Shown here: piece by piece, positions 1-64,000 of the stretch
Layout of the letters: each line of letters starts with the position of its first letter
Position numbering within the stretch: the stretch's first letter is position 1
From: Chitinophaga sp.
Lineage (GTDB): Bacteria > Bacteroidota > Bacteroidia > Chitinophagales > Chitinophagaceae
Assembly: GCF_019236475.1 (NCBI RefSeq)
Contig: NZ_JAFAIX010000013.1
Location: 744,001 to 808,000 of the forward strand
DNA length: 64,000 nucleotides
Direction: 5' to 3'
Notes under the pieces: generated by a model
What the model was told of the DNA's origin: nothing
Database searches by the model: none
Seen by the model: the letters and a program-made list of their open reading frames with translations, nothing else
Translations under genes and position numbers: made by a program

Positions 1-966
1 AATAGAATCACCGGTAGTGTAGATGCTTATATTCAACAAACCAGTAATCTCCTACTTCCACAGAAACTGCCTGGTACCAACGGTCTTCCCGGCAATGTAC
101 TCGTTAATGTGGGTAAAACGGAAAATCGCGGCGTAGAAGTACATGTGGCTACAGTGAACGTACAATCCAAGACTGCCAATGGTTTCAACTGGACCACTGA
201 TCTGAACTGGTTCCTCAATCGCGGTAAAATCACACAGCTCTATAACGGCATTCAACAGGATATTGCGAATGGATGGTTCGTCGGCCAACCAATTGGTGTA
301 TACTATGATTATGATCGCATTGGCATCTGGCAGAATACCAAGCAGGATTCCGCTACTGCACTGGCTTACAAACAGAAAGTAACAGGACCTACTTCCGTCA
401 TTGGAAATATTCGTATTCGCGATGTGAATGGTGACAGCACTTTCAGCGCCGCCGATAAAACCATCATTGGTAGTGCACAACCCAAATGGGAAGGCGGCAT
501 GACCAACCGTTTCAGCTACAAGGGACTGGATTTCACCGTAGTGGTATTCGCGAGAATCGGCGGAATGCTCAATAGTAAACTGTATGGCGGCGGCTATGCC
601 AACACCTTCCAAGGTAATTACAACAACTTGAATGTGCATTACTGGACGCCCACAAATGGCGAAACTTATTATCCAAAACCCAACAACTCTTCTACACAAA
701 CACAATACAATTCCACACTGGGTTACATCGATGGTAGTTTCCTGAAAATCCGTAGTCTCAGCCTAGGATACAACGTGCCACAGTCTTTTGTACAGCGCCT
801 GAAGGCGAAATCACTGCGCATATATGCCACTGCGCAGGATCCATTCATCCTGTTTTCTGTCTACAGAAACAAATATCATGGCGTAGATCCAGAGTCTGCC
901 GGCAATATCAATGCAGATACGCCGGGAACTTGGTCTATGATATTTGGTGTAAACCTTACTTTATAA
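1..966 (+). CDS. SusC/RagA-type TonB-linked outer membrane protein, C-terminal part (5' end outside window)
   Basis: The open frame runs from the first base of the window, so the listed 109 ATG is internal. The visible 321 residues have the alternating aromatic/polar pattern of the last strands of a TonB-dependent barrel, with the typical SusC segment IRIRDVNGDSTFSAADKTIIG and a late FLKIRSLSLGYNVP strand. The protein ends GVNLTL, a hydrophobic terminus like those of outer membrane barrels. Family knowledge: SusC proteins form the channel under a SusD lid and import oligosaccharides or peptides across the outer membrane. The susD gene follows 17 bases later on the same strand, so they form one pair. 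The substrate cannot be judged, because no glycoside hydrolase or peptidase follows. Confidence 0.95.
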   Translation, partial: NRITGSVDAYIQQTSNLLLPQKLPGTNGLPGNVLVNVGKTENRGVEVHVATVNVQSKTANGFNWTTDLNWFLNRGKITQLYNGIQQDIANGWFVGQPIGVYYDYDRIGIWQNTKQDSATALAYKQKVTGPTSVIGNIRIRDVNGDSTFSAADKTIIGSAQPKWEGGMTNRFSYKGLDFTVVVFARIGGMLNSKLYGGGYANTFQGNYNNLNVHYWTPTNGETYYPKPNNSSTQTQYNSTLGYIDGSFLKIRSLSLGYNVPQSFVQRLKAKSLRIYATAQDPFILFSVYRNKYHGVDPESAGNINADTPGTWSMIFGVNLTL

Positions 967-983
967 TTTTTAAAGAGATCGTT

Positions 984-2699
984 ATGAAGAAAATATTTCT
1001 CTTTACCTGCATACTCGCTACAGGATTCATTTTTAGCGGATGCAAAAAGATGCTGGAAGAACAACCACACGGGGTATTAACACCCGACTTTTATAAATCC
1101 ACCCAGGGATTGAATGCTGCCTTAACGGCTTCTTATGCAGGCACACGTACCATTTGGGGTTGTGAAGATTACTTTTCGCTGACCACTCCTGCCACCGATG
1201 AGTTCATGCGTGGCAACGATGGGAATTCAGATATGTTTCTGTTAGCGCCCTCCTATCAAGCGACTGACGGCAAAGGGAATGCACTCTGGAACAACTGTTA
1301 CACCTATATCAACACCTGTAATGCTGTTATCCAGTTTGCGCCAGATGTAACCGGTATCAAGGATGATCTAAAGAAACGAATGGTAGCGGAAGCGAAGTTC
1401 CTCCGTGCCAATTATTACTTCGTACTGGTGCAGCTTTGGGGAGATGTAACGCTGAGTACTAAATTCAATGCAGTACCTTCTACCTCCGCCAAACGCGATC
1501 CTATGGCCGATGTATACAATTCCATCATCCAGGATCTGAAAGATGCTATCGTAGATCTGCCTTTGAGTCCGCGTACAAAGGGCATTGATCCAGGCAGAGC
1601 CTCTGTAGTAGCTGCCAAACATGTATTGGCGAAGGTATACCTGGCTCGCGCCGGCAGTAAAGCTAAGCAAGGCACCGACTACCAGGACGCCTATACGACC
1701 GCCATGGATGTGATCAATAATGCAGGTGCAGCGGGCGTTTCGCTGTTGCCGGATTTTGGGTCTGTATTTGCCGAAGGAAATGAAAACAGCAACGAAGTAC
1801 TATGGGCGGTGCAACATACGTCCAGCCTAGCTTACAACGGTTCTCCCAATCAGGATAACCGTACACCGGATAATATGCTCGTGCATTTATTTGTGCCGCA
1901 GTATGAAAAAGTAGACGGTATGCAACGGGATATCGCAGATGGGCGTCCGTATATCCGCACCATTCCTACGTTGTGGCTGATTGATACCATTTTTAAAGAG
2001 CGTGTAAATGACACCCGTTATAGCAAAACCTTCCAAACGGTTTGGTATTGCAACAATGCCAATAGTATTCCGAAATGGCCAAATCCTTTGCCAGCGGGGG
2101 CGCCAGCAGGAGCAGTAGCAGGCGGACCGAAATTTAAATTGGGAGACACGGCCATCTATCTGCCGCAGGGGCCTCGTACAGCAGCGCAGATTGCAGCGGC
2201 CCCATATACATTGATTCCATCATCGCAATATAATCCCCGTATGGGACCTGCGTTAAGTAAGTATGTAGACACGAAGCGCTCTGATATGAATGCGCCCTCT
2301 ATTCGTCCGGTGATAGCCTACCGACTCGCAGAAACCTACCTGATAGCCGCAGAAGCACTCCTCATGGATGGGCGTGTAGCCGATGCCGTGCCTTATGTGA
2401 ATGCTATTCGGGAAAGAGCCGCTTATCCAACTGGTAACAAAGCTTTGATGGATATTACCGCTGCAGACCTCAATCTGGATTTCATCCTGGATGAGCGTTC
2501 CCGAGAACTGGCAGGTGAAAATGTACGCTGGCTAGACCTTGTACGCACTGGTCAACTGGAAGTACGCATCAAGAAGCATACACCAGATTGCAGGGCGAAT
2601 TTCCAAAGTCCAAAGAATTTGCTGCGGCCTATTCCACAGGATCAGATCAATGCGGTATCTACGGGTCCGGCATATGGCCAAAATCCTGGTTGGTTATAG
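984..2699 (+). CDS. SusD/RagB family nutrient-binding outer membrane lipoprotein
   Basis: The 571-residue protein starts at ATG 984 with a lysine-rich hydrophobic signal and a lipobox ending at Cys20 (FIFSGC). The longer ORF from 930 overlaps susC and is rejected. Typical SusD features are the N-terminal EEQPHGVLTPDFYKSTQGLNAALTA block, the TPR-like segments AEAKFLRANYYFVLVQLWGD and YRLAETYLIAAEALL, and the C-terminal FILDERSRELAGENVRWLDLVRTGQL followed by an NPGWL end. It should sit as the surface lid of the SusC channel encoded just upstream. Transcription probably stops at the strong hairpin 22 bases downstream. Family assignment is firm; the ligand is unknown. Confidence 0.96.
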   Translation: MKKIFLFTCILATGFIFSGCKKMLEEQPHGVLTPDFYKSTQGLNAALTASYAGTRTIWGCEDYFSLTTPATDEFMRGNDGNSDMFLLAPSYQATDGKGNALWNNCYTYINTCNAVIQFAPDVTGIKDDLKKRMVAEAKFLRANYYFVLVQLWGDVTLSTKFNAVPSTSAKRDPMADVYNSIIQDLKDAIVDLPLSPRTKGIDPGRASVVAAKHVLAKVYLARAGSKAKQGTDYQDAYTTAMDVINNAGAAGVSLLPDFGSVFAEGNENSNEVLWAVQHTSSLAYNGSPNQDNRTPDNMLVHLFVPQYEKVDGMQRDIADGRPYIRTIPTLWLIDTIFKERVNDTRYSKTFQTVWYCNNANSIPKWPNPLPAGAPAGAVAGGPKFKLGDTAIYLPQGPRTAAQIAAAPYTLIPSSQYNPRMGPALSKYVDTKRSDMNAPSIRPVIAYRLAETYLIAAEALLMDGRVADAVPYVNAIRERAAYPTGNKALMDITAADLNLDFILDERSRELAGENVRWLDLVRTGQLEVRIKKHTPDCRANFQSPKNLLRPIPQDQINAVSTGPAYGQNPGWL

Positions 2700-2721
2700 T
2701 TAAGCGATTAACGAAAAGAAT

Positions 2722-2763
2722 AAAGAAGGGAGTGACGTTTGTAGACGTCACTCCCTTCTTTTT
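2722..2763 (+). terminator. Strong rho-independent terminator after susD (first hairpin of a two-hairpin element)
   Basis: A 17-bp perfect stem (2722-2738 with 2745-2761) with a 6-base loop ends in a T-run. It also ends in T residues when read on the minus strand, so it can serve both susD and the convergent DUF1634 operon. It has a sequence relative at 52829. Confidence 0.85.
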
Positions 2764-2766
2764 ATC

Positions 2767-2795
2767 GTCGCCCGTGCCCATCGGGCACGGGCGAC
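2767..2795. repeat. GC-rich second hairpin of the two-hairpin element
   Basis: A 13-bp perfect inverted repeat (GTCGCCCGTGCCC, loop ATC, and its complement) sits directly after the terminator T-run and 16 bases from the DUF1634 stop. There is no T-run after it. The same order of T-run, TCGTCG, GC-rich hairpin and GCAGGA recurs at 52876-52904. Confidence 0.7.
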
Positions 2796-2811
2796 AAGCA
2801 GGAAAATGCTA

Positions 2812-3216
2812 TTATCCAGCGAGATTGCCAGTCATGCTAAAGATGATCACCCCTAGCACCACCAGGGTGAGGAGCACATACAGGTAATCCTTCTCCAAGA
2901 GGAAAGCCACTGCAGAAAAGGCGACCCGCATAATAGGAGTCGCTATTAAGCATACCACGCCCAATTGAATGATTTCCATGCCATGAATTCCACGTACGCC
3001 GTGGATAATACCGGAGAAGGAGTCGAGACCCGCTCTTACACCATTAAACTCCCTATAGGAAGGCATTTCGGCCCCATGACGGTACAAATAAATAATCCCG
3101 CCAATGAGTACCAGGATACTAGACAGTATCACACCGAAACGTAATTGTTTGCCGATTAGTTGCTGAATATCTCTGTCAGCCCAGTAATGTTTTGAGAAAT
3201 AACGCTTCATGTGCAC
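2812..3216 (-). CDS. DUF1634 family small membrane protein, partner of the TauE permease
   Basis: The 134-residue protein has three hydrophobic segments (about residues 28-45, 83-107 and 110-128) and matches the DUF1634 pattern of small membrane proteins encoded next to TauE/SafE permeases. The frame can start at GTG 3216, which shares one base with the TauE stop (TAGTG), or at ATG 3210. Either way translation is probably coupled to TauE. Function is unknown; the constant pairing with TauE suggests an accessory subunit for anion export. It ends just before the two-hairpin element. Confidence 0.85.
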   Translation of the reverse strand: MHMKRYFSKHYWADRDIQQLIGKQLRFGVILSSILVLIGGIIYLYRHGAEMPSYREFNGVRAGLDSFSGIIHGVRGIHGMEIIQLGVVCLIATPIMRVAFSAVAFLLEKDYLYVLLTLVVLGVIIFSMTGNLAG

Positions 3217-4052
3217 TACAGTTTTCCGGTATAACCATTATAAATCATCTGTACGGCTAGGAAAGTTATCACTACGCTAAAGACTAAACGCAGTCCTTTC
3301 ACATTCGCTTTCACCAGCAATCTGGAACCACCGAAAGCCCCCAGCAGTACGCCTATTACCACTGGCAGACAGAGTCCGGGTGAAATGTATCCCCTTTGCA
3401 GGTATACCACAGCGCTGGCAGCAGCAGTTACACCGATCATGAAGTTGCTCGTAGTGGTAGACACTTTAAAAGGAATGCGCATGATATTATCCATGGCCAA
3501 TACTTTCAGAGCGCCGCTACCAATGCCTAACAATCCGCTCATCACGCCTGCAAACATCATCATGAAATAGCCGCCAGGTATATGTCTTACGGTGTAGTGT
3601 ACTGGGCCTGTAGGCGTGGGATAAGTGCTGTTGAGTCGCAGTTTACGCGCCAGTTCACTCTTATCATCATCCGTACTTTGATCTTTCTTTGGTTTGAAAG
3701 ACATGATCGCAGAGAATATCAGCACACAGCCGAAAATAATCGCCACGACATTCGTGGGCATATAAACGGCAATGAGCGCCCCGATGACAGCGCCCGTAGT
3801 GGTGGCGATTTCCAGGAACATCCCCAGTCGGATGTTGGTGATACCTTCCTTTACATAAGCGGAAGCAGAACCAGAAGAGGTCGCAATGGCAGCAATAAGA
3901 GCGGTACCGATAGCATAACGGATATCAGTGTGGAAGCCCAGGGTTAACAATGGAATAATGACAACACCGCCTCCTAGGCCGGTAAGCGATCCCAACATGC
4001 CAGCAAGGAATGCCCCCACTAGTAGGATCAATGTGAATAATAAAATCGTCAT
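3216..4052 (-). CDS. TauE/SafE family sulfite/organosulfonate exporter-like permease
   Basis: The 278-residue protein has about eight membrane segments. The diagnostic glycine-rich motif GxLxGLLGIGGG appears twice, as GMLGSLTGLGGGVVIIPLL near residue 18 and as GVMSGLLGIGSGALKV near residue 167. Family knowledge: TauE/SafE proteins export sulfite, sulfoacetate and other small anions. It is the first gene of a two-gene operon with DUF1634. The divergent spacer toward the CvfB-like gene holds inverted repeats and boxes shared with the second TauE gene at 51848. The substrate is inferred from the family only. Confidence 0.9.
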   Translation of the reverse strand: MTILLFTLILLVGAFLAGMLGSLTGLGGGVVIIPLLTLGFHTDIRYAIGTALIAAIATSSGSASAYVKEGITNIRLGMFLEIATTTGAVIGALIAVYMPTNVVAIIFGCVLIFSAIMSFKPKKDQSTDDDKSELARKLRLNSTYPTPTGPVHYTVRHIPGGYFMMMFAGVMSGLLGIGSGALKVLAMDNIMRIPFKVSTTTSNFMIGVTAAASAVVYLQRGYISPGLCLPVVIGVLLGAFGGSRLLVKANVKGLRLVFSVVITFLAVQMIYNGYTGKL

Positions 4053-4075
4053 AAGATGGTTTGGTTGGTTCTACG

Positions 4076-4165
4076 GTATTACAGGTATAAAACCGGATTT
4101 TAATCCGATTGTTACAAAAGTAACAAGAATATGATTCTCGCAATCCGATAATCTATAAGTAACTT
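4076..4165. promoter_or_regulatory. Divergent regulatory region of the first TauE operon
   Basis: The spacer holds GTATTACAGGT (4076-4086), a perfect inverted repeat CGGATT-tt-AATCCG (4094-4107), a second one TTGTTAC-aaaa-GTAACAA (4109-4126), and CCGATAATCTATAAGT (4145-4160). The first and last boxes recur in the same order upstream of the second TauE gene (52667-52677 and 52718-52733), which suggests a shared regulator. The promoter itself is not resolved. Confidence 0.45.
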
Positions 4166-4186
4166 GCAGGCTGTAATTAATGGAAT

Positions 4187-5020
4187 ATGATGATAAAAGT
4201 AGGTGAATTCAACCTCCTGAGGGTAAAGAAAAAAGCAGAATTTGGTGTGTATCTGGAAGGTGTAGACCAGGAAATCCTGCTGCCAACGCGGTTTGTACCT
4301 GCCGGTACCAAAGTAGGTGATGAGCTGAAGGTATTTCTTTACCATGATTCTGAAAATCGCCTGATCGCGACAACACAGAAGCCTTATGGCATTGTGGGTG
4401 ATATTGTAAACTTGAAGGCGGTAAGTACCACCAATCAGGGCGCATTCCTGGATTGGGGCCTGATGAAAGATATTTTCGTACCTGCGTCTCAGCAGATTTC
4501 CAAAATGGTACCCGGACAGGAATACCTGGTGAAAATCTATTTAGATGAGATGACGGGCAGAGTAGCCGCCACTGAACGTATAGAGGCCACTCTCAGTAAT
4601 GAAGTGATAGAACTGAAAGAAAAAGATCCAGTAGATCTGATCATTTATCGTCGGACGCAGATTGGATATGTGGTAATCATCAACAACCAGCATACCGGTA
4701 TCCTGCATTTCAGCGATGTATTTCGTACAGTAGATATTGGAGATAAGCTGAAAGGCTTTATCCGCCAGGTAAAGGGCGACAAAATAGATGTGGCATTGGG
4801 GCAGCCAGGATATAAGCGTGTAGAAGATGAGGGGCAGAAGATTTTGCGCCTTTTACAGGAGAATAATGGTTATCTGCCTTATCATGATAAATCTACTCCG
4901 GAAGAAATCCAGGAATTTTTCGGTATGAGTAAGAAGACCTTCAAGATGACCACTGGTAATCTGTACAAGCAAAAAAAGATAATATTTACACAAACAGGGA
5001 TTAAGGCAGTAGAAGAATAA
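4187..5020 (+). CDS. CvfB-like S1 RNA-binding protein
   Basis: The 277-residue soluble protein has several S1-like OB-fold segments. A first is near residues 2-65 (GVYLEGVDQEILLPTRFVPAGTKVGDELKVFLYHDSENRLIATT), a second near 68-135 (GAFLDWGLMKDIFVP), and a third near 150-220 (TGILHFSDVF, VKGDKIDVALGQ). It ends in a winged-helix-like region, FFGMSKKTFKMTTGNLYKQKKI. This order matches CvfB/YitL, described in Staphylococcus as an RNA-binding virulence regulator. The start is MM; either of the two ATGs (4187 or 4190) would do. It is divergent from TauE. The family is clear, but the role in this phylum is unknown. Confidence 0.88.
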   Translation: MMIKVGEFNLLRVKKKAEFGVYLEGVDQEILLPTRFVPAGTKVGDELKVFLYHDSENRLIATTQKPYGIVGDIVNLKAVSTTNQGAFLDWGLMKDIFVPASQQISKMVPGQEYLVKIYLDEMTGRVAATERIEATLSNEVIELKEKDPVDLIIYRRTQIGYVVIINNQHTGILHFSDVFRTVDIGDKLKGFIRQVKGDKIDVALGQPGYKRVEDEGQKILRLLQENNGYLPYHDKSTPEEIQEFFGMSKKTFKMTTGNLYKQKKIIFTQTGIKAVEE

Positions 5021-5035
5021 AAAATTTCACACGAG

Positions 5036-5068
5036 TTTGCATTCATAACACATAAGTGTTATCTTTAG
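5036..5068 (+). promoter_or_regulatory. Bacteroidota-type promoter for the small membrane protein gene
   Basis: TTTG at 5036-5039 and TATCTTTAG at 5060-5068 are separated by 20 bases. This fits the -33 TTTG / -7 TAnnTTTG pattern of the major Bacteroidota sigma factor. The start codon follows 28 bases later. Confidence 0.6.
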
Positions 5069-5095
5069 ACAATTACTATCCTAACCATAACCTTT

Positions 5096-5311
5096 ATGAA
5101 AAAACTGGCTATTATTGCCGCAGCCCTTGGCGTTCTCATTGCCTTGAGTGCATTTATTGCGGGAGCAAACTCGTTGATTGATATTAAAACCTTCTTTCAG
5201 CTTGGGCTGTGGGGAATTGCATTAATGTTATTTTCCAGTGTCTATTTTCTGATCTCTTCTTTCCTCCTTTCGCAGACGCTTATCCGCCAGCGATTGTTTG
5301 AAATCGAGTAA
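5096..5311 (+). CDS. Small two-helix membrane protein, unknown function
   Basis: The 71-residue protein has two hydrophobic helices (about residues 4-23 and 36-58) and a short charged tail (RQRLFEIE). I do not recognise a family. A good promoter lies just upstream and the ATG is preceded by an A/T-rich leader, which supports a real gene. Its last 84 bases overlap the 3' end of the convergent XRE gene, so the two messages could interfere. Confidence 0.55.
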   Translation: MKKLAIIAAALGVLIALSAFIAGANSLIDIKTFFQLGLWGIALMLFSSVYFLISSFLLSQTLIRQRLFEIE

Positions 5312-5569
5312 CACATCTGGGGGCGGAATTTTATCGATAAGATCTGCCGCCCTCAATTCTAATACTAATATCATAGTTATCACAATCCTTAAGCCTGGAT
5401 TTTTGTGGGCGTTCAGGATCTTATTCATATAGGAAGGCTCAATTCCCACGTCATGAGCGAAATCATCTTGTTGGATATTTCTTTCTTTCAGAATAGTATT
5501 GAAATTACAGATTATTTCAAGGAACTTTTCCTCTAGCATTTCCTCGGTTATATCTGGTTTATTTGCCAT
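5228..5569 (-). CDS. XRE-family helix-turn-helix regulator
   Basis: The 113-residue protein has an XRE helix-turn-helix at about residues 22-78: LKERNIQQDDFAHDVGIEPSYMNKILNAHKNPGLRIVITMILVLEL. A charged, lysine/arginine-rich tail (DKRLRKEERRDQK) lies in the region overlapping the convergent small membrane gene. It is divergent from the 98-residue gene at 5602 with only 32 bases between them, so it may control that gene. It shares the EPSYMxxxLNxxxxP core with the second XRE protein at 5992. Target unknown. Confidence 0.8.
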   Translation of the reverse strand: MANKPDITEEMLEEKFLEIICNFNTILKERNIQQDDFAHDVGIEPSYMNKILNAHKNPGLRIVITMILVLELRAADLIDKIPPPDVLLDFKQSLADKRLRKEERRDQKIDTGK

Positions 5570-5601
5570 GCTTGTAAATTACATAGCACTAGGATTACAG
5601 A

Positions 5602-5898
5602 ATGAGCACTATCGAACTAGCACAATTGTACAATATCTATAAAATGCTTACATTCATGCAAAAAGACATGAAAAACGACGAGAAATTAAATATCATTATT
5701 TCAAAATTTTTCAAAGAATTACAAGAATTGGAGCAAAATGCAGTTTCAATGATCACAATTACACTGACAGTTGATGCGAAGTACTTTCCAAAAGCGGGGT
5801 ATACGGAGCAATTAATCGTGGATGAGCAGATGAGGCGGATTAACGAACAGCAGGGAACCAAACCATTTCCCTATTATGTGACCTGTTATGAAAAATAA
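5602..5898 (+). CDS. Small hypothetical protein between two XRE regulators
   Basis: The 98-residue soluble protein has a helical N-terminal half rich in charge (KMLTFMQKDMKNDEKLNIIISKFFKELQELEQNA) and a C-terminal half of mixed strand character ending KPFPYYVTCYEK. I recognise no family, signal peptide or membrane segment. It starts 32 bases from the divergent XRE gene and is followed by a second XRE gene on the other strand. That context suggests a small regulated module, possibly of mobile origin, but this is inference. Confidence 0.6.
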   Translation: MSTIELAQLYNIYKMLTFMQKDMKNDEKLNIIISKFFKELQELEQNAVSMITITLTVDAKYFPKAGYTEQLIVDEQMRRINEQQGTKPFPYYVTCYEK

Positions 5899-5991
5899 AT
5901 ATATGACCCTTAAAGATTCAAAATAACCAACCCTAGTTTTACTTGTTAGCCGCTGCTATAGTGATTTTTAAGATTTCTATTGGCGATTGAC

Positions 5992-6222
5992 TCAAATCTC
6001 AATTCCTTCCAGAAGCTCCGTCACTTTTACTTTCAATGCTTTGGCAAGTACCAGGATAGTACTCAAACTTGGCTCACTTCGGCCATTTTCGAGGCGCGTC
6101 ATATAGCTTGGCTCCAGTTCCGCGTCAAAAGCGACGTCTACTTGAGTCAGATTCTGCCCCTTCCTTATTTTCCTAAGGTTGGCACCGAACTGCTTTGCTA
6201 TATTTTCATTTTTTTCCGCCAT
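5992..6222 (-). CDS. XRE-family helix-turn-helix regulator (short)
   Basis: The 76-residue protein from ATG 6222 (MAEKNENIAKQFG) is almost entirely an XRE domain: LRKIRKGQNLTQVDVAFDAELEPSYMTRLENGRSEPSLSTILVLAKALKVKVTELLEG. The longer ORF to 6279 adds a cysteine/tryptophan-rich stretch without homology character and is not used. It resembles Cro/CI-like repressors of about 70-80 residues. It is the second XRE gene within 700 bases. Confidence 0.82.
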   Translation of the reverse strand: MAEKNENIAKQFGANLRKIRKGQNLTQVDVAFDAELEPSYMTRLENGRSEPSLSTILVLAKALKVKVTELLEGIEI

Positions 6223-6390
6223 GCCCGAAAATACCCAGTGCGCGCACGGCAACACGAGTAATACAGTACTAGTATCCAAATGCTAGATATATAAGTCGCT
6301 ATAATTCAGTAAGCTAGAAGAGGAATCAGAATGCAAAAAAGATTATCACTTTTTTCAATGGGTTACCAAATTGATCACAAAGATACCAAT

Positions 6391-6420
6391 AAAAAAGCAG
6401 TCGCACGGTGGCGACTGCTT
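6391..6420 (-). terminator. Rho-independent terminator of the adhesin-porP operon
   Basis: A 10-bp stem (6395-6404 with 6411-6420, AAGCAGTCGC and complement) is followed on the minus strand by TTTTTTATTGG. It lies 36 bases after the porP stop. Confidence 0.8.
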
Positions 6421-6455
6421 ATCCTGGGTTTTCTAAATAGATATATCTTGACTGA

Positions 6456-7379
6456 TTATCTGAAAAGATGTACTACCAGGCCTATTTCCAGGGCACCACT
6501 GGTGTAATTCTTCAATCCTGCTGTCTGAGTGGTATACATCACCTGGAAACCGGCGAGCGACTTGTAATTTAAACCAGCCCCTACCGTAAAGTTCTTACTG
6601 GTATGATACATACCAAATACGTTTAAGTATTTTTGTAGGAAGACGACATTCGCTCCGATATCCACCAGGTTATCGTAACCGCGAACCCCTCTAAAACATA
6701 CCTTCGGTTCTATATATGGCACCGCATCACTTAATTCAATTTTATAAGAAGCCGCTGCGTATAACGTAGTGGCATCTACGGTCTTATTATCATCCTTGCG
6801 CAAGTAATTCATGATATTCGGCACCGCCGCTTGTAATGTCAGGTTGTGATTCGTATAGGCCATACCGTAGTCAACCTCGAAATAATTGTCTCTACGATTG
6901 AACCCTCCGATAGTAGGGTCATTCGTCTCCCCAACAATAGCAGATCTATCTAAGCGTTCTGAATTAATTCCCAAAGACAAACCAAAGTGCAGCATATCTT
7001 TTCCGGATGCATTCAGTGGGAGATGGTAGGCATAAGTGGCACTCACTTTTGTCCGGTTAATCAACCCAGCCTTATCATTAAAAACATTCAAACCTGCGCC
7101 TACCCTATTTCCTACGTAGTAATCTGCCGTACCAGCCTTGGTTACTGGGGATCCTGGCACATCGCTCCATTGCCCGCGATAGGATAAATTGATATGTAGC
7201 CCCGTGTCAATCCCAGCAAAAGCCGGATTCGCCAGGTACTGGTTCTGAAAATACTGGCTACCCAAAGGCTGCAGCGGCGCTGTTCCCTTAGACCAATCCT
7301 GCCCGAAGGCAGTATACATTTGGCAGACAGTAAATACTATACTGATGGCCACAAATCGAATAAACTTACTATTCAGCAT
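6456..7379 (-). CDS. PorP/SprF family type IX secretion membrane protein
   Basis: The 307-residue protein has an N-terminal signal (FVAISIVFTVCQMYTAFGQ) and the family opening QYFQNQYLANPAFAGIDTGLHINLSYRGQW. Barrel-like strands follow, ending ALEIGLVVHLFR. PorP/SprF proteins are outer membrane components linked to the type IX secretion system. They are commonly encoded directly after large proteins carrying the gliding-motility C-terminal domain, and are thought to help attach or deliver that partner. Here the gene starts 13 bases after the 1828-residue adhesin on the same strand, the classic pair. Confidence 0.93.
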   Translation of the reverse strand: MLNSKFIRFVAISIVFTVCQMYTAFGQDWSKGTAPLQPLGSQYFQNQYLANPAFAGIDTGLHINLSYRGQWSDVPGSPVTKAGTADYYVGNRVGAGLNVFNDKAGLINRTKVSATYAYHLPLNASGKDMLHFGLSLGINSERLDRSAIVGETNDPTIGGFNRRDNYFEVDYGMAYTNHNLTLQAAVPNIMNYLRKDDNKTVDATTLYAAASYKIELSDAVPYIEPKVCFRGVRGYDNLVDIGANVVFLQKYLNVFGMYHTSKNFTVGAGLNYKSLAGFQVMYTTQTAGLKNYTSGALEIGLVVHLFR

Positions 7380-7392
7380 CGGTTTAATAGGT

Positions 7393-10300
7393 TTACTGTT
7401 GAAGAATTAAAGTGATAAATCCTTTCACCACCTGACCGTTACCAAGGTCCAGTAGATAGTAATAAGTACCTTCTGCCAGGCGATGGCCGTTCAGTGTACC
7501 ATCCCATTCATTGGCATAGCCTTTACGGTTGTATACCAGTCTTCCTGCCCTGTCAAAAATTCTCACTTCATTATTCGGATACCTGGAGATATTTTTCACC
7601 ATCCAACGATCATTGATACCATCGCCGTTTGGAGTAACCAGGTTGGTAGCTTCTACCTTTACTTCCCCTGATACTTCCAGTTTGAAATCTGTTGTTACCG
7701 TACAGCCGTTACTGTTAGTAACTGTTACCAGGTAAGTACTGGAAGCTTCTGGTTTAATGGTGAGGGTAGCGGTGTTTTTACCATCCACAATGCCAGGCGC
7801 TTCTCCCCACTGGTAGCTCACTCCGCCGCTGGCGGTCAGGTGTACGATACTTCCGGCAGGCACCGGATTGGCTATATCGCTCACAATCTTCGCATCAGGT
7901 AATTCATTTACCAATAACTGGAAGGTGATGATTTTTTGATCTACACCGCCATTGGCAGTGCCGCCATCATCACGTACCAGCACAGTAATAGTAGTAGTAC
8001 CGCTGATATTCTGTTTTAAAGTATAGCGGATAGCACCAGTACCATCTTTATTATCACGGGTAGTCAGGCTTTCGAAGAAATCATTGCTACTAGTAGCCAC
8101 AATGGTGATATTTTGATTTGTTTCAGGTCCTGCGCTCAGTCCTGTTAGCTTGATTTCCTGCGCTTGATGGCCATCACACGCCACCTGATTTGTCACCGGA
8201 TCGATAGTTGGCGGCTGGTTTATAAACAGTACGTTGATAACGAAATCTTTTTCAAAGGTCAGTCCACCGTGATCGGTAACGCGTATACGAACGGTATAAC
8301 TGCTCTTCTGCAGATAGTTAATTGCAGCATTAGAGAACAACTGATTACCTGTCAGTTTAAACTGTGCATCATCTGGTCCGCCGGCAAATGCCCAGGTGAA
8401 GGTTTCACCCGCATCCGGATCAGTAGCAGAGAAGCTACCGATTAATGTTCCTACAGCCGCTTTATCCAGGATCGTGTTTTTATCAAGGGTAATATTGGTA
8501 GGTGCACTGTTCGTACTTGTAACATTGATCGTGAAATCTTTCGTAAAGCTCAATCCACCGGCATCGGTCACTTTAATCTTGATACTATAAGTATTCTTCG
8601 TCGCGTAATTGAACACAGCAGCCGTTTTCAACTGGTTGCCGCTGATAGTAAACTGCGCATCATCTGTACCACCTGCAAAGGAATATGTAAATGTATCTCC
8701 GGCATCTGGATCGGTTGCAGTAAAATTACCTACTACAGTACCGATAGCGGAGCCCTCTGGCACTTTGTTATTATCCAGACTGATATCCGTTGGTGCATGG
8801 TTCACTTTCGTAACGGTTATCACGAAATCTTTGGTGTAGCTCAATCCACCGGCATCCGTTACTTTAATTTTGATATTATAAGTGCTCTTTGTCGCGTAAT
8901 TGAATACGGCTGCCGTTTTTAGCTGATTATTAACAATGGTAAATGCACCGTCATCTGTGCCGCCTGCGAAGGAATAAGTGAACGTGTCTCCCGCATCTAC
9001 ATCTGTTGCTGTTAAATTTCCTACAGTAGTTCCAACGGCGGAACCTTCTGGAACAGCCGTATTATCCAGACTGATATCCGTTGGCGCATGGTTCACTTTC
9101 GTAACGGTTATCACGAAATCTTTGGTGTAGCTCAATCCACCGGCATCGGTCACTTTAATTTTGATATTATAAGTGTTCTTCGTCGCGTAATTGAATACGG
9201 CAGCCGTTTTTAGCTGATTATTAGAAATGGTAAATGCACCGTCATCTGTGCCGCCTGCGAAGGTGTAAGTAAACGTGTCTCCCGCATCTACATCTGTTGC
9301 TGTTAAATTTCCTACGGTAGTGCCCACTGCAGATCCTTCTGGAACAGCAGTATTATCAAGGTTGATATCCGTTGGCGCATGGTTAATCACCTTTATGACG
9401 AAAGGTTTGGAGAAAGTGCCGCCGGAACCGGATACGTAAATCGCGATATTATAGGTATTTTTCGTGGCGTAATCAACTACAGTATTTACTTTCAACTGAT
9501 TGCCCACAATGGTAAAGGAGGCATCATCCGGGCCACCAGCGAATCCATAAGTTAAATTATCTCCAGGAATTGGACTGGTAGCGGAAAGATTACCTACCAA
9601 TGTACCGACAGGAGAACCATTAATAACAGTGGTATTATCCAAACTGATACTTGTTGGCACAGTAGCGATAACAGTTATTACGAAATCCTTCATGAAGCTC
9701 AATCCACCAACATCAGTTACTTTAATCTTAATCTGATATGTATTCTTGAGGGCGTAATTAAATACTGCATTAGATTTCAACTGATTGCCTACAATGCTAA
9801 ACGAAGCATCATCTGCACCACCGGCAAATGTATAAGTAAATGTATCGCCAGCATCAGGATCAGTGGTGCTGAGCGTACCAACCAACGTACCTTGTGGCTT
9901 GAATTCATCAATGCTACTATTGCTCAGCGTAATATCCGTTGGGGGCTCATTGGCATCCAGAACAGTAATGGTAAAGGTCTTAGTAAAGGAAGCGCCATAA
10001 TTATCTGTTGCAGTAACAGTAACCTGATAGGAAGATTTTACTTCGTAATCAAATACCACATTGGATATCAACTGACTACCATTCACTGCAAAGCTGGCTG
10101 CATCTGCGCCGCTCAAAGTATAAGTGAATGTATTCCCAGGATCAACATCTGTAGTACTGAAATTCCCTATGAGCGTACCGATTGCTTTGTTTTCCGCTAT
10201 GGTGCTATTATCTAGCGCAATATCCGTTGGAGCATGATTCAACACACCATTAACAGTAATGGGCCCTCCTTGTGCATTGGGCCTACCTACAGCATCCGTA

Positions 10301-12879
10301 AACTGGTTCGCAGGAACAGTTACAGTTACAGCGCCAGTTGATGTTATACCTACAGTCACGGTATATTCCTGATCCGAAACTTTGATAATATTTGTTACAG
10401 TACCATTTGTAATGCTTAGGTTAGATGTAGTTAATTGCGATACTGGTTTCGTGAGATTCACCGTAACATCAAACGTGTTGATGGCATTTACTGGGGCTGT
10501 CAGATTTATATTGAATGGTAATGGGTCGTAAGTCCAAGTGAGCATATTGGATTGGGCATTGGATACGCCAAATCCATTGGTAGCCATACCCGCCTTCATA
10601 AAAACAGTTATAGGCCCGGCCATATTTGGCGTTACCACGAATGTATAATCCACAGCAGAAGTAGGTGCTATATTGCTTATCGTACCATTAGTGATGGAAA
10701 AAAAAGATACATCTAGCGTTGGTGTCAATGCTGCGGATAAGTGTACATTAATGGTAAACGGACTATTATAGGAACCTGGTCCGGAAAGCGTGACAGTAGG
10801 TATCGTATTATTATAGGTAGCTGTAAATGAATACGCCTGTGCTAAAGGATTTCCGGCAATATCATGAAATGCGTCTGCCAGCACATTTACAGAAAAATTC
10901 CCTATAGCCGTAGGCGTTACTGTTTGCTGATAATGCGTAGCATCCACCTGTGTAATGGCGGAAACAGTTGCATTCGTCCAGGTGACAGAAGATGTATTCC
11001 CAATGACTACAGGTTCATTGAACGTATATACGAAAGTAAAAGGTGCGTTAAAAGTGGTGGCGGTTGGTAAGGTGAGTATTGGTGCAGTATGATCATACGT
11101 AATATAAGCACTGCTAACAATCGGCCCCACCAACAAATTTCCGCTCAGATCCTTGATATTATTACCCACAGGTATTTGTAACTGTAGGTTACCATCTCCA
11201 GCAATATTGCCGAAGTCTACCTGGTAAGTAGTAGGACTAATCTGCGTAACAGCAGTTACGGTTGCACCAGTTAATCCAGCAGACATTACGGCCGCAAAGT
11301 CAGTAGCAGCAGGTGGTTGCACATTTTCGCTGAAAGTAACCTGGAAGGAACCGGTAGTACCATTAGTAGGACCGGTAATCAATGCCACAATTTTAGACAC
11401 TACTGGCGGCTTCACATCATAGTGATAGGTAATGGAATTAGCGATATTCCCATTTCCAAAATTATCAGTAGCGGCATTATCTATTACACCAAAAGTGATA
11501 TCTGTTTCATCTGCTACTGGTGAAAAACTTACTTGGTAAGTAGTATGATCGAACGGAGAAATTTCCGTTAATGTGGGTGTGCCGTTAGTGCCTGTCAATC
11601 CGCTCAAAGTCAAACCTGTTACAGGTTTGCTGAAAGTAATTACAGGCTTAAATAGCTTTGCTATAAAATCTACATTGGGCGTAATGGTAACAGTAGGTCG
11701 CTGTAAATCATAATTAACAGTGACAGGTGCGGAAGCGCTACTAGGTGTTCCTGTTTGTCCGCTGACGGCATTCGCCTGCAGTTGCAGGGTAATAGTCCCT
11801 GCAACTGGCGAAGCATTGGGGGTGATAGTATAGGTGTAGGGACCGCCAACTGCCGTACCAGTAAAGGTAGCGCTGGCGTTAGAAGCTAATAATTTAGTGG
11901 GATCAAAAGCGCCTGTAACAGACTTGTCGAAAGTGATATTAATACTAAAGGGGCCATTGACATTCGTTTTCCCTCCAACAACAGTAATAGTAGGCATCGG
12001 CCCAATTTCCGGCGCTTTATCGAGGTAATAAGAGTTACTGGGAACATCGAATCCCAATGGGTTTCCTGCAAGGTCTGTAATACCACAGAGCGCCGCTTTT
12101 AGCACCAGACCAAAAGTGGACACGGCACTGGGATCTGTATTGACTACGTTGGTAAATGTAGCAAGACCCGTTTTCTTATCTGCATTCATCGCAATGGTAA
12201 AACCGCCAGTAGTCACTTTATTACTACCAGAAGCGATCCATCCAGCATTGGTCACATTCATCACCGGTTCGCTGAAAACGACATTGAAAGTTAAGGCAGC
12301 ATTGGTATTAGGCACATTGATAGCACCATTAGTAGTAAATGTACTAGCTGTCGGTGGCGTACCATCAATGACTACATTACTTACCTGCAATGGCGTTGCT
12401 GCCGGGAAATAATATTTGCCTACATCCAGCGCATCCGTACTATTTAAATCTTTGATTAACCCTGACGATAGATCTATGTAATTACCCCAAGAAACAGTTC
12501 CACTCATATCATCGCCGGGCGCAATAACATAGCTGAAATACTGTACAGTACCGCCTACCAGGTCTATTTCATTTTGCGCGTAACGGGTGCCGCTCGTCAA
12601 TGTTATGGGGATTTTGGCAACACCAGTAATTTTCACTGGCGTATTAAAGGTGACAGCGAATCGGAGTTTATCTCCTTTCTTATAATTTCCGCTGTTGGGG
12701 CCCTGTACCTGCACAATTGCAGGAACTGTTCTACGTGCAGCATTAGCAGTGCTAACTACAGAAAGAAACGATAACAGGAGCAACACTAGAGAAAGGATAG
12801 ATCGCTTTCTCAGACAATGTACGTAAAGTTGGTGCATAGTCGGATGAATAGCCAATAAGGACACAGGCATGACCTGCAT
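7393..12879 (-). CDS. Giant secreted adhesin-like protein with Ig-like and seven cadherin-like repeats and T9SS type B sorting domain
   Basis: The protein has 1828 residues from 12879; ATG 12837 (MHQLYVH) is an alternative start nearer the signal peptide (LSLVLLLLSFLSVVSTANA). Order: bacterial Ig-like domains to about residue 880, many with VxxxVTFNTPVxxTG-like strands. Seven cadherin-like repeats of about 97 residues follow (HAPTDISLDNTAVPEGSAVGTTVGNLTATDVDAGDTF type) to about residue 1560. Then comes a PKD/Ig-like part (SGGVSYQWGE). The C-terminal domain is VTPNGDGINDRWMVKNISRYPNNEVRIFDRAGRLVY...DGTLNGHRLAEGTYYYLL, the CHU_C/gliding-motility-associated sorting signal for type IX secretion. 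Acidic DxDxGDTF motifs suggest calcium binding. Likely surface-attached via the adjacent PorP/SprF protein. Confidence 0.93.
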   Translation of the reverse strand: MQVMPVSLLAIHPTMHQLYVHCLRKRSILSLVLLLLSFLSVVSTANAARRTVPAIVQVQGPNSGNYKKGDKLRFAVTFNTPVKITGVAKIPITLTSGTRYAQNEIDLVGGTVQYFSYVIAPGDDMSGTVSWGNYIDLSSGLIKDLNSTDALDVGKYYFPAATPLQVSNVVIDGTPPTASTFTTNGAINVPNTNAALTFNVVFSEPVMNVTNAGWIASGSNKVTTGGFTIAMNADKKTGLATFTNVVNTDPSAVSTFGLVLKAALCGITDLAGNPLGFDVPSNSYYLDKAPEIGPMPTITVVGGKTNVNGPFSINITFDKSVTGAFDPTKLLASNASATFTGTAVGGPYTYTITPNASPVAGTITLQLQANAVSGQTGTPSSASAPVTVNYDLQRPTVTITPNVDFIAKLFKPVITFSKPVTGLTLSGLTGTNGTPTLTEISPFDHTTYQVSFSPVADETDITFGVIDNAATDNFGNGNIANSITYHYDVKPPVVSKIVALITGPTNGTTGSFQVTFSENVQPPAATDFAAVMSAGLTGATVTAVTQISPTTYQVDFGNIAGDGNLQLQIPVGNNIKDLSGNLLVGPIVSSAYITYDHTAPILTLPTATTFNAPFTFVYTFNEPVVIGNTSSVTWTNATVSAITQVDATHYQQTVTPTAIGNFSVNVLADAFHDIAGNPLAQAYSFTATYNNTIPTVTLSGPGSYNSPFTINVHLSAALTPTLDVSFFSITNGTISNIAPTSAVDYTFVVTPNMAGPITVFMKAGMATNGFGVSNAQSNMLTWTYDPLPFNINLTAPVNAINTFDVTVNLTKPVSQLTTSNLSITNGTVTNIIKVSDQEYTVTVGITSTGAVTVTVPANQFTDAVGRPNAQGGPITVNGVLNHAPTDIALDNSTIAENKAIGTLIGNFSTTDVDPGNTFTYTLSGADAASFAVNGSQLISNVVFDYEVKSSYQVTVTATDNYGASFTKTFTITVLDANEPPTDITLSNSSIDEFKPQGTLVGTLSTTDPDAGDTFTYTFAGGADDASFSIVGNQLKSNAVFNYALKNTYQIKIKVTDVGGLSFMKDFVITVIATVPTSISLDNTTVINGSPVGTLVGNLSATSPIPGDNLTYGFAGGPDDASFTIVGNQLKVNTVVDYATKNTYNIAIYVSGSGGTFSKPFVIKVINHAPTDINLDNTAVPEGSAVGTTVGNLTATDVDAGDTFTYTFAGGTDDGAFTISNNQLKTAAVFNYATKNTYNIKIKVTDAGGLSYTKDFVITVTKVNHAPTDISLDNTAVPEGSAVGTTVGNLTATDVDAGDTFTYSFAGGTDDGAFTIVNNQLKTAAVFNYATKSTYNIKIKVTDAGGLSYTKDFVITVTKVNHAPTDISLDNNKVPEGSAIGTVVGNFTATDPDAGDTFTYSFAGGTDDAQFTISGNQLKTAAVFNYATKNTYSIKIKVTDAGGLSFTKDFTINVTSTNSAPTNITLDKNTILDKAAVGTLIGSFSATDPDAGETFTWAFAGGPDDAQFKLTGNQLFSNAAINYLQKSSYTVRIRVTDHGGLTFEKDFVINVLFINQPPTIDPVTNQVACDGHQAQEIKLTGLSAGPETNQNITIVATSSNDFFESLTTRDNKDGTGAIRYTLKQNISGTTTITVLVRDDGGTANGGVDQKIITFQLLVNELPDAKIVSDIANPVPAGSIVHLTASGGVSYQWGEAPGIVDGKNTATLTIKPEASSTYLVTVTNSNGCTVTTDFKLEVSGEVKVEATNLVTPNGDGINDRWMVKNISRYPNNEVRIFDRAGRLVYNRKGYANEWDGTLNGHRLAEGTYYYLLDLGNGQVVKGFITLILQQ
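8195..10245 (-). repeat. Tandem cadherin-like repeat block within the adhesin gene
   Basis: Seven in-frame repeats of about 291 bases. Two neighbouring copies are nearly identical over long stretches: the sequence beginning GGTTCACTTTCGTAACGGTT occurs at 8799 and again at 9090, exactly 291 bases (97 codons) apart. This indicates recent duplication and likely copy-number variation. Confidence 0.85.
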
Positions 12880-13045
12880 GCTATTGGTTGGTACTTAAAT
12901 TATTGATTTTGATCTTGTAAGCGAATCTCAAATGCTGCAAGCATGAGTAACGCGGAGCTTTTCTTTAGGGTGGCTAAAACGAAGTAGGTATAAAATCGGC
13001 TGGAAAGATAGTGTATATTTTGGCAATTTATATTTTTTTTTCAAA

Positions 13046-14491
13046 TCAGGGCAACAAAGGAATCGTGATAAAGAAGCTAGTTCCTTTACCAGGTTTACTC
13101 TTAACACTTATTAATCCCTTGTGATTCAGTATGATATTTTGGGTAGCCGTTAATCCCAATCCAGTACCCTTTGTTTTACTAGTAAAAAAGGGCTCGAATA
13201 ATTTATTGAGGTTCTCTTCCGGTATACCACTACCGTTATCGGATATACGAATAATAACCGTCTTGTTTTCCACGACAGAACTGATTTCCAGCACGCCCTC
13301 TCCCGGCGTCATTGCTTCTATTCCATTGATAATGATATTCAAAAATGCTATCACCAACTTATCCTCATCTGCAAGTATTTCCAACGGTTTGTCTGTCAAT
13401 TCTTTTACTACCCTCGTATTACTTAACTGCAATCTATCCGCAGCTAGTTGTAATGCTTTCTCTAGTAAACTATTCAAGAGCACGGGTTTCATAGTTAACT
13501 CCACCATTTTTGTGGATTCCAGCAAGGCACTCACTAACTGATTAATGCGTTGGCAGTTTCTCTCCATAATATCCAGGTACAACTGTGCCTCATCTGTTTC
13601 TGCCAAGGGCTCCATTTTTAATTGAGAAGTGGCCAGCAAAATGTTTGTCAACGGGTTCCTCACTTCATGCGCTACTACGCGCGCGATCCTTCCGGTGATC
13701 GCGAATTTTTCTTGTTGCTGTTTTTCCCTGGCTTTTTGTTTACGTGCAGTGATATCCTGGATGATGCATAGATATTGATCGTTCTTTTCATCCAGCATGG
13801 AAATACTCATCATCACATCCAATAATTGACCTACCCGATTGCGGAGCACGTATTCTTGCTGAATAATTCCGTGCTGCGAGAGGTTTTTGCTGTCAAAGGC
13901 AACCGCGTCTTCCGTAACTGCAAATAATCTACTTAAATGGAAACTGTATAATACGTTTTCGTCATAGCCAAATAGTCGAATAGCTGCGGGGTTTGCAGCC
14001 ATAATTCGCTGATGTCTGTCTACCAGCAAAATCAGGTCATTCGATTTTTCAAAAATGCTGAAATATCGCTTTTCACTTTTCGCGATCTCGTGGAGATGCG
14101 CATATTTATCCAAGGTATAACGGATAGCCCGTTCCAGTAAGGTAGCCGTAATTTCGCTCTTCACCAGATATTCAGACGCACCGGCCGCCATGGCTTCATT
14201 ATCAATCTGGTAATCACCTTTACCAGTAAATAGTATCACCGGTGCTTCATATCGCAGTACATGAAAATACTTCAGTATATCGATGCCCGTATGACTACCC
14301 AAGCGATAATCCACCAGGTACAAATCATGCTGCTGCCGGGCAATAGCGTCCATTCCTTTCTGATAGGACGATGCCCATTCCAGCAAATACTGATCCGGCG
14401 AAATGTCCTGCAACAGGGCATTGACGAGAAAGAAATCATCCTCGTCATCATCGATCATCAAAATGCGTTTTTTAGTGCTAATGGGCATCAC
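13046..14491 (-). CDS. Hybrid REC-PAS-histidine kinase
   Basis: The 481-residue soluble protein has three parts. An N-terminal receiver domain (about 9-125) has the acidic triad IDDDEDD, phospho-acceptor Asp in LYLVDYRLG and Lys in EYLVKSE. A PAS domain (about 145-255) reads LVDRHQRIMAANPAAIRLFGY. The kinase core has an H-box VAHEVRNPLTNILLATSQL, N-box IINGIEAM, and G-boxes ISDNGSGIPEENLNKLFEPFFTSKTKGTGLGL. All catalytic residues are present. The receiver at the front suggests it receives phosphate from another kinase and then signals onward. No cognate regulator is adjacent. It follows the MFS gene on the same strand with a 30-base gap, so co-transcription is possible. Confidence 0.93.
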   Translation of the reverse strand: MMPISTKKRILMIDDDEDDFFLVNALLQDISPDQYLLEWASSYQKGMDAIARQQHDLYLVDYRLGSHTGIDILKYFHVLRYEAPVILFTGKGDYQIDNEAMAAGASEYLVKSEITATLLERAIRYTLDKYAHLHEIAKSEKRYFSIFEKSNDLILLVDRHQRIMAANPAAIRLFGYDENVLYSFHLSRLFAVTEDAVAFDSKNLSQHGIIQQEYVLRNRVGQLLDVMMSISMLDEKNDQYLCIIQDITARKQKAREKQQQEKFAITGRIARVVAHEVRNPLTNILLATSQLKMEPLAETDEAQLYLDIMERNCQRINQLVSALLESTKMVELTMKPVLLNSLLEKALQLAADRLQLSNTRVVKELTDKPLEILADEDKLVIAFLNIIINGIEAMTPGEGVLEISSVVENKTVIIRISDNGSGIPEENLNKLFEPFFTSKTKGTGLGLTATQNIILNHKGLISVKSKPGKGTSFFITIPLLP

Positions 14492-14521
14492 TGAAAAGAT
14501 AAGGCAAGATAAATTATATTC

Positions 14522-15949
14522 TTAAGTATCGATATGGGCTTCATCTCCTCCTGTAGTACGCACAACATTTCTACGAGGCATAAACCAGGCTGGTATCAGG
14601 GTTATCAATAGTATCACCATGGATATATGAAACCCTTGCTTCAATGCGAAATGATGCGCTTGCATATTTGGAAGTCCTTCGAGGATATGCTTGTTGTAAG
14701 TGTCTTGCGTGATAATCGCCAGCATGGCGATGCCCAGCGCGCCGCCTACCTGTTGCATCAAGGTACTAATACTGGATGCCATGGTCACCTCTGCAGGCCT
14801 TACCGCACTGAGTGTGGCAGCGTTCAGGGGCGCCAGTAATAATCCCATTCCCAATCCGCGTATCGTCATGGTGATGATGACGGAGTTGATGCCGCTCCCT
14901 TTATCCAATCCGGCAAAGAGAAACATGGATAGTGCTAGCAATAAAATCCCGGCAAGGGATATTTCCCTACTACCATGTTTATCGGACCACTTCCCTGCAA
15001 AAGGCATCAAAACGGCCATAAATACGGAGTTGGGAAGAATCAACAACCCAGACATACCTTCTGAATAACCCATCTGTTCCTGTAGTAGGAAAGGCATCAG
15101 GAATAGTCCGCCAAACAGGGCTGCCGCCCGCGAGATCGTCACCAGTATACAACTGACAAATGAATAATTGCTGAATAACTCCAAATCCATAATCGGGGTC
15201 TTCACCCTGCGATCAACAATGATAAAAGCGATTAATGCGATGAAGGCGATAGCGAGTGTAAAGAGGATTTGGGGAGACGTGATGCCCACCCGCTCAGCTT
15301 TTGCAATCCCATATTGGAGACATACCAAAAAGATGGTCAGCATACTAAATCCAGCCAAATCAAAAGGTAGCTTTACCCGTGGCTGCTTACGCAGTATGCC
15401 CAGGTATTTAAAGGCCATGTAAACAGTCAGTATACCGATTGGTAAATTAATATAAAAGATAGACGGCCAGCCGAATTTTTCCGTCAATATCCCACCCAGC
15501 GTAGGGCCTATGGCGGGTCCTACGAGGTTGCCCAGTCCCCACCATCCGAGAATAGTGCCTCGTACCCGCGAGGGGAAAATATAAGAGATAATAGCCATGG
15601 AGGTAGGCGCCATGGCGCCTCCTCCTAATGCTTGTAAAATGCGGGCAGCCAGAAGGGAAGGTAAATTATCGGAGAGTGCGCAAAGTAAGGACCCGATAGT
15701 AAAAATGATAATAGCGCCTAGATACAGGTTAAAGAATCCAATACGGTTTTTCAACCAGTTGGTCAAAGGCATGAGCACGGAGAAACTCAACATGTACACA
15801 GTGATGACCCATTCTATTTCATCGAGGGTACAGTTGAACTGCCGACTCATTACAGGAAGAGAAATATTTACAATACTGGAATCTATCCCTGCCATGATAG
15901 TTCCCATAATGATCACTATAAGTACTCCGGTCCTGTTTACATCTCTCAT
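14522..15949 (-). CDS. MFS drug exporter, DHA2 (EmrB/QacA) family
   Basis: The 475-residue protein has about 14 membrane helices. Start at ATG 15949 ([38 protein letters not shown]), which overlaps the upstream stop as ATGA. The longer ORF start at 16054 would lie inside the preceding gene. Family motifs are D-SIVNISLP in helix 1, the motif C region GWWGLGNLVGPAIGPTLGGIL, and the PFAGKWSDKHGSREI loop. DHA2 exporters move lipophilic compounds out against protons. It is translationally coupled to the 119-residue gene and, through it, to the J-protein. Confidence 0.9.
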   Translation of the reverse strand: MRDVNRTGVLIVIIMGTIMAGIDSSIVNISLPVMSRQFNCTLDEIEWVITVYMLSFSVLMPLTNWLKNRIGFFNLYLGAIIIFTIGSLLCALSDNLPSLLAARILQALGGGAMAPTSMAIISYIFPSRVRGTILGWWGLGNLVGPAIGPTLGGILTEKFGWPSIFYINLPIGILTVYMAFKYLGILRKQPRVKLPFDLAGFSMLTIFLVCLQYGIAKAERVGITSPQILFTLAIAFIALIAFIIVDRRVKTPIMDLELFSNYSFVSCILVTISRAAALFGGLFLMPFLLQEQMGYSEGMSGLLILPNSVFMAVLMPFAGKWSDKHGSREISLAGILLLALSMFLFAGLDKGSGINSVIITMTIRGLGMGLLLAPLNAATLSAVRPAEVTMASSISTLMQQVGGALGIAMLAIITQDTYNKHILEGLPNMQAHHFALKQGFHISMVILLITLIPAWFMPRRNVVRTTGGDEAHIDT

Positions 15950-16305
15950 ACGCTGTCTTTCATCATGAATATCAGTTGTGCTTTGGCAACCACTGGGTTT
16001 AATGGATTGCAGTTGATCATAAAGAGATAAGAGGCCAACTCGGAGAGTTGCCAATCGGTCATCATTTCGCCGTCTTTAAAGCAGTAAACTTTTTTGAAGT
16101 TGTAGTCCACCGGTATGTTCAGCGCCGCACAGGCATGCATGGCACGGTCCAGCGGCTCCTGTAGCATCCCCAGTTCTTCATAGCCCAGCTCTTTCAGGAT
16201 TTCACTGGCCGTATAGGGCAAGGGTGGATGATGCAAGTGCGAGATGCGCTCTGTTGCGACAAAATCTTCCAAGTAATCAAATAGTTTAAGCATGGCTGTT
16301 ACCAT
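15946..16305 (-). CDS. Small protein with DinD/Bro-like C-terminal motif, coupled to a J-protein
   Basis: The frame is 119 residues from ATG 16305; ATG 16293 ([11 protein letters not shown]) is an equally good start that overlaps the J-protein stop by 8 bases. The C-terminal part [31 protein letters not shown] resembles the LSRFACYLIxxNGDPxxxxIAxAQxYF motif of DinD and Bro-family proteins. The N-terminal half is not recognised. The position after a CbpA-type J-protein recalls E. coli CbpM, but the sequence is not CbpM-like. It overlaps both neighbours, so the three genes are probably translated together. Function unknown. Confidence 0.75.
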
Positions 16306-17227
16306 TTAGTTGTGAAAGTTGCTGAAACAGTTCTTTTTCTTTTTCCGTCAGTTTGGTAGGGATATGTACCACTGATTTTATGTACAAGTCCCCGGCAGTG
16401 CCATTGTTATCATATGCTGGCATACCTTTTCCTTTCAGTCGGAATACTTTTCCGCTATCGGTGCCAGCCGGAATATTCATATGCAGGGCACTTCCAGGCG
16501 TAGGCACGGTAATTTTCCCTCCCAATACGGCTGTATAGAGCGGTACCGCCACATCTGCATACAGGTCTTTCCCTTTCAGCTCATATCCCGGATGTGGCGC
16601 CAGTTGAATAGTGATCAGCAGATCCCCATTTTCGCCTGCTTTACGGCCGGGAGTACCTTTTCCCTTCAAACGGATCACTTGCCCTTCATACAGGCCCGGT
16701 TTTAACTTAATATTGAGTCGGCTACCACTTACTTCTACTTGTCGGGTGCCTCCATTGTACGCATCCTCCAAGCTCACTTCCATGGTGGCTTGTACATCTC
16801 TTCCACGGGACGACTGCTGTTGGCGGCGACCACCTCCCGAAAAGCTCCTGCCAAAAAGTTGTTCAAAGAAATCCGAGAAATGGCCTTCTCCCCCAAACAT
16901 ATCTTCCATATTTCCCGAATAGGAATAGGTATGTCCTCCTCCGCCGCCGCCACCATACTGCGACCAGTCAAAATCTTCCGGACGGCCACCATGCTGTTCA
17001 TAGTACTTGTAGTTTTCTCCGAACTGATCGTATTTTTTACGTTTTTCGGCATCACTCAGTACTTCATATGCTTCGTTGATTTCCTTGAATTTATCTTCCG
17101 CTGCTTTATCTCCTGGATTCTTGTCAGGATGGTATTTCACGGCCAATTTTCTATAAGCCTTCTTTATCTGTTCTGCGGTCGAACTCTTCTCTACGCCTAA
17201 TATTTTGTAATAATCCTTTACATCCAT
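16286..17227 (-). CDS. CbpA-type J-protein (DnaJ class B co-chaperone)
   Basis: The 313-residue protein has an N-terminal J domain ([36 protein letters not shown], with the HPD motif near residue 34). A Gly/Phe-rich linker follows ([21 protein letters not shown]), then two C-terminal substrate-binding domains ([37 protein letters not shown]). There is no zinc-finger region, so it is CbpA-like rather than canonical DnaJ. J-proteins stimulate DnaK ATPase and deliver unfolded clients. It is first in an overlapping group with the DinD/Bro-like gene and an MFS exporter. Confidence 0.94.
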
Positions 17228-17335
17228 AATTATAAAACTTGTTATGGTGAGAACTTGTTCTATGAAATTACGGAATAGCTGACATTTTTTTGTCAGTCGA
17301 CTACCATTGCGGACAGTTGGCGGTATTAAAAATTA

Positions 17336-18355
17336 TTATCTGCCGTCCAACAGGTTAAGGCCCAGTTTATCCACAATATATTTTGCAGCCAGTTGCCCTT
17401 TCACACTGTTTCCGGCTTTATCCAAGGGGGGAGCAAACACAGCGATGGCCAATTTACCGGGTACCACCGCAATAATACCTCCACCAACACCACTTTTACC
17501 TGGTACGCCAGTATGATATACCCAATCGCCGGTAGAATCATACAAGCCTTCTGTTATCATAGTGGCTAATATTTTAGGACAATACTCCGCTTTAATAACG
17601 TGTTGTTTTGTAATAGGGTTAACACCGTTATTGGCCAATGTACCCGCCATTACCGCCAGATCTCGCGCATTGGAACCATAAGAACAGGCTTTCGTATATA
17701 AATCCACCGATTCATCTACATTATCATAAAATCTACCATAAGAATACAGCAACCATGCAATAGCGCGATTATGCTGATTGGTGGCAGTTTCAGAGGCATA
17801 AAGCTTATCTATCACCGGCAAGCGACGGCCGGCGAATTTGGCGAAAATGTCATCAATTTTAGTCCATTTCGCTGCGCTGTTAGGGGCTTTGACGAAACTA
17901 TTGGTGGCCATCGCGCCAGCATTCACCAATGGATTTACCGCTCTGGCCGGTTCTAACTCTATCGCCAGTACGGAATTGAAAGGCATCCCAGTAGCATTGA
18001 CGCCGATGCTATCTTGTATGGCCTGAGCGCCTCGGTCTTCCATCGCCAACGCCAGTACGAAAACTTTGGAAATAGACTCAATACCAAACTCATATTTTGT
18101 ATCGCCAACTTCATATACTTTTCCGTCTGCCGTGCATACGGCAATACCATATAACTTAGGGTCCACACCTGCCAGGTAGGGAATATAACTAGCATTCTCT
18201 CCTCCAGGGGCCGACTTAAACTTTTCATAAGCCTCATTCACTGCACTACGTATAGCCGCTTCCGTAAGAGGCGCTTTACTCTTTTGTGCCAGCGTGCTGT
18301 TGACAAACAACAGTGTACATATTAGTACACAAAAGAGAGCGTTCATTTTTTTCAT
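17336..18355 (-). CDS. glsA: Secreted glutaminase (glutaminase A family)
   Basis: The 339-residue protein has a signal peptide (MNALFCVLICTLLFVNSTLAQ). A serine-dependent beta-lactamase-like glutaminase domain follows: catalytic SxxK in FGIESISKVF, NPLVNAGAMA, and the glycine-rich PGKSGVGGGIIAVVPGKLAIAVFAPPLD near the C-terminus. It converts L-glutamine to glutamate and ammonia. The export signal places it in the periplasm, unlike the cytoplasmic E. coli enzymes. It lies 10 bases after a porin-like gene, implying a nutrient-uptake unit for glutamine or glutamine-rich peptides. Confidence 0.93.
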   Translation of the reverse strand: MKKMNALFCVLICTLLFVNSTLAQKSKAPLTEAAIRSAVNEAYEKFKSAPGGENASYIPYLAGVDPKLYGIAVCTADGKVYEVGDTKYEFGIESISKVFVLALAMEDRGAQAIQDSIGVNATGMPFNSVLAIELEPARAVNPLVNAGAMATNSFVKAPNSAAKWTKIDDIFAKFAGRRLPVIDKLYASETATNQHNRAIAWLLYSYGRFYDNVDESVDLYTKACSYGSNARDLAVMAGTLANNGVNPITKQHVIKAEYCPKILATMITEGLYDSTGDWVYHTGVPGKSGVGGGIIAVVPGKLAIAVFAPPLDKAGNSVKGQLAAKYIVDKLGLNLLDGR

Positions 18356-18365
18356 AAAAGGTATT

Positions 18366-19655
18366 TTAAAATTTGTACATCATAGATACCTGCAGCCTAC
18401 TATTATCGCTATGTTGCTTATCGATCGTAGTATGTTTGCCGTATAAAAATTCGAGCCCAAATTTCACAAAAGCAGATGGATAATAGAGCAAATTCAGTAC
18501 GCCATATTGTGAGGAACTAAAATCCGTGGTTGGCAGAAAACGTTGTTGTTCCAGTTTCAGATAACTATAACCTAGCTCAGAACTGAGTTCGTCGCTCCAC
18601 CAATGTTCATAAAATAGCATCGCAGCAAATAGCGGGAGCACCTCAATACTAGCTTTGCTTTTCGCTACGGCATCATGTCCACTACCGGCCAGGTCATTGA
18701 AATATCGGGCGATTCCCTGCCCATAGGCTACCTGGTAATCGAAATTATCTTTGATGCGCTCATTCACCTCCACTGAACCGGACAGGTTGAAGCCCCAGCC
18801 AATACTAGAATGGTCCCGCTTCAATACATCATCGTAGCTGATTGGATGTAGCAAGCCTGCCAATTGGAAATGTGTGATATCTGTGAAATTGTAGCGATAC
18901 TGTGCAACGAAATCCGGAAATATGGTACGGACGGAAAGTCCTGAATCAGCGGGGTATTTCACATCACTGCCGGGATTTTCAAAACTGAAAGCCAAACTCG
19001 ATTTCCAGGTAAGCGGTTGTGTATAACGGACTTGTATCTGCCTGGAAATTGCCATCGCATTTGGGCCCTGGTAATCTAATATGTTGGGAAAAGCATCAAT
19101 GTCCATGAATGTGGACCAGTATTGACCTGCCCCCCATCTGCCCACTTGTCCCCATGCATGACGAAGCCTCGGCACAGAGGTGCCATCAGGATTAAACAGG
19201 TCAAATTCCAGGATCGTTTTCAGTTTTCCTAATTTGGTATCAGACTCTGAACCAATGCCCAGGCGGGTCTGTCTTGGTGAAAAATTAAGTACGCCCTTTG
19301 GTGAATTATTGATGGGTATAGAAGACGGGACAAATGCATGTATATTTCCCGGTTCTTTAAAATCATAGATAAAATCCGCCTGAATAAAACCGCCAATAGT
19401 TAGTTTCGTATTCCTAAAATCCGCCACCACAAAGCCGCCGAGCTTTCCAGCTTCGAGGGCGCTTCTTGTTTCCGTTCTACTGGCAGGCATCTGACGTATA
19501 ATACGTCCTTGCACCTGGTTCATTTTAGCTTCGAGACTGTCTATTCTCCTGATAAGGCTGTCCAGTTTCGCCTGGGCGGATACCATACGTGGCAGCAGGG
19601 AAAGCAGTACGATTAGAGCAACCTTATAGTTGATATAGCACAATTGTTTGCGCAT
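18366..19655 (-). CDS. DcaP-like outer membrane porin
   Basis: The 429-residue protein uses ATG 19655 (MRKQLCYINYKVALIVLLSLLPRMVSAQ) because the longer ORF only adds non-signal sequence before this signal peptide. A short coiled coil follows (LDSLIRRIDSLEAKMNQVQG), as in trimeric DcaP porins. The barrel strands read GGFIQADFIYDFKEP, RQTRLGIGSES and EFDLFN. It ends SRLQVSMMYKF with a terminal Phe, the usual signature of an outer membrane barrel. With the secreted glutaminase 10 bases downstream it likely forms an operon. Solute unknown. Confidence 0.88.
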   Translation of the reverse strand: MRKQLCYINYKVALIVLLSLLPRMVSAQAKLDSLIRRIDSLEAKMNQVQGRIIRQMPASRTETRSALEAGKLGGFVVADFRNTKLTIGGFIQADFIYDFKEPGNIHAFVPSSIPINNSPKGVLNFSPRQTRLGIGSESDTKLGKLKTILEFDLFNPDGTSVPRLRHAWGQVGRWGAGQYWSTFMDIDAFPNILDYQGPNAMAISRQIQVRYTQPLTWKSSLAFSFENPGSDVKYPADSGLSVRTIFPDFVAQYRYNFTDITHFQLAGLLHPISYDDVLKRDHSSIGWGFNLSGSVEVNERIKDNFDYQVAYGQGIARYFNDLAGSGHDAVAKSKASIEVLPLFAAMLFYEHWWSDELSSELGYSYLKLEQQRFLPTTDFSSSQYGVLNLLYYPSAFVKFGLEFLYGKHTTIDKQHSDNSRLQVSMMYKF

Positions 19656-19918
19656 GTTGTCCTTGTTTAGTGTTGCGGATTTTCTGTTTGGGGTTTCATA
19701 GTAGCACCCATTGGGGAATAGGACGAGATCCAAAGAGCGAACACTAAAATTTATGCATTTGGGGCGCCGATAAGACAACACACGTTCCCAGAAAAGGTTC
19801 ATACACAAACAAATAGCCCCAATACCGGCACTAGATAAATCGATTGAAAAAATATAGTTCGTTGTTCAACTAATTTTTCTTTTATGTGTTATACGCGCAA
19901 AAGTAATTTGCTATTCAC
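19656..19918. other. 263-base divergent spacer between porin and small hypothetical gene
   Basis: It contains upstream regions for two divergent genes. I see AT-rich sequence near 19850-19890 that could hold promoters, but no clear operator or RNA structure. Confidence 0.4.
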
Positions 19919-20170
19919 ATGGATTGGGATGAGATATTAGATCCTTTTTCACCAGATTTTCAGGATGCTATGGAGGAACACTTAAGAATCGTCAATATGC
20001 AGGATGGTCTTGTTGCTGCGGCAAATGAGCTAATAGCTAGGCATTATCCGGCATCGCGGGAATTATCGCCGGAAGACAGTAAACAATTGCAGCGGGTAAT
20101 CATCAGTCAGTCCGTACAGATGGCCAATGCCATTCATGAAGCGATGAACAATGGAACAGAAGAGGAATAA
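19919..20170 (+). CDS. Small acidic hypothetical protein
   Basis: The 83-residue soluble, acidic, helical protein begins MDWDEILDPFSPDFQDAMEEH and contains RELSPEDSKQLQRVIISQSVQMANAIHEAM. It has no signal, membrane segment or recognised motif. It is isolated between two oppositely oriented genes and ends 15 bases before the convergent DUF4249 stop. Codon choice resembles its neighbours, which supports a real gene. Confidence 0.6.
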   Translation: MDWDEILDPFSPDFQDAMEEHLRIVNMQDGLVAAANELIARHYPASRELSPEDSKQLQRVIISQSVQMANAIHEAMNNGTEEE

Positions 20171-20185
20171 AAATTTGCTACCTAT

Positions 20186-21049
20186 TTAGTCAACTTTAAA
20201 CAGCAATCTTCTAGCGTTTATGCCAGCTACGATACCATAACCGTCCAATACATTTGAGAAAACTCTCACTGGCTCAGATACGATACCTCCTACATTTTGT
20301 TGTTGAGCAGCAACACTTTTCAGGTATTGATAGGCGTTGTAGGTCAGTGTTGTGACTTCCACCACTAGATAACTGGTGGGAGTCAGGGCATCTTGTGTCT
20401 GTAAAACGAAGGTGAGTTCTCTGCCATCAAAGCGTTTATCGCTCATAATGAGATTGGCGGCTGGGGCCGAGGAGATGATGTCTACCACATTATTATTAAA
20501 AGCAGGGTCCAGCCGGAACAACATACCAGACAGGATAGCGCCATTACTATCGGCATGGAATAAACGAATCCGATAGTAGTTCTCCGCCATCGGATAGTCT
20601 TTTAGCCCGAAAGTGACACGACTAAAAGTTCGTTGTGCGGCAGCTCCGTATACTTGCGGTGGGGCAGGCAGGGTATCCGTGCCGGATACAGGCGTAAGAC
20701 CAGGAGCAGACGCTGATATGGTATATTTTATGCCAGTGGTAGCAGTTTGGGAAGACACGAAATAATTGTTACCGAGAATATTCTTGTAGGTAACAGGGAT
20801 GGTGTTCCCTTTATCGTCCTGTATATTGACATTCGCATGCTCTACCTCGCGAAAGTCGGCATCATTATAAACATTTACCGGAACACTCTTTGTTACCCTG
20901 ACATAAATAGTACTATCAGCCTGGATCAGGCTATTGACCACCAGTTTATTCCCTTCATAGGAAAATGCAACATCCACTTTTCGCTCGCAACCTGCGAGCA
21001 ATAGTAACGTCAACGCATATATGAAAATGATTCGGTTCTTCATTTGCAT
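20186..21049 (-). CDS. DUF4249 family lipoprotein
   Basis: The 287-residue lipoprotein has signal MKNRIIFIYALTLLLLAGCERK with lipobox LLAGC. The DUF4249 pattern reads LVVNSLIQADSTIYVRVTKSVPV and VEHANVNIQDDKGNTIPV. DUF4249 lipoproteins are regularly encoded after STN-type TonB receptors and are assumed to sit with them at the outer membrane. The start ATG 21049 overlaps the receptor stop by one base (TAATG), so translation is coupled; ATG 21043 is an alternative. Ligand unknown. Confidence 0.92.
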   Translation of the reverse strand: MQMKNRIIFIYALTLLLLAGCERKVDVAFSYEGNKLVVNSLIQADSTIYVRVTKSVPVNVYNDADFREVEHANVNIQDDKGNTIPVTYKNILGNNYFVSSQTATTGIKYTISASAPGLTPVSGTDTLPAPPQVYGAAAQRTFSRVTFGLKDYPMAENYYRIRLFHADSNGAILSGMLFRLDPAFNNNVVDIISSAPAANLIMSDKRFDGRELTFVLQTQDALTPTSYLVVEVTTLTYNAYQYLKSVAAQQQNVGGIVSEPVRVFSNVLDGYGIVAGINARRLLFKVD

Positions 21050-23682
21050 TAGAATTTTACACTGTAGGTAATACTAGGGAGTAGTGGTAGTATAACCAGT
21101 TTAGAGAGATAACGTTGTTTTGCGCCATCATCTTTCTTCACGAAATAGTAGAAGGGATTTTGCTGGTTATAGACATTAAAGATGCTGAAGTTCCAACTGC
21201 GACTCCATCGTTTTTTCTGTTTCACCCAGGTGACGCCAATATCTAGTCGGTGCGAGTTTTCCATTCTGTAATTATACCGGGATGTATACTTATCCACCGG
21301 GGAAGTGTTGCTGGGAGCAGGGTCCCAGGGAGACCCGGTTTCAATGCCTTCATAGCTCGCTACAGGCAAGGTAAGCGGTGCGCCGGAGGTAAACCTCCAC
21401 GCCGCGGAGAATTCCCAGTTTTTGTTAATCTCATAATTCAACAGTAATTCAATATCGTGCCGGTGGTCGTACTTATAAGGAAAGATGCGGCCATTGTTGA
21501 TATCTGGGAACTGTCTGTTGCTCCAGGCCAGCGTATATCCCAACCAGCCTGTCAGTTTACCTTTCTTTCTGGTAATCATCAGTTCTCCGCCGTAGCTCCA
21601 TCCTTTCCCAATGCTAACATTCCGATCCCAGCGCAATACGTCTGTCGTCAGCAAACCTGTCGGCTCCGTATATTCGATCATGTTAGACATCGTTTTGTAA
21701 TACCCTTCCATGGAGAATTCCCATGCTTGTTCACGAGTGGTTTTACCAATCCCCAGGGCCACTTGTTGAGAGCTCATAGGGCCTACTTTATCCGTAGATG
21801 GCACCCAGATATCAGTAGGTAATGCAGTCCCATTATTGGAGAGCAGGTGAATATATTGATTCATCTGTGTGTAAGCTGCTTTGAGCGCCCAGTTGTTCGG
21901 CAACATGTAACGCAGGCCCATACGGGGTTGCAAACTATGATACAACCGTCCAGACACCATAAATGCGGAAGCATGCAGCCCTATATTAACATATAAGGAA
22001 GGCAGCAACTGCCAATCATCTTCCGCATACAACAGCATCTCTACAGCCGTATTTCTGGGACCGTTGGTAGCGGTGTCCAGCGGAGTAACATTACTACCTT
22101 TATCCACAAAGGAAGAAACGGAAGGTCGGAAATAATGTGTATTAATAGCAGTCCCAAAACGCATGCTGTGCTTGGGTTCTGGCCTGTAATCAAAATCCAC
22201 CTTCAAACCACCAATTTCCATCCGCGAATAATATCGACCATACTGATCACCTACTTCATTGATAGCTGGAATGGAATATTTATAGCCCACTTCCGTGTTA
22301 AAGGCATACTGGGAGTAGTTCACACTAACATTGGAGAATAGCTTTGGTCCGAAAATATGGTTCCAACGCAATGCTGCAACGATATTCCCCCATCCCATCT
22401 GGAAATGGTTAAACTGTGTATTGATGCGGGTGGTATCGATGGGGGAACCATCTTCGGCCTCTTTAACACTCAACTTATCCTCTCCTTTATAGTAGCTGAG
22501 AAAGATCCTGTCTTTCGGAGAAAAGATATGATTGACTTTCAAATTCACATCATAGAAATAAGCCAGCAGGGAGGAATTTGTATTTCCATCCTTCAGGCTG
22601 ACCACCGTATTATACAACAGGTCTGGGTACGACCTTCTTGCACTGACAATAAAAGATGTTTTATCCTTGATGAGGGGCCCTTCCAGATCAAATTTAGCAG
22701 CGATCAAACCGATGGCAACATCGCCATGCAACTGCTTCATATCACCATCCTTCAAGGTGATATCTAATACAGAGGAGAGTCGCCCTCCAAAACGAGCCGG
22801 GAACGCGCCTTTATACAGATCCGTAGATTTCACTAAATCCGCATTCAGCAACGAGAATACCCCGAAGAAATGAGAGAAGTTGAATATAGGTGAACCATCC
22901 AGCAGGATAAGGTTTTGATCCGGACTTCCACCTCTCACATGTATTCCTGAAATCCCATCCATACCGCCACTGACACCAGGAATGGCCTGTAAAGTTCGTA
23001 GCAGATCCGCTTCTCCGAGTAATTTCGGTTGGGCCCTAACATCTGCACTGTTGATATTCACCTTACTCATCTGAGTCTGGTTTTGCAGTTTATGGCCTTC
23101 TGCAGCGCTCACGACTACCTCTTGGAGATTGGTGGTGGATTCCAGTGCAACATTTAGGAGCGTATTATGGGAAGGTAGTTGTTGCCATTTGGATTGATAC
23201 CCTATATATGAAATAATCACCGCGCTAGTATCTGCGGTGGTCGTAAAACTAAAAAAACCAAATTGATTGGTAACAGTGCCTTGCTTCAAGGAGGGCGACC
23301 AAACGGTTGCTCCAGGCAGTTTTTCCCCAGTTACAGCATCTTGTACATATCCGCTGATAGTACGGGTAGAAAGGATTTGTGGTTGTAATACAATGAGATC
23401 TCCTACCCGGGTAAATCGGATACGATCAGGGGTAAAGAGGTCTTCCAGCAGCGTTTTGAGGCGTTGCTGACGGACAGTTAATGTTATTTTCCTGGATAAA
23501 TTGACAAGATCCCGACTATAGGAGAAACGGATACCATAATTTTTTTCCAACAACTCACAAACAGCCTGGATAGGCTGATCCTTTACACTTACCGATACCC
23601 TTGTCTGCCAATCCCAACCCAAAACCTGTAACGGCATGCACAATAACAGCAGGCCCGTTAACAGTTTTCCGGCTAACGACAT
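21049..23682 (-). CDS. TonB-dependent receptor with STN signalling domain
   Basis: The 877-residue receptor has a signal peptide (LLTGLLLLCMPLQVLGW). An STN domain (about 25-105, VSVSVKDQPIQAVCELLEKNYGIRFSYSRDL) is followed by a carboxypeptidase-regulatory-like domain (GYVQDAVTGEKLPGATVWSPS). The plug reads LLRTLQAIPGVSGGMDGISGIHVRGGSPDQNLILLDGSPIF, and a 22-strand-type barrel ends SITYSVKF. STN domains pass an external signal to a FecR anti-sigma factor. The fecR and ecf sigma genes lie just upstream on the same strand, giving a full cell-surface signalling set. Substrate unknown. Confidence 0.95.
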   Translation of the reverse strand: MSLAGKLLTGLLLLCMPLQVLGWDWQTRVSVSVKDQPIQAVCELLEKNYGIRFSYSRDLVNLSRKITLTVRQQRLKTLLEDLFTPDRIRFTRVGDLIVLQPQILSTRTISGYVQDAVTGEKLPGATVWSPSLKQGTVTNQFGFFSFTTTADTSAVIISYIGYQSKWQQLPSHNTLLNVALESTTNLQEVVVSAAEGHKLQNQTQMSKVNINSADVRAQPKLLGEADLLRTLQAIPGVSGGMDGISGIHVRGGSPDQNLILLDGSPIFNFSHFFGVFSLLNADLVKSTDLYKGAFPARFGGRLSSVLDITLKDGDMKQLHGDVAIGLIAAKFDLEGPLIKDKTSFIVSARRSYPDLLYNTVVSLKDGNTNSSLLAYFYDVNLKVNHIFSPKDRIFLSYYKGEDKLSVKEAEDGSPIDTTRINTQFNHFQMGWGNIVAALRWNHIFGPKLFSNVSVNYSQYAFNTEVGYKYSIPAINEVGDQYGRYYSRMEIGGLKVDFDYRPEPKHSMRFGTAINTHYFRPSVSSFVDKGSNVTPLDTATNGPRNTAVEMLLYAEDDWQLLPSLYVNIGLHASAFMVSGRLYHSLQPRMGLRYMLPNNWALKAAYTQMNQYIHLLSNNGTALPTDIWVPSTDKVGPMSSQQVALGIGKTTREQAWEFSMEGYYKTMSNMIEYTEPTGLLTTDVLRWDRNVSIGKGWSYGGELMITRKKGKLTGWLGYTLAWSNRQFPDINNGRIFPYKYDHRHDIELLLNYEINKNWEFSAAWRFTSGAPLTLPVASYEGIETGSPWDPAPSNTSPVDKYTSRYNYRMENSHRLDIGVTWVKQKKRWSRSWNFSIFNVYNQQNPFYYFVKKDDGAKQRYLSKLVILPLLPSITYSVKF

Positions 23683-23725
23683 ATTATGGTTAAATTAAAA
23701 GTATGATGTACAGATTATAGTGATA

Positions 23726-24715
23726 CTATCGCTCCTTATAAATGCGATATTGTCTGTCGCCTGTTTTTTCCCAATGCGCCAAAGTACTTACGGCGAGGGT
23801 TTCCATGACACTATCAATTGGCGATCCAGTCAGGTCAGCATTAATAGTCAGTTTAAGGAGGGAAGTATTATCTACCACTACTTTCACATCATATACAGCA
23901 GTTACTGTCTGTAATACTTCTTCCAGCGGCACGTTACGGAATGTCAGGGATTTATTTGCAGGGTCCAGTACATGGGCGGCTATACGAAAATCAGGTTTAT
24001 TAGCATCCTGTTGCAGGAGCATACCTTCCGTTAGTATAACGCTATCGGAGCGGGAATGGTCTATCACCATTACTTTTCCGCTGCTAACATGTACTTGTAG
24101 GACAGACTTATTGGGTTCATAATTTACGGTAAAGCGGGTACCGAGCACTTTCACTTCGGTATGTCCGAGGGAAACGATAAATGGTTGAGCGGGATTAGCA
24201 GTGATATCAAAAACGGCGCTACCTTTCAGCTCCACTTTTCTGTTCTTATCGTTAAATCCTTTGGCTACACTAAGGCTGGAGGCATCTCCTTTCAGCTCGA
24301 TTTTACTACCGTCTGCAAGTGTGGTGGCTACAGGCCCATTATAGCGGGCGGCAGGTCTGGTGGCTAGAAACCATCCGCCAACGCCTACTAGTAGCAGCAG
24401 TACTGCGGCTACTTTCAGGAAGGTAGACCAGGAGAAATTGCTGACAGGGGTCAAAATTGGCTCATCCGCCAGTTTCTCATCCACGTTCATACGGCTATAC
24501 AACTGGTCCCAGGAGGAGTCGGTGCTGACTGGCATGGAGTACTGTTGAGCAGCGGCCGTATCCAGTACTTTCCGGAGTGCTTCCAGTAACTGGACATTAT
24601 CCTCGTGGTCTGCGAGCCAACTGTTTACCCAGGCACGCTCTTCCTGATCTGCTTCATCCAGCAGATATTTGCAGAGCAAGGTATACAGTGCTTCATCAGA
24701 AAACGATGGTATCAT
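23726..24715 (-). CDS. FecR family anti-sigma factor
   Basis: The 329-residue inner membrane protein has a cytoplasmic N-terminal part (LLCKYLLDEADQEERAWVNSWLADHEDNVQLLEAL) and one membrane helix (about 93-111, FLKVAAVLLLLVGVGGWFLAT). A periplasmic FecR domain follows (VKVLGTRFTVNYEPNKSVLQVHVSSGKVMV), then a DUF4974 end (FRNVPLEEVLQTVTAVYDVKV). It should hold the adjacent ECF sigma factor and release it when the STN receptor is loaded. It lies between the sigma gene and the receptor gene, the usual order. Confidence 0.95.
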   Translation of the reverse strand: MIPSFSDEALYTLLCKYLLDEADQEERAWVNSWLADHEDNVQLLEALRKVLDTAAAQQYSMPVSTDSSWDQLYSRMNVDEKLADEPILTPVSNFSWSTFLKVAAVLLLLVGVGGWFLATRPAARYNGPVATTLADGSKIELKGDASSLSVAKGFNDKNRKVELKGSAVFDITANPAQPFIVSLGHTEVKVLGTRFTVNYEPNKSVLQVHVSSGKVMVIDHSRSDSVILTEGMLLQQDANKPDFRIAAHVLDPANKSLTFRNVPLEEVLQTVTAVYDVKVVVDNTSLLKLTINADLTGSPIDSVMETLAVSTLAHWEKTGDRQYRIYKER

Positions 24716-24824
24716 TATACAGTTTATGGTTTTTAAAGTCTATTTAATGATAGCATGACAGTCATATGCATTATAATAGACGCATCTGCTATTGGCTTTC
24801 CCCTATGTAGCCGGAAATATTTTT

Positions 24825-25340
24825 TCAGAACAAGAATATTGCCAGCAAAGGGAGGTATTCTTTGAGTTCTTGGTGCAAAATTTTCAGGGCTTTACCCATT
24901 TGATTTTCCACTGTTTTCACCGAAATATTCATGGTTTCGGCGATTTCGGCATATTTCATTTGCTGATGTCTGCTGAGAATAAATACTTCCCGGCATCTTT
25001 CCGGGAGTCTTTCCAGGGCCTGGTGGTATAGTTTTTCCAGTTCCCTTACATCGGTGGCTTGGGTAGCGGCTTCGCGGGAAAGGCCGTAGGCGGTTTCTTT
25101 TTCGTTGCTAACAACGGTTTTTCGCCATTGGCTAATGGCAGCATTCCTGATGGCTGAGAACAGGTATGCCTTTACGGGACCGGTGATTACGATAGTATCC
25201 CTTTTTTCCCATAGTTTCAGGAATACCTGCTGCACGATTTCCTCCGCTTCATGGGAATCACCGGTATAGTGAGTCGCAAAAGCAAGACAGTGGGCATGGT
25301 TTTCCCTGAACAATTCCTCAAAAGTTTGGAGCGCCAACAT
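24825..25340 (-). CDS. ECF RNA polymerase sigma-70 factor, FecI-like
   Basis: The 171-residue protein starts at ATG 25340 (MLALQTFEELFRENHAHCLAFA). The longer ORF to 25418 would run into the divergent pyrD start. Sigma region 2 is AEEIVQQVFLKLWEKRD, with PVKAYLFSAIRNAAISQWRK. Region 4 is RLPERCREVFILSRHQQMKYAEIAETMNISVKTVENQMGKALKIL. It should transcribe the downstream receptor genes under FecR control. The TATATTTG box lies only 10 bases before the ATG, so the leader would be very short. Confidence 0.93.
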   Translation of the reverse strand: MLALQTFEELFRENHAHCLAFATHYTGDSHEAEEIVQQVFLKLWEKRDTIVITGPVKAYLFSAIRNAAISQWRKTVVSNEKETAYGLSREAATQATDVRELEKLYHQALERLPERCREVFILSRHQQMKYAEIAETMNISVKTVENQMGKALKILHQELKEYLPLLAIFLF

Positions 25341-25349
25341 GATGAGGTG

Positions 25350-25402
25350 CAAATATAGGTGATCTCCCTTCAACAATAAAGGAATAAAAATTTCTACCTT
25401 TG
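25350..25402. promoter_or_regulatory. Divergent -7 elements for the ECF sigma gene and pyrD
   Basis: On the minus strand TATATTTG (25350-25357 in plus coordinates) precedes the sigma gene. On the plus strand TACCTTTG (25395-25402) precedes pyrD ATG 25411 by 8 bases. Both match TAnnTTTG; matching -33 TTTG elements are weak. Both messages would be almost leaderless. Confidence 0.5.
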
Positions 25403-25410
25403 CCTCCAAC

Positions 25411-26436
25411 ATGTACAATCTAGTTAAGAAAATACTTTTCCGCTATCCGCCGGAAAACATTCACCACAGCGTGATGCGTGGTATGAAAACAATCTATTCT
25501 TTGCCATTGGGCAAACAAATCCTGGAAGCTTTTTGTGGCGTAAAAGACAAAAGCCTTGAACGCGAAGTATTTGGACTGAAATTTCCCAATCCGGTAGGAT
25601 TGGCAGCCGGTTTCGACAAGGATGCCAAATTCATTGATGAACTGGCCAGTCTGGGTTTTGGATTTGTGGAGATTGGTACTGTTACGCCAGTGGCGCAACC
25701 AGGAAATGATTTACCGAGATTATTTCGCCTGCCGGCAGACAAGGCCTTGATTAATCGCATGGGCTTCAATAATGAAGGCGCGGTGGCCGCTGCAAAAAGG
25801 TTACAGCATAAAAAATCCAATATCATTATTGGTGGTAATATCGGTAAGAATAAAGTGACGCCAAACGAAGAGGCCATCAGTGACTATGAAAAATGTTTCC
25901 ATGCACTCTTCCCAGTGGTGGATTATTTTGTAGTGAATGTCAGCTCTCCCAATACGCCTAATCTGCGTGCATTGCAGGAAAAAGAACCATTGAAACAATT
26001 ACTGCATCACCTGCAAATGCTCAATAATCAACAACCCAAACCTAAGCCTATACTTCTCAAGATAGCGCCAGATCTGACCACAGAACAACTGGACGACATC
26101 GTAGAAATCGTACAGGAAACGAAACTGGCGGGTATTGTTGCCACTAATACCACTATCAGCAGGGAAGATCTGCTAACACCTGCTTCGGAAGTCGCTGCTA
26201 TTGGCGCTGGAGGCTTAAGTGGACTGCCCGTAAAAGATAAATCCACTGAAGTAATACGGTACATTCACAAAAAAAGTAATGGGAATTTTCCCATTATTGC
26301 AGTAGGTGGCATATTTTCTGCAAAGGATGCACAGGAAAAATTAGATGCAGGCGCATCCCTGGTGCAGGTATATACCGGATTCATTTACGAAGGACCAACT
26401 ATTGTGAAGAAGATCTGTGCTGGGCTCCGCCGATAG
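25411..26436 (+). CDS. pyrD: Dihydroorotate dehydrogenase, quinone-dependent (class 2)
   Basis: The 341-residue protein oxidises dihydroorotate to orotate in pyrimidine synthesis, passing electrons to quinone at the inner membrane. Motifs are [41 protein letters not shown] and GGNIGKNK, then [14 protein letters not shown] with the catalytic Ser of class 2, and ATNTTISR. The C-terminal FMN phosphate site is [33 protein letters not shown]. The N-terminal amphipathic helix segment ([18 protein letters not shown]) is typical of membrane-associated class 2 enzymes. It is a single gene divergent from the sigma factor. Confidence 0.97.
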
Positions 26437-26465
26437 TAGCATGTTTATTCTGAACTAAAACCTAT

Positions 26466-27230
26466 ATGGAACAATTTCTCACTGTTGAGTCCCTCATCAG
26501 TCTGCTCACGCTTATACTCATGGAAATCGTCCTGGGTATAGACAACGTCATCTTTGTATCTATTGTACTGAACCGATTGCCCGCTGACAAACGACCAGCG
26601 GCAAGGCGTATCTGGATGTTTGCAGGTATGGCAATACGCATTGTATTATTGCTTTGCATCGGCTTCATTGTTCGTGCTGTACATCCACTCTTCTCTATTG
26701 GCGATCACGGAATCAGTCTGCGTGATCTTATCATGCTCGGTGGTGGTTTATTCCTGTTGGTGAAAACCACATTGGAAATACACCATAAACTGGAAGGAGA
26801 GGAGGAAACAGCGGCTGCTGGTCCCAAAAAAGGTGGCGCATCCTTTGCCAATATTGTTGGCCAGATTATCCTGATCGACACTGTATTCTCATTCGACAGT
26901 ATCATTACTGCGGTGGGCTTGGCCCGTCAAATTCCAGTGATGATCATTGCGGTAGTTATCGCGATGATAGTCATGTTCTTTTTTGCACCACGCATCAGTG
27001 ACTTTATCCACAAACATCCAACGCTGAAAATGCTGGCTTTGTCCTTCCTGGTGATGGTAGGAGCTATCCTCATTGTAGAGGGCTGGAATGCAGAGCAGGC
27101 ACACGCTTTACACCTGAAGAACTATGTGTACTTCGCCATGGCTTTCTCTTTCGCGGTGGAACTGCTGAATATGCGTGTTCGTAAGAACGGTAAGCCCGTA
27201 GAATTAAAGGAACCGACTATCAAGGAATAG
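26466..27230 (+). CDS. TerC/YgjT-family integral membrane protein
   Basis: The 254-residue protein has about seven membrane helices. The conserved acidic motifs are MEIVLGIDNVIFVSI in helix 1 and IDTVFSFDSIITAVG in the middle, and the SFLVMVGAILIVEGW segment is also typical. TerC proteins are linked to tellurite resistance and more recently to metal (manganese) handling during secretion. It follows pyrD by 29 bases on the same strand and may be co-transcribed, ending at the hairpin at 27257. The substrate cannot be read from sequence. Confidence 0.93.
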   Translation: MEQFLTVESLISLLTLILMEIVLGIDNVIFVSIVLNRLPADKRPAARRIWMFAGMAIRIVLLLCIGFIVRAVHPLFSIGDHGISLRDLIMLGGGLFLLVKTTLEIHHKLEGEEETAAAGPKKGGASFANIVGQIILIDTVFSFDSIITAVGLARQIPVMIIAVVIAMIVMFFFAPRISDFIHKHPTLKMLALSFLVMVGAILIVEGWNAEQAHALHLKNYVYFAMAFSFAVELLNMRVRKNGKPVELKEPTIKE

Positions 27231-27256
27231 ATTATTTAATACAACATAATACTAGG

Positions 27257-27286
27257 CGGCTGATTCCAAAAGGATCAGCCGTTTTT
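27257..27286 (+). terminator. Terminator after terC; first of a series of GGCTGACC-type hairpins
   Basis: CGGCTGATtCC pairs with GGATCAGCCG (one bulged T) and is followed by TTTTTAG. Flanking arms AATACTA and TAGTATT (27247-27296 region) are also complementary. The inner stem resembles the other hairpins found to 28869. Confidence 0.7.
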
Positions 27287-27289
27287 AGT

Positions 27290-27415
27290 TGGTAGTATTG
27301 TATACTGGAATAACTGGAATAACTGGCTTATGATATACTGGTATATCTAGCTTATTGCATACTGGCAGATGTTAGCTTATGCATACTAGCATATCTGGTT
27401 TCTGGCAACCTGGAA
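27290..27415. repeat. Degenerate ATACTGG/CTTATGCATACT repeats
   Basis: The block repeats variants of ATACTGG and of CTTATnnATACTgGnATATCTaG several times with irregular 10-35 base spacing. It lies between the terC terminator and the second hairpin. I see no coding potential. Confidence 0.5.
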
Positions 27416-27419
27416 TAAA

Positions 27420-27450
27420 AAGAGACTGACTTTTTTAAGGCCAGTCTCTT
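27420..27450 (-). terminator. Terminator-like hairpin with T-run on the minus strand
   Basis: AAGAGACTGAC pairs with GCCAGTCTCTT (one A-C position, a U-G pair on minus). Read on the minus strand it is followed by TTTTATTCC, so it can end transcription coming from the ART side. Confidence 0.6.
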
Positions 27451-27518
27451 AAAACAGAACAACAGTCGAGGAATCGTACCGTTTCATTAACCAAAACAAT
27501 TGTACTAACAAATTAACC

Positions 27519-27584
27519 ATGAAAAAAAGTTGGGTTAACAAACAAGGAAGGTTTACCAATACTGAGTTACCTCAATATGAGTAA
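27519..27584 (+). CDS. Possible 21-residue leader-like peptide (speculative)
   Basis: ATG 27519 follows an A-rich leader (AACAAATTAACC) and encodes MKKSWVNKQGRFTNTELPQYE. A similar very short frame starts at 28028. Both follow a CGAnnAATCG stem-loop by about 40-50 bases. Nothing else supports translation, and the pairing evidence in the region points to the other strand. Confidence 0.15.
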   Translation: MKKSWVNKQGRFTNTELPQYE

Positions 27585-27683
27585 TCTGACGAAAGCAGCA
27601 GCAGCATGCAGTGTTAAAAGTGCAGTAAAAAACATCACCACATGTGCTGCCTTTTTCGCCATCCTACGTTTTTTTCCAATCAT
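27567..27683 (-). CDS. Candidate 38-residue hydrophobic peptide (speculative)
   Basis: A minus-strand frame from ATG 27683 encodes a basic start (MIGKKRRMAKKAAH) followed by one hydrophobic stretch (VVMFFTALLTLHAAAAFVRLLIL). That is the layout of a small membrane peptide or type I toxin. It begins 20 bases after hairpin 27703-27737 in the reading direction. The longer 79-residue ORF runs through that hairpin and is less likely. An overlapping plus-strand frame (27577-27765) exists, so this is weak evidence. Confidence 0.2.
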   Translation of the reverse strand: MIGKKRRMAKKAAHVVMFFTALLTLHAAAAFVRLLILR

Positions 27684-28027
27684 AAAATCCTCAGTTATGG
27701 AAACAAGGGGCCGACTTAGGTTAGTCAGCCACCTTGTGCATACGAGGGTCACGAAATCTTCATGACACCTCTCCCTTTTGCCAGCTTCCTCATCCAGCGC
27801 AGGCATATAGTATCTCAGCGAAGAATCGTTCCGTCGCTAACACCTAATGCTCTTCAGAAACAGATATTCACTGCTCTCTCCATATGAGTTTAATCTTCTA
27901 ATCCTTTTGGGAACAAAGGGCCGACCATCCCCTATCAGATGGCCAGCCACTTTGAGTAATCGCAGTACACGAAAAATCGTATCCGCCTTCTCCTAACTTT
28001 TGGTATTTGTTTAACTCTAAAAAAACT

Positions 28028-28099
28028 ATGAAAAATAAAAATCGTCAAATAACATCCGCTGTGGATAACCTTAATTGGATAATCGATATGGATTATTGA
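28028..28099 (+). CDS. Possible 23-residue peptide (speculative)
   Basis: ATG 28028 after TCTAAAAAAACT encodes MKNKNRQITSAVDNLNWIIDMDY and runs into the GATATGGAT repeats. It shares the Lys-rich start and A-rich leader with the frame at 27519. There is no family match and coding is doubtful. Confidence 0.15.
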   Translation: MKNKNRQITSAVDNLNWIIDMDY

Positions 28100-28120
28100 T
28101 ATGGATAATCCGATATGGAT
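28060..28120. repeat. DnaA-box-like site followed by three GATATGGAT iterons
   Basis: TGTGGATAA (28060-28068) is the complement of the DnaA box TTATCCACA. GATATGGAT then occurs at 28085, 28098 and 28112, spaced 13-14 bases. The arrangement recalls iteron origins, but no replication protein gene is present. Confidence 0.4.
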
Positions 28121-28294
28121 TCCTCTTTGAATTCTCCATTAATAAATACTTTAGTAACACACAGCATACGAACGAATCGTATCTGCTACTCATTTTCTAA
28201 CTCGTTACCCCAAATAAAAAAAATTAACTAATGCTATAAGATATTTTAAGAATAGGCTACCAACAATGAATACATTATATGTATTCCTTTTCAA

Positions 28295-28490
28295 ACAGTG
28301 AATCCATTACAAAGCATTCTTTACAGCCCCTTTACAGACAGTGAATCCATTACAAAGCAATCCATTACAAACCAATTCTTTACAAATCCTTTACAGATAC
28401 CCCTCTCTCTACAGACAGTAAATTCATTATACACCACCTTTTACAGCCAATGAATCCAGCACCCTTTAATAAGTCTATACAGACCTATAG
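28295..28490. repeat. Degenerate tandem repeats of about 43 bases (CAGTGAATCCATTACAAAGCA)
   Basis: CAGTGAATCCATTACAAAGCA occurs exactly at 28296 and 28339 (43 bases apart). Weaker copies continue to about 28490, each ending in TTTACAG or TATACAG. No frame stays open through it. Confidence 0.7.
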
Positions 28491-28572
28491 GCAAACACCT
28501 CCCCTATTGGCTATCTTTAGCCAATCTCCATTTCTATCATATCGCTACCTATAGTTAAATGTGTTTATTTTT

Positions 28573-28610
28573 CAATAGTGGGCTGGCCAGGAAATGGCCA
28601 GCCGTTATTG
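28573..28610. repeat. GGCTGGCC hairpin with outer CAATA/TATTG arms
   Basis: GGCTGGCCA (28581-28589) pairs perfectly with TGGCCAGCC (28595-28603), loop GGAAA. Outside it CAATA (28573) pairs with TATTG (28606). Confidence 0.6.
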
Positions 28611-28832
28611 GTTACACTAACGGGATGCCTATAGCTGCATCCCTCACTACCTGGAAAACGCAAGGGTTAGTATGCGATGAATCACTACAGGCATATGATA
28701 CCGGGATTTGGGCCGGCTGGAATAAAGCCGGCCCGTCCGGCGGTGAGGCAGATTACCGATGAACCTCCCCTTTCTCTGCCCCACACTTGAAGCTATCCCT
28801 GCAATGGTCCTTCATCAAAAAATTTTCTCGAA

Positions 28833-28869
28833 ACAAGGGGCTGACCAGGAAATGGTCAGCCGTTCTTGT
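28833..28869. repeat. GGCTGACC hairpin with outer ACAAG/CTTGT arms
   Basis: GGCTGACCA (28839-28847) pairs perfectly with TGGTCAGCC (28853-28861), loop GGAAA as in the 28573 copy. ACAAG (28833) pairs with CTTGT (28865). It is the copy nearest the 3' end of the ART-like gene. Confidence 0.6.
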
Positions 28870-29266
28870 AGGTCATCGTCATTGTGAATTAAATGGGTTG
28901 GTTTTTGACTCATGACAGAAAAATTGGGTTAACAAACATTGGGTTAACAAACGATGATCTGTTGAAATCCTAGTGATGCTGTTACTTTTATAGTAGGTGT
29001 ATTTAATTGTGCTGCTCATTTTGATAACGTCGTTTTTAATTGATAGCTCAAAACTATTCAAAAGCGAAAAGCCAAAACCGCGTTTTTCAACTTTCAAATC
29101 CCCGAATGAGAATGAACAGGATCATGATAAATTGAACAAAATGAACAGAACGGGAGAAAAAGAGGGGCATTGGCTGCAAACCAGCCATGGGAGAAGATTT
29201 AGGGCGGTACAATTGAATGGAACGATTCTTCAGCTTACAAAGGGAAGGAACATAGCTACAGGAGGA

Positions 29267-29932
29267 TTAACTCAAAATACTTGGCATTTCTTCGGAATGC
29301 GCCTTGTTGGCAACCGGCCATTCCATCTCTTCTCTAGGATTAAAGAAGCCCTTTATACAGTTAGGATTACGTATACATATTTGAATATGACTTTTCTCGT
29401 AAAACCCTGCACCAGGGTAGATGGGAGCACCTTCTATGAATGCACAGCGGACGGTATCGAAGGGTGGTTTTCTTTTCATCTCCCTTTCATCATGTAATGA
29501 TTCAATGTAATAATTATCCAAAACCCGCAAAAGTGTATTGTTTTTTCCTGTCTCTGGAATGGGATGCTGCTTTTTTAATACAAAATCAAAAATTGTTTTC
29601 ACTTCATAGATCGAGTTCAAAGCAAAATCTTTTAACACATCGATGCATTGTTTATCTAGTAAGTCCAAACAATTATCTAAACTTATAACAGCTCCTATAA
29701 CCGCTGGTTCAGATACCTTACCTCGCCTTGCTTGTTCCCAGGCAAATTCCATTGCCCGTTCATAATTATTCTGCCAAAAATAAATACCTGGGCCCAGCCA
29801 GTCATATTTATTTACACTCGGGTGAAGCATTATCCTTCCCGCTATTACACCTTCTGCAACTGATTTATCACAACCATGGAAGCCCAATAGTAAACCAGGG
29901 TCAGATCCATATAAAAGTGGTATTTTCTTCAT
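29267..29932 (-). CDS. Putative ADP-ribosyltransferase-like protein (toxin candidate)
   Basis: The 221-residue soluble protein contains LLLGFHGCDKSVAEGVIAG, YDWLGPGIYFWQNNYERAMEFAWEQA, IGAVISLDNCLDLLD, VRCAFIEGAPIYPGAGFYEKSHIQICIRNPNCIKGFFNPREE. The FHG, GIYFW and final strand SHIQICIRN fit the H-Y-x order of PARP/DarT/DUF3990-type ADP-ribosyltransferase folds, with Gln at the usual Glu position. I recall this as a widespread bacterial family without an established name. Three tandem paralogous small genes precede it on the same strand, the nearest 36 bases away, as expected for a toxin with small partner proteins. Activity and target are inference. Confidence 0.75.
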   Translation of the reverse strand: MKKIPLLYGSDPGLLLGFHGCDKSVAEGVIAGRIMLHPSVNKYDWLGPGIYFWQNNYERAMEFAWEQARRGKVSEPAVIGAVISLDNCLDLLDKQCIDVLKDFALNSIYEVKTIFDFVLKKQHPIPETGKNNTLLRVLDNYYIESLHDEREMKRKPPFDTVRCAFIEGAPIYPGAGFYEKSHIQICIRNPNCIKGFFNPREEMEWPVANKAHSEEMPSILS

Positions 29933-29968
29933 TATTGTGGGTTAACAGTTAAATAATTAGATACCTCA

Positions 29969-30181
29969 TTAATCATTATCAATCATTGCTTGTATAAATT
30001 CAGGACTCGGTTCCTGTTTAAGATAAGCAACCTTATAAAACTCCAACAACCAGACTGTATTCTCCTTTGGAAGATTTAATTTTAAAACAGAGCGTTCCCA
30101 ATTTTCATAAGAGGAGATGTTATGAGCCATCCTTATTTTCATACTTTCTCCTAATTCTTTAAGTTCTCTTGATGTAATCAT
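29969..30181 (-). CDS. Small conserved protein, copy 1 of a tandem triplicate (candidate antitoxin)
   Basis: The 70-residue protein from ATG 30181 (MITSRELKELGESMKIRMAHNISSYENWERSVLKLNLPKENTVWLLEFYKVAYLKQEPSPEFIQAMIDND). The longer 91-residue ORF adds sequence absent from its two paralogs, so the internal ATG is preferred. It is helical and has an acidic end. The core AHNISSYENWERSVLxLNLPKxNTVWLLEFYxVAxL is shared by all three copies. It lies 36 bases before the ART-like gene. I know no named family; a partner or antitoxin role is inferred from position. Confidence 0.75.
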   Translation of the reverse strand: MITSRELKELGESMKIRMAHNISSYENWERSVLKLNLPKENTVWLLEFYKVAYLKQEPSPEFIQAMIDND

Positions 30182-30273
30182 TTTCATATCAATTTTATGC
30201 GTTATAAAATGGTCTGTAAGTAAGTTTCTTATTAATAACATCACTTAGAAGTCTTCTGTGGCCCTTTCTCTAA

Positions 30274-30486
30274 TCAATCATCATCGTCCATTATCTCAAA
30301 AAATTCCGGACTTGGTTCCTCATTTAAGAAAGCAACTCTGTAAAACTCCAGCAACCATATTGTATTTACTTTCGGAAGATTTAATTCCAATACAGAATGC
30401 TCCCAATTTTCATAGGAGGAAATGTTATGCTCAATTCTTTTTTCAAGCCTTTCTCCTAAGTCAATAAGTTCTCTTGATGTAATCAT
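30274..30486 (-). CDS. Small conserved protein, copy 2 of the tandem triplicate
   Basis: The 70-residue paralog reads MITSRELIDLGERLEKRIEHNISSYENWEHSVLELNLPKVNTIWLLEFYRVAFLNEEPSPEFFEIMDDDD. It keeps the SSYENWE and NTIWLLEFYRVAFL core and an acidic tail. It is separated by about 92 bases from copy 1. Parts of the intergenic sequence (AATCATTTTNAAATCAATTTT) are also shared, so the duplicated unit is about 305 bases and includes the leader. Each copy can therefore have its own translation signals. Confidence 0.75.
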   Translation of the reverse strand: MITSRELIDLGERLEKRIEHNISSYENWEHSVLELNLPKVNTIWLLEFYRVAFLNEEPSPEFFEIMDDDD

Positions 30487-30572
30487 TTTGAAATCAATTT
30501 TTGGGTTATAAATTAGTTTCGTCAGTTGCTTATTTGAAGAATCACCAAAATACTTATGTATAATATCCTCCT

Positions 30573-30788
30573 CTAATCATTATCATCAAGCGGTGCTGCG
30601 AAGAAACCAAGACTCGGATCCTCCTTTAAGAAAACGACTCTATAATACTCTAGCAGCCATACTGTATTTATCCTCGGAAGATTTAATTCCAATACAGATC
30701 GCTCCCAATTTTCGTAAGAGGAGATGTTATGAGCCATCCTTCGTTTCATCCTTTCTCCTAATTCTTCAAACTGTTTTGATGTCATCAT
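30573..30788 (-). CDS. Small conserved protein, copy 3 of the tandem triplicate (promoter-proximal)
   Basis: The 71-residue paralog reads MMTSKQFEELGERMKRRMAHNISSYENWERSVLELNLPRINTVWLLEYYRVVFLKEDPSLGFFAAPLDDND. The core is conserved while the C-terminal dozen residues differ from copies 1 and 2 (SLGFFAAPLDDND against SPEFxxxMxDxD). It is the first gene of the putative four-gene transcript. The upstream region is AT-rich (TTTTTAAACCTTTAAATATTTT on the minus strand), which may hold the promoter. Confidence 0.72.
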   Translation of the reverse strand: MMTSKQFEELGERMKRRMAHNISSYENWERSVLELNLPRINTVWLLEYYRVVFLKEDPSLGFFAAPLDDND

Positions 30789-31093
30789 TCTTAAAATATT
30801 TAAAGGTTTAAAAATCCATTACCAGGCCAGGAGAGAGAGTATACGCCCGTAGTGTAACCACGCTAATGATAGCGTAAAATCAGGTCAACCAACAAAAGGT
30901 CCAAACAATAAAAATATAGGCGTGAACTTCCGATGGTTATCATTTTTGATCTCGTTTTGAAGTTGGAAACAAACATTCACCACCCAAAACTAGATCAAAA
31001 AAACATCGAAAACCCACGCCTAGCAAGAATCTTTTCCGCGAATGGAATGAACAGATCTAAATGATAATGAACAGATCTGTATGAGAAAAGTAG
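30789..31093. other. 305-base spacer upstream of the triplicate, with a 20-base tandem repeat
   Basis: No gene is seen. AATGAACAGATCT occurs twice (31046 and 31066), 20 bases apart, next to the rsmE stop. A related sequence, AATGAACAGgATCatgATAAattGAACA, lies on the far side of the module at 29111. The rest is AT-rich without clear structure. Confidence 0.5.
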
Positions 31094-31801
31094 TTAAGAT
31101 TTGATATTCATAATTACAGCAGCTACCATACCTGCAGTTTCTGTACGAAGCCGTGTACCCCCCAATGATACCGGCTGAAAACCTGCCGCCAGCGCAGCAT
31201 TCACCTCTTCAGGCGTAAAATCGCCCTCAGGGCCAATTAATATAATCGTATCCTTACCCGCTTGCATCACATCTTCCAAAGCTGTTTTCTGGTCCGGTAA
31301 ACAATGTGCTATAAACCGCTGCGCATCTTTATTTGAGGCCACCAATTTGTCAAAAGCCTGCGGGTCTTCCAATACCGGCAGATAAAACTGCTTCGACTGC
31401 AACATCGCTGATACCAGGATATTCTGCAATCGCTCTGCTTTTATTTTTTCTTTCTCTGTACGAGCACTCACCAGTGGAATAATCGTCTGTATACCAATCT
31501 CGGTGGCCTTCTCTAAAAACCACTCTATCCTAGACGCATTCTTGGTGAAAGCAATGGCTATACGCAGTGCAGGCGATGGCGCTGGCAATTGCTCCCGCCC
31601 ACTCACCTGCACTACACACTTCTTCCTGTTGTCGTCCGTAATTACTGTGGTATACTTATTCCCCCGACCATCGGCCAACAATACCGTATCCCCCTTTTCA
31701 TGCCGTAATACCTGGATACAATACTTCGAAGTATCCTCATTCATCGTGTAGGAAACAGCATCCTCCCGGATTTCCGGTGCATAAAATACAGGTAATTCCA
31801 T
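31094..31801 (-). CDS. rsmE: 16S rRNA m3U1498 methyltransferase
   Basis: The 235-residue SPOUT-class methyltransferase has an N-terminal PUA-like part (HVLRHEKGDTVLLADGRGNKYT). The C-terminal knot motifs are IGIQTIIPLVSARTE, IILIGPEGDFTPEEVNAAL and VSLGGTRLRTETAGMVA. It methylates U1498 of 16S rRNA with S-adenosylmethionine. Length is normal for RsmE. It is followed by the MATE gene region on the same strand (30-base gap) and borders the accessory island. Confidence 0.96.
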   Translation of the reverse strand: MELPVFYAPEIREDAVSYTMNEDTSKYCIQVLRHEKGDTVLLADGRGNKYTTVITDDNRKKCVVQVSGREQLPAPSPALRIAIAFTKNASRIEWFLEKATEIGIQTIIPLVSARTEKEKIKAERLQNILVSAMLQSKQFYLPVLEDPQAFDKLVASNKDAQRFIAHCLPDQKTALEDVMQAGKDTIILIGPEGDFTPEEVNAALAAGFQPVSLGGTRLRTETAGMVAAVIMNIKS

Positions 31802-31831
31802 ATTACAATCAGTCAGTTTTTTGCAAAAGTC

Positions 31832-33190
31832 CTAAATATCTGCTTCTAATTCCAGTTTTTTAGTGCGCGTATGAAATCTTACAAACAGTAAAACGGATGC
31901 GGTCAATAATCCGAGCAATAACGCCCACCATATGCCTTCTACGCCAAAACCCATGGTAATACCCAGGAAATAACCCAATGGGATACCCAGTACCCAATAA
32001 GCCAATAAGGTAATAATCGTAGGCACTTTCACATCTCCCAATCCACGAAGCACCCCCAATCCTACTACTTGCGTACCGTCAAACAACTGGAAAAACGCAG
32101 CAATAATCAATAATCGGGCTGCAATACTTACCACCTGCTGATCCTGTATATACAACATCGGCAGCAAATGATTCCCAAACATAAACAACAACGCAGTGGT
32201 TCCCATCAATACCAACACCATATGGTAACTGGCAATGGCGGACATACGCAGTCCTCGGAAATCTTTCTTACCATAGTTATTCCCGCTTTTAATCCCCGCA
32301 GCAGCAGATATTCCACTGGCCATCATATAGGTCATCGCAGCAAGACTCAACGCAATCTGATGCGCCGCCAGTTCTGCAGCACCCATCCAACCCACCATGA
32401 TAGCGGCGCCACTAAATGCACTCACTTCAAAAATATACTGTAACGCTACTGGCGTACCAATCCCCAGGATTTTCTTCAAATTAGAAAATTGGATATTATT
32501 GAAGCCAAAAGATCGCAGGTAATCCTTAAACCTAGGCGAACGCAATACATAAATCATCATGGTAATCCCCATCAACAACCTATCTGTAAATGTGGCAATC
32601 CCCACACCTACTACGCCCATGCGCGGTAAGCCAAACAGTCCATATACCAACGATATCCCAATGACAATGTTGATGATATTCCCAATGATAGAAATATTCA
32701 TCGCCTGCCTAGTAAAGCCCAATCCCTCTGCAAATTGTTTGAAGGTCAAAAACAACATCAAGGGTATAAACGAAAACCCAAGATAACGCAAGAAAGGCCG
32801 CGCCTGGGCCACTACATCGGCTTCCTGATCCAACAAATCCATATGTCCACTACCCCAATAAATAACCATGGATAACAATACCCCTACCGTCATATTGATA
32901 ATCAAACTATGACTGAGCAGATGTCCAATACTGTTTTTATTACCTCGACCATTCTCTTGTGCAATCAATGGGGTCAATCCATAGGACATGCCAATACCTG
33001 TCACCATAAAGATGGAAAACAAACTATTTCCCAGAGAAACCGCTGCCAGCGGTACTTTCCCCGTATGTCCAATAATAAGGCTATCGGATAGCGCCACCAA
33101 GGTATGCCCCAACTGGCTAATCACCACCGGATAAGCTAAACTGAAATTATCCCGATAGTATGATCTATACTTTAAATACAATTGTTTCAT
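31832..33190 (-). CDS. MATE family multidrug efflux transporter
   Basis: The 452-residue protein has twelve membrane helices in two related halves. Motifs are AYPVVISQLGHTLVALSDSLIIGHTGKVPLAAVSLG at the start and GIGTPVALQYIFEVSAFSGAAIMVGWMGAAELAAHQIALSL at the second half. MATE proteins export cationic drugs using sodium or proton gradients. It lies between dnaB and rsmE on the same strand. A terminator separates it from dnaB, so it likely has its own promoter in the short spacer. Confidence 0.93.
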   Translation of the reverse strand: MKQLYLKYRSYYRDNFSLAYPVVISQLGHTLVALSDSLIIGHTGKVPLAAVSLGNSLFSIFMVTGIGMSYGLTPLIAQENGRGNKNSIGHLLSHSLIINMTVGVLLSMVIYWGSGHMDLLDQEADVVAQARPFLRYLGFSFIPLMLFLTFKQFAEGLGFTRQAMNISIIGNIINIVIGISLVYGLFGLPRMGVVGVGIATFTDRLLMGITMMIYVLRSPRFKDYLRSFGFNNIQFSNLKKILGIGTPVALQYIFEVSAFSGAAIMVGWMGAAELAAHQIALSLAAMTYMMASGISAAAGIKSGNNYGKKDFRGLRMSAIASYHMVLVLMGTTALLFMFGNHLLPMLYIQDQQVVSIAARLLIIAAFFQLFDGTQVVGLGVLRGLGDVKVPTIITLLAYWVLGIPLGYFLGITMGFGVEGIWWALLLGLLTASVLLFVRFHTRTKKLELEADI

Positions 33191-33218
33191 CGGTTCTTCT
33201 GTTATTTCATATCAATAA

Positions 33219-33248
33219 AAAAGCCGGCATCATACGATGCCGGCTTTT
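33219..33248 (-). terminator. Rho-independent terminator of dnaB
   Basis: A 13-bp stem (AAAAGCCGGCATC with GATGCCGGCTTTT) and 4-base loop. On the minus strand it is followed by TTATTGA after six T. It lies 20 bases after the dnaB stop. Confidence 0.85.
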
Positions 33249-33267
33249 GCAAATAAGTTTTTACCTG

Positions 33268-34836
33268 CTAAAAGGGAGCATCTTCAAATCCTTCATCAAA
33301 GTCCATATCATTCATCTTGGACCCTTTCTGGATATAGAGTTTTGCTTCATCATTGCCGCCACCGCCGCCATGTTGCTGACGCATACCTGCGAATGGATTA
33401 CCACCACCTGGGTTTTCCAAACTACCATCATCTTCAAAACGCTGGAATTCCAGTACAGCTCTCAATTTGATAGTATCCAACTGACCATTACGGTGCTTGG
33501 CTATACGAACGTGGGTTTCACCTTTATTGGATTCACCCATTTCATTGGTATTGATTTCATAATACTCAGGACGATACAAGAACATAACCATGTCCGCATC
33601 CTGCTCGATCGCTCCAGATTCACGTAAATCGGATAACTGCGGCATTTTGTTACCGTCTTTTCGTTTTTCCACATCACGACTCAACTGCGACAACGCAATC
33701 ACCGGTACTTGCAACTCTTTTGCAAGCCCTTTCAAATCCCTCGAAATCTTACTGATCTCTTGTTCACGGTTACTTCCTCTACCATCGCCACTTCCACTCA
33801 TCAACTGGAGGTAGTCGATAATGATAACGCCTACGCCATGATTATGCACCAAACGTCTACACTTGGCACGTAATTCGAAAATATTGAGGGCCGGGGTATC
33901 ATCAATGAAAATCGGAGCTTTCGCCAGGCGTTCAATACCATGGGTCATCAGCTTCTTCATTTCATATTCTTCCAGTTTACCACGGGAAATTTTTTCCAAT
34001 TTAATCTCTGACTCCGCAGAAAGAATACGTTGTACAATCTGTCCGGACGACATCTCCAAAGAGAATACCGCCGCACCTTTTGGAAATCTTGGGTGCAACG
34101 CCGCATTCCTAGCCAGGTTCAACGCAAAAGCGGTCTTACCCACAGACGGACGTGCCGCAATAATGATCAAATCCGTCGACTGCCAACCATATGTAACCTT
34201 ATCCAGAGAAGGAAATCCTGATGGAACACCGGTAATATCATCTCCTTTATTACGCAGATCCTCGATACGTTTCATGGTATTAACCAACACGCGGTCGATG
34301 GAGTCATAGTTTTTACGTAAGTGGTTATTTGTGATTTCAAACAGCTTTGATTCGGCACTGTCAAGCAGGTCGAATACATCAGCCGTATCTTCGTAAGATT
34401 CTGTAAGGATCTCTCCGGAAATGCGAATCAGCTCTCGCTGGATGAATTTCTGCAGGATAATACGCGCATGGGCTTCGATGTTGGCAGAAGAAACAACCGA
34501 GTTGGTCAACTTCATTACTGTAAACGCTCCGCCTACAGCCTCCAAAGATCCCATAGAACGCAGCTCTTCTGTAACAGTCAGAATATCCACCGGCATGGAC
34601 TTAGAGGCCAACCGGGTCATGGCGGAAAATATTAACTGGTGCGCCTCTACGTAAAAACACTCTCCCTTCAATATCTCTACAACAACGTCAAAGGCACCTT
34701 TTTCCAGCATGATGGCTCCCAAAACAGCTTCTTCCAGTTCCTTAGCCTGAGGGGGTACTTTCCCGTACACTAAGGACGATACCTCAATGGACGATTTTCT
34801 GCGCACATTGCGGTCTTTCTTGAGATTGAGATCCAT
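33268..34836 (-). CDS. dnaB: Replicative DNA helicase
   Basis: The 522-residue protein has an N-terminal DnaB domain (PPQAKELEEAVLGAIMLEKGAFDVVVEIL) and a RecA-like C-terminal helicase. Walker A is AARPSVGKTAFALNLARNAA, Walker B is VGVIIIDYLQLMSG, and ALSQLSRDVEKRKDGNKMPQLSDLRESGAIEQDADMVMFLYR follows. It is the ring helicase that opens the fork. A Gly/Asn-rich tail (GGGGGNDEAKL) and an acidic end (MDFDEGFEDAPF) follow, as in other Bacteroidota DnaB proteins. The upstream region has DnaA-box-like sites. Confidence 0.97.
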   Translation of the reverse strand: MDLNLKKDRNVRRKSSIEVSSLVYGKVPPQAKELEEAVLGAIMLEKGAFDVVVEILKGECFYVEAHQLIFSAMTRLASKSMPVDILTVTEELRSMGSLEAVGGAFTVMKLTNSVVSSANIEAHARIILQKFIQRELIRISGEILTESYEDTADVFDLLDSAESKLFEITNNHLRKNYDSIDRVLVNTMKRIEDLRNKGDDITGVPSGFPSLDKVTYGWQSTDLIIIAARPSVGKTAFALNLARNAALHPRFPKGAAVFSLEMSSGQIVQRILSAESEIKLEKISRGKLEEYEMKKLMTHGIERLAKAPIFIDDTPALNIFELRAKCRRLVHNHGVGVIIIDYLQLMSGSGDGRGSNREQEISKISRDLKGLAKELQVPVIALSQLSRDVEKRKDGNKMPQLSDLRESGAIEQDADMVMFLYRPEYYEINTNEMGESNKGETHVRIAKHRNGQLDTIKLRAVLEFQRFEDDGSLENPGGGNPFAGMRQQHGGGGGNDEAKLYIQKGSKMNDMDFDEGFEDAPF

Positions 34837-35055
34837 TTATGGTTAGTGTGTTAAAAAAAGTTAATAAAAGGTTACTGTCAATGGGCTTTTCCTGGTGCTT
34901 TACAATTGATTGGTATGCATTATTCTCGCATTCTGACGCTTATTGCTACTTTAAGAAATTGTAAACTTTTTCGAGCCGTACAAACTAAGGTAATGGCATT
35001 TTTTCATTTATCACTGTCCCGAAACGGACTAAATTTATTAAGCCTCAGTCACAGG

Positions 35056-35149
35056 TTATCCACCGGCGAAATGTCAGTTATCCACTGACGCAACCATAGT
35101 TTTCCACCAAAAGCCAGGAAAATCCCTAGCAAAGGTCTGATTATTCACA
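35056..35149 (+). promoter_or_regulatory. Cluster of DnaA-box-like sites upstream of dnaB
   Basis: TTATCCACC (35056-35064), TTATCCACT (35078-35086) and TTATTCACA (35141-35149) are all in the same direction. The consensus is TTATNCACA. An AT-rich stretch follows. They could control dnaB or be part of an origin; no dnaA gene is in the window. Confidence 0.4.
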
Positions 35150-35210
35150 CACATTTGTGAAAAAAAGATTTTCACATTTGCTTTTTTTTCTCAGAACAAG
35201 GATTTTGTAT

Positions 35211-35415
35211 CGCAAAGTCGCAAAGAAATTAAGATCGCAATGTAGAATAAATGATGTTGTTCCGGGAGACACGTGTCTACTGAAACAATATCATTTCATT
35301 GTAATAATCAATTATATACATAATTGTTATTTATTTAATTCTACTGATATCATTTGCGCCTTTGACCCTTTGCGACTTTGCGAGCCAAAATCTTTGCGCC
35401 TTTGCGCGCCAAGGC
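35211..35415. repeat. TTTGCG-type inverted repeat element
   Basis: CGCAAAGTCGCAAAG (35211-35225) is the exact complement of CTTTGCGACTTTGCG (35368-35382). Further TTTGCGCC units lie at 35354-35410. Between the arms is a 12-base palindrome AGACACGTGTCT. Similar CGCAAAG repeats are common between genes in Bacteroidota, so this looks like a non-autonomous repeated element. Confidence 0.6.
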
Positions 35416-35458
35416 TTAACTTTACGGCTCTTATATATTAACTGATCAGATTAATAAA

Positions 35459-37888
35459 ATGACGATTTCATACAACTGGCTATGTGATTATTTACCGGTG
35501 AAGCCTACACCACAGGAATTATCCACCATCTTAACCCGCATCGGCCTCGAGGTGGAAAGCCTCGAAAAATTTGAAGCTGTTAAAGGAAGCCTGGAAGGTT
35601 TAGTGATCGGAGAAGTGCTGACAACTGCCAAACACCCCAATGCGGATAAACTAAGCCTGACTACAGTGAACATCGGTGCTGCAGAACCACTGCACATCGT
35701 TTGCGGCGCTCCCAATGTTGCAGCAGGACAAAGAGTAGTCGTAGCCCCTATCGGCGCTACCATCTACCCTGTTGGCGGAGAACCCGTAACCATGAAAAAA
35801 GCTAAAATCAGAGGCGAAGAAAGTCAAGGTATGATCTGTGCCGAAGACGAAATCGGTATGGGTACCAGCCATGATGGTATCCTCGTACTCGATCCTTCCC
35901 TCGTTCCAGGAACACCTGCTAGCGAAATTTTCCATCCCGCACAGGACTGGATATACGAAATTGGTCTCACGCCAAACCGTATGGATGCAATGAGCCATAT
36001 CGGCGTAGCCAAAGACGTTTGCGCATTCCTCAATAACCTCGAACATACACACAAATACCAGGTGCAACTGCCAGTATTCAACGGTCTGACTCCTTCCGGC
36101 CCTGAACTGCCTATCAGTATCACCATCGAAAATACGGACGGGTGTCCTCGTTACTCCGGTGTAAGCATCACCGGCGTAAAAGTGGGTCCTTCTCCTGAAT
36201 GGCTGAAAAACAAACTGGAAGCCATCGGCGTACGTGCTATCAACAATATTGTGGATATCACCAACTTCGTACTCCATGAAACCGGCCAACCTTTACACGC
36301 TTTCGATGCCACTGCGGTAAAAGGAAATGCGATCGTGGTAAAAAACCTGCCACAAGATACCATCTTCGTTACCCTGGACGACAAAGAAAGGAAACTGGAT
36401 GCCTCTGATCTGATGATCTGCAACGGTGCTGGTGAAGGAATGTGCATTGCCGGCGTATTCGGCGGCGCACACTCCGGTGTAACGGATACGACTACCCAAA
36501 TCTTCCTGGAAAGTGCTTTCTTCAATGCAGGCATGATCCGTACCACCTCCTTCCGTCACGGCCTCCGCACAGACGCAGCTACCCGTTTCGAAAAAGGTGT
36601 GGATATCTCCAATGTGGTGTTCGCACTGGAACGCGCTGCCAATCTGATTGTAGAACTGGCAGGCGGACAAATTGCCTCTAAAGTACAGGATGTTTACCCT
36701 TCCGTTAAACGTAAAACTGAAGTGGAAACTACCTACGCATATGTACGCAAACTGAGTGGTAGCAACTACCCTGCGGATAAAATCAAGAATATCCTCGTTA
36801 GCCTGGGCTTCGATGTTCTCGCGGAAACCGCCGAAGGTATTCGCGTAGCCGTTCCATTCAGCAAACCTGATATCAGTCTCCCTGCAGATCTGGTAGAGGA
36901 AGTAATGCGCATTGACGGACTTGATAACATCGCGATTCCTTCTCAAGTATCTATTTCCCCAGCACTGTCGGCACAACCAGATCCTGAAAAAGTGAAGGAA
37001 AAAATTGCTGATTACCTGGCTGGTAATGGTTTCAATGAAATCTTTACCAACTCTATCACGAACAGCAAATACTATCCGGAAGAGGTACTGGCTACTGCGG
37101 TGAAAATGATGAACAGTCTCACCGTGGAACTGGACATCATGCGTCCATCCATGCTGGAAACTGGTCTGGAAGCAATTTCCCATAACCTGAACCGTAAGAA
37201 TGAAAATCTGTTATTCTTTGAATTCGGGAAAACATACTTGGCTAAAGAAGGCAAGTACATCGAAAACAACCACTTAAGCCTATATCTGACCGGTCAGAAA
37301 ACAGCAGAAACTTGGATGCACAAAGCCGCTCCGGTGGATTTCTACTTCCTGAAAGGGTATGTTATTAACGTTCTCGGACAACTGGGCTATCGTAACCTAC
37401 AATGGGCTGAAAGTGAAGGTACTGGCCTGACCCCTTCCTGGGAAATTAAAGTAAAAAATCAGGTAGTGGTAACGCTTGGTGGTGTATCTTCACAACAACT
37501 GAAACAGTTTGATATTAAACAACCAGTTTGGTTTGCGGACTTTAATTGGGATAAAATGATCGGACTGTTGCAAAAAAGTGATAACTTTTACAAAGAAATA
37601 CCACGTTTCCCGGCAGTTCGTCGTGATCTGGCCCTTGTGTTAGACAGACAAGTGAAATTTGCCGCCGTGGAAGCAGCAGCAAAGGCAGTGAAATCGCCTT
37701 TATTGCAGGATATCAATCTGTTCGATGTGTTCGAGAGCGAAAAACTGGGTGCGAATAAGAAATCGTACGCCGTGAGCTTCACTTTCTTGGATAGCCAGAA
37801 AACCCTCACTGACAAGGAAATTGACAGTGTAATGGATAAACTGGTAAAAAACTTCCAGACACAACTGCAGGCGGAGATCCGAAAATAA
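35459..37888 (+). CDS. pheT: Phenylalanine-tRNA ligase beta subunit
   Basis: The 809-residue protein has the full bacterial PheT order. An N-terminal part (ISYNWLCDYLPV) leads to the tRNA-binding EMAP domain (VIGEVLTTAKHPNADKLSLTTVNIG). B3/B4 editing (RTTSFRHGLRTDAATRFEKGVD nearby) and B5 come next, then the catalytic-like core (MRPSMLETGLEAISHNLNRKNENLLFFEFGKTY). The C-terminal anticodon-binding domain reads FYKEIPRFPAVRRDLALVLDRQV. It attaches phenylalanine to its tRNA together with PheS, which is not in this window. The coiled-coil gene and zapA follow closely on the same strand. Confidence 0.97.
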   Translation: MTISYNWLCDYLPVKPTPQELSTILTRIGLEVESLEKFEAVKGSLEGLVIGEVLTTAKHPNADKLSLTTVNIGAAEPLHIVCGAPNVAAGQRVVVAPIGATIYPVGGEPVTMKKAKIRGEESQGMICAEDEIGMGTSHDGILVLDPSLVPGTPASEIFHPAQDWIYEIGLTPNRMDAMSHIGVAKDVCAFLNNLEHTHKYQVQLPVFNGLTPSGPELPISITIENTDGCPRYSGVSITGVKVGPSPEWLKNKLEAIGVRAINNIVDITNFVLHETGQPLHAFDATAVKGNAIVVKNLPQDTIFVTLDDKERKLDASDLMICNGAGEGMCIAGVFGGAHSGVTDTTTQIFLESAFFNAGMIRTTSFRHGLRTDAATRFEKGVDISNVVFALERAANLIVELAGGQIASKVQDVYPSVKRKTEVETTYAYVRKLSGSNYPADKIKNILVSLGFDVLAETAEGIRVAVPFSKPDISLPADLVEEVMRIDGLDNIAIPSQVSISPALSAQPDPEKVKEKIADYLAGNGFNEIFTNSITNSKYYPEEVLATAVKMMNSLTVELDIMRPSMLETGLEAISHNLNRKNENLLFFEFGKTYLAKEGKYIENNHLSLYLTGQKTAETWMHKAAPVDFYFLKGYVINVLGQLGYRNLQWAESEGTGLTPSWEIKVKNQVVVTLGGVSSQQLKQFDIKQPVWFADFNWDKMIGLLQKSDNFYKEIPRFPAVRRDLALVLDRQVKFAAVEAAAKAVKSPLLQDINLFDVFESEKLGANKKSYAVSFTFLDSQKTLTDKEIDSVMDKLVKNFQTQLQAEIRK

Positions 37889-37900
37889 TTAATCAGTAAT

Positions 37901-38209
37901 ATGGTTCTTGAGCAATACATACAACGTGTGGAGGAAAAATTGCACCTGCTGCTGAAAAAAATGCAGCAGGTGCAGTCCGAAAATGCGTCATTGCGCGAAG
38001 AACTAAACACCAGGCAACAGGAGTTGCATGAGCAGCAGGGAGTTATACAGGGTCTGGAAGAAAGGCTGCAGTTGATGAAAATCGCTGCCAGTACCCAGGG
38101 AACTCATCCCGTAGCGGAGGAAGATGAAGCCTTCCGTAAGGAGATACGCGGCAAAATCAATGATTATATCAAAGAAATTGACAGATGTATCGCCCTATTG
38201 AATGCATAA
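37901..38209 (+). CDS. Coiled-coil protein encoded between pheT and zapA
   Basis: The 102-residue protein is almost wholly coiled coil: IQRVEEKLHLLLKKMQQVQSENASLREELNTRQQELHEQQGVIQGLEERLQLM. A short C-terminal helical region follows (RKEIRGKINDYIKEIDRCIALLNA). The size and coiled coil resemble ZapB-like division proteins. Position just before zapA (29-base gap) suggests a partner in Z-ring assembly, but this is inference. Confidence 0.82.
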   Translation: MVLEQYIQRVEEKLHLLLKKMQQVQSENASLREELNTRQQELHEQQGVIQGLEERLQLMKIAASTQGTHPVAEEDEAFRKEIRGKINDYIKEIDRCIALLNA

Positions 38210-38238
38210 GTGTCACTTGAAGTAAACCAAATATCCGA

Positions 38239-38532
38239 ATGGACCAGCTCATTCCAGTAAACATTGTCGTGGCGGACCGCTCTTACCGGATCAAGATAAA
38301 ACCGGAAGAGGAAGAAGAGGTACGTCGCATTATGAAAGAAGTGAATGAGAAAATAGTTGATTTCAAGGCCTCTTACGCAGGGAAAGACCTTCAAGATTAC
38401 ATCGCGATGGCCCTCATTATGTATGCTACCCACCCCGTAACCAGTGGTGGCAAAGCCCAGGCAATTACTGCCCCATTTTTACAGGAAAAGCTCGAAAAAC
38501 TCGAAGAATTAATCAACCAAGCACTGGGTTAA
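38239..38532 (+). CDS. zapA: Cell division protein ZapA
   Basis: The 97-residue protein has the ZapA pattern: PVNIVVADRSYRIKIKPEEEEEVRRIMKEVNEKIVDFKASYAGKDLQDYIAMALIMYA, then a C-terminal coiled coil (LQEKLEKLEELINQAL). ZapA binds FtsZ and bundles protofilaments at the division site. It lies in the order pheT, coiled-coil gene, zapA, rny. Confidence 0.92.
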   Translation: MDQLIPVNIVVADRSYRIKIKPEEEEEVRRIMKEVNEKIVDFKASYAGKDLQDYIAMALIMYATHPVTSGGKAQAITAPFLQEKLEKLEELINQALG

Positions 38533-38599
38533 CACGTTACGCGTTGTTAAACAATGAATTAGCTAAAATGCTAATAATCACGTATTAAACACGCTTTAC

Positions 38600-38680
38600 T
38601 GCTATTTTTTTGTATTTTCGCGGGTCAGTTCTCGCCCTGAAACTGCATGAAGTACAGGGTTTAGAGAATACTACATAAAT
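38600..38680 (+). ncRNA. Candidate structured RNA or leader in the zapA-rny spacer
   Basis: A promoter-like TATTTTCG (38613-38620) is followed by a stem-loop: GTTCTC (38628-38633) with GAGAAT (38664-38669) outside, and CCCTG (38635-38639) with CAGGG (38655-38659) inside. A short irregular stem downstream of zapA recalls the position of 6S RNA in other bacteria, but it is shorter than 6S-Flavo RNAs. It may instead be the rny leader. Confidence 0.3.
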
Positions 38681-38699
38681 CAAGTTTTAAAGAATTCAT

Positions 38700-40259
38700 A
38701 TGGATGTTACGCTTATAATAACTGCTATAGTAGCGCTAATAATAGGGATTGCGGCAGGAAAAGTGATATTTGCTAAAAATACACAACAGAAAATAGACGA
38801 CGCTGAACAGCAGGCCAAAAAAATCATCGCCGATGCACAGACTACCGGCGAGAACATGAAAAAGGACAGACTGCTCGAAGCGAAAGAAAAATACCTGCAA
38901 ATGAAGAGCGAGCACGAAAAGGAAGTGCTCCAACGCAATCAAAAACTCGTTGACTCTGAAAACCGTATCAAACAAAAGGAACAGAGTCTTAACCAGAAAA
39001 ATGAACAGGTTCAGAAACAAATCAATGAAAATGACGCGATTAAAGAGACGCTGAACCGTCAAATGGAACTGGTAACCATCAAACGTACGGAACTGGAAAA
39101 GCACCAGGAAGAACATATCCGTCGTCTTGAAAAAGTGGCCGGCCTCACTGCTGAAGAAGCTAAACACCAACTGGTGGAAAGCCTGAAAGAAGAAGCCCGC
39201 TCCCAAGCCCTGGCTCATATCCAGGAAATCATCGAAGACGCTAAAACAAAAGCGAACAAAGAAGCTAAGAAAATCATCATCCAGTCTATCCAGCGTACTG
39301 CTGCTGAACAGACTATCGAGAATACCATCACCGTATTCACCCTCGAAAGCGACGAAATCAAAGGCCAAATCATCGGTCGTGAAGGCCGTAATATCCGTGC
39401 CATCGAAGCCGCTACTGGTGTAGATCTGATCGTAGATGATACTCCTGAAGCTATCGTACTCTCTTCCTTCGACCCACTGCGTCGTGAAATCGCACGTCTG
39501 TCCCTGCAACGCCTCGTTCAGGACGGTCGTATCCACCCTGCACGTATCGAAGAAGTAGTAGAAAAAACTAAGAAACAACTGGAAGAACAGGTAATGGATA
39601 TCGGTGAAAGAACCGTTATCGAACTGGGTATCCATGGTCTGCATAAAGAACTCGTTCGCCTGGTAGGTAAAATGCGTTTCCGCTCTTCCTACGGTCAGAA
39701 CCTGCTCATGCACTCTAAAGAAACAGCTAACCTCTGCGCTGTAATGGCAGCAGAACTGGGCCTCAACCCTAAATTAGCTAAACGTGCCGGTCTCCTCCAC
39801 GATATCGGTAAAGTACCAGACGAAGAAACTGAACTGAGCCACGCCCTCCTCGGCGCCAAACTGGCGGAGAAATATGGTGAACACGCTGCGGTAGTAAATG
39901 CTATCGGCGCTCACCACGACGAGATGGAAATGCAGTATGTGATCTCTCCTATCGTTCAGGCCTGTGATGCTATCTCCGGTGCCCGCCCAGGCGCTCGCCG
40001 CGAAATCATGCAAAGCTACCTGCAACGTATTAAAGACCTGGAAAACCTGGCCCTCTCCCATGAAGGTGTGGAAAAAGCCTACGCTATCCAGGCAGGTCGT
40101 GAACTGCGCGTAATCGTGGAAAGTGATAAAGTTTCCGATAACGACGCTGATCGCCTCTCTTTCGAAATTGCAAACAAAATCCAGACAGAGATGCAGTATC
40201 CGGGCCAAATCAAAGTAACCGTTATCCGCGAAAAACGCGCGGTAAACGTTGCCCGTTAG
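38700..40259 (+). CDS. rny: Ribonuclease Y
   Basis: The 519-residue protein has an N-terminal membrane helix ([23 protein letters not shown]) and a long coiled coil (about 30-200). A KH RNA-binding domain follows ([43 protein letters not shown]), then an HD catalytic domain with GLLHDIGKV and [10 protein letters not shown]. It is an endoribonuclease that starts mRNA decay at the membrane. Length and order are standard. It ends at a strong terminator. Confidence 0.97.
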
Positions 40260-40304
40260 TTCATATAAGAAATTTAGAAAAAAAGAATTTACATTTTATA
40301 TTGG

Positions 40305-40337
40305 GTCCTTCGGCTAATCACCGAAGGACTTTTTTTA
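40305..40337 (+). terminator. Rho-independent terminator of rny
   Basis: GTCCTTCGG (40305-40313) pairs with CCGAAGGAC (40321-40329), followed by seven T. It is nested inside a second inverted repeat, AATTTACATTTTA (40287-40299) and TAAAATGTAAATT (40349-40361). Confidence 0.9.
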
Positions 40338-40366
40338 TTCCTGAAACGTAAAATGTAAATTTCGTT

Positions 40367-40984
40367 ATGACAAAACCCTTGTTTAAGCTCATCCTGGGAG
40401 CCTGCATCCTCCTAGGCGCCAGCCAAACATTCGCACAGAAAAAAGCCATCTCCTTGTTCAATGGAAAAAACCTTGACGGCTGGAAAGTGTATGGTACCGA
40501 AAAATGGTATGTGGATAACGGTGAACTGGTTTGCGAAAGCGGCCCAGACAAAGAATACGGATATCTCGGTACGGATAAGGATTTCAAGAATTTCGAGCTG
40601 ACCGTTGTGTTCAAACAGGAAGCCAATGGTAACAGCGGCGTGTTCTTCCACTCTTCCCTGGAAGGCACCAAAATCACGGGCTGGCAGGCAGAAGTAGCGC
40701 CTCCTAACCAACATACTGGCGGTATTTATGAATCCTATGGCCGCGGATGGCTCATCAAGCCAGATCAGGAAAAAGAACAATACCTGAAAATGGGGGAATG
40801 GAATACCATGAAAGTCCGTGTGGTGGGCGACAGCGTTACTACCTGGCTGAATGGTCATGAAATGATCCAATTGAAAGATCAAAAAATCGGCGCCGCCAAT
40901 GGCCAGATTGCATTACAGATTCACTCAGGTGGAGGCATTAAGGTAAGATGGAAAAGCGTTAAATTGGTACCATTGAAATCATAA
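40367..40984 (+). CDS. DUF1080 (3-keto-disaccharide hydrolase-like) secreted protein
   Basis: The 205-residue protein has a signal peptide (KLILGACILLGASQTFAQ). A single DUF1080 domain begins LFNGKNLDGWKVYGTEKWYVDNGELVC, with NSGVFFHSSLEGTKITGWQAEVAPPN in the middle and KVRWKSVKLVPL at the end. DUF1080 is a concanavalin-like beta-sandwich. Members are described as 3-keto-glycoside hydrolases and often lie beside sugar oxidoreductases. The stop overlaps the next start (TAATG), so the SDR gene is coupled to it. Confidence 0.9.
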   Translation: MTKPLFKLILGACILLGASQTFAQKKAISLFNGKNLDGWKVYGTEKWYVDNGELVCESGPDKEYGYLGTDKDFKNFELTVVFKQEANGNSGVFFHSSLEGTKITGWQAEVAPPNQHTGGIYESYGRGWLIKPDQEKEQYLKMGEWNTMKVRVVGDSVTTWLNGHEMIQLKDQKIGAANGQIALQIHSGGGIKVRWKSVKLVPLKS

Positions 40985-41772
40985 TGACTTACCAAGATAA
41001 AGTTATACTCATTACAGGCGCCAGCTCCGGAATTGGTCGGGAGCTGGCGCTGTTGCTTGCAAAGGAAAAAGCGCGACTCATACTCGTAGCGCGCAATGCA
41101 GACCGATTACTGGCTGTCTCCCAACAATGTCTCCAACATACGCCTCATTGCGAAACCCTTATCATGGACGTTACGGATGAACAAGCAGTAAACTTTGGTG
41201 CCGCTGCTGCCCTACGCATTTTCGGCCATATAGATGTATTAGTCAATAACGCCGGCGTCACCCAACGATCCAAGCTAATTGATACATCTGTATCGGCAGT
41301 TCGACAACTGATGGAGGTTAATTTCTTCGGACCCGTTATGCTGACAAAAGCCCTGCTGCCTCATTTCCAGGAGCGTGGGCAAGGACAGATCGTAGTGGTG
41401 AGTAGTATGGCTGGATTGTTTGGATACCCTTGGCGTTCTGGCTACAATGCCGCCAAACATGCCCTGAATGGCTATTTTGAAACGCTGCAAACGGAACAGC
41501 CTATCCCGGAATTATATACGACCATCGTTTGCCCAGGACGTATACATACGCCTATCACTTTTTCTGCTATCACGGCGGATGGCCAGCCTTTCGGGAAAAT
41601 GGACCCCGGTCAGGAGCATGGCATTCCGGTGGAAGTATGCGCCCGTAAGATCCTCTCCGCTATGCGCCGACGTAAAAAACTGGTGAAAATTGCCAGGATG
41701 GAAAAGGTGCTCTTGTGGATAAAAAGATATTTTCCCCCACTCTTTTATGTGATTGCCCGGAAAGGGAATTAA
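40984..41772 (+). CDS. SDR family NAD(P)-dependent oxidoreductase
   Basis: The 262-residue short-chain dehydrogenase has the nucleotide site GASSGIGRELA near residue 12, NNAG near 88, catalytic Ser in VVSSMAGLFG, and YxxxK in SGYNAAKHALNG. A C-terminal hydrophobic basic segment (KVLLWIKRYFPPLFYVIARKGN) suggests membrane association, as in DltE/DHRS7-like SDRs. It overlaps the DUF1080 gene by one base. Substrate unknown. Confidence 0.9.
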   Translation: MTYQDKVILITGASSGIGRELALLLAKEKARLILVARNADRLLAVSQQCLQHTPHCETLIMDVTDEQAVNFGAAAALRIFGHIDVLVNNAGVTQRSKLIDTSVSAVRQLMEVNFFGPVMLTKALLPHFQERGQGQIVVVSSMAGLFGYPWRSGYNAAKHALNGYFETLQTEQPIPELYTTIVCPGRIHTPITFSAITADGQPFGKMDPGQEHGIPVEVCARKILSAMRRRKKLVKIARMEKVLLWIKRYFPPLFYVIARKGN

Positions 41773-41793
41773 CTTGCAGCAGATTTTCGAATT

Positions 41794-42411
41794 ATGCAAG
41801 CAACTAATACCCTCGTTGAAACTGCCAGTCTGCAGCAATTGCTGCAACAGGATCCCCTGTTCGTGTTCGCGCTGGCATCTGAATGTACTCATGAATTTGA
41901 CCACGCCGACAAACTGTTTATAGGGATAGGAAAGGTCAATGCCGCCTATCATCTCACTAAAAAAATTGCAGAAAAACGTCCTAAACTTATTATTAACCTG
42001 GGTTCTGCCGGTAGCAATGAGTTTGAGAGAGGTACAGTAGTATGCTGCACCCGCTTTATCCAACGGGATATGGATGTGCGTCCACTGGGGTTTGCGAAGT
42101 ATGAAACGCCGTTATCCGGACAGGCCCCCCTGTTGGAATATGGCATCCAAGCACCAGGGTTACCGATGGGTACCTGCGGAACTGGCGACAGCTTTGAAAT
42201 AGGCCATGTGACGGATGATTACAATGTCATTGATATGGAAGCTTATCCACTGGCTTGGATCGCGCAACAGGAAAATATTCCTTTCCTCAGCTTGAAATAT
42301 ATTTCTGATGGGGCCGATGGAAAAGCAGCAGAAGATTGGCAGATAGCCGTTCATCTGGCAGCAGCGGCACTGAAGGAAGTGATTGTAAGATTAGGGGGAG
42401 ACACGCAGTAA
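41794..42411 (+). CDS. 5'-methylthioadenosine/S-adenosylhomocysteine nucleosidase-like protein
   Basis: The 205-residue protein of the PNP/UDP phosphorylase fold has IGIGKVNAAYHLTKKI, LIINLGSAG, VIDMEAYPLAWIAQQENIPFLSLKYISDGAD. The ISDGAD end carries the catalytic Asp seen in MTA/SAH nucleosidases. The MEAY element replaces the usual MEGAA. It probably cleaves an adenine or other base from a nucleoside; the exact substrate is uncertain because the protein is shorter than typical MtnN (about 230 residues). It follows the SDR gene by 21 bases. Confidence 0.8.
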   Translation: MQATNTLVETASLQQLLQQDPLFVFALASECTHEFDHADKLFIGIGKVNAAYHLTKKIAEKRPKLIINLGSAGSNEFERGTVVCCTRFIQRDMDVRPLGFAKYETPLSGQAPLLEYGIQAPGLPMGTCGTGDSFEIGHVTDDYNVIDMEAYPLAWIAQQENIPFLSLKYISDGADGKAAEDWQIAVHLAAAALKEVIVRLGGDTQ

Positions 42412-42438
42412 TCCAGTAGGAACAGCTTAAAAATATAA

Positions 42439-42471
42439 AAGCCCGACATTCAGGATGTCGGGCTTATTTTT
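42439..42471. terminator. Bidirectional terminator between the nucleosidase gene and scpB
   Basis: AAGCCCGACAT (42439-42449) pairs with ATGTCGGGCTT (42455-42465), followed by ATTTTTT on plus and TTATATTTT on minus. It lies between convergent genes. Confidence 0.85.
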
Positions 42472-42492
42472 TGGCCTAATAGGCAATGTGTT

Positions 42493-43548
42493 TTATTTCT
42501 TTTCAGGATGGTCTTCGTCGTTTTCCGACTCGTCATCTTCATCGTCCTCGTCTTCTTCCTCATCATCTTCTTCATCTTCATCTTCCTCATCATCTTCATC
42601 ATCCTCATCTTCGTCGTCTTCTTCTTCCGCTTCATGATCTTGTTCATCTCCGCTACGGGCGTCATCGGGTTCTGCATCTTCATCTTCCGCGGCGCCGCTG
42701 CGATCTTCCTGTTCGGCTTGATCTTGCAGGAAAGTTTCGAAATGGATGATTTCATCGTCTGGTTCTGCTTCTTCGTCTTCGGAGGCAGGAACGTTCGGAT
42801 CTGATTCATCTTCCATCATAGTAAAATCAGTGGCATTGGGGCTGGTAAGGTGATCCAGTTGATGGTCTGGGTCCAGGAGTTCTCCATCTTCGGAAACCAT
42901 CATGGCATGGCCTTCAGGGCCAGTTTGGTCGCCTTTGGCATGTTCTCCCCGTCCGATGGTGGCTGTTTCGTCATTAATGAGAGTAGGCTGTACCATTTCC
43001 TCATCAAAGAGTTCTTTCAGTTTAGGTAAATCTGCTGGAGAATTGATACCGAAATAATCCATAAAGGAACGGGAAACAGAATACAGCAGCGGTTTGCCCG
43101 GCAGTTCTTCACTACGGCCACTGATGATGATTAATTCTTTTTCCAGGAGTTTCTGAATGGAATAATCGGTACTTACACCGCGTATGTATTCAATTTCGCC
43201 TTTAGAAATAGGCTGACGATAAGCAATGATAGCCAGTGTTTCCAGTGCGGCAGTGGACAAGCGTTTGAGAAACTTGTCGCCATTCAACTGGGCAACGGTT
43301 TGGTAATAGTCTTTCTTGGTAAGGAATTGGAATCCGCCTCCACTACTTCTCACTTCAAAAGCATAGAATTCGGAGCTATACTTTTCTTTAATGGCTTCAA
43401 TGGCAGCTTCCACCTGATCGAGTGTGGCTCGATCTTCGAGGAAAGCCAGGGCATTGTTTAATAAATCCAGGATTTCCAACATGGGCAGAGGCCTATCGGC
43501 AGCAAAAATAAGTGCTTCCACATGTGGAATGATCTGAGATATCTCCAT
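42493..43548 (-). CDS. scpB: Segregation and condensation protein B with long acidic tail
   Basis: The 351-residue protein has a normal ScpB core (about 1-185): HVEALIFAADRPLPMLEIL, STAALETLAIIAYRQPISKGEIEYIRGVSTDYSIQKLLEKELI, GKPLLYSVSRSFMDYFGINSPADLPKL. ScpB forms the SMC-ScpA-ScpB condensin with two winged helices. The remaining 165 residues are mostly Asp and Glu, ending in an almost pure D/E run, about twice the family length. The coding DNA there is a degenerate TCTTCATCx repeat on the plus strand. The stop region follows a bidirectional terminator. Confidence 0.95.
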   Translation of the reverse strand: MEISQIIPHVEALIFAADRPLPMLEILDLLNNALAFLEDRATLDQVEAAIEAIKEKYSSEFYAFEVRSSGGGFQFLTKKDYYQTVAQLNGDKFLKRLSTAALETLAIIAYRQPISKGEIEYIRGVSTDYSIQKLLEKELIIISGRSEELPGKPLLYSVSRSFMDYFGINSPADLPKLKELFDEEMVQPTLINDETATIGRGEHAKGDQTGPEGHAMMVSEDGELLDPDHQLDHLTSPNATDFTMMEDESDPNVPASEDEEAEPDDEIIHFETFLQDQAEQEDRSGAAEDEDAEPDDARSGDEQDHEAEEEDDEDEDDEDDEEDEDEEDDEEEDEDDEDDESENDEDHPEKK

Positions 43549-43671
43549 AAAATAATAGTGGTAATGGCGGATTTACAAAAAAGGTCAAAGACCGAAAATA
43601 CAGTCTTTGACCCTATTCTGAAAATATTATTATTCAGTTGTTGACTAGGTGTGAATAACCTGAAATAGTTA

Positions 43672-44556
43672 TCAACCAGCGAGTGCAGCGGCGCCACTAA
43701 CGATCTCAGTGAGCTCGGTGGTGATGGCAGCCTGACGTGCGCGGTTGTAAGAGATTTTCAAGTTACGCAGCAATTCAGAAGCATTTTCTGTTGCTTTATC
43801 CATCGCGGTCATACGTGCACCATGCTCGGATGCATGAGAATCCAGGATTGCTTTAAAGAACTGAGTATTCAGAATTTTAGGCATCAATTCAGCGATCAGT
43901 ACATCTTTCTGAGGCTCATAGATGAAATCAGCTTTCAGGCTTTTTTCATCTTGGTTTTCCACTTTCGCGATTGGGAGGAACTGTTCTGCTACAAAATCCT
44001 GCATCGCGGCGTTTTTGAACTGGCTGTAGATGATTTCTACTGCGTCATAGGTACCATCAATAAAACCTTCCATCGCAGCACCAGCAGCTTCTTTCACATG
44101 ATCAAAGGTAAGATTACCGAACATGTTCCAGAACTTGTCATTTACTTTATAACCGTTGTTCACAAAGTGCTCATAACCTTTCTTACCGACAGGCATGATT
44201 TCAACATTTCCCTTCTCAAATTGTTCAGCATATTTATCGCGGATAACGCGTTTTGCCGCTTTGATCAGGTTAGAGTTGAAAGCGCCGCACAGCCCTCTGT
44301 CAGAAGTGATTACCACGATCAGTACTTTTTCAATCTCACGTTGAGCAGCCAGTGGTGTATCGATATTGCCTTCGCTGTTGGAAACAATATTCTGCAACAT
44401 ATCCTGCAGTTTCAGCGCGTAAGGACGCATCAACGTAATGGCATCCTGTGCACGTTTCAACTTAGCAGCACTCACCATTTTCATGGCTTTCGTGATCTGC
44501 TGACCAGATTGAATAGATTTGATTCGGTTACGAACTTCTTTAAGCTGTCCGGACAT
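43672..44556 (-). CDS. atpG: F0F1 ATP synthase gamma subunit
   Basis: The 294-residue protein has the gamma subunit signature at both ends: QLKEVRNRIKSIQSGQQITKAMKMVSAAKLKRAQ at the start and MTAMDKATENASELLRNLKISYNRARQAAITTELTEIVSGAAAL at the end. ITSDRGLCGAFNSNLIK lies in the middle. It is the rotor shaft of F1. No other atp gene is adjacent: the upstream gene is DJ-1/PfpI and the downstream one is scpB. It is therefore apart from atpA, which normally precedes it. Confidence 0.96.
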   Translation of the reverse strand: MSGQLKEVRNRIKSIQSGQQITKAMKMVSAAKLKRAQDAITLMRPYALKLQDMLQNIVSNSEGNIDTPLAAQREIEKVLIVVITSDRGLCGAFNSNLIKAAKRVIRDKYAEQFEKGNVEIMPVGKKGYEHFVNNGYKVNDKFWNMFGNLTFDHVKEAAGAAMEGFIDGTYDAVEIIYSQFKNAAMQDFVAEQFLPIAKVENQDEKSLKADFIYEPQKDVLIAELMPKILNTQFFKAILDSHASEHGARMTAMDKATENASELLRNLKISYNRARQAAITTELTEIVSGAAALAG

Positions 44557-44622
44557 ATATTTAAAATCGATTACGAATTACAAAAGATGTAAAACCCGAG
44601 GTTTGACCCTTGAATTTGGCTG

Positions 44623-44630
44623 CAAAGGTA
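44623..44630 (-). promoter_or_regulatory. -7 promoter element of atpG
   Basis: TACCTTTG on the minus strand matches TAnnTTTG and lies 66 bases before the atpG start. It supports separate transcription of atpG. A TTTC element about 23 bases further upstream is a weak -33. Confidence 0.45.
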
Positions 44631-44721
44631 AGCATTGCCAGATTAATTTGAAAATCCGTAATGAGATTATTTCTAATTAATTTATGCCTATGGGTATCAG
44701 TAATTTACAAATACCAAAACA

Positions 44722-45303
44722 TTACAGTGTGATAGTAGTGCCCAGTACCTTTAAAAATTCCGCTATCCATTGAGGATGAGCAGGCCAAGCTGGAGAAGTC
44801 ACTAATTTACCGTCTACCACGGCTTCTGTAACATTCACGGTGACATACTCTCCACCCGCAGCGGTCACTTCTGGTGCCACTGCCGGATATGCCGTCAGTT
44901 TACGTCCTCGCACCACATCTGCGGCCGTTAATATCTGAATACCGTGACATACCGCGGCCACTGGCTTATCGTTGGCAAAGAAATGCTTTACCACTTCCAA
45001 TACCTGCTTATTTAAGCGCAGATATTCGGGCGCACGGCCGCCAGCAATCACCAAGGCATCATAATCCGCCGCCTTGACATCGTTAAAGGCCGCATTCAAC
45101 ACAAATCCATGGCCTGGCTTCTCGCTGTAAGTCTGATCTCCTTCAAAATCATGTATCGCTGTCTTAATCTTATCCCCTGCTTTCTTATCCGGACAAACAG
45201 CATGCACCTCATGCCCAATCATCTGGAGCATCTGGAAGGGTACCATTGTTTCATAATCTTCTGCGTAATCGCCGGTGAGCAGCAGTATTTTCTTTTGTGC
45301 CAT
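44722..45303 (-). CDS. DJ-1/PfpI family protein
   Basis: The 193-residue glutamine-amidotransferase-like protein has [46 protein letters not shown], and the nucleophile elbow [16 protein letters not shown] with Cys near residue 117. Glu near residue 15 and the Cys-His pair are in place. The family includes deglycases, proteases and chaperones; which applies is not clear. It is a single gene divergent from the two-domain DUF1080 gene. Confidence 0.9.
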
Positions 45304-45477
45304 GGATTAATGGTTTAAAATTGAGTAATTAAAAACGCTTCTGAAGATAAGGAATTTCAGTTAGCCACTTTTCCTTCTATCCAAAGAATTAACAACTTCA
45401 TAAAAATCATCCATGCAATCGGTTGTAAAAGTGAAATGTATTTCCTATTTTGGACACCACTTATTTCCGGTTTAGTT

Positions 45478-46854
45478 ATGAAAAAATTACTACTTGTATG
45501 TGGCGGTGTGCTCCTCATGTCCGGCGCACTGCTGGCCCAGAAGGCCGACAAATCAGGATGGCAGGACCTTTTCAATGGGAAAGACCTGAAAGGCTGGAAA
45601 CAGCTAGGCGGTAAGGCTATCTATACCGCGCAAAACGGGGAAATCGTTGGTACTACAGTGATCAATACCCCTAACTCTTTCCTCGCCACAGATAAAGACT
45701 ATGGTGATTTTATCCTTGAACTGGAATTCAGACTGGAAAAGGATTTTAACTCCGGTATTCAATTCCGTAGCCAAAGTCGTGATGATTACCAGAATGGTCG
45801 CGTATTCGGCTACCAGATGGAAATAGATCCGTCAGACCGTAAATGGAGCGGTGGTATTTATGAAGAAGGTCGCAGAGGATGGCAATATCCAATGGAATTG
45901 AATACTGCCGGACAAAACGCTTTCAAAAAAGATGGCTGGAATAAATATCGTATTGAATGTAGAGGTAATGAGATGCGTACTTGGGTGAATGGCGTACCTA
46001 CTGCTCACCTAATAGACACGGCTTTACCAAAGGGTTTCATTGCCTTGCAGGTGCACGGCATTGGCAAAAATGAGGCAGATGCCAATAAGAGTATCCACTG
46101 GCGTAATCTGCGCATCATAGAAAATCCTAAGGCTTCCCAATATTCTCCTTACGATAACATCTACGTGGTGAATAATGTGGTGAATACCGTTTCTGGACAA
46201 CAGAAAAAGAATGGTTTTCAATTACTTTGGGATGGTAAAACCAACAAAGGCTGGAGAGGTTACAATATGAAAACCTTCCCTGATAAAGGTTGGACTTATA
46301 ACGATGGTACCATGACGATCCATCATAGCGATGGTAATGAAGAAGGTAGTGGGGGAGACATCGTTACGGATAAGGAATACGGCGCTTTTGAAATGGAATT
46401 CGAGTTCAAACTTACCAAGGGTGCCAATTCCGGCGTAAAATATTTCGTAAAAGAGTCATATGACACGAAAGGTAAATCCGCAATCGGTTTGGAGTACCAA
46501 GTACTGGACGATGAAGTTCACCCGGATGCTAAACTCGGAAGAGATGGAAACCGCACACTGGCTTCACTTTATGACCTGATTGCAAGAAAACAGGAAAAAC
46601 GTGCCATATTACCCATTGGAGAATGGAACAAAGGTCGTATTATTGTGTATCCAAATAACCACGTAGAACACTGGCTGAATGGTTTTAAAGTGTTGGAATA
46701 CGAAAGAGGTTCTCAAGCCTTCAAAGATCTCGTGGCTATCAGCAAATATAAAAACTGGACTAACTTTGGTCTGTGGCCAGAAGGTCACATTCTCCTCCAG
46801 GATCACGGTAATGAAGTGTCTTTCAGGAGTTTAAGACTTAAAGTACTCAAATAA
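45478..46854 (+). CDS. Secreted protein with two DUF1080 domains
   Basis: The 458-residue protein starts at ATG 45478 (MKKLLLVCGGVLLMSGALLAQ, a signal peptide) rather than the ORF start 45436. The first DUF1080 domain (about 25-215) reads DLFNGKDLKGWKQLGGKAIYTAQNGEIVG. The second (about 248-456) reads LLWDGKTNKGWRGYNMKTFPDKGWTYNDGTMTI, ending GNEVSFRSLRLKVLK. Each is a concanavalin-like sandwich of the 3-keto-glycoside hydrolase-like family. It is distinct from the single-domain protein at 40367. It stands alone between DJ-1/PfpI and DUF885 genes. Confidence 0.9.
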   Translation: MKKLLLVCGGVLLMSGALLAQKADKSGWQDLFNGKDLKGWKQLGGKAIYTAQNGEIVGTTVINTPNSFLATDKDYGDFILELEFRLEKDFNSGIQFRSQSRDDYQNGRVFGYQMEIDPSDRKWSGGIYEEGRRGWQYPMELNTAGQNAFKKDGWNKYRIECRGNEMRTWVNGVPTAHLIDTALPKGFIALQVHGIGKNEADANKSIHWRNLRIIENPKASQYSPYDNIYVVNNVVNTVSGQQKKNGFQLLWDGKTNKGWRGYNMKTFPDKGWTYNDGTMTIHHSDGNEEGSGGDIVTDKEYGAFEMEFEFKLTKGANSGVKYFVKESYDTKGKSAIGLEYQVLDDEVHPDAKLGRDGNRTLASLYDLIARKQEKRAILPIGEWNKGRIIVYPNNHVEHWLNGFKVLEYERGSQAFKDLVAISKYKNWTNFGLWPEGHILLQDHGNEVSFRSLRLKVLK

Positions 46855-46893
46855 AATATTTTATCTTTTTTTTCATTGTTCACTGTTCTAAAT

Positions 46894-46927
46894 AAGCATT
46901 CCGATTCTTCGGAATGCTTTCTTTTTT
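46894..46927 (+). terminator. Rho-independent terminator after the two-domain DUF1080 gene
   Basis: AAGCATTCCGA (46894-46904) pairs with TCGGAATGCTT (46909-46919), loop TTCT, followed by TCTTTTTT. Confidence 0.88.
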
Positions 46928-46956
46928 ATTAGATTTATTGTCTCTAAACCTCTCTT

Positions 46957-48732
46957 ATGACGTTATCCAAGTACAAAACCGGCATCGTTGCCCTGGCAAC
47001 CCTATTGGCCGTCTCGTGTAAAAACGGGGGCAACCAACAGGAAACCGCCACTAAACTCCGGGATATTGCCGCCCGTTATTATGACGCCAATATGGCCCTC
47101 AATCCCCTGCAAGCCACCTTTAATGGGGAAAACAAATACAATGGCGAATTGGCCATTGATATCAGCGACTCCTGGAGAGCCTCCACAGACTCCGTTTGTG
47201 TAAAATTCCAGGACGAACTGAAAAGCATTGATACTTCCCTCCTCAGCCCCAACGACCGTATCACCTTTGATATGCTCTCTCGTGAACTGAGTATGACCAG
47301 GGAATCTTTCAAATTTCATGATAACCTGATGCCAGTGCAGCAGTTTACCTGTCTGCCGCTTACCATGGCGCAACTTGGTTCTGGCTCTTCCGCCCAACCC
47401 TTCAAAACATTGGAAGACTACCACAACTTCATGAAGCGTATGCAACGTTTTGCCGAGTGGTCAGACACGGCTATCGCCAACATGAAACGTGGTATCGCTA
47501 CAGGCAATGTGCTGCCTAAAGCCCTGGTGGTAAAAACCCTTCCACAATTGGCCGATCTTGCCAAAAACGATACGACGAATATTTATTTCGCTCCACTGAA
47601 ATCCATTCCAGATTCCATCCCAGCGGCAGATAGATCCAAACTGGCAGCGGATTATAGGTCGGCTGTGGAAACATATATCCTTCCGTCCTATGCTAAGCTG
47701 AAACAGTTCATGGAAACGGAATATTTGCCTAAAGCCCGTACCAGCAGCGGTATTGATAGTCTCCCTGATGGGAAGGCGCTATACAGCTTCTTAATTAAAA
47801 ACTGGACGACTACAGACAAGACGCCAGAAGAAATTTTCGCGCTGGGCGAAAAGGAAGTAGCACGCATCCGTGGGGAAATGGAAGCCGTGAAAACCAGTGT
47901 AGGTTTTAAAGGGGACCTGCCTGCATTCTTTGAATTTGTACGCACTGATAAACAATTCAGAATTTTCAAAACGCCTGCGGAAGTATTGGATTCCTTTAAG
48001 GCGATCGAAAATAAGATTATGCCAGGCGTGCGCAAGATGTATGGTCGTCTCCCTAAAACAAAATTTGAAATCAGACAAACAGAAGCCTTCCGTGCAGCTT
48101 CTGCCTCTGCGGAATATCAAGCAGGATCACCTGATGGCAGCAGACCAGGCGTGTTTTACGTACCTATTCTCGATGCTACCAAATTCAGCTATACAGGGAT
48201 GGAATGCCTGTTCCTGCATGAAGCGATTCCTGGTCACCACTTCCAGTTCTCTTTGCAACAGGAAAATGACTCTCTGCCTAAATTCCGTCGTTTCACTTGG
48301 ATAGGCGCTTATGGCGAAGGTTATGCGCTTTATTGTGAAAGTCTGGGTAAAGAACTGGGACTGTATACGAATCCTTATATGTACTTCGGCCGACTCAGTG
48401 ATGAAATTCATCGCGCTATTCGTTTAGTGGTTGACGTTGGATTGCATAGCAAAGGTTGGACACGTGAACAAGCCATTAAATATATGATGGATAATGAACC
48501 CGTTTCTGAACAGGAAGTAACGGCTGAAATCGAGCGCTACATGGCGATTCCGGGTCAAGCGTTATCTTACAAAATCGGAGAATTAAAGATCCGTGAGTTG
48601 CGCAATAAATACACGTCAGAACTGGGAAATAAATTCTCTTTATCCTCGTTCCACGATGAACTGCTGAAAGATGGTTGTGTGCCGCTTTCCGTATTGGAAC
48701 AGAAAATGGCACGTTGGGCCAAAACATTCTAA
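46957..48732 (+). CDS. DUF885 family lipoprotein, putative metallo-hydrolase
   Basis: The 591-residue lipoprotein has signal TGIVALATLLAVSCKNGG with the lipobox Cys near residue 21. The DUF885 domain fills the rest. The zinc-binding HExxH-like motif appears as FLHEAIPGHHFQFSLQQE near residue 425, followed by GEGYALYCESLGKELGLY and DVGLHSKGWTREQAIKYM. DUF885 proteins resemble M2/M3-type metallopeptidases. Likely periplasmic or surface-attached; substrate unknown. It is followed by a clear terminator. Confidence 0.9.
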   Translation: MTLSKYKTGIVALATLLAVSCKNGGNQQETATKLRDIAARYYDANMALNPLQATFNGENKYNGELAIDISDSWRASTDSVCVKFQDELKSIDTSLLSPNDRITFDMLSRELSMTRESFKFHDNLMPVQQFTCLPLTMAQLGSGSSAQPFKTLEDYHNFMKRMQRFAEWSDTAIANMKRGIATGNVLPKALVVKTLPQLADLAKNDTTNIYFAPLKSIPDSIPAADRSKLAADYRSAVETYILPSYAKLKQFMETEYLPKARTSSGIDSLPDGKALYSFLIKNWTTTDKTPEEIFALGEKEVARIRGEMEAVKTSVGFKGDLPAFFEFVRTDKQFRIFKTPAEVLDSFKAIENKIMPGVRKMYGRLPKTKFEIRQTEAFRAASASAEYQAGSPDGSRPGVFYVPILDATKFSYTGMECLFLHEAIPGHHFQFSLQQENDSLPKFRRFTWIGAYGEGYALYCESLGKELGLYTNPYMYFGRLSDEIHRAIRLVVDVGLHSKGWTREQAIKYMMDNEPVSEQEVTAEIERYMAIPGQALSYKIGELKIRELRNKYTSELGNKFSLSSFHDELLKDGCVPLSVLEQKMARWAKTF

Positions 48733-48753
48733 AAAGATTTTAACAGATTTTTT

Positions 48754-48787
48754 AGGGAGAGATTAAAAAAATCTCTCCCTTTTTTTA
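48754..48787 (+). terminator. Rho-independent terminator of the DUF885 gene
   Basis: AGGGAGAGAT (48754-48763) pairs with ATCTCTCCCT (48771-48780), followed by TTTTTT. Confidence 0.88.
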
Positions 48788-48863
48788 TTTCGTCAAAATA
48801 TTGATTTACAAATCGTTAAAACTGCAAAAACGTTTAACTAACCTGGTAAAGGGTCTCTACATT

Positions 48864-48879
48864 TGGCATTGCTTTCGCA
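48864..48879 (+). promoter_or_regulatory. Sigma-54 type promoter of the first YDY-repeat secreted protein
   Basis: TGGCATTGCTTTCGCA has the -24 GG and -12 GC at exactly the sigma-54 spacing (TGGCA-N6-TYGCA). It lies 24 bases before ATG 48904. A near-identical element precedes the paralog at 50653. Confidence 0.6.
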
Positions 48880-48903
48880 TTACAGTAAGCAAAAGGACAG
48901 TAT

Positions 48904-49593
48904 ATGAAAAAGACAATTTTACTCATAGGTTTATTAATAGCAGGAGTTAGCATCCAACGTAGTTTTGCACAAGTGAGCGTGAATATCAACATCGGCAGTC
49001 AGCCACTTTGGGGCCCAACCGGATATGATTACGTGCAATATTATTATCTCCCAGATGTAGATGCTTACTACAACGTAGCGAATCGTCAATTTATTTATAT
49101 GGATCGCGATAGGTGGGTGTATGGTTCCGCTTTACCTGGCTATTATCAATGCGATCTGGACAGATGCTACAAAGTAGTGGTGAACGATCCGAACCCATGG
49201 ATGCGCGGTGATTACTACAGAAACAGATATGTACAGTACAGAGGTTATTATGACAGACAACGTATCATCAGAAACACCAACGACGTAAGGTATGTACAAG
49301 TACACAGATGGAATGATAGAAGGGATGACAGAAGATATTATAGCGACAATGACAACAGATGGAATAATGGAGGAACTAGCTGGAGAGTGAATCACGATCG
49401 CGATAATGGTTGGAGAGACAATGGTAGAGACAATAACTGGAATCAGAACAGAGGGAATGGCAGAGACAACAATTGGAACAACGGAAATGGACGAGATAAC
49501 TGGAACAATCAGAATGGTGGAAATGGTAGAGACAACAACTGGAGAGGAAACGATAACAGAGGCGATAATGGACACTGGCGTGATCACAGATAA
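48904..49593 (+). CDS. Secreted protein with conserved N-domain and Asn/Arg/Asp-rich tail
   Basis: The 229-residue protein has a signal peptide (TILLIGLLIAGVSIQRSFAQ) and a conserved domain (about 22-120): VNINIGSQPLWGPTGYDYVQYYYLPDVDAYYNVANRQFIYMDRDRWVYGSALPGYYQCDLDRCYKVVVNDPNPW. From about 125 on it is low complexity, dominated by Asn, Arg, Asp, Gly and Trp (RDNNWNNGNGRDNWNN). The N-domain is shared with the protein at 50653, whose tail is entirely different. Function unknown; the family occurs in Bacteroidota as exported proteins of unknown role. It sits behind a sigma-54 type promoter. Confidence 0.85.
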   Translation: MKKTILLIGLLIAGVSIQRSFAQVSVNINIGSQPLWGPTGYDYVQYYYLPDVDAYYNVANRQFIYMDRDRWVYGSALPGYYQCDLDRCYKVVVNDPNPWMRGDYYRNRYVQYRGYYDRQRIIRNTNDVRYVQVHRWNDRRDDRRYYSDNDNRWNNGGTSWRVNHDRDNGWRDNGRDNNWNQNRGNGRDNNWNNGNGRDNWNNQNGGNGRDNNWRGNDNRGDNGHWRDHR

Positions 49594-49606
49594 AATCAGC
49601 ATATAG

Positions 49607-49648
49607 CAAAAAGAAAGGCCGCTTCGATGGAAGCGGCCTTTCTTTTTG
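49607..49648. terminator. Bidirectional terminator between convergent genes
   Basis: A 19-bp perfect stem (CAAAAAGAAAGGCCGCTTC with its complement, loop GATG) gives T-runs on both strands. It lies between the tail gene and the DUF4382 gene. Confidence 0.92.
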
Positions 49649-49670
49649 CATATGTTTTTGAGTCAGCGAA

Positions 49671-50468
49671 TTATTGATGAAGCGTGATGGTACCGATGGT
49701 GGATACTTGTCCGTTAGTAACAGTTACGTTGGCCACGAGGGTATCTTTCAATACGCCATTTCCAGTAACAGATACATTGTATGCGCCTGCATTCAGACCA
49801 GCCACGAGGAAGGCGCCGGTAGCGTCAGGAATAGCGGAAGCAATGGTGTCGGAATTTTGGAGGATGAATACCCCTTTGGTAATGAGTGGCGGTAGAACGA
49901 TACCTTTAATAGAACCGCCAATCGCCTGTGTATAAGAACGGATAACTGGTTTCAGGATGTAGCCGCCGTTACCAGTAGTAACCACAGAGCGGTTAGCATC
50001 GAAGTCGATCCACAGCCGGTATTCCACACCTGCTGTCAACGTAGCCTGGATGTTTAGTTTCAATCCGGACTGTTGAGCAGAAGGGGTTTGCAATGGATAG
50101 GAGGTACCACCAACCACAACGGTATTATTGGTACCAAGAATCAGGCGGATTTGGGAAATTTTCCCCGCAGGAATACTGTAAGAAGCCAGCAAGGTATCTA
50201 TACCATTTCTGAAATTCAGGAGATTATAAACTCCTGGGCGTAGAATATGCAGTGATTGCCAACCGCTGCTAGTGTCTGTGGTACTATTTACTTGTACATC
50301 TTGAATGTCCACATTTACGGCATCGTAGTTGGCAGGCGCATCGGTAAGATAAACGCTGAATTTGGCATTTCCTCCGTTGTTGTTGTTATAGTCGTTTTTG
50401 GAACAAGCGGATAACAGCAAGGCAGTTGAGGCAACGGCTGTGGCAACAGCCAGTAATCGGTTTTTCAT
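49671..50468 (-). CDS. DUF4382 family lipoprotein
   Basis: The 265-residue lipoprotein starts at ATG 50468 (MKNRLLAVATAVASTALLLSACSKND, lipobox LLSAC). The DUF4382 domain follows: KFSVYLTDAPANYDAVNVDIQDVQVNS, LLNFRNGIDTLLASYSIPAGKISQIRLILG. A C-terminal carboxypeptidase-regulatory-like beta domain (GSIKGIVLPPLITKGVFILQNSDTIASAIPDATGAFLVAGLNAG) ends the protein. It probably sits on the outer membrane. It lies between the two paralogous secreted proteins but on the opposite strand. Function unknown. Confidence 0.9.
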   Translation of the reverse strand: MKNRLLAVATAVASTALLLSACSKNDYNNNNGGNAKFSVYLTDAPANYDAVNVDIQDVQVNSTTDTSSGWQSLHILRPGVYNLLNFRNGIDTLLASYSIPAGKISQIRLILGTNNTVVVGGTSYPLQTPSAQQSGLKLNIQATLTAGVEYRLWIDFDANRSVVTTGNGGYILKPVIRSYTQAIGGSIKGIVLPPLITKGVFILQNSDTIASAIPDATGAFLVAGLNAGAYNVSVTGNGVLKDTLVANVTVTNGQVSTIGTITLHQ

Positions 50469-50614
50469 GATATGTGATTTTAACACAATTTTATCAAGAT
50501 CTATGCCGCTCTTTTTTAATTAAATTAAATAATAATTAAAACTGTAAACATATATAAATCTATTCATTATGATTAGTAAAAACGGTACCTTTTATAGGTT
50601 TCACTGCATTTAGC

Positions 50615-50630
50615 TGGCATTGTTTTGGCA
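50615..50630 (+). promoter_or_regulatory. Sigma-54 type promoter of the second paralog
   Basis: TGGCATTGTTTTGGCA keeps -24 GG and -12 GC at the same spacing as the element at 48864; 12 of the first 12 bases differ at only one position. It lies 22 bases before ATG 50653. Confidence 0.55.
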
Positions 50631-50652
50631 TTGGTATTATTAAAATATTCGT

Positions 50653-51171
50653 ATGAAAAAGGTAATGATTTTTCTAGCGATGTTTTTATCGCTGGGTATG
50701 TTGGGAAATAGAGCGAATGCGCAGGTGAGAGTGAATATCAATATTGGAAGCCAGCCTGTGTGGGGACCTGTAGGCTATGATTACGCACAGTATTATTATA
50801 TGCCGGATATTGACGCCTACTATTCCATTCCACGACAACAATTCGTCTATTTCCATGGGAACCGATGGGTATTTGCCTCATCGCTTCCTCCATCCTATAA
50901 TTATGATCTCTACCGTGGTTACAAGGTAGTGGTGAATGATCCGGATCCATGGTTACGGGCGGATGTGTACCGTGAAAGGTACGGACATTATAAAGGCTGG
51001 TATGGCAAACAAACTATTATTCGCGATAGTCATGATGCGAAATATGCGAGAGGAAATGGTTGGGGGCGTGGTCACGGTAATGAACACGGAGATCATGGCA
51101 ATCGTGGAGACCATGGCGATCACGGGGATCATGGACGCGGACATGGACATGGTCATGATGAACAACGGTAA
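50653..51171 (+). CDS. Secreted protein with conserved N-domain and Gly/His/Asp-rich tail
   Basis: The 172-residue paralog of the protein at 48904 has a signal peptide (IFLAMFLSLGMLGNRANAQ). The same domain reads VNINIGSQPVWGPVGYDYAQYYYMPDIDAYYSIPRQQFVYFHGNRWVFASSLPPSYNYDLYRGYKVVVNDPDPW. The tail is GHGNEHGDHGNRGDHGDHGDHGRGHGHGHDEQR, rich in His and Asp and so a likely metal-binding segment. The N-domains are about two-thirds identical, the tails unrelated. A sigma-54 type promoter precedes it and a terminator follows. Confidence 0.85.
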   Translation: MKKVMIFLAMFLSLGMLGNRANAQVRVNINIGSQPVWGPVGYDYAQYYYMPDIDAYYSIPRQQFVYFHGNRWVFASSLPPSYNYDLYRGYKVVVNDPDPWLRADVYRERYGHYKGWYGKQTIIRDSHDAKYARGNGWGRGHGNEHGDHGNRGDHGDHGDHGRGHGHGHDEQR

Positions 51172-51211
51172 ATGAAATTATAAGTCATAAGTAGCCGGAC
51201 TTATCTCGGCA

Positions 51212-51245
51212 AAACAGGCAGCATTCATTGTTGCCTGTTTTTTTA
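51212..51245 (+). terminator. Rho-independent terminator of the His-rich tail gene
   Basis: AAACAGGCA (51212-51220) pairs with TGCCTGTTT (51232-51240) and is followed by TTTTATG. Confidence 0.75.
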
Positions 51246-51460
51246 TGTCAATTGCTGATAAAAATTTATTGTAAAGTTTATTTGAGTGCAGTTTTTGGGA
51301 TGAATATTTTTGTATTTTTATAATGCAGTTCCATCACTATTTACGGAAATTATAACCTCCAGTCTGCATATTACGCTTTGTAATATACAGTGTTCGTTTC
51401 GCCTTTATACTCGTTATGACTGATTGATTTGCTATTGTATGATTTTTAAAACCTGCTGTT

Positions 51461-51817
51461 ATGTTTGATAATACCCTGGCATTTTGCCGTGCATTACCTT
51501 CCGTAACTACGGAAATGAAGATGGATAATGAACTGCGGTTTTTCGTAGGCGAAAAATTGTTTGCCATGCTTTCCATGGATGAGCCACATCGTATTTCCTT
51601 TAAATGTATCCCTGCACAATTTCACAAGCTGATTGGGAAGCCTGGAATTGTACCAGCGCCATATTTGGCCAGATATCACTGGGTACAGTTGAATCAGGAT
51701 GATACGATACCAGAACCTGAATTGGAAAATTACTTGCACAACGCCTATGAACTGGTATTCGGAAGTTTACCTGAAAAAGACCAGCAGTATATCCGTAATC
51801 ATGAAGCGCATGCATAA
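51461..51817 (+). CDS. MmcQ/YjbR family protein
   Basis: The 118-residue protein matches the MmcQ/YjbR fold: TLAFCRALPSVTTEMKMDNELRFFVGEKLFAMLSMDEPHRISFKCIPAQFHKLIGKPGIVPAPYLARYHWVQLN, ending ELENYLHNAYELVFGSLPEKDQ. The fold has been called DNA-binding by structural comparison only. It is a single gene convergent with the second TauE gene. Function unknown. Confidence 0.9.
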   Translation: MFDNTLAFCRALPSVTTEMKMDNELRFFVGEKLFAMLSMDEPHRISFKCIPAQFHKLIGKPGIVPAPYLARYHWVQLNQDDTIPEPELENYLHNAYELVFGSLPEKDQQYIRNHEAHA

Positions 51818-51847
51818 TGCGTCCGTATGTTATTTACCCCATACTGC

Positions 51848-52639
51848 TTACGCAAACAACGTAAAGAAGATATCGTATAGCCCAAAAAGGATGAGTGTAA
51901 AAGCGAAGAGTTTCTCCAACAACGGCGTTTTCATCTTAACCGCCGTTTTCGCCCCCAGATAAGAAGCAGGAAATGCTGTCAATGACAAGACCAAAGCTAT
52001 TTTCCAGTCGATGTGTCCCAGGTACCAATGCGTAATCGCTCCAGGAATAGAGAGGATGGCAGACAATACCACTGCACAAGCCAATGCCTGTTTAATCGGC
52101 ATTTTCAATTGCTTGATAAAAAAGGAGCTAAACAATACACCACCCGCATTCGCCAATAAGCCCGCCAGTAAACCGATACCCAATGCCGCTCCCATCAGTT
52201 TGGAAGCAGGAATATTTTCTGCATTGATTTCCTCTGCGGCTCTTACTGTTTGCTCCTTCCGGGTAAATGAGTACAACAACATAAAGCCCAATGTAACGAT
52301 AAACAATGCTGTCAGGAGCATCAGTGTTTTTCCTGGCAACCAACTACTCATCCATGAGCCTGCTATAGTAGAAGGCACTGCAATAACAGCACAGAGCAGG
52401 ATCACTCTTGCACTAAACAATTTCTCTTTTCTGTAAACAGCCGTAGCAGAAAGGGTGCTGGTAATAGACGCAGGCAATGGCGATGCCAACGCAAAAAAAG
52501 GATTCACACCGGCGAAAATTTGCAGTGCCGGCGTACTAATGGCGCTGCCTCCTTTTCCCAGTAGTCCGGAAAGATAACCTACAATAAGTCCGATTATCAA
52601 TACCGGCAGGTAATGAGATTGTTGTAACAAAAAGTTCAA
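51848..52639 (-). CDS. TauE/SafE family permease (second copy)
   Basis: The 263-residue protein has about eight membrane helices. The duplicated glycine motif appears as VGYLSGLLGKGGSAISTPAL near residue 20 and LLAGLLANAGGVLFSSFFIKQL near residue 158. In the first, Lys replaces the usual Gly-rich position. It differs clearly from the copy at 3216 and has no DUF1634 partner. The upstream region shares two boxes with the first TauE locus. Substrate inferred only as a small anion such as sulfite. Confidence 0.88.
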   Translation of the reverse strand: MNFLLQQSHYLPVLIIGLIVGYLSGLLGKGGSAISTPALQIFAGVNPFFALASPLPASITSTLSATAVYRKEKLFSARVILLCAVIAVPSTIAGSWMSSWLPGKTLMLLTALFIVTLGFMLLYSFTRKEQTVRAAEEINAENIPASKLMGAALGIGLLAGLLANAGGVLFSSFFIKQLKMPIKQALACAVVLSAILSIPGAITHWYLGHIDWKIALVLSLTAFPASYLGAKTAVKMKTPLLEKLFAFTLILFGLYDIFFTLFA

Positions 52640-52666
52640 TGTAAATGGTGGTTGGTCTAAAAAATA

Positions 52667-52738
52667 GTATTACAGGTTTGACGAAGGTAGGACAACATCA
52701 TTCCGCTACGAAATAATACCGATAACTATAAGTTATGG
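52667..52738. promoter_or_regulatory. Regulatory region of the second TauE gene
   Basis: GTATTACAGGT (52667-52677) is identical to 4076-4086. CCGATAACTATAAGT (52719-52733) matches CCGATAATCTATAAGT at 4145 with one base gapped. The second box includes the perfect inverted repeat ATAACT-ata-AGTTAT (52722-52736). Spacing to the start codon is similar in both loci (28 and 24 bases for the first box). Confidence 0.45.
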
Positions 52739-52828
52739 GAGATAACTAATAATTATATTTATTTCTAGTCTATAAACAGAATAGGAATAAGGGTTTTCAG
52801 GGAATTGAGATTTTAAAAAAGCTGTATC

Positions 52829-52904
52829 AAAAAAGCGAAATTGACATCTGTGGACGTCAATTTCGCTTTTTTTTCGTCGTCCCTGCCCGCTGAGCAGGAA
52901 CGAC
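52829..52904. terminator. Two-hairpin element, copy 2 (terminator plus GC-rich hairpin)
   Basis: The first hairpin has a 17-bp stem (52829-52845 with 52856-52872, AAAAAAGCGAAATTGAC) and T-runs both ways. The second (52876-52888 with 52892-52904) has two C-A positions that become G-U on the minus strand. Bases ...GACnTnTGTnGACGTCA...TCGTCGnCCnTGCCC... match copy 1 at 2722-2800. Confidence 0.75.
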
Positions 52905-53025
52905 AGGCAGGAGAGTTTTGCCTTCATTTCCTTTGGGCAAATTTGATTAATAAATGCCCAATGATGAACTTTTGATACAACCTCTCCACTTGAATACAGG
53001 TTAAATGCACGTGATTTTTCTTCAC

Positions 53026-54363
53026 TTAAATTTTAGGCGCCCATCCTTTCTCATAATCTCTACCCCACAGTTTCATAGCGGCATCATCCGCGAGAATATG
53101 ACCATTGGATGGATCGGTGTGCAACACACGGCCAGTGCGTTGCGCAATATTTCCCAGCAAACACAGTAGCGTACTGCGGTATGCTTCATTGATTTCAGAA
53201 TTAAGTTTTGCTTCGCCACGGATAGTATCCAAGAAATTCTGGATGTGGATCGCATCATAGAACTCGCCAGCAGGACTCACGGTATTCGTCACGCTGCGTT
53301 GATCTTTGTCCAACTGTTTTACCTCCTTAATGACTTTATTGGAGTTGTCGATGATTTTGTAAGTATCGCCGCCGCTGTTATAGAGCGCTCCTTTAGAACC
53401 GAAAATGGTGAAACCACGGCCAGCGCCTTCCAGGTTAAAAGGATGACAACTACGACCTTCCCAACTGATAGCTTTCTTACCATTCTCAAATTCAAAATTG
53501 AGGGTTTGAGTGTCTGGTGTCTCCCAATCATCTGGCGGATAAGCATAACGACCACCAGCGGATGTTACTTTAGTAGGGAATTTTACATCGAGGAACCAGC
53601 GCATACAATCCAGTTCATGGGTTGCATTGTTACAGGTTTCGGAAGTACCCCAATGCCAGCGCCAATGCCAGTTGTAGTGTACGATATTGTCTAGGTAATC
53701 TCTTCTTGGCGCAGGGCCTTGCCAGAGGTCCCAATCGAGCGTACCTGGAACGGGGATTTTTTTACCAATTCCTATTGGTTTACGGTCGTTGACATACCAT
53801 CCTCTAGCATAATATACATCACCAATAATACCATCTCTTACTTCTTTCACTGCCTGTTGGATATTAGGCCAGGAACGGCGTTGGTTTCCCATCTGCACAT
53901 GCCTGTTATATTTAGCAGCAGCAGCTACCAACAATTCACCTTCGCGAGGATTGTGTGCACAAGGCTTTTCCACATACACGTGTTTACCTGCGGCTGTACC
54001 CATGATCGCAGCGGGTGCATGCCAGTGATCCGGCGTAGCTACAATCAGTGCATCGAAATCTTTTCGCTCCAACAGTTTGCGGATATCCTTGATCACAGTG
54101 GGAGTGCGACTTTGCGCTGCTGTTACGGCTTTCATGCCTTTGGCAATGGCGCCATCCTCGACGTCACATATATATCCAATCTCCGTATTGGGCAACTTGG
54201 CAGCGGTTTGTGCTAGCCAGTTTCCACGGGAATTCACACCCATTACTCCCAGCACAATCTTATTACTGGGGGCGTTCTTACCAAATACAGGAAAATTAAG
54301 ATAGGTCAGACCAGCTCCCAGACCCGCTGCTGTGCTGGTTTTGATAAAATCCCTTCTTTTCAT
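53026..54363 (-). CDS. Gfo/Idh/MocA family oxidoreductase with export signal
   Basis: The 445-residue protein begins MKRRDFIKTSTAAGLGAGLTYLNFPVFG, a twin-arginine-like export signal. A Rossmann domain follows (IVLGVMGVNSRGNWLAQTAAKLPNTEIGYICDVE, DALIVATPDHWHAPAAIMGTAAGKHVYVEKPCAHNPREGELLV). The substrate domain has the EKP lysine and GTSETCNNATHELDCMRWFLDVKFP. Exported members of this family act on sugars or sugar derivatives with bound NAD(P). It lies 102 bases before the ebo cluster on the same strand; whether it belongs to it is open. Confidence 0.93.
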   Translation of the reverse strand: MKRRDFIKTSTAAGLGAGLTYLNFPVFGKNAPSNKIVLGVMGVNSRGNWLAQTAAKLPNTEIGYICDVEDGAIAKGMKAVTAAQSRTPTVIKDIRKLLERKDFDALIVATPDHWHAPAAIMGTAAGKHVYVEKPCAHNPREGELLVAAAAKYNRHVQMGNQRRSWPNIQQAVKEVRDGIIGDVYYARGWYVNDRKPIGIGKKIPVPGTLDWDLWQGPAPRRDYLDNIVHYNWHWRWHWGTSETCNNATHELDCMRWFLDVKFPTKVTSAGGRYAYPPDDWETPDTQTLNFEFENGKKAISWEGRSCHPFNLEGAGRGFTIFGSKGALYNSGGDTYKIIDNSNKVIKEVKQLDKDQRSVTNTVSPAGEFYDAIHIQNFLDTIRGEAKLNSEINEAYRSTLLCLLGNIAQRTGRVLHTDPSNGHILADDAAMKLWGRDYEKGWAPKI

Positions 54364-54465
54364 AACAGAGCGTTGTAGTTTAGTTTTTTTCTATTTAGCA
54401 ATCGGTTGCATGAAAATAGATAAATAATTGAGAGAACCTAAATTTTTTTGATTGATGGTGAATGA

Positions 54466-55845
54466 TTATTGGCTGAGTGGTAATTGATTCAAAGTTTTCC
54501 ACATGACCTGGTATACATCTGTAGCCTGGATACTGCTTGTAGGCAATGCATCATTGGTAATAATTACCGGTTGAAGCGAAGGAGTAGTTTCCAATCGGCC
54601 GTGAGAACCCTTTATCAGCGTAGCATCCAGCGGGATAACATTCATGAGATAGCGGAAGCCCAATTTTTTCTTCAGCAGTTTAAAGCCTGCTTTCAATTTA
54701 ACAAAGGGATCTTTTGGGTCCATGAACATTTCAACCGGATCGTATCCTGGTTTCCTAAAGATTTCCACTAATCGTGCGAAATCCGGCGCTTTATTATCAT
54801 CCAGCCAGTAGTAATAAGTAAACCAACTGTTTGGGGCTGCAACAGCCACCAAATCGCCACTGCGGGCATGATGCAGATGATGCTGTCTTTTCCCCTCCCG
54901 GTCTAATACTAGTTCGATATCTGGATGCGCTTCCAGCAGTGCGCGTACCTTTTTGTAGCAAGTAGGATCGTTAATATAAATATGCGCAATCTGGTGATCG
55001 GCTACAGCAAAGGCTTTGGAAGCACCAGGATCCAATATCTCCAGCCCTCTTTCTTCCCGGATGGCGAGCAATCCTTCTTTTCGTAATAGTCGATTGATAT
55101 CTACTGGATTGGTGGCATTGGAAATACCATATTCTGAAAGAATAATGATAGCAGTATCCTGCGCTTCATAATATTCTACCAGTTGTTTTACCACCTGATC
55201 TATTTCCAATATTTCCTTGCGGTTCTTCTCCATGTCCTGTCCGAATTTTTGCAGACAGTAGTCCAGATGCGGGAGATAGATGAAGGTCATGGTAGGATGA
55301 TAGCGCTGATCTGTAAGAATAGATGCATCAGCAATATATTTGGAAGACACGATGCTCGCTGTTGGCCCCCAGTAATTGAAAAGAGGAAAGGTGCCTAACT
55401 TTTCGCGGAGGTAATCGCGCAAATCAGCGGGCGTAGTATAGCAATCCGGGATTTTCCTACCGTCCGAAAGATAGTTAGGACGTGGAGTCAGCGAGTAATC
55501 TACGTTGGCATACATATTATACCACCAGCACATCTGGGAAACGGTAAATTCAGGATTCAACTGTTTAGCTTTATCCCAAATTTTAGGTGCATCCACTAGT
55601 TTGTTGGATTGTTTCCAGAATTTGATTTCGCTGTCGGTGCGATCATACCATCCATTTCCGACGATGCCATGTTCGCAGGGCCATTGACCTGTAAGATAAG
55701 TGCTCTGTACGGCGGTGGTAACAGCCGGTAACATCGGCTGAATGGTTGCCAGATGCCGTTTTTCAGTGTATGCCTTTAAAAAAGGCATGTGCTCCAACAA
55801 AGAGGTAGAGAGTCCTACCACATCAATAACTACTGTCTTTCTCAT
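54466..55845 (-). CDS. eboF: EboF-like alkaline phosphatase superfamily protein (nucleotide pyrophosphatase/phosphodiesterase type)
   Basis: The 459-residue protein has the metal ligand Asp in VVIDVVGLSTSLLEHMP and the nucleophile Thr in PAVTTAVQSTYLTGQWPCEHGIVGNGWYDR. Further metal-binding segments are FIYLPHLDYCLQKFG, IIILSEYGISNATNPVDINRLL and GSHGRLETTPSLQP. No signal peptide is evident. It is the last gene of the eboD-E-F segment, 47 bases after eboE. The ebo operon, found in Bacteroidota, cyanobacteria and eustigmatophyte plastids, is thought to move a metabolite precursor to the periplasm. The name is from context and order. Confidence 0.85.
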   Translation of the reverse strand: MRKTVVIDVVGLSTSLLEHMPFLKAYTEKRHLATIQPMLPAVTTAVQSTYLTGQWPCEHGIVGNGWYDRTDSEIKFWKQSNKLVDAPKIWDKAKQLNPEFTVSQMCWWYNMYANVDYSLTPRPNYLSDGRKIPDCYTTPADLRDYLREKLGTFPLFNYWGPTASIVSSKYIADASILTDQRYHPTMTFIYLPHLDYCLQKFGQDMEKNRKEILEIDQVVKQLVEYYEAQDTAIIILSEYGISNATNPVDINRLLRKEGLLAIREERGLEILDPGASKAFAVADHQIAHIYINDPTCYKKVRALLEAHPDIELVLDREGKRQHHLHHARSGDLVAVAAPNSWFTYYYWLDDNKAPDFARLVEIFRKPGYDPVEMFMDPKDPFVKLKAGFKLLKKKLGFRYLMNVIPLDATLIKGSHGRLETTPSLQPVIITNDALPTSSIQATDVYQVMWKTLNQLPLSQ

Positions 55846-55892
55846 AGATTCTTTGGCCTTGCTTGTGATGCCATAAAACTATAATTCCAGTG

Positions 55893-57107
55893 TCAGAATT
55901 CCAACACTTGTTTTACCCATTGTAACTCCCTGGAGACAGAAGCTGCGATTTCCTGTTTCAAGCCCGATGGCAGTACATCCCAGGTGTATGTTTCCACCTC
56001 CAGATGAGGAGCAAACGGTTGTTGCCGCTGTAATTGCAGCACATCCAGGATATCGGACTGGGTGGACTCCAGCACTTCATATCTGTCTAGAAAGACTGGT
56101 ACATGGAAATGGGATCTCCACTGATTTACCTCCTGGTTATAGCCATCTGCCAGTGCTTGCGGAAGATCGGGATAATGAATCAGGCTACCACTGGCTGTTT
56201 GCGCGATGACCTGATGCAAGTATACCGGTTCCTCAAATTGACGAAAAGCATCTAAGACGATTTTTCGCTTATCCGTATCTGTTGGCATGGCTGATTTTAA
56301 TGCAGCGCTGATTTGGATCTTTCCTGTTTTCAGTCCATAAGCTTCCATTTGGCGGAGTACGTCTGTTGGATTTTCATACACTAGTGCGAAGTGGCAGACA
56401 TCGTAGCACAGGCGGATATGGTTTTTCAACCAGGCGACCGCGGTGGCTTCATCTACTCGGAATTTATCCTGGAGAAATGGAATACCAGCAGGCATCAGGG
56501 TATGTCTGAACCAGTCGATATATTCCGCTGAATTTTCTAGTAGTCCATCTGGTTCGGGTTCTATATCCAGGTGCATCAATGGGCCACCTCCGCGATGAAT
56601 TTTCACCAGTTGTTCTACTATCAGCAGTATGTTCAATGTGGCACTTTCGGTAACAGAGTTTTTTTCTTCTTCACATCGATTGCACCAATATTTATAACTG
56701 AGTGGAGATGTGGAGATACTACCTTCCATGCCTTCCGGCAGCAACGCCGCCAGGATGCGGAATAAGCGAATAGTATAAGCCACTCTATCTGGAGAAGTCC
56801 AATCGGGCGCGTGTACCTGATCTTTCACTACCGTATCATGAAAGCTGCCATAAGGAAAGCCGTTCATGGTAAACACGTAGCAATCATTTTCTTGCAGCCA
56901 TTGTCGGAATGCTGTCAATGGTTCTTCCTTTGCCAGTTCTAGGCTGGCGGTATTGGCTAGTCGTAGCCCTATTCCAAAGGGTTGGTGCGGACTTACCTGC
57001 TGTTTAATAACAGGGACATGCAGTTGTAATTGTTGAAAATGATCTGTCCAGGATTCGCCGGGATGGATATTGGAACAATAACTGAGCTGTCCATATGGTG
57101 TTTGCAT
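55893..57107 (-). CDS. eboE: EboE, metabolite traffic protein (xylose isomerase-like TIM barrel)
   Basis: The 404-residue protein begins TPYGQLSYCSNIHPGESWTDHFQQL, typical of EboE. TIM-barrel metal-site elements follow: YVFTMNGFPYGSFH, LMHLDIEPEPDGLLE, IRLCYDVCHFALVYENPTDVL, KIQISAALKSAMP, YLHQVIAQ. Glu and His residues at these positions resemble the sugar isomerase/epimerase site. It lies 15 bases after eboD and before eboF on the same strand. The catalytic activity is not known. Confidence 0.9.
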   Translation of the reverse strand: MQTPYGQLSYCSNIHPGESWTDHFQQLQLHVPVIKQQVSPHQPFGIGLRLANTASLELAKEEPLTAFRQWLQENDCYVFTMNGFPYGSFHDTVVKDQVHAPDWTSPDRVAYTIRLFRILAALLPEGMEGSISTSPLSYKYWCNRCEEEKNSVTESATLNILLIVEQLVKIHRGGGPLMHLDIEPEPDGLLENSAEYIDWFRHTLMPAGIPFLQDKFRVDEATAVAWLKNHIRLCYDVCHFALVYENPTDVLRQMEAYGLKTGKIQISAALKSAMPTDTDKRKIVLDAFRQFEEPVYLHQVIAQTASGSLIHYPDLPQALADGYNQEVNQWRSHFHVPVFLDRYEVLESTQSDILDVLQLQRQQPFAPHLEVETYTWDVLPSGLKQEIAASVSRELQWVKQVLEF

Positions 57108-57122
57108 GATTTTTCGTTTTGC

Positions 57123-58277
57123 TTATTGCAATGCTTTACAGATGGCGACAGCCTGATAGAGTTTATCGGTGTGCATTTCGTGCACCTCTTCCCCTTGTCC
57201 GAGGGCTCGGAGCAGGGTAATGGTGAGTTGGCCGCCGAGGTGTTCGCGGAATTCTTCCAGTCCTGCGATCACTGGAGAAGGATCGCCGTTCTGTTGTTCC
57301 ATCAGCGGATGCCATACGGGCAATTGCAATGTTTTCAGCACCTGGATAACCCGGTGCATATCTTTTTCTGAGATCCAGCCCAGCAGGTAAGAGTAGGCGC
57401 TATCTACCGCCACGCCGATGGATACAGCTTCTCCATGGCGGAGTGCGAAATTGGTCAGTTGTTCCAATTTATGTGCGCTCCAGTGGCCGAAGTCGAGCGG
57501 ACGGGAAGAGCCACTTTCGAATGGGTCTCCGCCGTTGCCGATATGTTGCATATGAAGGGCAGCGCAGCGATAGATGAGTTCCTGCATAGGTTCCATCTGG
57601 CGCTCGCTGAGGGCTGTAGCGTGTTCATCTATCCAGTTAAAGAAGTCCACGTCTTTAATTAGGGCTACTTTCACCGCTTCTACCATACCTGAATTCCAAT
57701 CGCGGGGATGAAGTGTAGTGAGGAAATGGCTATCGTTGAAAACGGCTTGTGGCGGTGCGAAGGCGCCGAGGAAATTCTTTTTGCCGTTGAAGTTGATACC
57801 ATTTTTCACCCCTATACCGGAATCATTTTGTGAGAGCACGGTACTGGGGATACGAATATGTTTCACGCCGCGATGGGAGATAGCGGCTACGAATCCTACT
57901 AGATCCAGCAGGGAGCCACCTCCGATGCCAACGACGAAAGAGTGTCTGTCTATCTTGTATTTGTCGATTGCATTTACCAGACTGAGAAAGAGGGCGAGGT
58001 CATTCTTTACCGCTTCTCCACCTGCGATGGTGAGTATTTCCGGGGCGAGCTCAAAGCCATCCACTGTGCGGAGGTAGGCTACTATCTGACCGGCGAGGCC
58101 GGGATGCTGATCCGCCATCCCCTGGTCTAGAATGACCAGTAATTTCTTTTTGTATGCGGTAACTGCCTGATGGTGCAGGTAATTACGCAAACATTCATTT
58201 GCCGGGTCAAAGAGGTGAGTGGTAAAGTGAACCTGGTAGTTAAAGTTGACATCAAAATTCTGCAGTAAATATTCCAT
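57123..58277 (-). CDS. eboD: EboD, 3-dehydroquinate synthase-like protein
   Basis: The 384-residue protein has the AroB-type NAD site IVGIGGGSLLDLVGFVAAISHRGVKHIRIPSTVLSQNDSGIGVKNGINFNGKKNFLGAFAPPQAVFND. The metal-binding segments are FGHWSAHKLEQLTNFALRHGEAVSIGVAVDSAYSY. The core matches sugar-phosphate cyclases, with enough residues for activity. It is the EboD member of the ebo operon rather than the shikimate enzyme, judged from the adjoining eboE and eboF. It is first in the D-E-F segment and divergent from the kinase gene. Confidence 0.9.
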   Translation of the reverse strand: MEYLLQNFDVNFNYQVHFTTHLFDPANECLRNYLHHQAVTAYKKKLLVILDQGMADQHPGLAGQIVAYLRTVDGFELAPEILTIAGGEAVKNDLALFLSLVNAIDKYKIDRHSFVVGIGGGSLLDLVGFVAAISHRGVKHIRIPSTVLSQNDSGIGVKNGINFNGKKNFLGAFAPPQAVFNDSHFLTTLHPRDWNSGMVEAVKVALIKDVDFFNWIDEHATALSERQMEPMQELIYRCAALHMQHIGNGGDPFESGSSRPLDFGHWSAHKLEQLTNFALRHGEAVSIGVAVDSAYSYLLGWISEKDMHRVIQVLKTLQLPVWHPLMEQQNGDPSPVIAGLEEFREHLGGQLTITLLRALGQGEEVHEMHTDKLYQAVAICKALQ

Positions 58278-58614
58278 GGCTAATCGCTTGCATTCTTTCC
58301 GTTAGTAATCGATTAAATGTACAAAAATTCCGTATTTCTTCCTATCGGAAAGTGACTGCCGGTAAATGTCTGCGCTCCGGAGAGAGGAATGAAAAAAATG
58401 GGTATTTATTTATGAAAATCGGGAGAAAATGGCGATCTTTATGTCCCTGTAATTTTACTTGCAGGCATTGGTATTAATATTGTTTGTGCGTGACTACAAG
58501 TGCCCCAAGGAGTTAACCCTGTAACGATTGATGTTCTTCCTGCACTCTTGTTGCATTGCGATAGCTGCGAAACACACGCAAATTATCATGATATCATAAC
58601 CAATTATTCGCGTT
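58278..58614. promoter_or_regulatory. 337-base divergent control region between eboD and the kinase gene
   Basis: It contains a TAATCG direct repeat near the eboD start (58282-58286 and 58303-58308) and a perfect palindrome TATCATGATA (58584-58593), 22 bases before the kinase ATG. Both could be operators. Promoter elements are not clear. Confidence 0.35.
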
Positions 58615-60048
58615 ATGTACGGAAAACTGTTCCTGCTGCTAACTGGGCTGGCGGTGAGTATTGCCGGCACTGCACAAATAAATGTGCAGCAGGACAGCCT
58701 ATATCAACGTGTAAGACAGCTACCTCCCTGCATGGAGAAGGTACAGACGCTTTACCAATTGGGGGCGGCATTAGTACCGGACAACATGACCGCAGCCGGA
58801 AAGTTCATGCGGGAAGGGCTTAACCTTAGTATCCAATTGGGGTACTATAAGGGCATCGCAGATTTTCCGGGGTACTATCGCTACTGGCTTGATGTTCGGG
58901 GTGATTATGTAGCCGCTTTATTCCTCTTACACCAGGCGGATAAGCTTTATGGATATCTGCGGGATACCAGTGGTAGCATGTATTGTAATGCCAATTTGGG
59001 TGAAGAATATCTCCAGGTGGGCAATTACGAAGCAGCAGCCACATATTATGGCAAAGCCTTGCAGTTGGCCCCATTTCAAGCAGATAGCATGCAGACCGCT
59101 ATTTGGAGTGCGCGATTGCAGACCATCCAGGAGGAGCTTCATGATTCCCTGGCTGGCAATACCACCCGCAGCAGGTTACAGTTGATCGCATTGCAAGATG
59201 CGACTCAAAAGGAGGAAAAAGCGCGTGCGGCTCGGCAAATAGGGCAATTACAACATGCCTTGCAATTGCAGCAAAGAATTGGATTAGGTGTTTTATTGCT
59301 GCTACTAGCGTTGCTGATGACTTATGTATATGCGCGTTGGCGCAGAGAGCGAACATGGCAGCGACGAAAGATCTTGCAAATCATGGATGCAGAACGGACC
59401 ATACATATGCAAGCAGCAATGCTAAAGGGCGAAGAATTAGAACGGATACGGTTATCCAAAGAATTGCAAGAGAAGGTCGGGGGACTGTTGTCGGCAGTAA
59501 AAAAAGATGTCAACAAACTCCAACAGGAAGATACTTTATTGCAAACAGCAGCGCCTTTTCAACATGTCCTGCAATTATTGGATAGCGCAGTGGAGGAAGT
59601 TGGGAAGACAGCCGATCAGTTGAAGCCTGAAATCCTTTCCAGGATGGGACTTTCGGAAGCCCTTGGATTTTATTGTCGAAATGTAAGTCACGCCCCTAAG
59701 CTACAGATTACGTATTGCCATCAGGGTGAGATGAAGCGATATAAAGCTGGCTTTGAGTTGAGTGTTTATCGTATTGCGCAGGAGCTGATTAATAATATTG
59801 TTCGGCATTCTCGCGCAAGTGCTGCACTGGTACAGCTTTCAGAGCATCCGAAGCAAGTGACCATTACATTAGAAGATAATGGTATTGGGTTTCAGCATCA
59901 ACCGGCATTACAACATGATGTTGCCTTGAAGCACCTGCATCACAGGATAAAGGCATTAAATGGAAACCTGGAAATTGATATCAATACGGGACGTGGAACG
60001 ATGGCCTGTATTGCATTTAACGTCAGTGAAGCGCATTCGCTGACATAA
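58615..60048 (+). CDS. Sensor kinase-like protein (DegS/NarX-like) with Gln in place of the phospho-acceptor His
   Basis: The 477-residue protein has a signal peptide (LFLLLTGLAVSIAGTAQ) and a periplasmic TPR-like region (CNANLGEEYLQVGNYEAAATYYGKALQL). One membrane helix (about 220-240, GLGVLLLLLALLMTYVYARW) follows, then a HisKA_3-like dimerisation helix. There the usual ARDLHDxxGG is LSKELQEKVGGLLSAVKKD, so His is replaced by Gln (codon CAA). The ATPase part keeps the N-box ELINNIVRHSRAS and LEDNGIGFQ. It is followed 26 bases later by a NarL-type regulator. It may be a phosphatase-only or allosteric sensor. Confidence 0.9.
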   Translation: MYGKLFLLLTGLAVSIAGTAQINVQQDSLYQRVRQLPPCMEKVQTLYQLGAALVPDNMTAAGKFMREGLNLSIQLGYYKGIADFPGYYRYWLDVRGDYVAALFLLHQADKLYGYLRDTSGSMYCNANLGEEYLQVGNYEAAATYYGKALQLAPFQADSMQTAIWSARLQTIQEELHDSLAGNTTRSRLQLIALQDATQKEEKARAARQIGQLQHALQLQQRIGLGVLLLLLALLMTYVYARWRRERTWQRRKILQIMDAERTIHMQAAMLKGEELERIRLSKELQEKVGGLLSAVKKDVNKLQQEDTLLQTAAPFQHVLQLLDSAVEEVGKTADQLKPEILSRMGLSEALGFYCRNVSHAPKLQITYCHQGEMKRYKAGFELSVYRIAQELINNIVRHSRASAALVQLSEHPKQVTITLEDNGIGFQHQPALQHDVALKHLHHRIKALNGNLEIDINTGRGTMACIAFNVSEAHSLT

Positions 60049-60074
60049 AGAGAATTGAATAAAAATTTGTGAAG

Positions 60075-60713
60075 ATGCAAATTAAACTAGCAATTGCAGA
60101 CGGCCATCCTATGATACTGAACGGGATCAAAGCCATGCTGGCTCCAGAACAACACATACAAATACTGCATACTTGTACATCTGTAGCAACGCTCTTGGAC
60201 GCGCTGCATATGGATTGTGCCGATGTATTGTTATTGGATATTAGGTTGAGTGGGGCTGATAGTGTAGTTGTATGTCGTCAGATAAAAAGTTTATATCCCG
60301 CTATTAAGATCATTGTGCTGAGTGATGTTTCTGAATCCTATTACGTCAGGCAGATGATACGTAGTGGCGCCAGCGGTTTTCTGCTGAAAAGCGCCGACCA
60401 GGAAGCATTGGTGGCGGCTATTAAAACGGTAGCTGCTGGTCGGCAGTATTTCGATGAGCAATTACAGCAACTGGCGTTGCAGGAAATGCTCATGGGTAGA
60501 AAGCGTGCATACAATGATGGACTGCTCACGAAAAGGGAAGAACAGATTTTGACATTGATTGCAGATGAATTTTCCAACCAGGAGATTGCAGATAAACTAT
60601 TCATCAGTTTGCGGACGGTGGAAACACATCGGTTGAAAATTGCGCAGAAATTAGCGGTAAAGAATACAGCAGGTTTGGTCAAAGAGGCCATGAGAAGGGG
60701 CCTTGCAGAGTAG
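60075..60713 (+). CDS. NarL/FixJ-type response regulator lacking one acidic-pair Asp
   Basis: The 212-residue protein has a receiver domain (about 3-118) with phospho-acceptor Asp in DVLLLDIRLSG, Ser in IVLSD and Lys in FLLKSAD. The usual DD pair is DG in LAIADGHPMIL, so one Mg ligand is lost. The C-terminal LuxR helix-turn-helix reads LTKREEQILTLIADEFSNQEIADKLFISLRTVETHRLKIAQKL. ATG 60075 is preferred over GTG 60069. It is in an operon with the sensor and lies in the middle of the ebo genes on the other strand. Likely targets are the flanking ebo segments. Confidence 0.92.
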   Translation: MQIKLAIADGHPMILNGIKAMLAPEQHIQILHTCTSVATLLDALHMDCADVLLLDIRLSGADSVVVCRQIKSLYPAIKIIVLSDVSESYYVRQMIRSGASGFLLKSADQEALVAAIKTVAAGRQYFDEQLQQLALQEMLMGRKRAYNDGLLTKREEQILTLIADEFSNQEIADKLFISLRTVETHRLKIAQKLAVKNTAGLVKEAMRRGLAE

Positions 60714-60720
60714 GAATCAA

Positions 60721-60757
60721 AAAAATGGAATTGACTGCGTCAATTCCATTTTTTTGA
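60721..60757. terminator. Bidirectional terminator between the regulator and eboC
   Basis: AAAAATGGAATTGAC (60721-60735) pairs with GTCAATTCCATTTTT (60739-60753), loop TGC, followed by T on both strands. It separates convergent genes. Confidence 0.9.
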
Positions 60758-60796
60758 TTTTATTCAGACAGGAGCGTTTTTGATACTCCTCATCTT

Positions 60797-61714
60797 TTAT
60801 GTTACGGCAAATAGTTTGCCCAGTCCAATAGATACAGGTAGTAATAGCAGTACCGCCACTGCGAATGGCATTTGTCCAAAAGCAGCCACCCATGCAGCAT
60901 TCATTACAATCAGTGCAATGATGCCACCTTTTACAGCTTTTCCGATATTAGGTCCGGAAGGATCTTTGATAGCTCGGATCAATGGTCTGTTGATCATGAT
61001 GATGAAGAGCAAAATAAATGGCAGTGCCACCCATAAGCGTTCTTGGAGGATGGCTAGTATAATCATCGCGATATATACTAACGCATAGCCGGCTGCGCTT
61101 ACTTTCAGGCTTTTCACGTTTCCGCCATGTACTTCTCCCCTACTGATATTGGTGATAGCTGCGATGTAGATAACAGGAATAATTCCCATCCACCAGTAGT
61201 GTGCCAGGGCATCTGGTACTATGCTGATACCCAGCAATAGGTTTAAGCCTCTGCAGAGGCCCATATTCAGCGGGCCCCAGGAGCGGTGTTTCCCCCATTT
61301 GTTGTAGATGAGTGCGGAAAGGGAAATTGCTATGGCGAGCCAACCGGTAGAACCGGTTAGGTGTCCTACAGAAAAGGCGCCGAGCACGCCTACGAGGAGC
61401 AGGTATGCCCCCAGGATAATGGCCTGGGTAGCGGATATCACGCCGCTGGGAATAGGGCGTTCAGGCCGTTCCACATAATCCAGCTCCGCATCAAAAACAT
61501 CATTAAAAACGACCCCACCGCCATAAAGACCGGCGGCAGCGAGGCACAGACATATTACGGGGAGAATAAAATCCAGCGTAATAGTACCTGTAGTCTCGTT
61601 CAGGAAATAGCCTGAGATGGCCACCCCTGCCAGCACATCAGCGATAGCAGTGATAATATTGGCCGGGCGCATCAGGCGTAGATATCCTATCAATTTACTA
61701 GCAATATAACTCAC
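60797..61714 (-). CDS. eboC: EboC, UbiA-like prenyltransferase-fold membrane protein
   Basis: The 305-residue protein has about nine membrane helices and starts at GTG 61714; the next ATG would cut the conserved YLRLMRPANIITAIADVLAG. UbiA aspartate motifs are present: FNDVFDAELDYVERPERPIPSG (N/DxxDxxxD type) and a second, weaker region NISRGEVHGGNV. EboC members of the UbiA superfamily lie in ebo operons. The lipid substrate is unknown. It is third in the A-B-C segment, ending next to the convergent regulator. Confidence 0.9.
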   Translation of the reverse strand: MSYIASKLIGYLRLMRPANIITAIADVLAGVAISGYFLNETTGTITLDFILPVICLCLAAAGLYGGGVVFNDVFDAELDYVERPERPIPSGVISATQAIILGAYLLLVGVLGAFSVGHLTGSTGWLAIAISLSALIYNKWGKHRSWGPLNMGLCRGLNLLLGISIVPDALAHYWWMGIIPVIYIAAITNISRGEVHGGNVKSLKVSAAGYALVYIAMIILAILQERLWVALPFILLFIIMINRPLIRAIKDPSGPNIGKAVKGGIIALIVMNAAWVAAFGQMPFAVAVLLLLPVSIGLGKLFAVT

Positions 61715-61762
61715 CTCATTAACAGGTTTTCATGGTTTTGGGCCAATACTCGTGTATAGGGC

Positions 61763-62743
61763 CTACCGGATGATGGTTGTATTTTTGTTATGTCTTGGTT
61801 GTTGTCCGCCGCGCAATACAGTACTGCCGTTGAACTTCTCGCTTTGATCAACCACAATTCCGAAATCGGCTTCGTTAATTTGTCCACTTTGAGCGAAGGC
61901 CTTAAGTGCATTCATGTAAGTTACCAAATGAATGTCATTCGAGTCAATACCACTTTCGTGCATCAACGCCGCTGTTTTAGGAACAGCAAGGGGATCGCTA
62001 ATGCCCCAATCCGCGGCAGAGTTCACCATAATTCTTTCACTGCCATATTGTTTGACAATTTCCACCATTCTTTCATTGCCCATTTTGGTAAAAGGATAAA
62101 TAGTGAAAGCAGCCCAGAAACCGCGGTCTAGCACTTCTTTTACGGTTTCCTCATTATTATGATCTACGATAATCATATGAGGGTCTAGGCCATGTTCAAT
62201 GGCGATATCCATGCTACGGCGGGTTCCTTGTTTTTTATCGCGGTGAGGCGTATGGATTTGAACCGGTAAACCTGCTTCCTTAGCGAGTTCCAGTTGTGCG
62301 CGATAATATTTTTCTTCCAGAGGAGTTTGGTCGTCGAAACCGATTTCACCTACGCCTACTACACCTTCTTTGTAGATAAACTGCGGGAGTATTTCCATGA
62401 CCGCTTCCGCCAGTTTTTCGTTGTTAGCTTCTTTGGAATTCAGCCCGATAGTGCAGTAGTGTTTGATACCGAATTGGGAAGACCTAAAACGCTCCCAACC
62501 AACGAGGCTACTGTAATAGTCGCGGAAAGAATCCACACCAGTGCGTGGTTGTCCGAGCCAGAATGCAGGTTCGATAATAGCAACTACGCCGGCATCCGCC
62601 AAAGCTTGATAGTCATCCGTGGTACGGGAAGTCATATGAATATGCGGATCAAAAAATCGCATGCCTTTAATTTTATCAAGCCAGGCAGGAGAATGGGTTA
62701 AAGGTTGCAGATCCTGTTCTGTTAAATCATGAATGCCACACAT
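61763..62743 (-). CDS. eboB: EboB, TatD-like metal-dependent hydrolase
   Basis: The 326-residue protein has metal ligands in MRFFDPHIHMTSRTTDDYQALADAGVVAIIEPAFWLGQ (HxH). The bridging Glu is in VGVGEIGFDDQTPLEEKYYRAQLELAKEAGLPVQIHTPHRDKK, and a further His is in MIIVDHNNEE. Asp lies in VNSAADWGISDPLAVPK. These match the amidohydrolase/TatD barrel. It is followed 48 bases later by eboC and preceded by eboA. Substrate unknown; assigned to EboB by domain and order. Confidence 0.92.
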   Translation of the reverse strand: MCGIHDLTEQDLQPLTHSPAWLDKIKGMRFFDPHIHMTSRTTDDYQALADAGVVAIIEPAFWLGQPRTGVDSFRDYYSSLVGWERFRSSQFGIKHYCTIGLNSKEANNEKLAEAVMEILPQFIYKEGVVGVGEIGFDDQTPLEEKYYRAQLELAKEAGLPVQIHTPHRDKKQGTRRSMDIAIEHGLDPHMIIVDHNNEETVKEVLDRGFWAAFTIYPFTKMGNERMVEIVKQYGSERIMVNSAADWGISDPLAVPKTAALMHESGIDSNDIHLVTYMNALKAFAQSGQINEADFGIVVDQSEKFNGSTVLRGGQQPRHNKNTTIIR

Positions 62744-62775
62744 AGATTAATATTTTTTGAATAGGAATATCGTTG

Positions 62776-63672
62776 TTATAATAAATTGATTTTTGTGGAG
62801 ATGGTATCCCAGGAGATGTTGCCTTGGTTTATATCCGACAGGAGTTCCGGGGCTGTTGCCAGGAGGGCTTTTGCCGGCTGATACTGGCTATGGTAGCATA
62901 CGAGTGCTGCTGCTTCTTTCTCCACATTGTAAGCTGAATGCCAGAGACGTGTTATATCCTGGAAGTTGGCATCGTTGATGAAATTCTCTAGGAGTTGCCA
63001 TTGCAGGAGATTCACTGTTCTGCCGGCAGCTTGACGTTCGTGCGCAAAATCGGTGATGATATTGGCGAGGGCCTGATTGGCGCGTTCGCGGAGACCTTGA
63101 ATAGTTTGCAATGGTTTATCCGTGAAGATCGCTTTCATTACTAATTGGTTCCATGCAGGTTCTGGCAGCCATTTGGCTGGGTAAGGATTCTGTACCATGA
63201 TGGCCTCTTGTACAGGGCCGATATTGGAGCGAATTCCTTCTGCGGTGCGGGCAATCCATTCATCGGGGTATGCCAGCAGTGGCAGCGCGCTGTATAGTGC
63301 GGCCAGTTCATTCATTTCCGCCGCATTGAAAAGATTTTCTATCTGCTGGAGATAGAGCGATTTATCATCCGACGGTAAAAATAACAACCACCATACGCGT
63401 GCAAGTCGGTCTAACGTCCAATTATATACGAAAAGTCCTGGAACGAGCGACTGTAATTCCTTTGCGGGAATGGTGCCTGGTTGGAGCAAATGTTTGCCGG
63501 TAAACCTAGGTATAGCGGTGAATGTTAAAACGAATTGTTGCGTGGAAGGGTCTTTTTCCTGGATTTCTTGGCGTTTTTGCAGCCATTCCCAGGCTTTGGG
63601 CTGATCCTGATTCTGGAGGAGTTGACCTAGCAGCGCTCTCACTTTAACGTGGTCAAATACATAAGCGGTCAC
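62776..63672 (-). CDS. eboA: EboA-like protein
   Basis: The 298-residue soluble helical protein starts at GTG 63672, because no in-frame ATG is upstream. Segments are WLLFLPSDDKSLYLQQIENLFNAAEMNELAALYSALPLLAYPDEWIARTAEGIRSNIGPVQEAIMVQNPYPAKWLPEPAWNQLVMKAIFTDKPL and HSAYNVEKEAAALVCYHS. This matches the EboA pattern, a HEAT-like helical protein without known catalysis. It is the first gene of the ebo A-B-C segment. The AVxCFVP-type function is not known, so I state only the family. Confidence 0.9.
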   Translation of the reverse strand: MTAYVFDHVKVRALLGQLLQNQDQPKAWEWLQKRQEIQEKDPSTQQFVLTFTAIPRFTGKHLLQPGTIPAKELQSLVPGLFVYNWTLDRLARVWWLLFLPSDDKSLYLQQIENLFNAAEMNELAALYSALPLLAYPDEWIARTAEGIRSNIGPVQEAIMVQNPYPAKWLPEPAWNQLVMKAIFTDKPLQTIQGLRERANQALANIITDFAHERQAAGRTVNLLQWQLLENFINDANFQDITRLWHSAYNVEKEAAALVCYHSQYQPAKALLATAPELLSDINQGNISWDTISTKINLL

Positions 63673-64000
63673 ATCAAACCTATTTAATAGTGCGAAAAAT
63701 AATTACCCAATAAAATTAACCAGTAAACCCGGATTTATATAGGATGCTGAATTATTTATGATGGATGGTTGACGAACAGGAATGATATAAAATAAAAGAG
63801 AGGCAATAATGCCTCTCCTTCCGCCATTCTAAAGCCTGACTATTCATCAGGATATCTTTATATAACACGTTACAGATGGCGTATCTGCGATGTGTCAAGT
63901 AGGTATAACACTATGGAAAGCGGGCAAAAACAAAAACGACGATGATCAAATATCACCTGTGAATGTTATTCACAGTGTTGCCCGGCATGTACTTTAATGG
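63673..64000. other. 328-base right edge: promoter region of eboA and two hairpins
   Basis: A GAGAGGCA/TGCCTCTC hairpin (63798-63817) is followed by TTTTATTTTATA on the minus strand, so it could end a minus-strand gene outside the window. CTGTGAAT-gtt-ATTCACAG (63957-63975) is a perfect 8-bp inverted repeat with a TTATTCACA inside. No gene is visible. Confidence 0.5.

Follow-up and report, generated by a model that had tools for sequence, protein, structure and literature searches.

Between terC and rsmE, the window (the whole 64-kb stretch of DNA that was analysed) carries a row of hairpins, which raises the question of whether these are terminators, DNA elements or parts of an RNA. On balance, the description that we think fits the array best is that of a regulated hairpin-array RNA read from the minus strand and belonging to a Chitinophaga regulon. 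The source genome (G000) is close to C. dinghuensis (G016), the TerC proteins being 95% identical. The terC-rsmE interval is a lineage-specific insert that consists of ~1.8 kb without a conserved ORF followed by a minus-strand operon of small ORFs and orf221 (Table 1). The corresponding gap is short in most other Chitinophaga; a few carry other inserts, which are coding in the cases read. Small proteins encoded within the array were rejected because none of its ORFs of 30-79 aa is kept in C. dinghuensis. A replication origin, considered for a change in skew and one TGTGGATAA site at 28060, was ruled out since most Chitinophaga lack the region at this locus and the skew has no clean switch.

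Table 1. Features of the terC-rsmE region of the window, and loci of the genus-wide array RNA (dG in kcal/mol).
Feature	Position or locus	Strand	Remarks
terC	26466-27230	+	
Hairpin 1	27257-27286	+	GGCTGATTCC/GGATCAGCC then TTTTT; kept in C. dinghuensis; more stable on plus strand; terC terminator
Hairpin 2 (27420)	27412-27450	-	Minus strand AAGAGACTGGCC..GTCAGTCTCTTTTTATT; terminator of predicted leftward RNA
Predicted ~1.6-kb non-coding RNA	27412-29041	-	TSS ~29041, end ~27412; both predicted from sequence
Long conserved hairpin	27591-27656	-	dG -24.7 (G000), -33.7 (G016); two double changes
Hairpin 3	27703-27738	-	C.A mismatch on plus is U.G on minus; dG -22.2 (-) vs -19.1 (+)
Small conserved hairpin	27745-27775	-	GGTGTCATGAA/TTCGTGACCC; in both species
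Hairpin 4	27914-27955	-	dG -27.1 (-) vs -16.7 (+); G016 -27.8 vs -18.0
Hairpin 5	28573-28611	-	Loop UUUCC; stem and loop identical in G016
Conserved hairpin	28621-28643	-	GGGATGC/GCATCCC; identical in G016
Hairpin 6 (28710)	28703-28742	-	Loop UUAUUCC; kept in G016; weak R1 match (15.2 bits, E 0.2)
Hairpin 7	28833-28872	-	Loop UUUCC
Two GUUUGUUAACCC repeats	28926-28952	-	Near 5' end of predicted RNA; third copy 27532-27543
Promoter P2 (predicted)	29049-29146	-	GTTCATT at 29146 and 29117; -7 box TAGTTTTG at 29056-29049
orf221, ADP-ribosyltransferase-like	29267-29932	-	PADLOC and Foldseek; probably co-regulated (tentative)
Three paralogous small ORFs (91, 70, 71 aa)	29969-30788	-	Upstream of orf221, same direction
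Promoter P1 (predicted), small-ORF/orf221 operon	30985-31052	-	GTTCATT at 31052, TAGTTTTG at 30992-30985; 60 nt
rsmE	31094-31801	-	
Genus-wide array RNA loci	L202, L204, L206, L208, L241, L253, L256, L269-L289		~1.1-1.4 kb

A sequence-only reading had described seven stem-loops here (at 27257, 27420, 27703, 27914, 28573, 28710 and 28833), joined by a common GGCYGRCC/GGYCRGCC inner stem. All seven are present and fold better than shuffled sequences, with z <= -3.9 for six of them and z -1.85 for 27914 on the plus strand. The five outer arms (AATACTA/TAGTATT, ACAAGG/CCTTGT, CAAAG/CTTTG, CAATA/TATTG and ACAAG/CTTGT) are also there as written; in C. dinghuensis, hairpin 27257 does not retain its AATACTA/TAGTATT arm. 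The inner stem is exact at 27914, 28573 and 28833 and takes looser versions at the other four hairpins, 27257 (GGCTGATT), 27420 (GACTGACT), 27703 (GGCCGACT) and 28710 (GGCCGGCT). The GGCYGRCC hairpin occurs in 77 of the 79 Chitinophaga genomes, usually as several to dozens of scattered copies, compared with ~1 in the reversed control; it is therefore not diagnostic, and we discarded it as a family signature. The seven hairpins do not form one uniform family; two of them, 27257 and 27420, are terminators.

All seven hairpins recur in the same order in C. dinghuensis (L020 2736, 2787, 3486, 3690, 4217, 4355 and 4478), so that the matches in related genomes whose absence had been named beforehand as grounds for giving up the idea were found when searched for. 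The array was found in two of 79 Chitinophaga genomes, the window genome and C. dinghuensis, and not across Bacteroidota. Conserved hairpins are also present beyond the seven, a longer one at 27591 and others at ~27745 and 28621. We compared base pairing between the two species in eight minus-strand hairpins, namely six of the original seven (27257 was left out) together with 27591 and 28621. All 102 base pairs are kept despite 23 changed sides, including five double changes, in agreement with the earlier view that structure is kept rather than sequence. Random placement of the substitutions broke 9.4 pairs and gave 0.57 double changes on average, never broke fewer than three, and was as good as the observed outcome in 0 of 5000 trials; the pairs come from a two-sequence consensus fold, which leans towards kept pairs, and the figure is thus supportive rather than exact.

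The DNA itself is conserved as well. The right half of the array is 80-82% identical between the two species and the promoter element P2 is 95.9% identical over 145 nt, while the 4-fold sites of four flanking genes (pyrD, terC, rsmE and MATE) are 52-67% identical. By this measure, the non-coding sequence is under purifying selection. The stretches between hairpins at ~28000-28500 and ~27280-27400 are repetitive and of low conservation. Degenerate short direct repeats (TTTACAGACAGTGAATCCATTACAAAGCA; TACTGGCATATCTAGCTTATG) lie between hairpins at 28286-28439 and 27300-27420, and the corresponding place in C. dinghuensis holds a different repeat (ATTTGTATTCAC).

Folding on both strands upheld the structure and pointed to a strand that the sequence-only reading, made on the plus strand, had overlooked. 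Several stems have A.C mismatches on the plus strand that become G.U pairs on the minus strand, which identifies the minus strand, on the evidence of pairing, as the functional strand of the array. Free energy clearly favours the minus strand at 27420, 27591, 27703, 27914 and, in C. dinghuensis, 28833, with a gap of up to 10 kcal/mol; in C. dinghuensis, dG is -18.8 on the minus and -8.4 on the plus strand for 27420, and -14.5 and -8.0, respectively, for 28833. The plus strand is favoured at 27257, the terC terminator, and slightly at 28573, 28710 and 28833 in the window genome. The predicted 1,640-nt minus transcript contains 11 stems of at least 6 bp compared with 3.7 +- 2.2 in dinucleotide shuffles, and sliding-window folding reaches z scores down to -4.9 on the minus strand, with flanking coding windows near 0. 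Given the minus-strand energies and the terminator on that strand at 27420, the array looks like a single leftward transcript converging on terC.

A promoter-like element, P2, lies upstream of the array. It has two GTTCATT copies 29 nt apart, and TAGTTTTG follows 61 nt after the second, proximal copy. TAGTTTTG matches TAnnTTTG, the Bacteroidota -7 consensus. The 61-nt distance from GTTCATT to TAnnTTTG is the same in C. dinghuensis. The strict geometry pattern matches twice in the window, at P1 and P2, versus once in 2.37 Mb of control loci (both strands). Together, the promoter-like element, the terminator at 27412-27450, the minus-strand folding and the lack of a conserved ORF make the prediction that the array specifies a leftward non-coding RNA well supported; its transcription and its ends we infer from sequence.

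The alternative with the best claim, which we nevertheless consider unlikely, is that bidirectional terminators, or else insulators, form the array, with duplicated genus-common terminator stems blocking read-through between convergent operons. The frequency of GGCYGRCC hairpins in the genus is in keeping with this, as are the A-rich and T-rich outer arms, which look like terminator flanks, and the counterpart region in G017 and G022, where the one hairpin present is the pyrD terminator and has a T-tail. Moreover, a U-run directly after the GC stem is found at 27257 on the plus strand and at 27420 on the minus strand (T5 here, T8 in C. dinghuensis), so that the earlier assertion that these are not ordinary terminators applies to the array as a whole and fails for these two hairpins. 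However, no proper U-run was seen on either strand at 27703, 27914, 28573, 28710 or 28833, whose tails are CCTTGTTT, CTTTGTTC, GTTATTGG, CGTCCGG and GTTCTTGT, respectively. A terminator row also leaves the conserved promoter P2 without another product and does not account for the conservation of non-hairpin DNA or the long hairpin at 27591, and there is no need for seven terminators.

A rather smaller chance attaches to several short RNAs in place of one long RNA, with processing or termination of each at a hairpin. Neighbouring hairpins are 130-650 nt apart and the sequence between them is weakly conserved, and in G017 and G022 the same promoter would give an RNA of ~150-190 nt; against this, the region has one P2-type promoter only and its internal U-runs are poor. 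It is very unlikely that the hairpins are mobile or recombination elements (REP/RAYT, MITE or integron attC-like folded sites) working as DNA. The multiple palindromes, the lineage-specific terC-rsmE insert and the dispersal of the GTTCATT element would fit such elements, but hairpin copies of this kind occur in the genome at this locus only, near-matches elsewhere being as frequent as in the reversed control; the strand bias to G.U pairs points to RNA, the insert has no transposase or integrase, and the stems, at 23-45 nt, come without cassette ORFs. Least probable of all is decaying, functionless intergenic DNA with local duplications, for which the simple repeats at 28286-28439 and 27300-27420 and the presence in two species only might speak, and with which the retention of every pair and the conservation of non-coding blocks above that of 4-fold sites are at odds.

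Members of the regulon were traced with pattern searches alone, and in these, six of 79 Chitinophaga genomes contained the core of the promoter element, TGTTCATTNTCATTCGGGGAT, one of them weakly. The core marks clusters of small ORFs that precede a HupE/UreJ-family gene, as well as a further non-coding locus. Clusters of this kind were seen at G000:C5:140004-141444 (L203), L207, L230 and L235, and some carry a GTTCATT promoter element of their own. At L231 and L232 (G097), copies of TGTTCATTTTCATTCAGGGAT lack the usual -7 box at the fixed distance, and one lies inside a palindrome. In G017 and G022, repeats similar to GUUUGUUAACCC precede the one hairpin that corresponds to the array. The GTTAACAAAC repeats were set aside as a diagnostic feature, since they also occur at scattered unrelated sites and in a palindrome array in G060. 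The latter (L042 1041-1911, ~430 kb on G060:C17) consists of ~6 units of 154 bp in tandem, in each of which GTTTGTTAACCCAACGATGA precedes a long imperfect palindrome, and is unrelated to the window array except for the GTTTGTTAACCC motif.

The further non-coding locus marked by the core lies at ~301 kb on G000:C11 (L202) and holds the most conserved member of this regulon, a ~1.1-kb non-coding stretch between a divergent ADP-ribosylglycohydrolase gene (PF03747) and an aldo/keto reductase gene (PF00248). The stretch can be aligned over four species, and a fifth has it (L241). It holds many hairpins with a KUCY tetraloop (U[KUCY]A), a loop found in five of 200 tetraloop hairpins in control loci. 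We built a covariance model, R1, from 17 L202-type hairpins chosen partly for their loop. At least 27 of 79 Chitinophaga genomes, among them species outside the model set, gave R1 matches in clusters of 3-10 hairpins; in 149 other genomes of the order, the model gave isolated matches and no clusters. The aldo/keto reductase gene is beside the array in 27 of 31 examined loci, 21 of which have the glycohydrolase too. Among 115 distinct genus-wide hairpins, 94.6% of pair cells are standard and double-change cells number 114, compared with 31 in shuffles; as R1 picked this alignment, which leans towards structure, these counts are supportive and not independent. None of the 115 departs from the U-A closing pair or from U as the second loop base, which suggests a specific RNA-binding partner. 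Both promoter elements were found in 22 of 26 loci, with GTTCATT 51, 52 or 61 nt from TAnnTTTG. Nine loci (L253, L256, L274, L275, L277-L280 and L282) contain, within the RNA, a conserved 29-aa ORF, MQSFLFNR(H/K)FQTCT(F/Y)LGHYH(H/Y)QLFLFVLN, hinting at a dual-function RNA. Rfam 15 covariance models gave no credible match in the window region or at L020, L022, L202, L206, L253, L256, L269 and L280, and a literature search found no paper on such RNAs in Chitinophaga. The main predicted RNA of the regulon is a new genus-wide family, absent from Rfam.

The window array shares the promoter layout of the genus-wide RNA (GTTCATT - 51/61 nt - TAnnTTTG), with a distance of 61 nt. Three of its loops hold UUCC on the transcribed strand, UUUCC at 28573 and 28833 and UUAUUCC at 28710, and the loops of the hairpin 7 counterparts in G017 and G022, U[UUCU]A and U[GUCU]A, are of the kind seen in the genus-wide RNA. 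R1 found no significant match in the window array (best 28709-28735, E 0.2), and we therefore treat the array as a further RNA of that regulon with a similar design, and not as a proven member of the family. What speaks for kinship between the two is the promoter, the design and a similar loop.

The operon downstream of the predicted promoter P1 includes orf221, a putative ADP-ribosyltransferase. Weak PADLOC matches to PD-T4-9_A were obtained for orf221 and 19 of its 23 homologues (20/24), the best at 5e-7; Pfam gave no match to orf221. The AlphaFold model of orf221 has a mean pLDDT of 79.6, and its top Foldseek matches are nearly all ADP-ribosyltransferase (ART) folds, with PARP1 and Tpt1 on top and RhsP2 and ParT lower, none of them significant (best E 0.058, TM ~0.35). 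The family has conserved FHGCD and WLGxGxYFW motifs and is widespread in Chitinophaga at other loci. The three small ORFs belong to no Pfam, NCBIfam or PADLOC family. PD-T4-9 has been renamed CmdTAC (PMC9519451), and its CmdT ADP-ribosylates GA dinucleotides in single-stranded RNA (PMC11618068); RNA ADP-ribosylation is, in some cases, reversible by ARH-type hydrolases (PMC11833690). As the genus-wide RNA has an ADP-ribosylglycohydrolase gene for a neighbour, the hairpin-array RNAs may be tied to RNA ADP-ribosylation, though this is unproven. In a fuller version of the idea, which we consider improbable, the arrays would serve in a stress or phage-defence circuit based on RNA ADP-ribosylation, as decoy substrates, as regulators or as modified carriers, and would work there with an RNA-directed ADP-ribosyltransferase (orf221, weakly CmdT-like) and the ADP-ribosylglycohydrolase.

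We lean towards a model in which the hairpins are domains of the ~1.6-kb minus-strand RNA, which probably serves an RNA-binding factor as scaffold or sponge. The RNA would run leftward from the regulated promoter P2 to the terminator at 27420. P2 would make it part of a small regulon marked by GTTCATT and, at a fixed helical spacing, a TAnnTTTG box. Also in this regulon would be the operon with the ADP-ribosyltransferase-like gene, clusters of small ORFs and the genus-wide multi-hairpin RNA, the most conserved member of all. Upon induction, the RNA would offer many pyrimidine-loop hairpins (UUUCC here, U[KUCY]A genus-wide), and these loops may bind an RNA-binding protein or complementary RNAs, leading to titration or scaffolding. 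We infer this function, with its multi-site binding, titration and partner; the recurrence of invariant-loop hairpins in one regulated RNA makes protein-titrating sponges the closest likeness. By analogy only, RbpB (PMC11697453) and other RNA-binding proteins of Bacteroidota are candidates for the partner. Strings of near-identical pyrimidine-loop hairpins behind a sharply defined promoter, genus-wide in common soil Bacteroidota and absent from Rfam, bear on post-transcriptional regulation, which is poorly understood in this phylum. The prediction of expression is precise as to start, end and strand, and the repeated placement beside ADP-ribosylation enzymes is a testable link.

REP elements with a RAYT transposase do not fit because there are no dispersed copies, near-matches outside the locus being at reversed-control level. 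A type III toxin-antitoxin (ToxIN-like) repeat RNA needs identical tandem repeats upstream of the toxin in the same operon, whereas the hairpins here differ in sequence, lie downstream of orf221 and have their own promoter. CmdTAC, the mRNA ADP-ribosyltransferase defence system (PMC11618068), resembles the orf221 family in its weak PD-T4-9_A similarity and ART-like predicted fold, but no antitoxin/SecB-like chaperone pair was recognised, and orf221 instead has three small ORFs and the hairpin RNA nearby. OLE, ROOL and GOLLD (PMC12286853) are likewise long, structured, intergenic and without an ORF, yet in local folding the Chitinophaga arrays are a string of simple hairpins rather than an ornate multibranch fold, and have no Rfam match. 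The FopS family of paralogous sRNAs in Bacteroides, associated with the RNA-binding protein RbpB (PMC11697453), also presents repeated RNA units in Bacteroidota; compared by description, these are separate sRNA genes, whereas here the hairpins are strung in one predicted transcript. CsrB, CsrC and RsmZ sponge RNAs share the plan of one RNA with a regulated promoter and many small hairpins whose loop is the conserved part. The Chitinophaga arrays differ in size (1-1.6 kb), in the absence of an Rfam match and in their loops: GGA motifs were not found in the hairpin loops of the minus RNA, the loops being pyrimidine (UUUCC in the window, U[KUCY]A genus-wide), and the array RNA is therefore not a CsrB. 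Finally, Chitinophaga rho-independent terminators have the same GGCYGRCC stems, and 27257 and 27420 are such terminators, but the five array hairpins without U-runs are conserved within a predicted non-coding transcript.

Follow-up and report, generated by a model that had tools for sequence, protein, structure and literature searches.

Putative sigma-54 promoters before paralogous exported proteins of Chitinophaga

Introduction

Sigma-54 (RpoN) is well known in Proteobacteria, and to our knowledge its targets in Bacteroidota have hardly been tested. The published sigma-54 work on Bacteroidota that we found consists mostly of prediction (PMC12316311). Its promoters have been described by the consensus TGGCAC-N5-7-TTGCT (PMC12316311) and, for E. 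coli, by TGGCACnnTTnTTGC (PMC8743547). The sigma-54 regulon predicted for Bacteroidia shows an enrichment of COG0577 permeases and also contains chaperones (PMC12316311), and a 'bacterial exterior' theme has been proposed for sigma-54 targets (PMC3162934). In a text search, no mention of Chitinophaga turned up in the main text of the former study and none of Bacteroidetes in that of the latter, and neither is about the exported protein family described here. Among exported stress proteins controlled by RpoN, the closest precedent is ZraP of E. coli and Salmonella, a zinc-binding chaperone that depends on RpoN and ZraSR and is regarded as an envelope-stress factor (PMC4987338).

Here, we analyze a stretch of 64,000 nucleotides from Chitinophaga sp., a soil bacterium (the window), in which a sequence-only reading had noticed two matching sigma-54-type sites before two paralogous secreted proteins and had taken sigma-54 control of such proteins to be undescribed as far as was known to it. 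We found no report of such control for this family and nothing relevant in the literature on RpoN in Chitinophaga, but ZraP provides a precedent (PMC4987338).

Results

Two sigma-54-type sites before paralogous genes

The two genes and their upstream elements are arranged in the window as follows:

48754..48780, + strand: terminator-like hairpin AGGGAGAGATT/AATCTCTCCCT with a T run, at the end of the gene upstream of paralog A
48824..48838, + strand: block GCAAAAACGTTTAAC (the AAAACGTTTAAC block) upstream of paralog A, a candidate activator site
48864..48879, + strand: putative -24/-12 (sigma-54-type) promoter of paralog A, TGGCATTGCTTTCGCA, recognized by layout and ortholog conservation
48904..49593, + strand: paralog A, 229 aa, with a signal peptide, a Tyr/Trp-rich domain of about 110 aa and an Asn/Gly/Arg/Asp-rich tail
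50615..50630, + strand: putative -24/-12 promoter of paralog B, TGGCATTGTTTTGGCA, recognized by layout and comparison with the sister species
50653..51171, + strand: paralog B, 172 aa, with a Tyr/Trp-rich domain as in paralog A and a Gly/His/Asp-rich tail

The presence of two sites with sigma-54 layout before the paralogs is real: both 16-mers carry GG at positions 2-3 (-24) and GC at positions 14-15 (-12), and they end 24 bp (TGGCATTGCTTTCGCA) and 22 bp (TGGCATTGTTTTGGCA) before the ATG codons at 48904 and 50653, respectively. The description of the proteins as paralogous and secreted was equally borne out by 53% identity over 137 aa and by Sec-type N-termini in both. The pattern TGGCATTGYTTTNGCA, which covers the two 16-mers, has exactly 2 matches in the 6,476,187-base genome and 0 in the reversed control. 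The TGGCA-N6-TYGCA scan that had been proposed fits TGGCATTGCTTTCGCA, but it does not match the second site with its TGGCA at -12, and since its one match in the window compares with 0.45 expected by chance, neither site is significant on its own there. What makes them significant is their pairing, their position and their conservation. A third paralog on another contig (C4:57709) has TGGCATTAATTTGGTT 26 bp before its ATG.

Paralog A needs a promoter of its own because the terminator-like hairpin ends the upstream gene. Judging from the position of the motifs, transcription would start near 48890 for paralog A and near 50641 for paralog B. We found no clear enhancer-like palindrome upstream of the two window genes; paralog A has only the conserved AAAACGTTTAAC block, and GCAAAAACGTTTAAC is located upstream of four of the five paralog-A genes. 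Activator genes (PF00158 matches) were found neither within the window nor near the third paralog.

The window proteins have no Pfam or NCBIfam match, and no significant sequence or fold match to them was found in the PDB. An AlphaFold model of paralog B, built with 11 sequences, shows four strands and a helix at a pLDDT of 63. A role in the periplasm or at the surface may be guessed from export, the Tyr/Trp-rich domain and the tails of low complexity; that the His-rich tail of paralog B binds metal would likewise be a guess.

Conservation of the motif across homologs

Our search of 150 related genomes yielded homologs in 69, nearly all of them Chitinophaga, and 91 homolog upstream regions for comparison. 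A.GG[CT]A-N8-G site is situated near the start in 73 of these, 68 of which are distinct. The paralog A site TGGCATTGCTTTCGCA is conserved in four orthologs and belongs to this 68-sequence motif, and for paralog B the corresponding place in the sister species is taken by TGGCACCCTTTTGGCA, despite diverged flanks. The family pattern occurs 20-30 bp before the ATG in 68 of the 91 upstream regions, compared to a mean of 0.075 and a maximum of 2 in dinucleotide shuffles, a test which measures position and strength and is no independent discovery, as these 91 homologs were also the source of the pattern. The distance from motif to ATG is only 22-29 bp in most homologs.

In the 68 distinct motif-bearing sequences, G2, G3, A5, T12 and G14 never vary, and C4 and T11 hardly do; of these, the search itself prescribed GG, A and G14 and gave preference to T at positions 11-12. 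GG at -24 is shared by both window sites and by 68/68 homologs, as is G at position 14, both being required by the search. Pyrimidines at positions 6-7 and T at 17-18 are strongly biased, though the search did not require them, and flanking columns mostly stay below 0.4 bit. The 16-bp element is rigid, with a distance from GG to G of exactly 11 bp in all 68. Apparent 17-bp spacing variants (loci L006, L007 and L010) were discarded, as they are really 16-bp sites with G for C at position 15. This position is C in only 34/68 sequences and otherwise T, G or A, a departure from the sigma-54 consensus.

A k-mer search of the homolog upstream regions for shared enhancer elements returned subgroup-specific blocks only. 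The conserved blocks TTTAGCCGACAAATTT and CTATATCTCA, located directly upstream of the motif in the L096-L120 group of homologs (one Chitinophaga subclade), are candidate activator sites.

Homologs without the motif and the DUF4382 lipoprotein gene

The motif is missing in 18-20 of the 91 homologs (about 20%), including one whole Chitinophaga clade of nine (L088, L090, L093, L095, L098, L100, L102, L108 and L112; SH-aLRT 100). Upstream of this clade stands instead TGTTAAA...TTAAACC...[AC]GTCTAA, which resembles a promoter of ECF sigma factors, a likeness of letters only. About five changes of promoter state are needed on the homolog protein tree. The sequence-only reading had proposed RpoN-dependent expression of this protein family, for example in envelope stress or development; the promoter reading holds up, given the conserved motif and the presence of rpoN, but its extension to all members is not supported, as these homologs lack the motif. 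Very probably, RpoN promoters apply to most Chitinophaga homologs and not to the entire family.

A further gene and candidate promoter lie between the two paralogs:

49671..50468, - strand: lipoprotein with DUF4382 and CarboxypepD_reg domains, assigned by domain matches
50493..50508, - strand: weaker -24/-12-like site CGGCATAGATCTTGAT, 24 bp before the DUF4382 gene, a candidate third promoter of the cluster

The DUF4382 lipoprotein gene also adjoins paralog homologs in several other Chitinophaga. A -24/-12-like site is found 24-34 bp before the ATG in 10 of 27 readable DUF4382 orthologs, for example TGGCACACAACTTGCT and TGGCATACTTTTCGCC. The GTTAAAC...CGTCTAA form likewise occurs before the DUF4382 gene, namely in L247 and L248, and the remaining orthologs have neither form or a promoter that is unclear. 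A swap between RpoN and ECF-like promoters may possibly be common to both gene families.

Sigma-54 machinery and other genes with the motif

The genome encodes one copy of rpoN (PF04552, E=7.2e-54; RpoN box ARRTVAKYREQL) and ten strong sigma-54 activator domains (PF00158 matches with E below 1e-60). Since 149 of the 150 relatives have rpoN, its loss is unusable as a test.

The family pattern TGGCAYYNNNTTNGY has 22 matches genome-wide and 18 in the reversed control, and in the sister species (G016) 28 against 28. The count alone is consequently no enrichment; what stands out is where the matches lie. Six of the 22 are intergenic and shortly before a gene. Three of these belong to the paralogs, and the others precede a kinase/sigma-54-activator operon, a gene for a MacB/FtsX permease and one for a PepSY-like exported protein; the matches of the sister species include all six orthologous sites. 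Two other searches were of little use: coding-sequence matches swamped a generic sigma-54 score computed over 464 kb, and the canonical TGGCA-N6-TTGCA pattern alone gave 20 genome matches, mostly inside genes, versus 5 in the reversed control.

In the kinase/activator pair, the kinase is a HisKA protein, and its partner, a response regulator of the NtrC type, carries a Sigma54_activat domain. The motif precedes this operon in 13/13 orthologs, where the -12 element reads GC in 4, GT in 8 and GA in 1, and some 100 bp upstream lie repeats of the CCATTTTGG type that look like activator enhancers. The kinase itself (L125 10021-11097, - strand; 358 aa) has its HisKA domain and no HATPase_c match in Pfam; its orthologs (L143-L155) have open frames of about 400-427 aa, and the lack of an ATPase domain may be common to them all.

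Upstream of the MacB_PCD/FtsX permease gene (L191, L206), the paired palindromic elements GTCCGCTTTCGGAC / CGAAAGTGGACA occur in both species with small changes and probably serve as enhancers for a sigma-54 activator. Before the PepSY-like gene, TGGCATTGTTTTNG is kept in 30/30 orthologs; the site is overlapped by an ORF with a TTG start, and the gene's own ATG follows 64 bp further on. In this upstream region (L181, L217; L255-L284), TTTTTGGCATTGTTTTAGCT, located 60-76 bp before the ATG, and the block AACCCAACG...AAACCATATC are nearly unchanged across 30 Chitinophaga genomes, and this long conserved leader may take part in regulation. Elsewhere, TGGCATTGCAATTGGA (L130 3387-3402) stands 26 bp before the first gene of an HlyD-TolC-ABC-FtsX-FtsX-activator-kinase operon (L130 3429-11926), which is likely a self-regulated efflux operon.

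Discussion

We consider it highly probable that TGGCATTGCTTTCGCA and TGGCATTGTTTTGGCA are RpoN core promoters of the window genes. This sigma-54 reading is well supported because the position and spacing of the motif are conserved, because the same motif precedes the activator operon, the permease and the PepSY-like gene, and because rpoN is present. The sigma-54 holoenzyme would bind TGGCA at -24 and TT-N-G(C) at -12 and remain closed until activated, opening by one of about ten NtrC-type ATPases encoded elsewhere in the genome. Transcription would then start about 12 bp beyond the motif, some 12-14 nt before the ATG, and the outcome would be an on-demand production of small exported proteins. 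The same sigma factor would also serve the MacB/FtsX permease, the PepSY-like protein and probably the DUF4382 lipoprotein. The role of these proteins may lie in envelope stress or surface remodelling.

The halves of the window sites resemble direct repeats (TGGCATT-N4-TGGCATT and TGGCATT-N4-TCGCATT) set 11 bp, or one helical turn, apart, and could therefore be read as a classical activator or repressor site with two TGGCATT-like half-sites in the style of PhoB/OmpR that overlaps or adjoins a housekeeping promoter. We regard this as improbable, and both the direct-repeat operator and the housekeeping promoter were dropped, because the repeat does not persist in the second half, where conservation is limited to TT-N-G and where TTTTGCC or CCTTTGTT stands in many homologs. 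Moreover, no Bacteroidota -7/-33 promoter is conserved together with the motif, which mostly leaves 22-29 bp to the ATG, and the same motif stands before an activator operon. Still less credible is an ancestral start-proximal sequence that was kept by descent and has no promoter function. The homologs are related, so that the letters they share upstream are not necessarily independent, but the core is invariant while its flanks have diverged almost to randomness, and the motif is common to three paralogs of one genome and to the unrelated kinase/activator, permease and PepSY-like genes.

The half-conserved C at position 15 is more likely a local form of the -12 element than evidence against sigma-54, as the activator operons, which are the best candidates for sigma-54 promoters in the genus, are equally loose. 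Within the RpoN reading, the promoters may all be active sigma-54 promoters, each with a separate activator and without a common regulon, a refinement to which we give even chances. The enhancer-like elements do differ, with CCATTTTGG at the activator operon, GTCC-GGAC at the permease and TAGCCGACA/AAACGTTTAAC in homolog subgroups; the RpoN reading itself makes a claim about the sigma factor and not about one activator. A wider proposal, which we offer tentatively and with more doubt than belief, is a genus-wide RpoN exterior regulon of Chitinophaga with a relaxed -12 element, whose genes would have been switched repeatedly between RpoN and ECF-type promoters. Its suggested members, put forward with the same reserve, would be exported Tyr/Trp-rich proteins, DUF4382 lipoproteins, PepSY-like proteins and MacB-type permeases.

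A motif placed alike across dozens of Chitinophaga genomes provides a short target list and a genus-specific consensus, and this list offers an immediate readout for mutants of rpoN or of activators. For an unnamed exported family, an on-demand switch would be the first functional clue. The RpoN-to-ECF-like swap, if true, would make a case for studying regulatory change between sigma classes.

In comparison with known systems, the sites differ from the sigma-54 consensus in YY after TGGCA, TT at positions 11-12, a free base 13 and a position 15 that is half C across homologs. They share with sigma-54 promoters the TGGCA, the exact 16-bp layout and a T-rich -12 element that ends in G(C), and like these they occur together with activator genes. 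The E. coli glnA promoter TGGCACAGATTTCGC has the same -12 half, TTTCGC, as TGGCATTGCTTTCGCA, and there, too, the base before GC is not T. No ZraSR-like pair adjoins the genes, and the likeness to ZraP rests on no sequence relation; what the systems have in common is a small exported protein with a sigma-54 promoter, which is putative in Chitinophaga, and paralog B adds a His-rich tail. As in the predicted Bacteroidia regulon and the exterior theme, a MacB/FtsX permease carries the motif, and most motif-bearing genes encode envelope or exported proteins.
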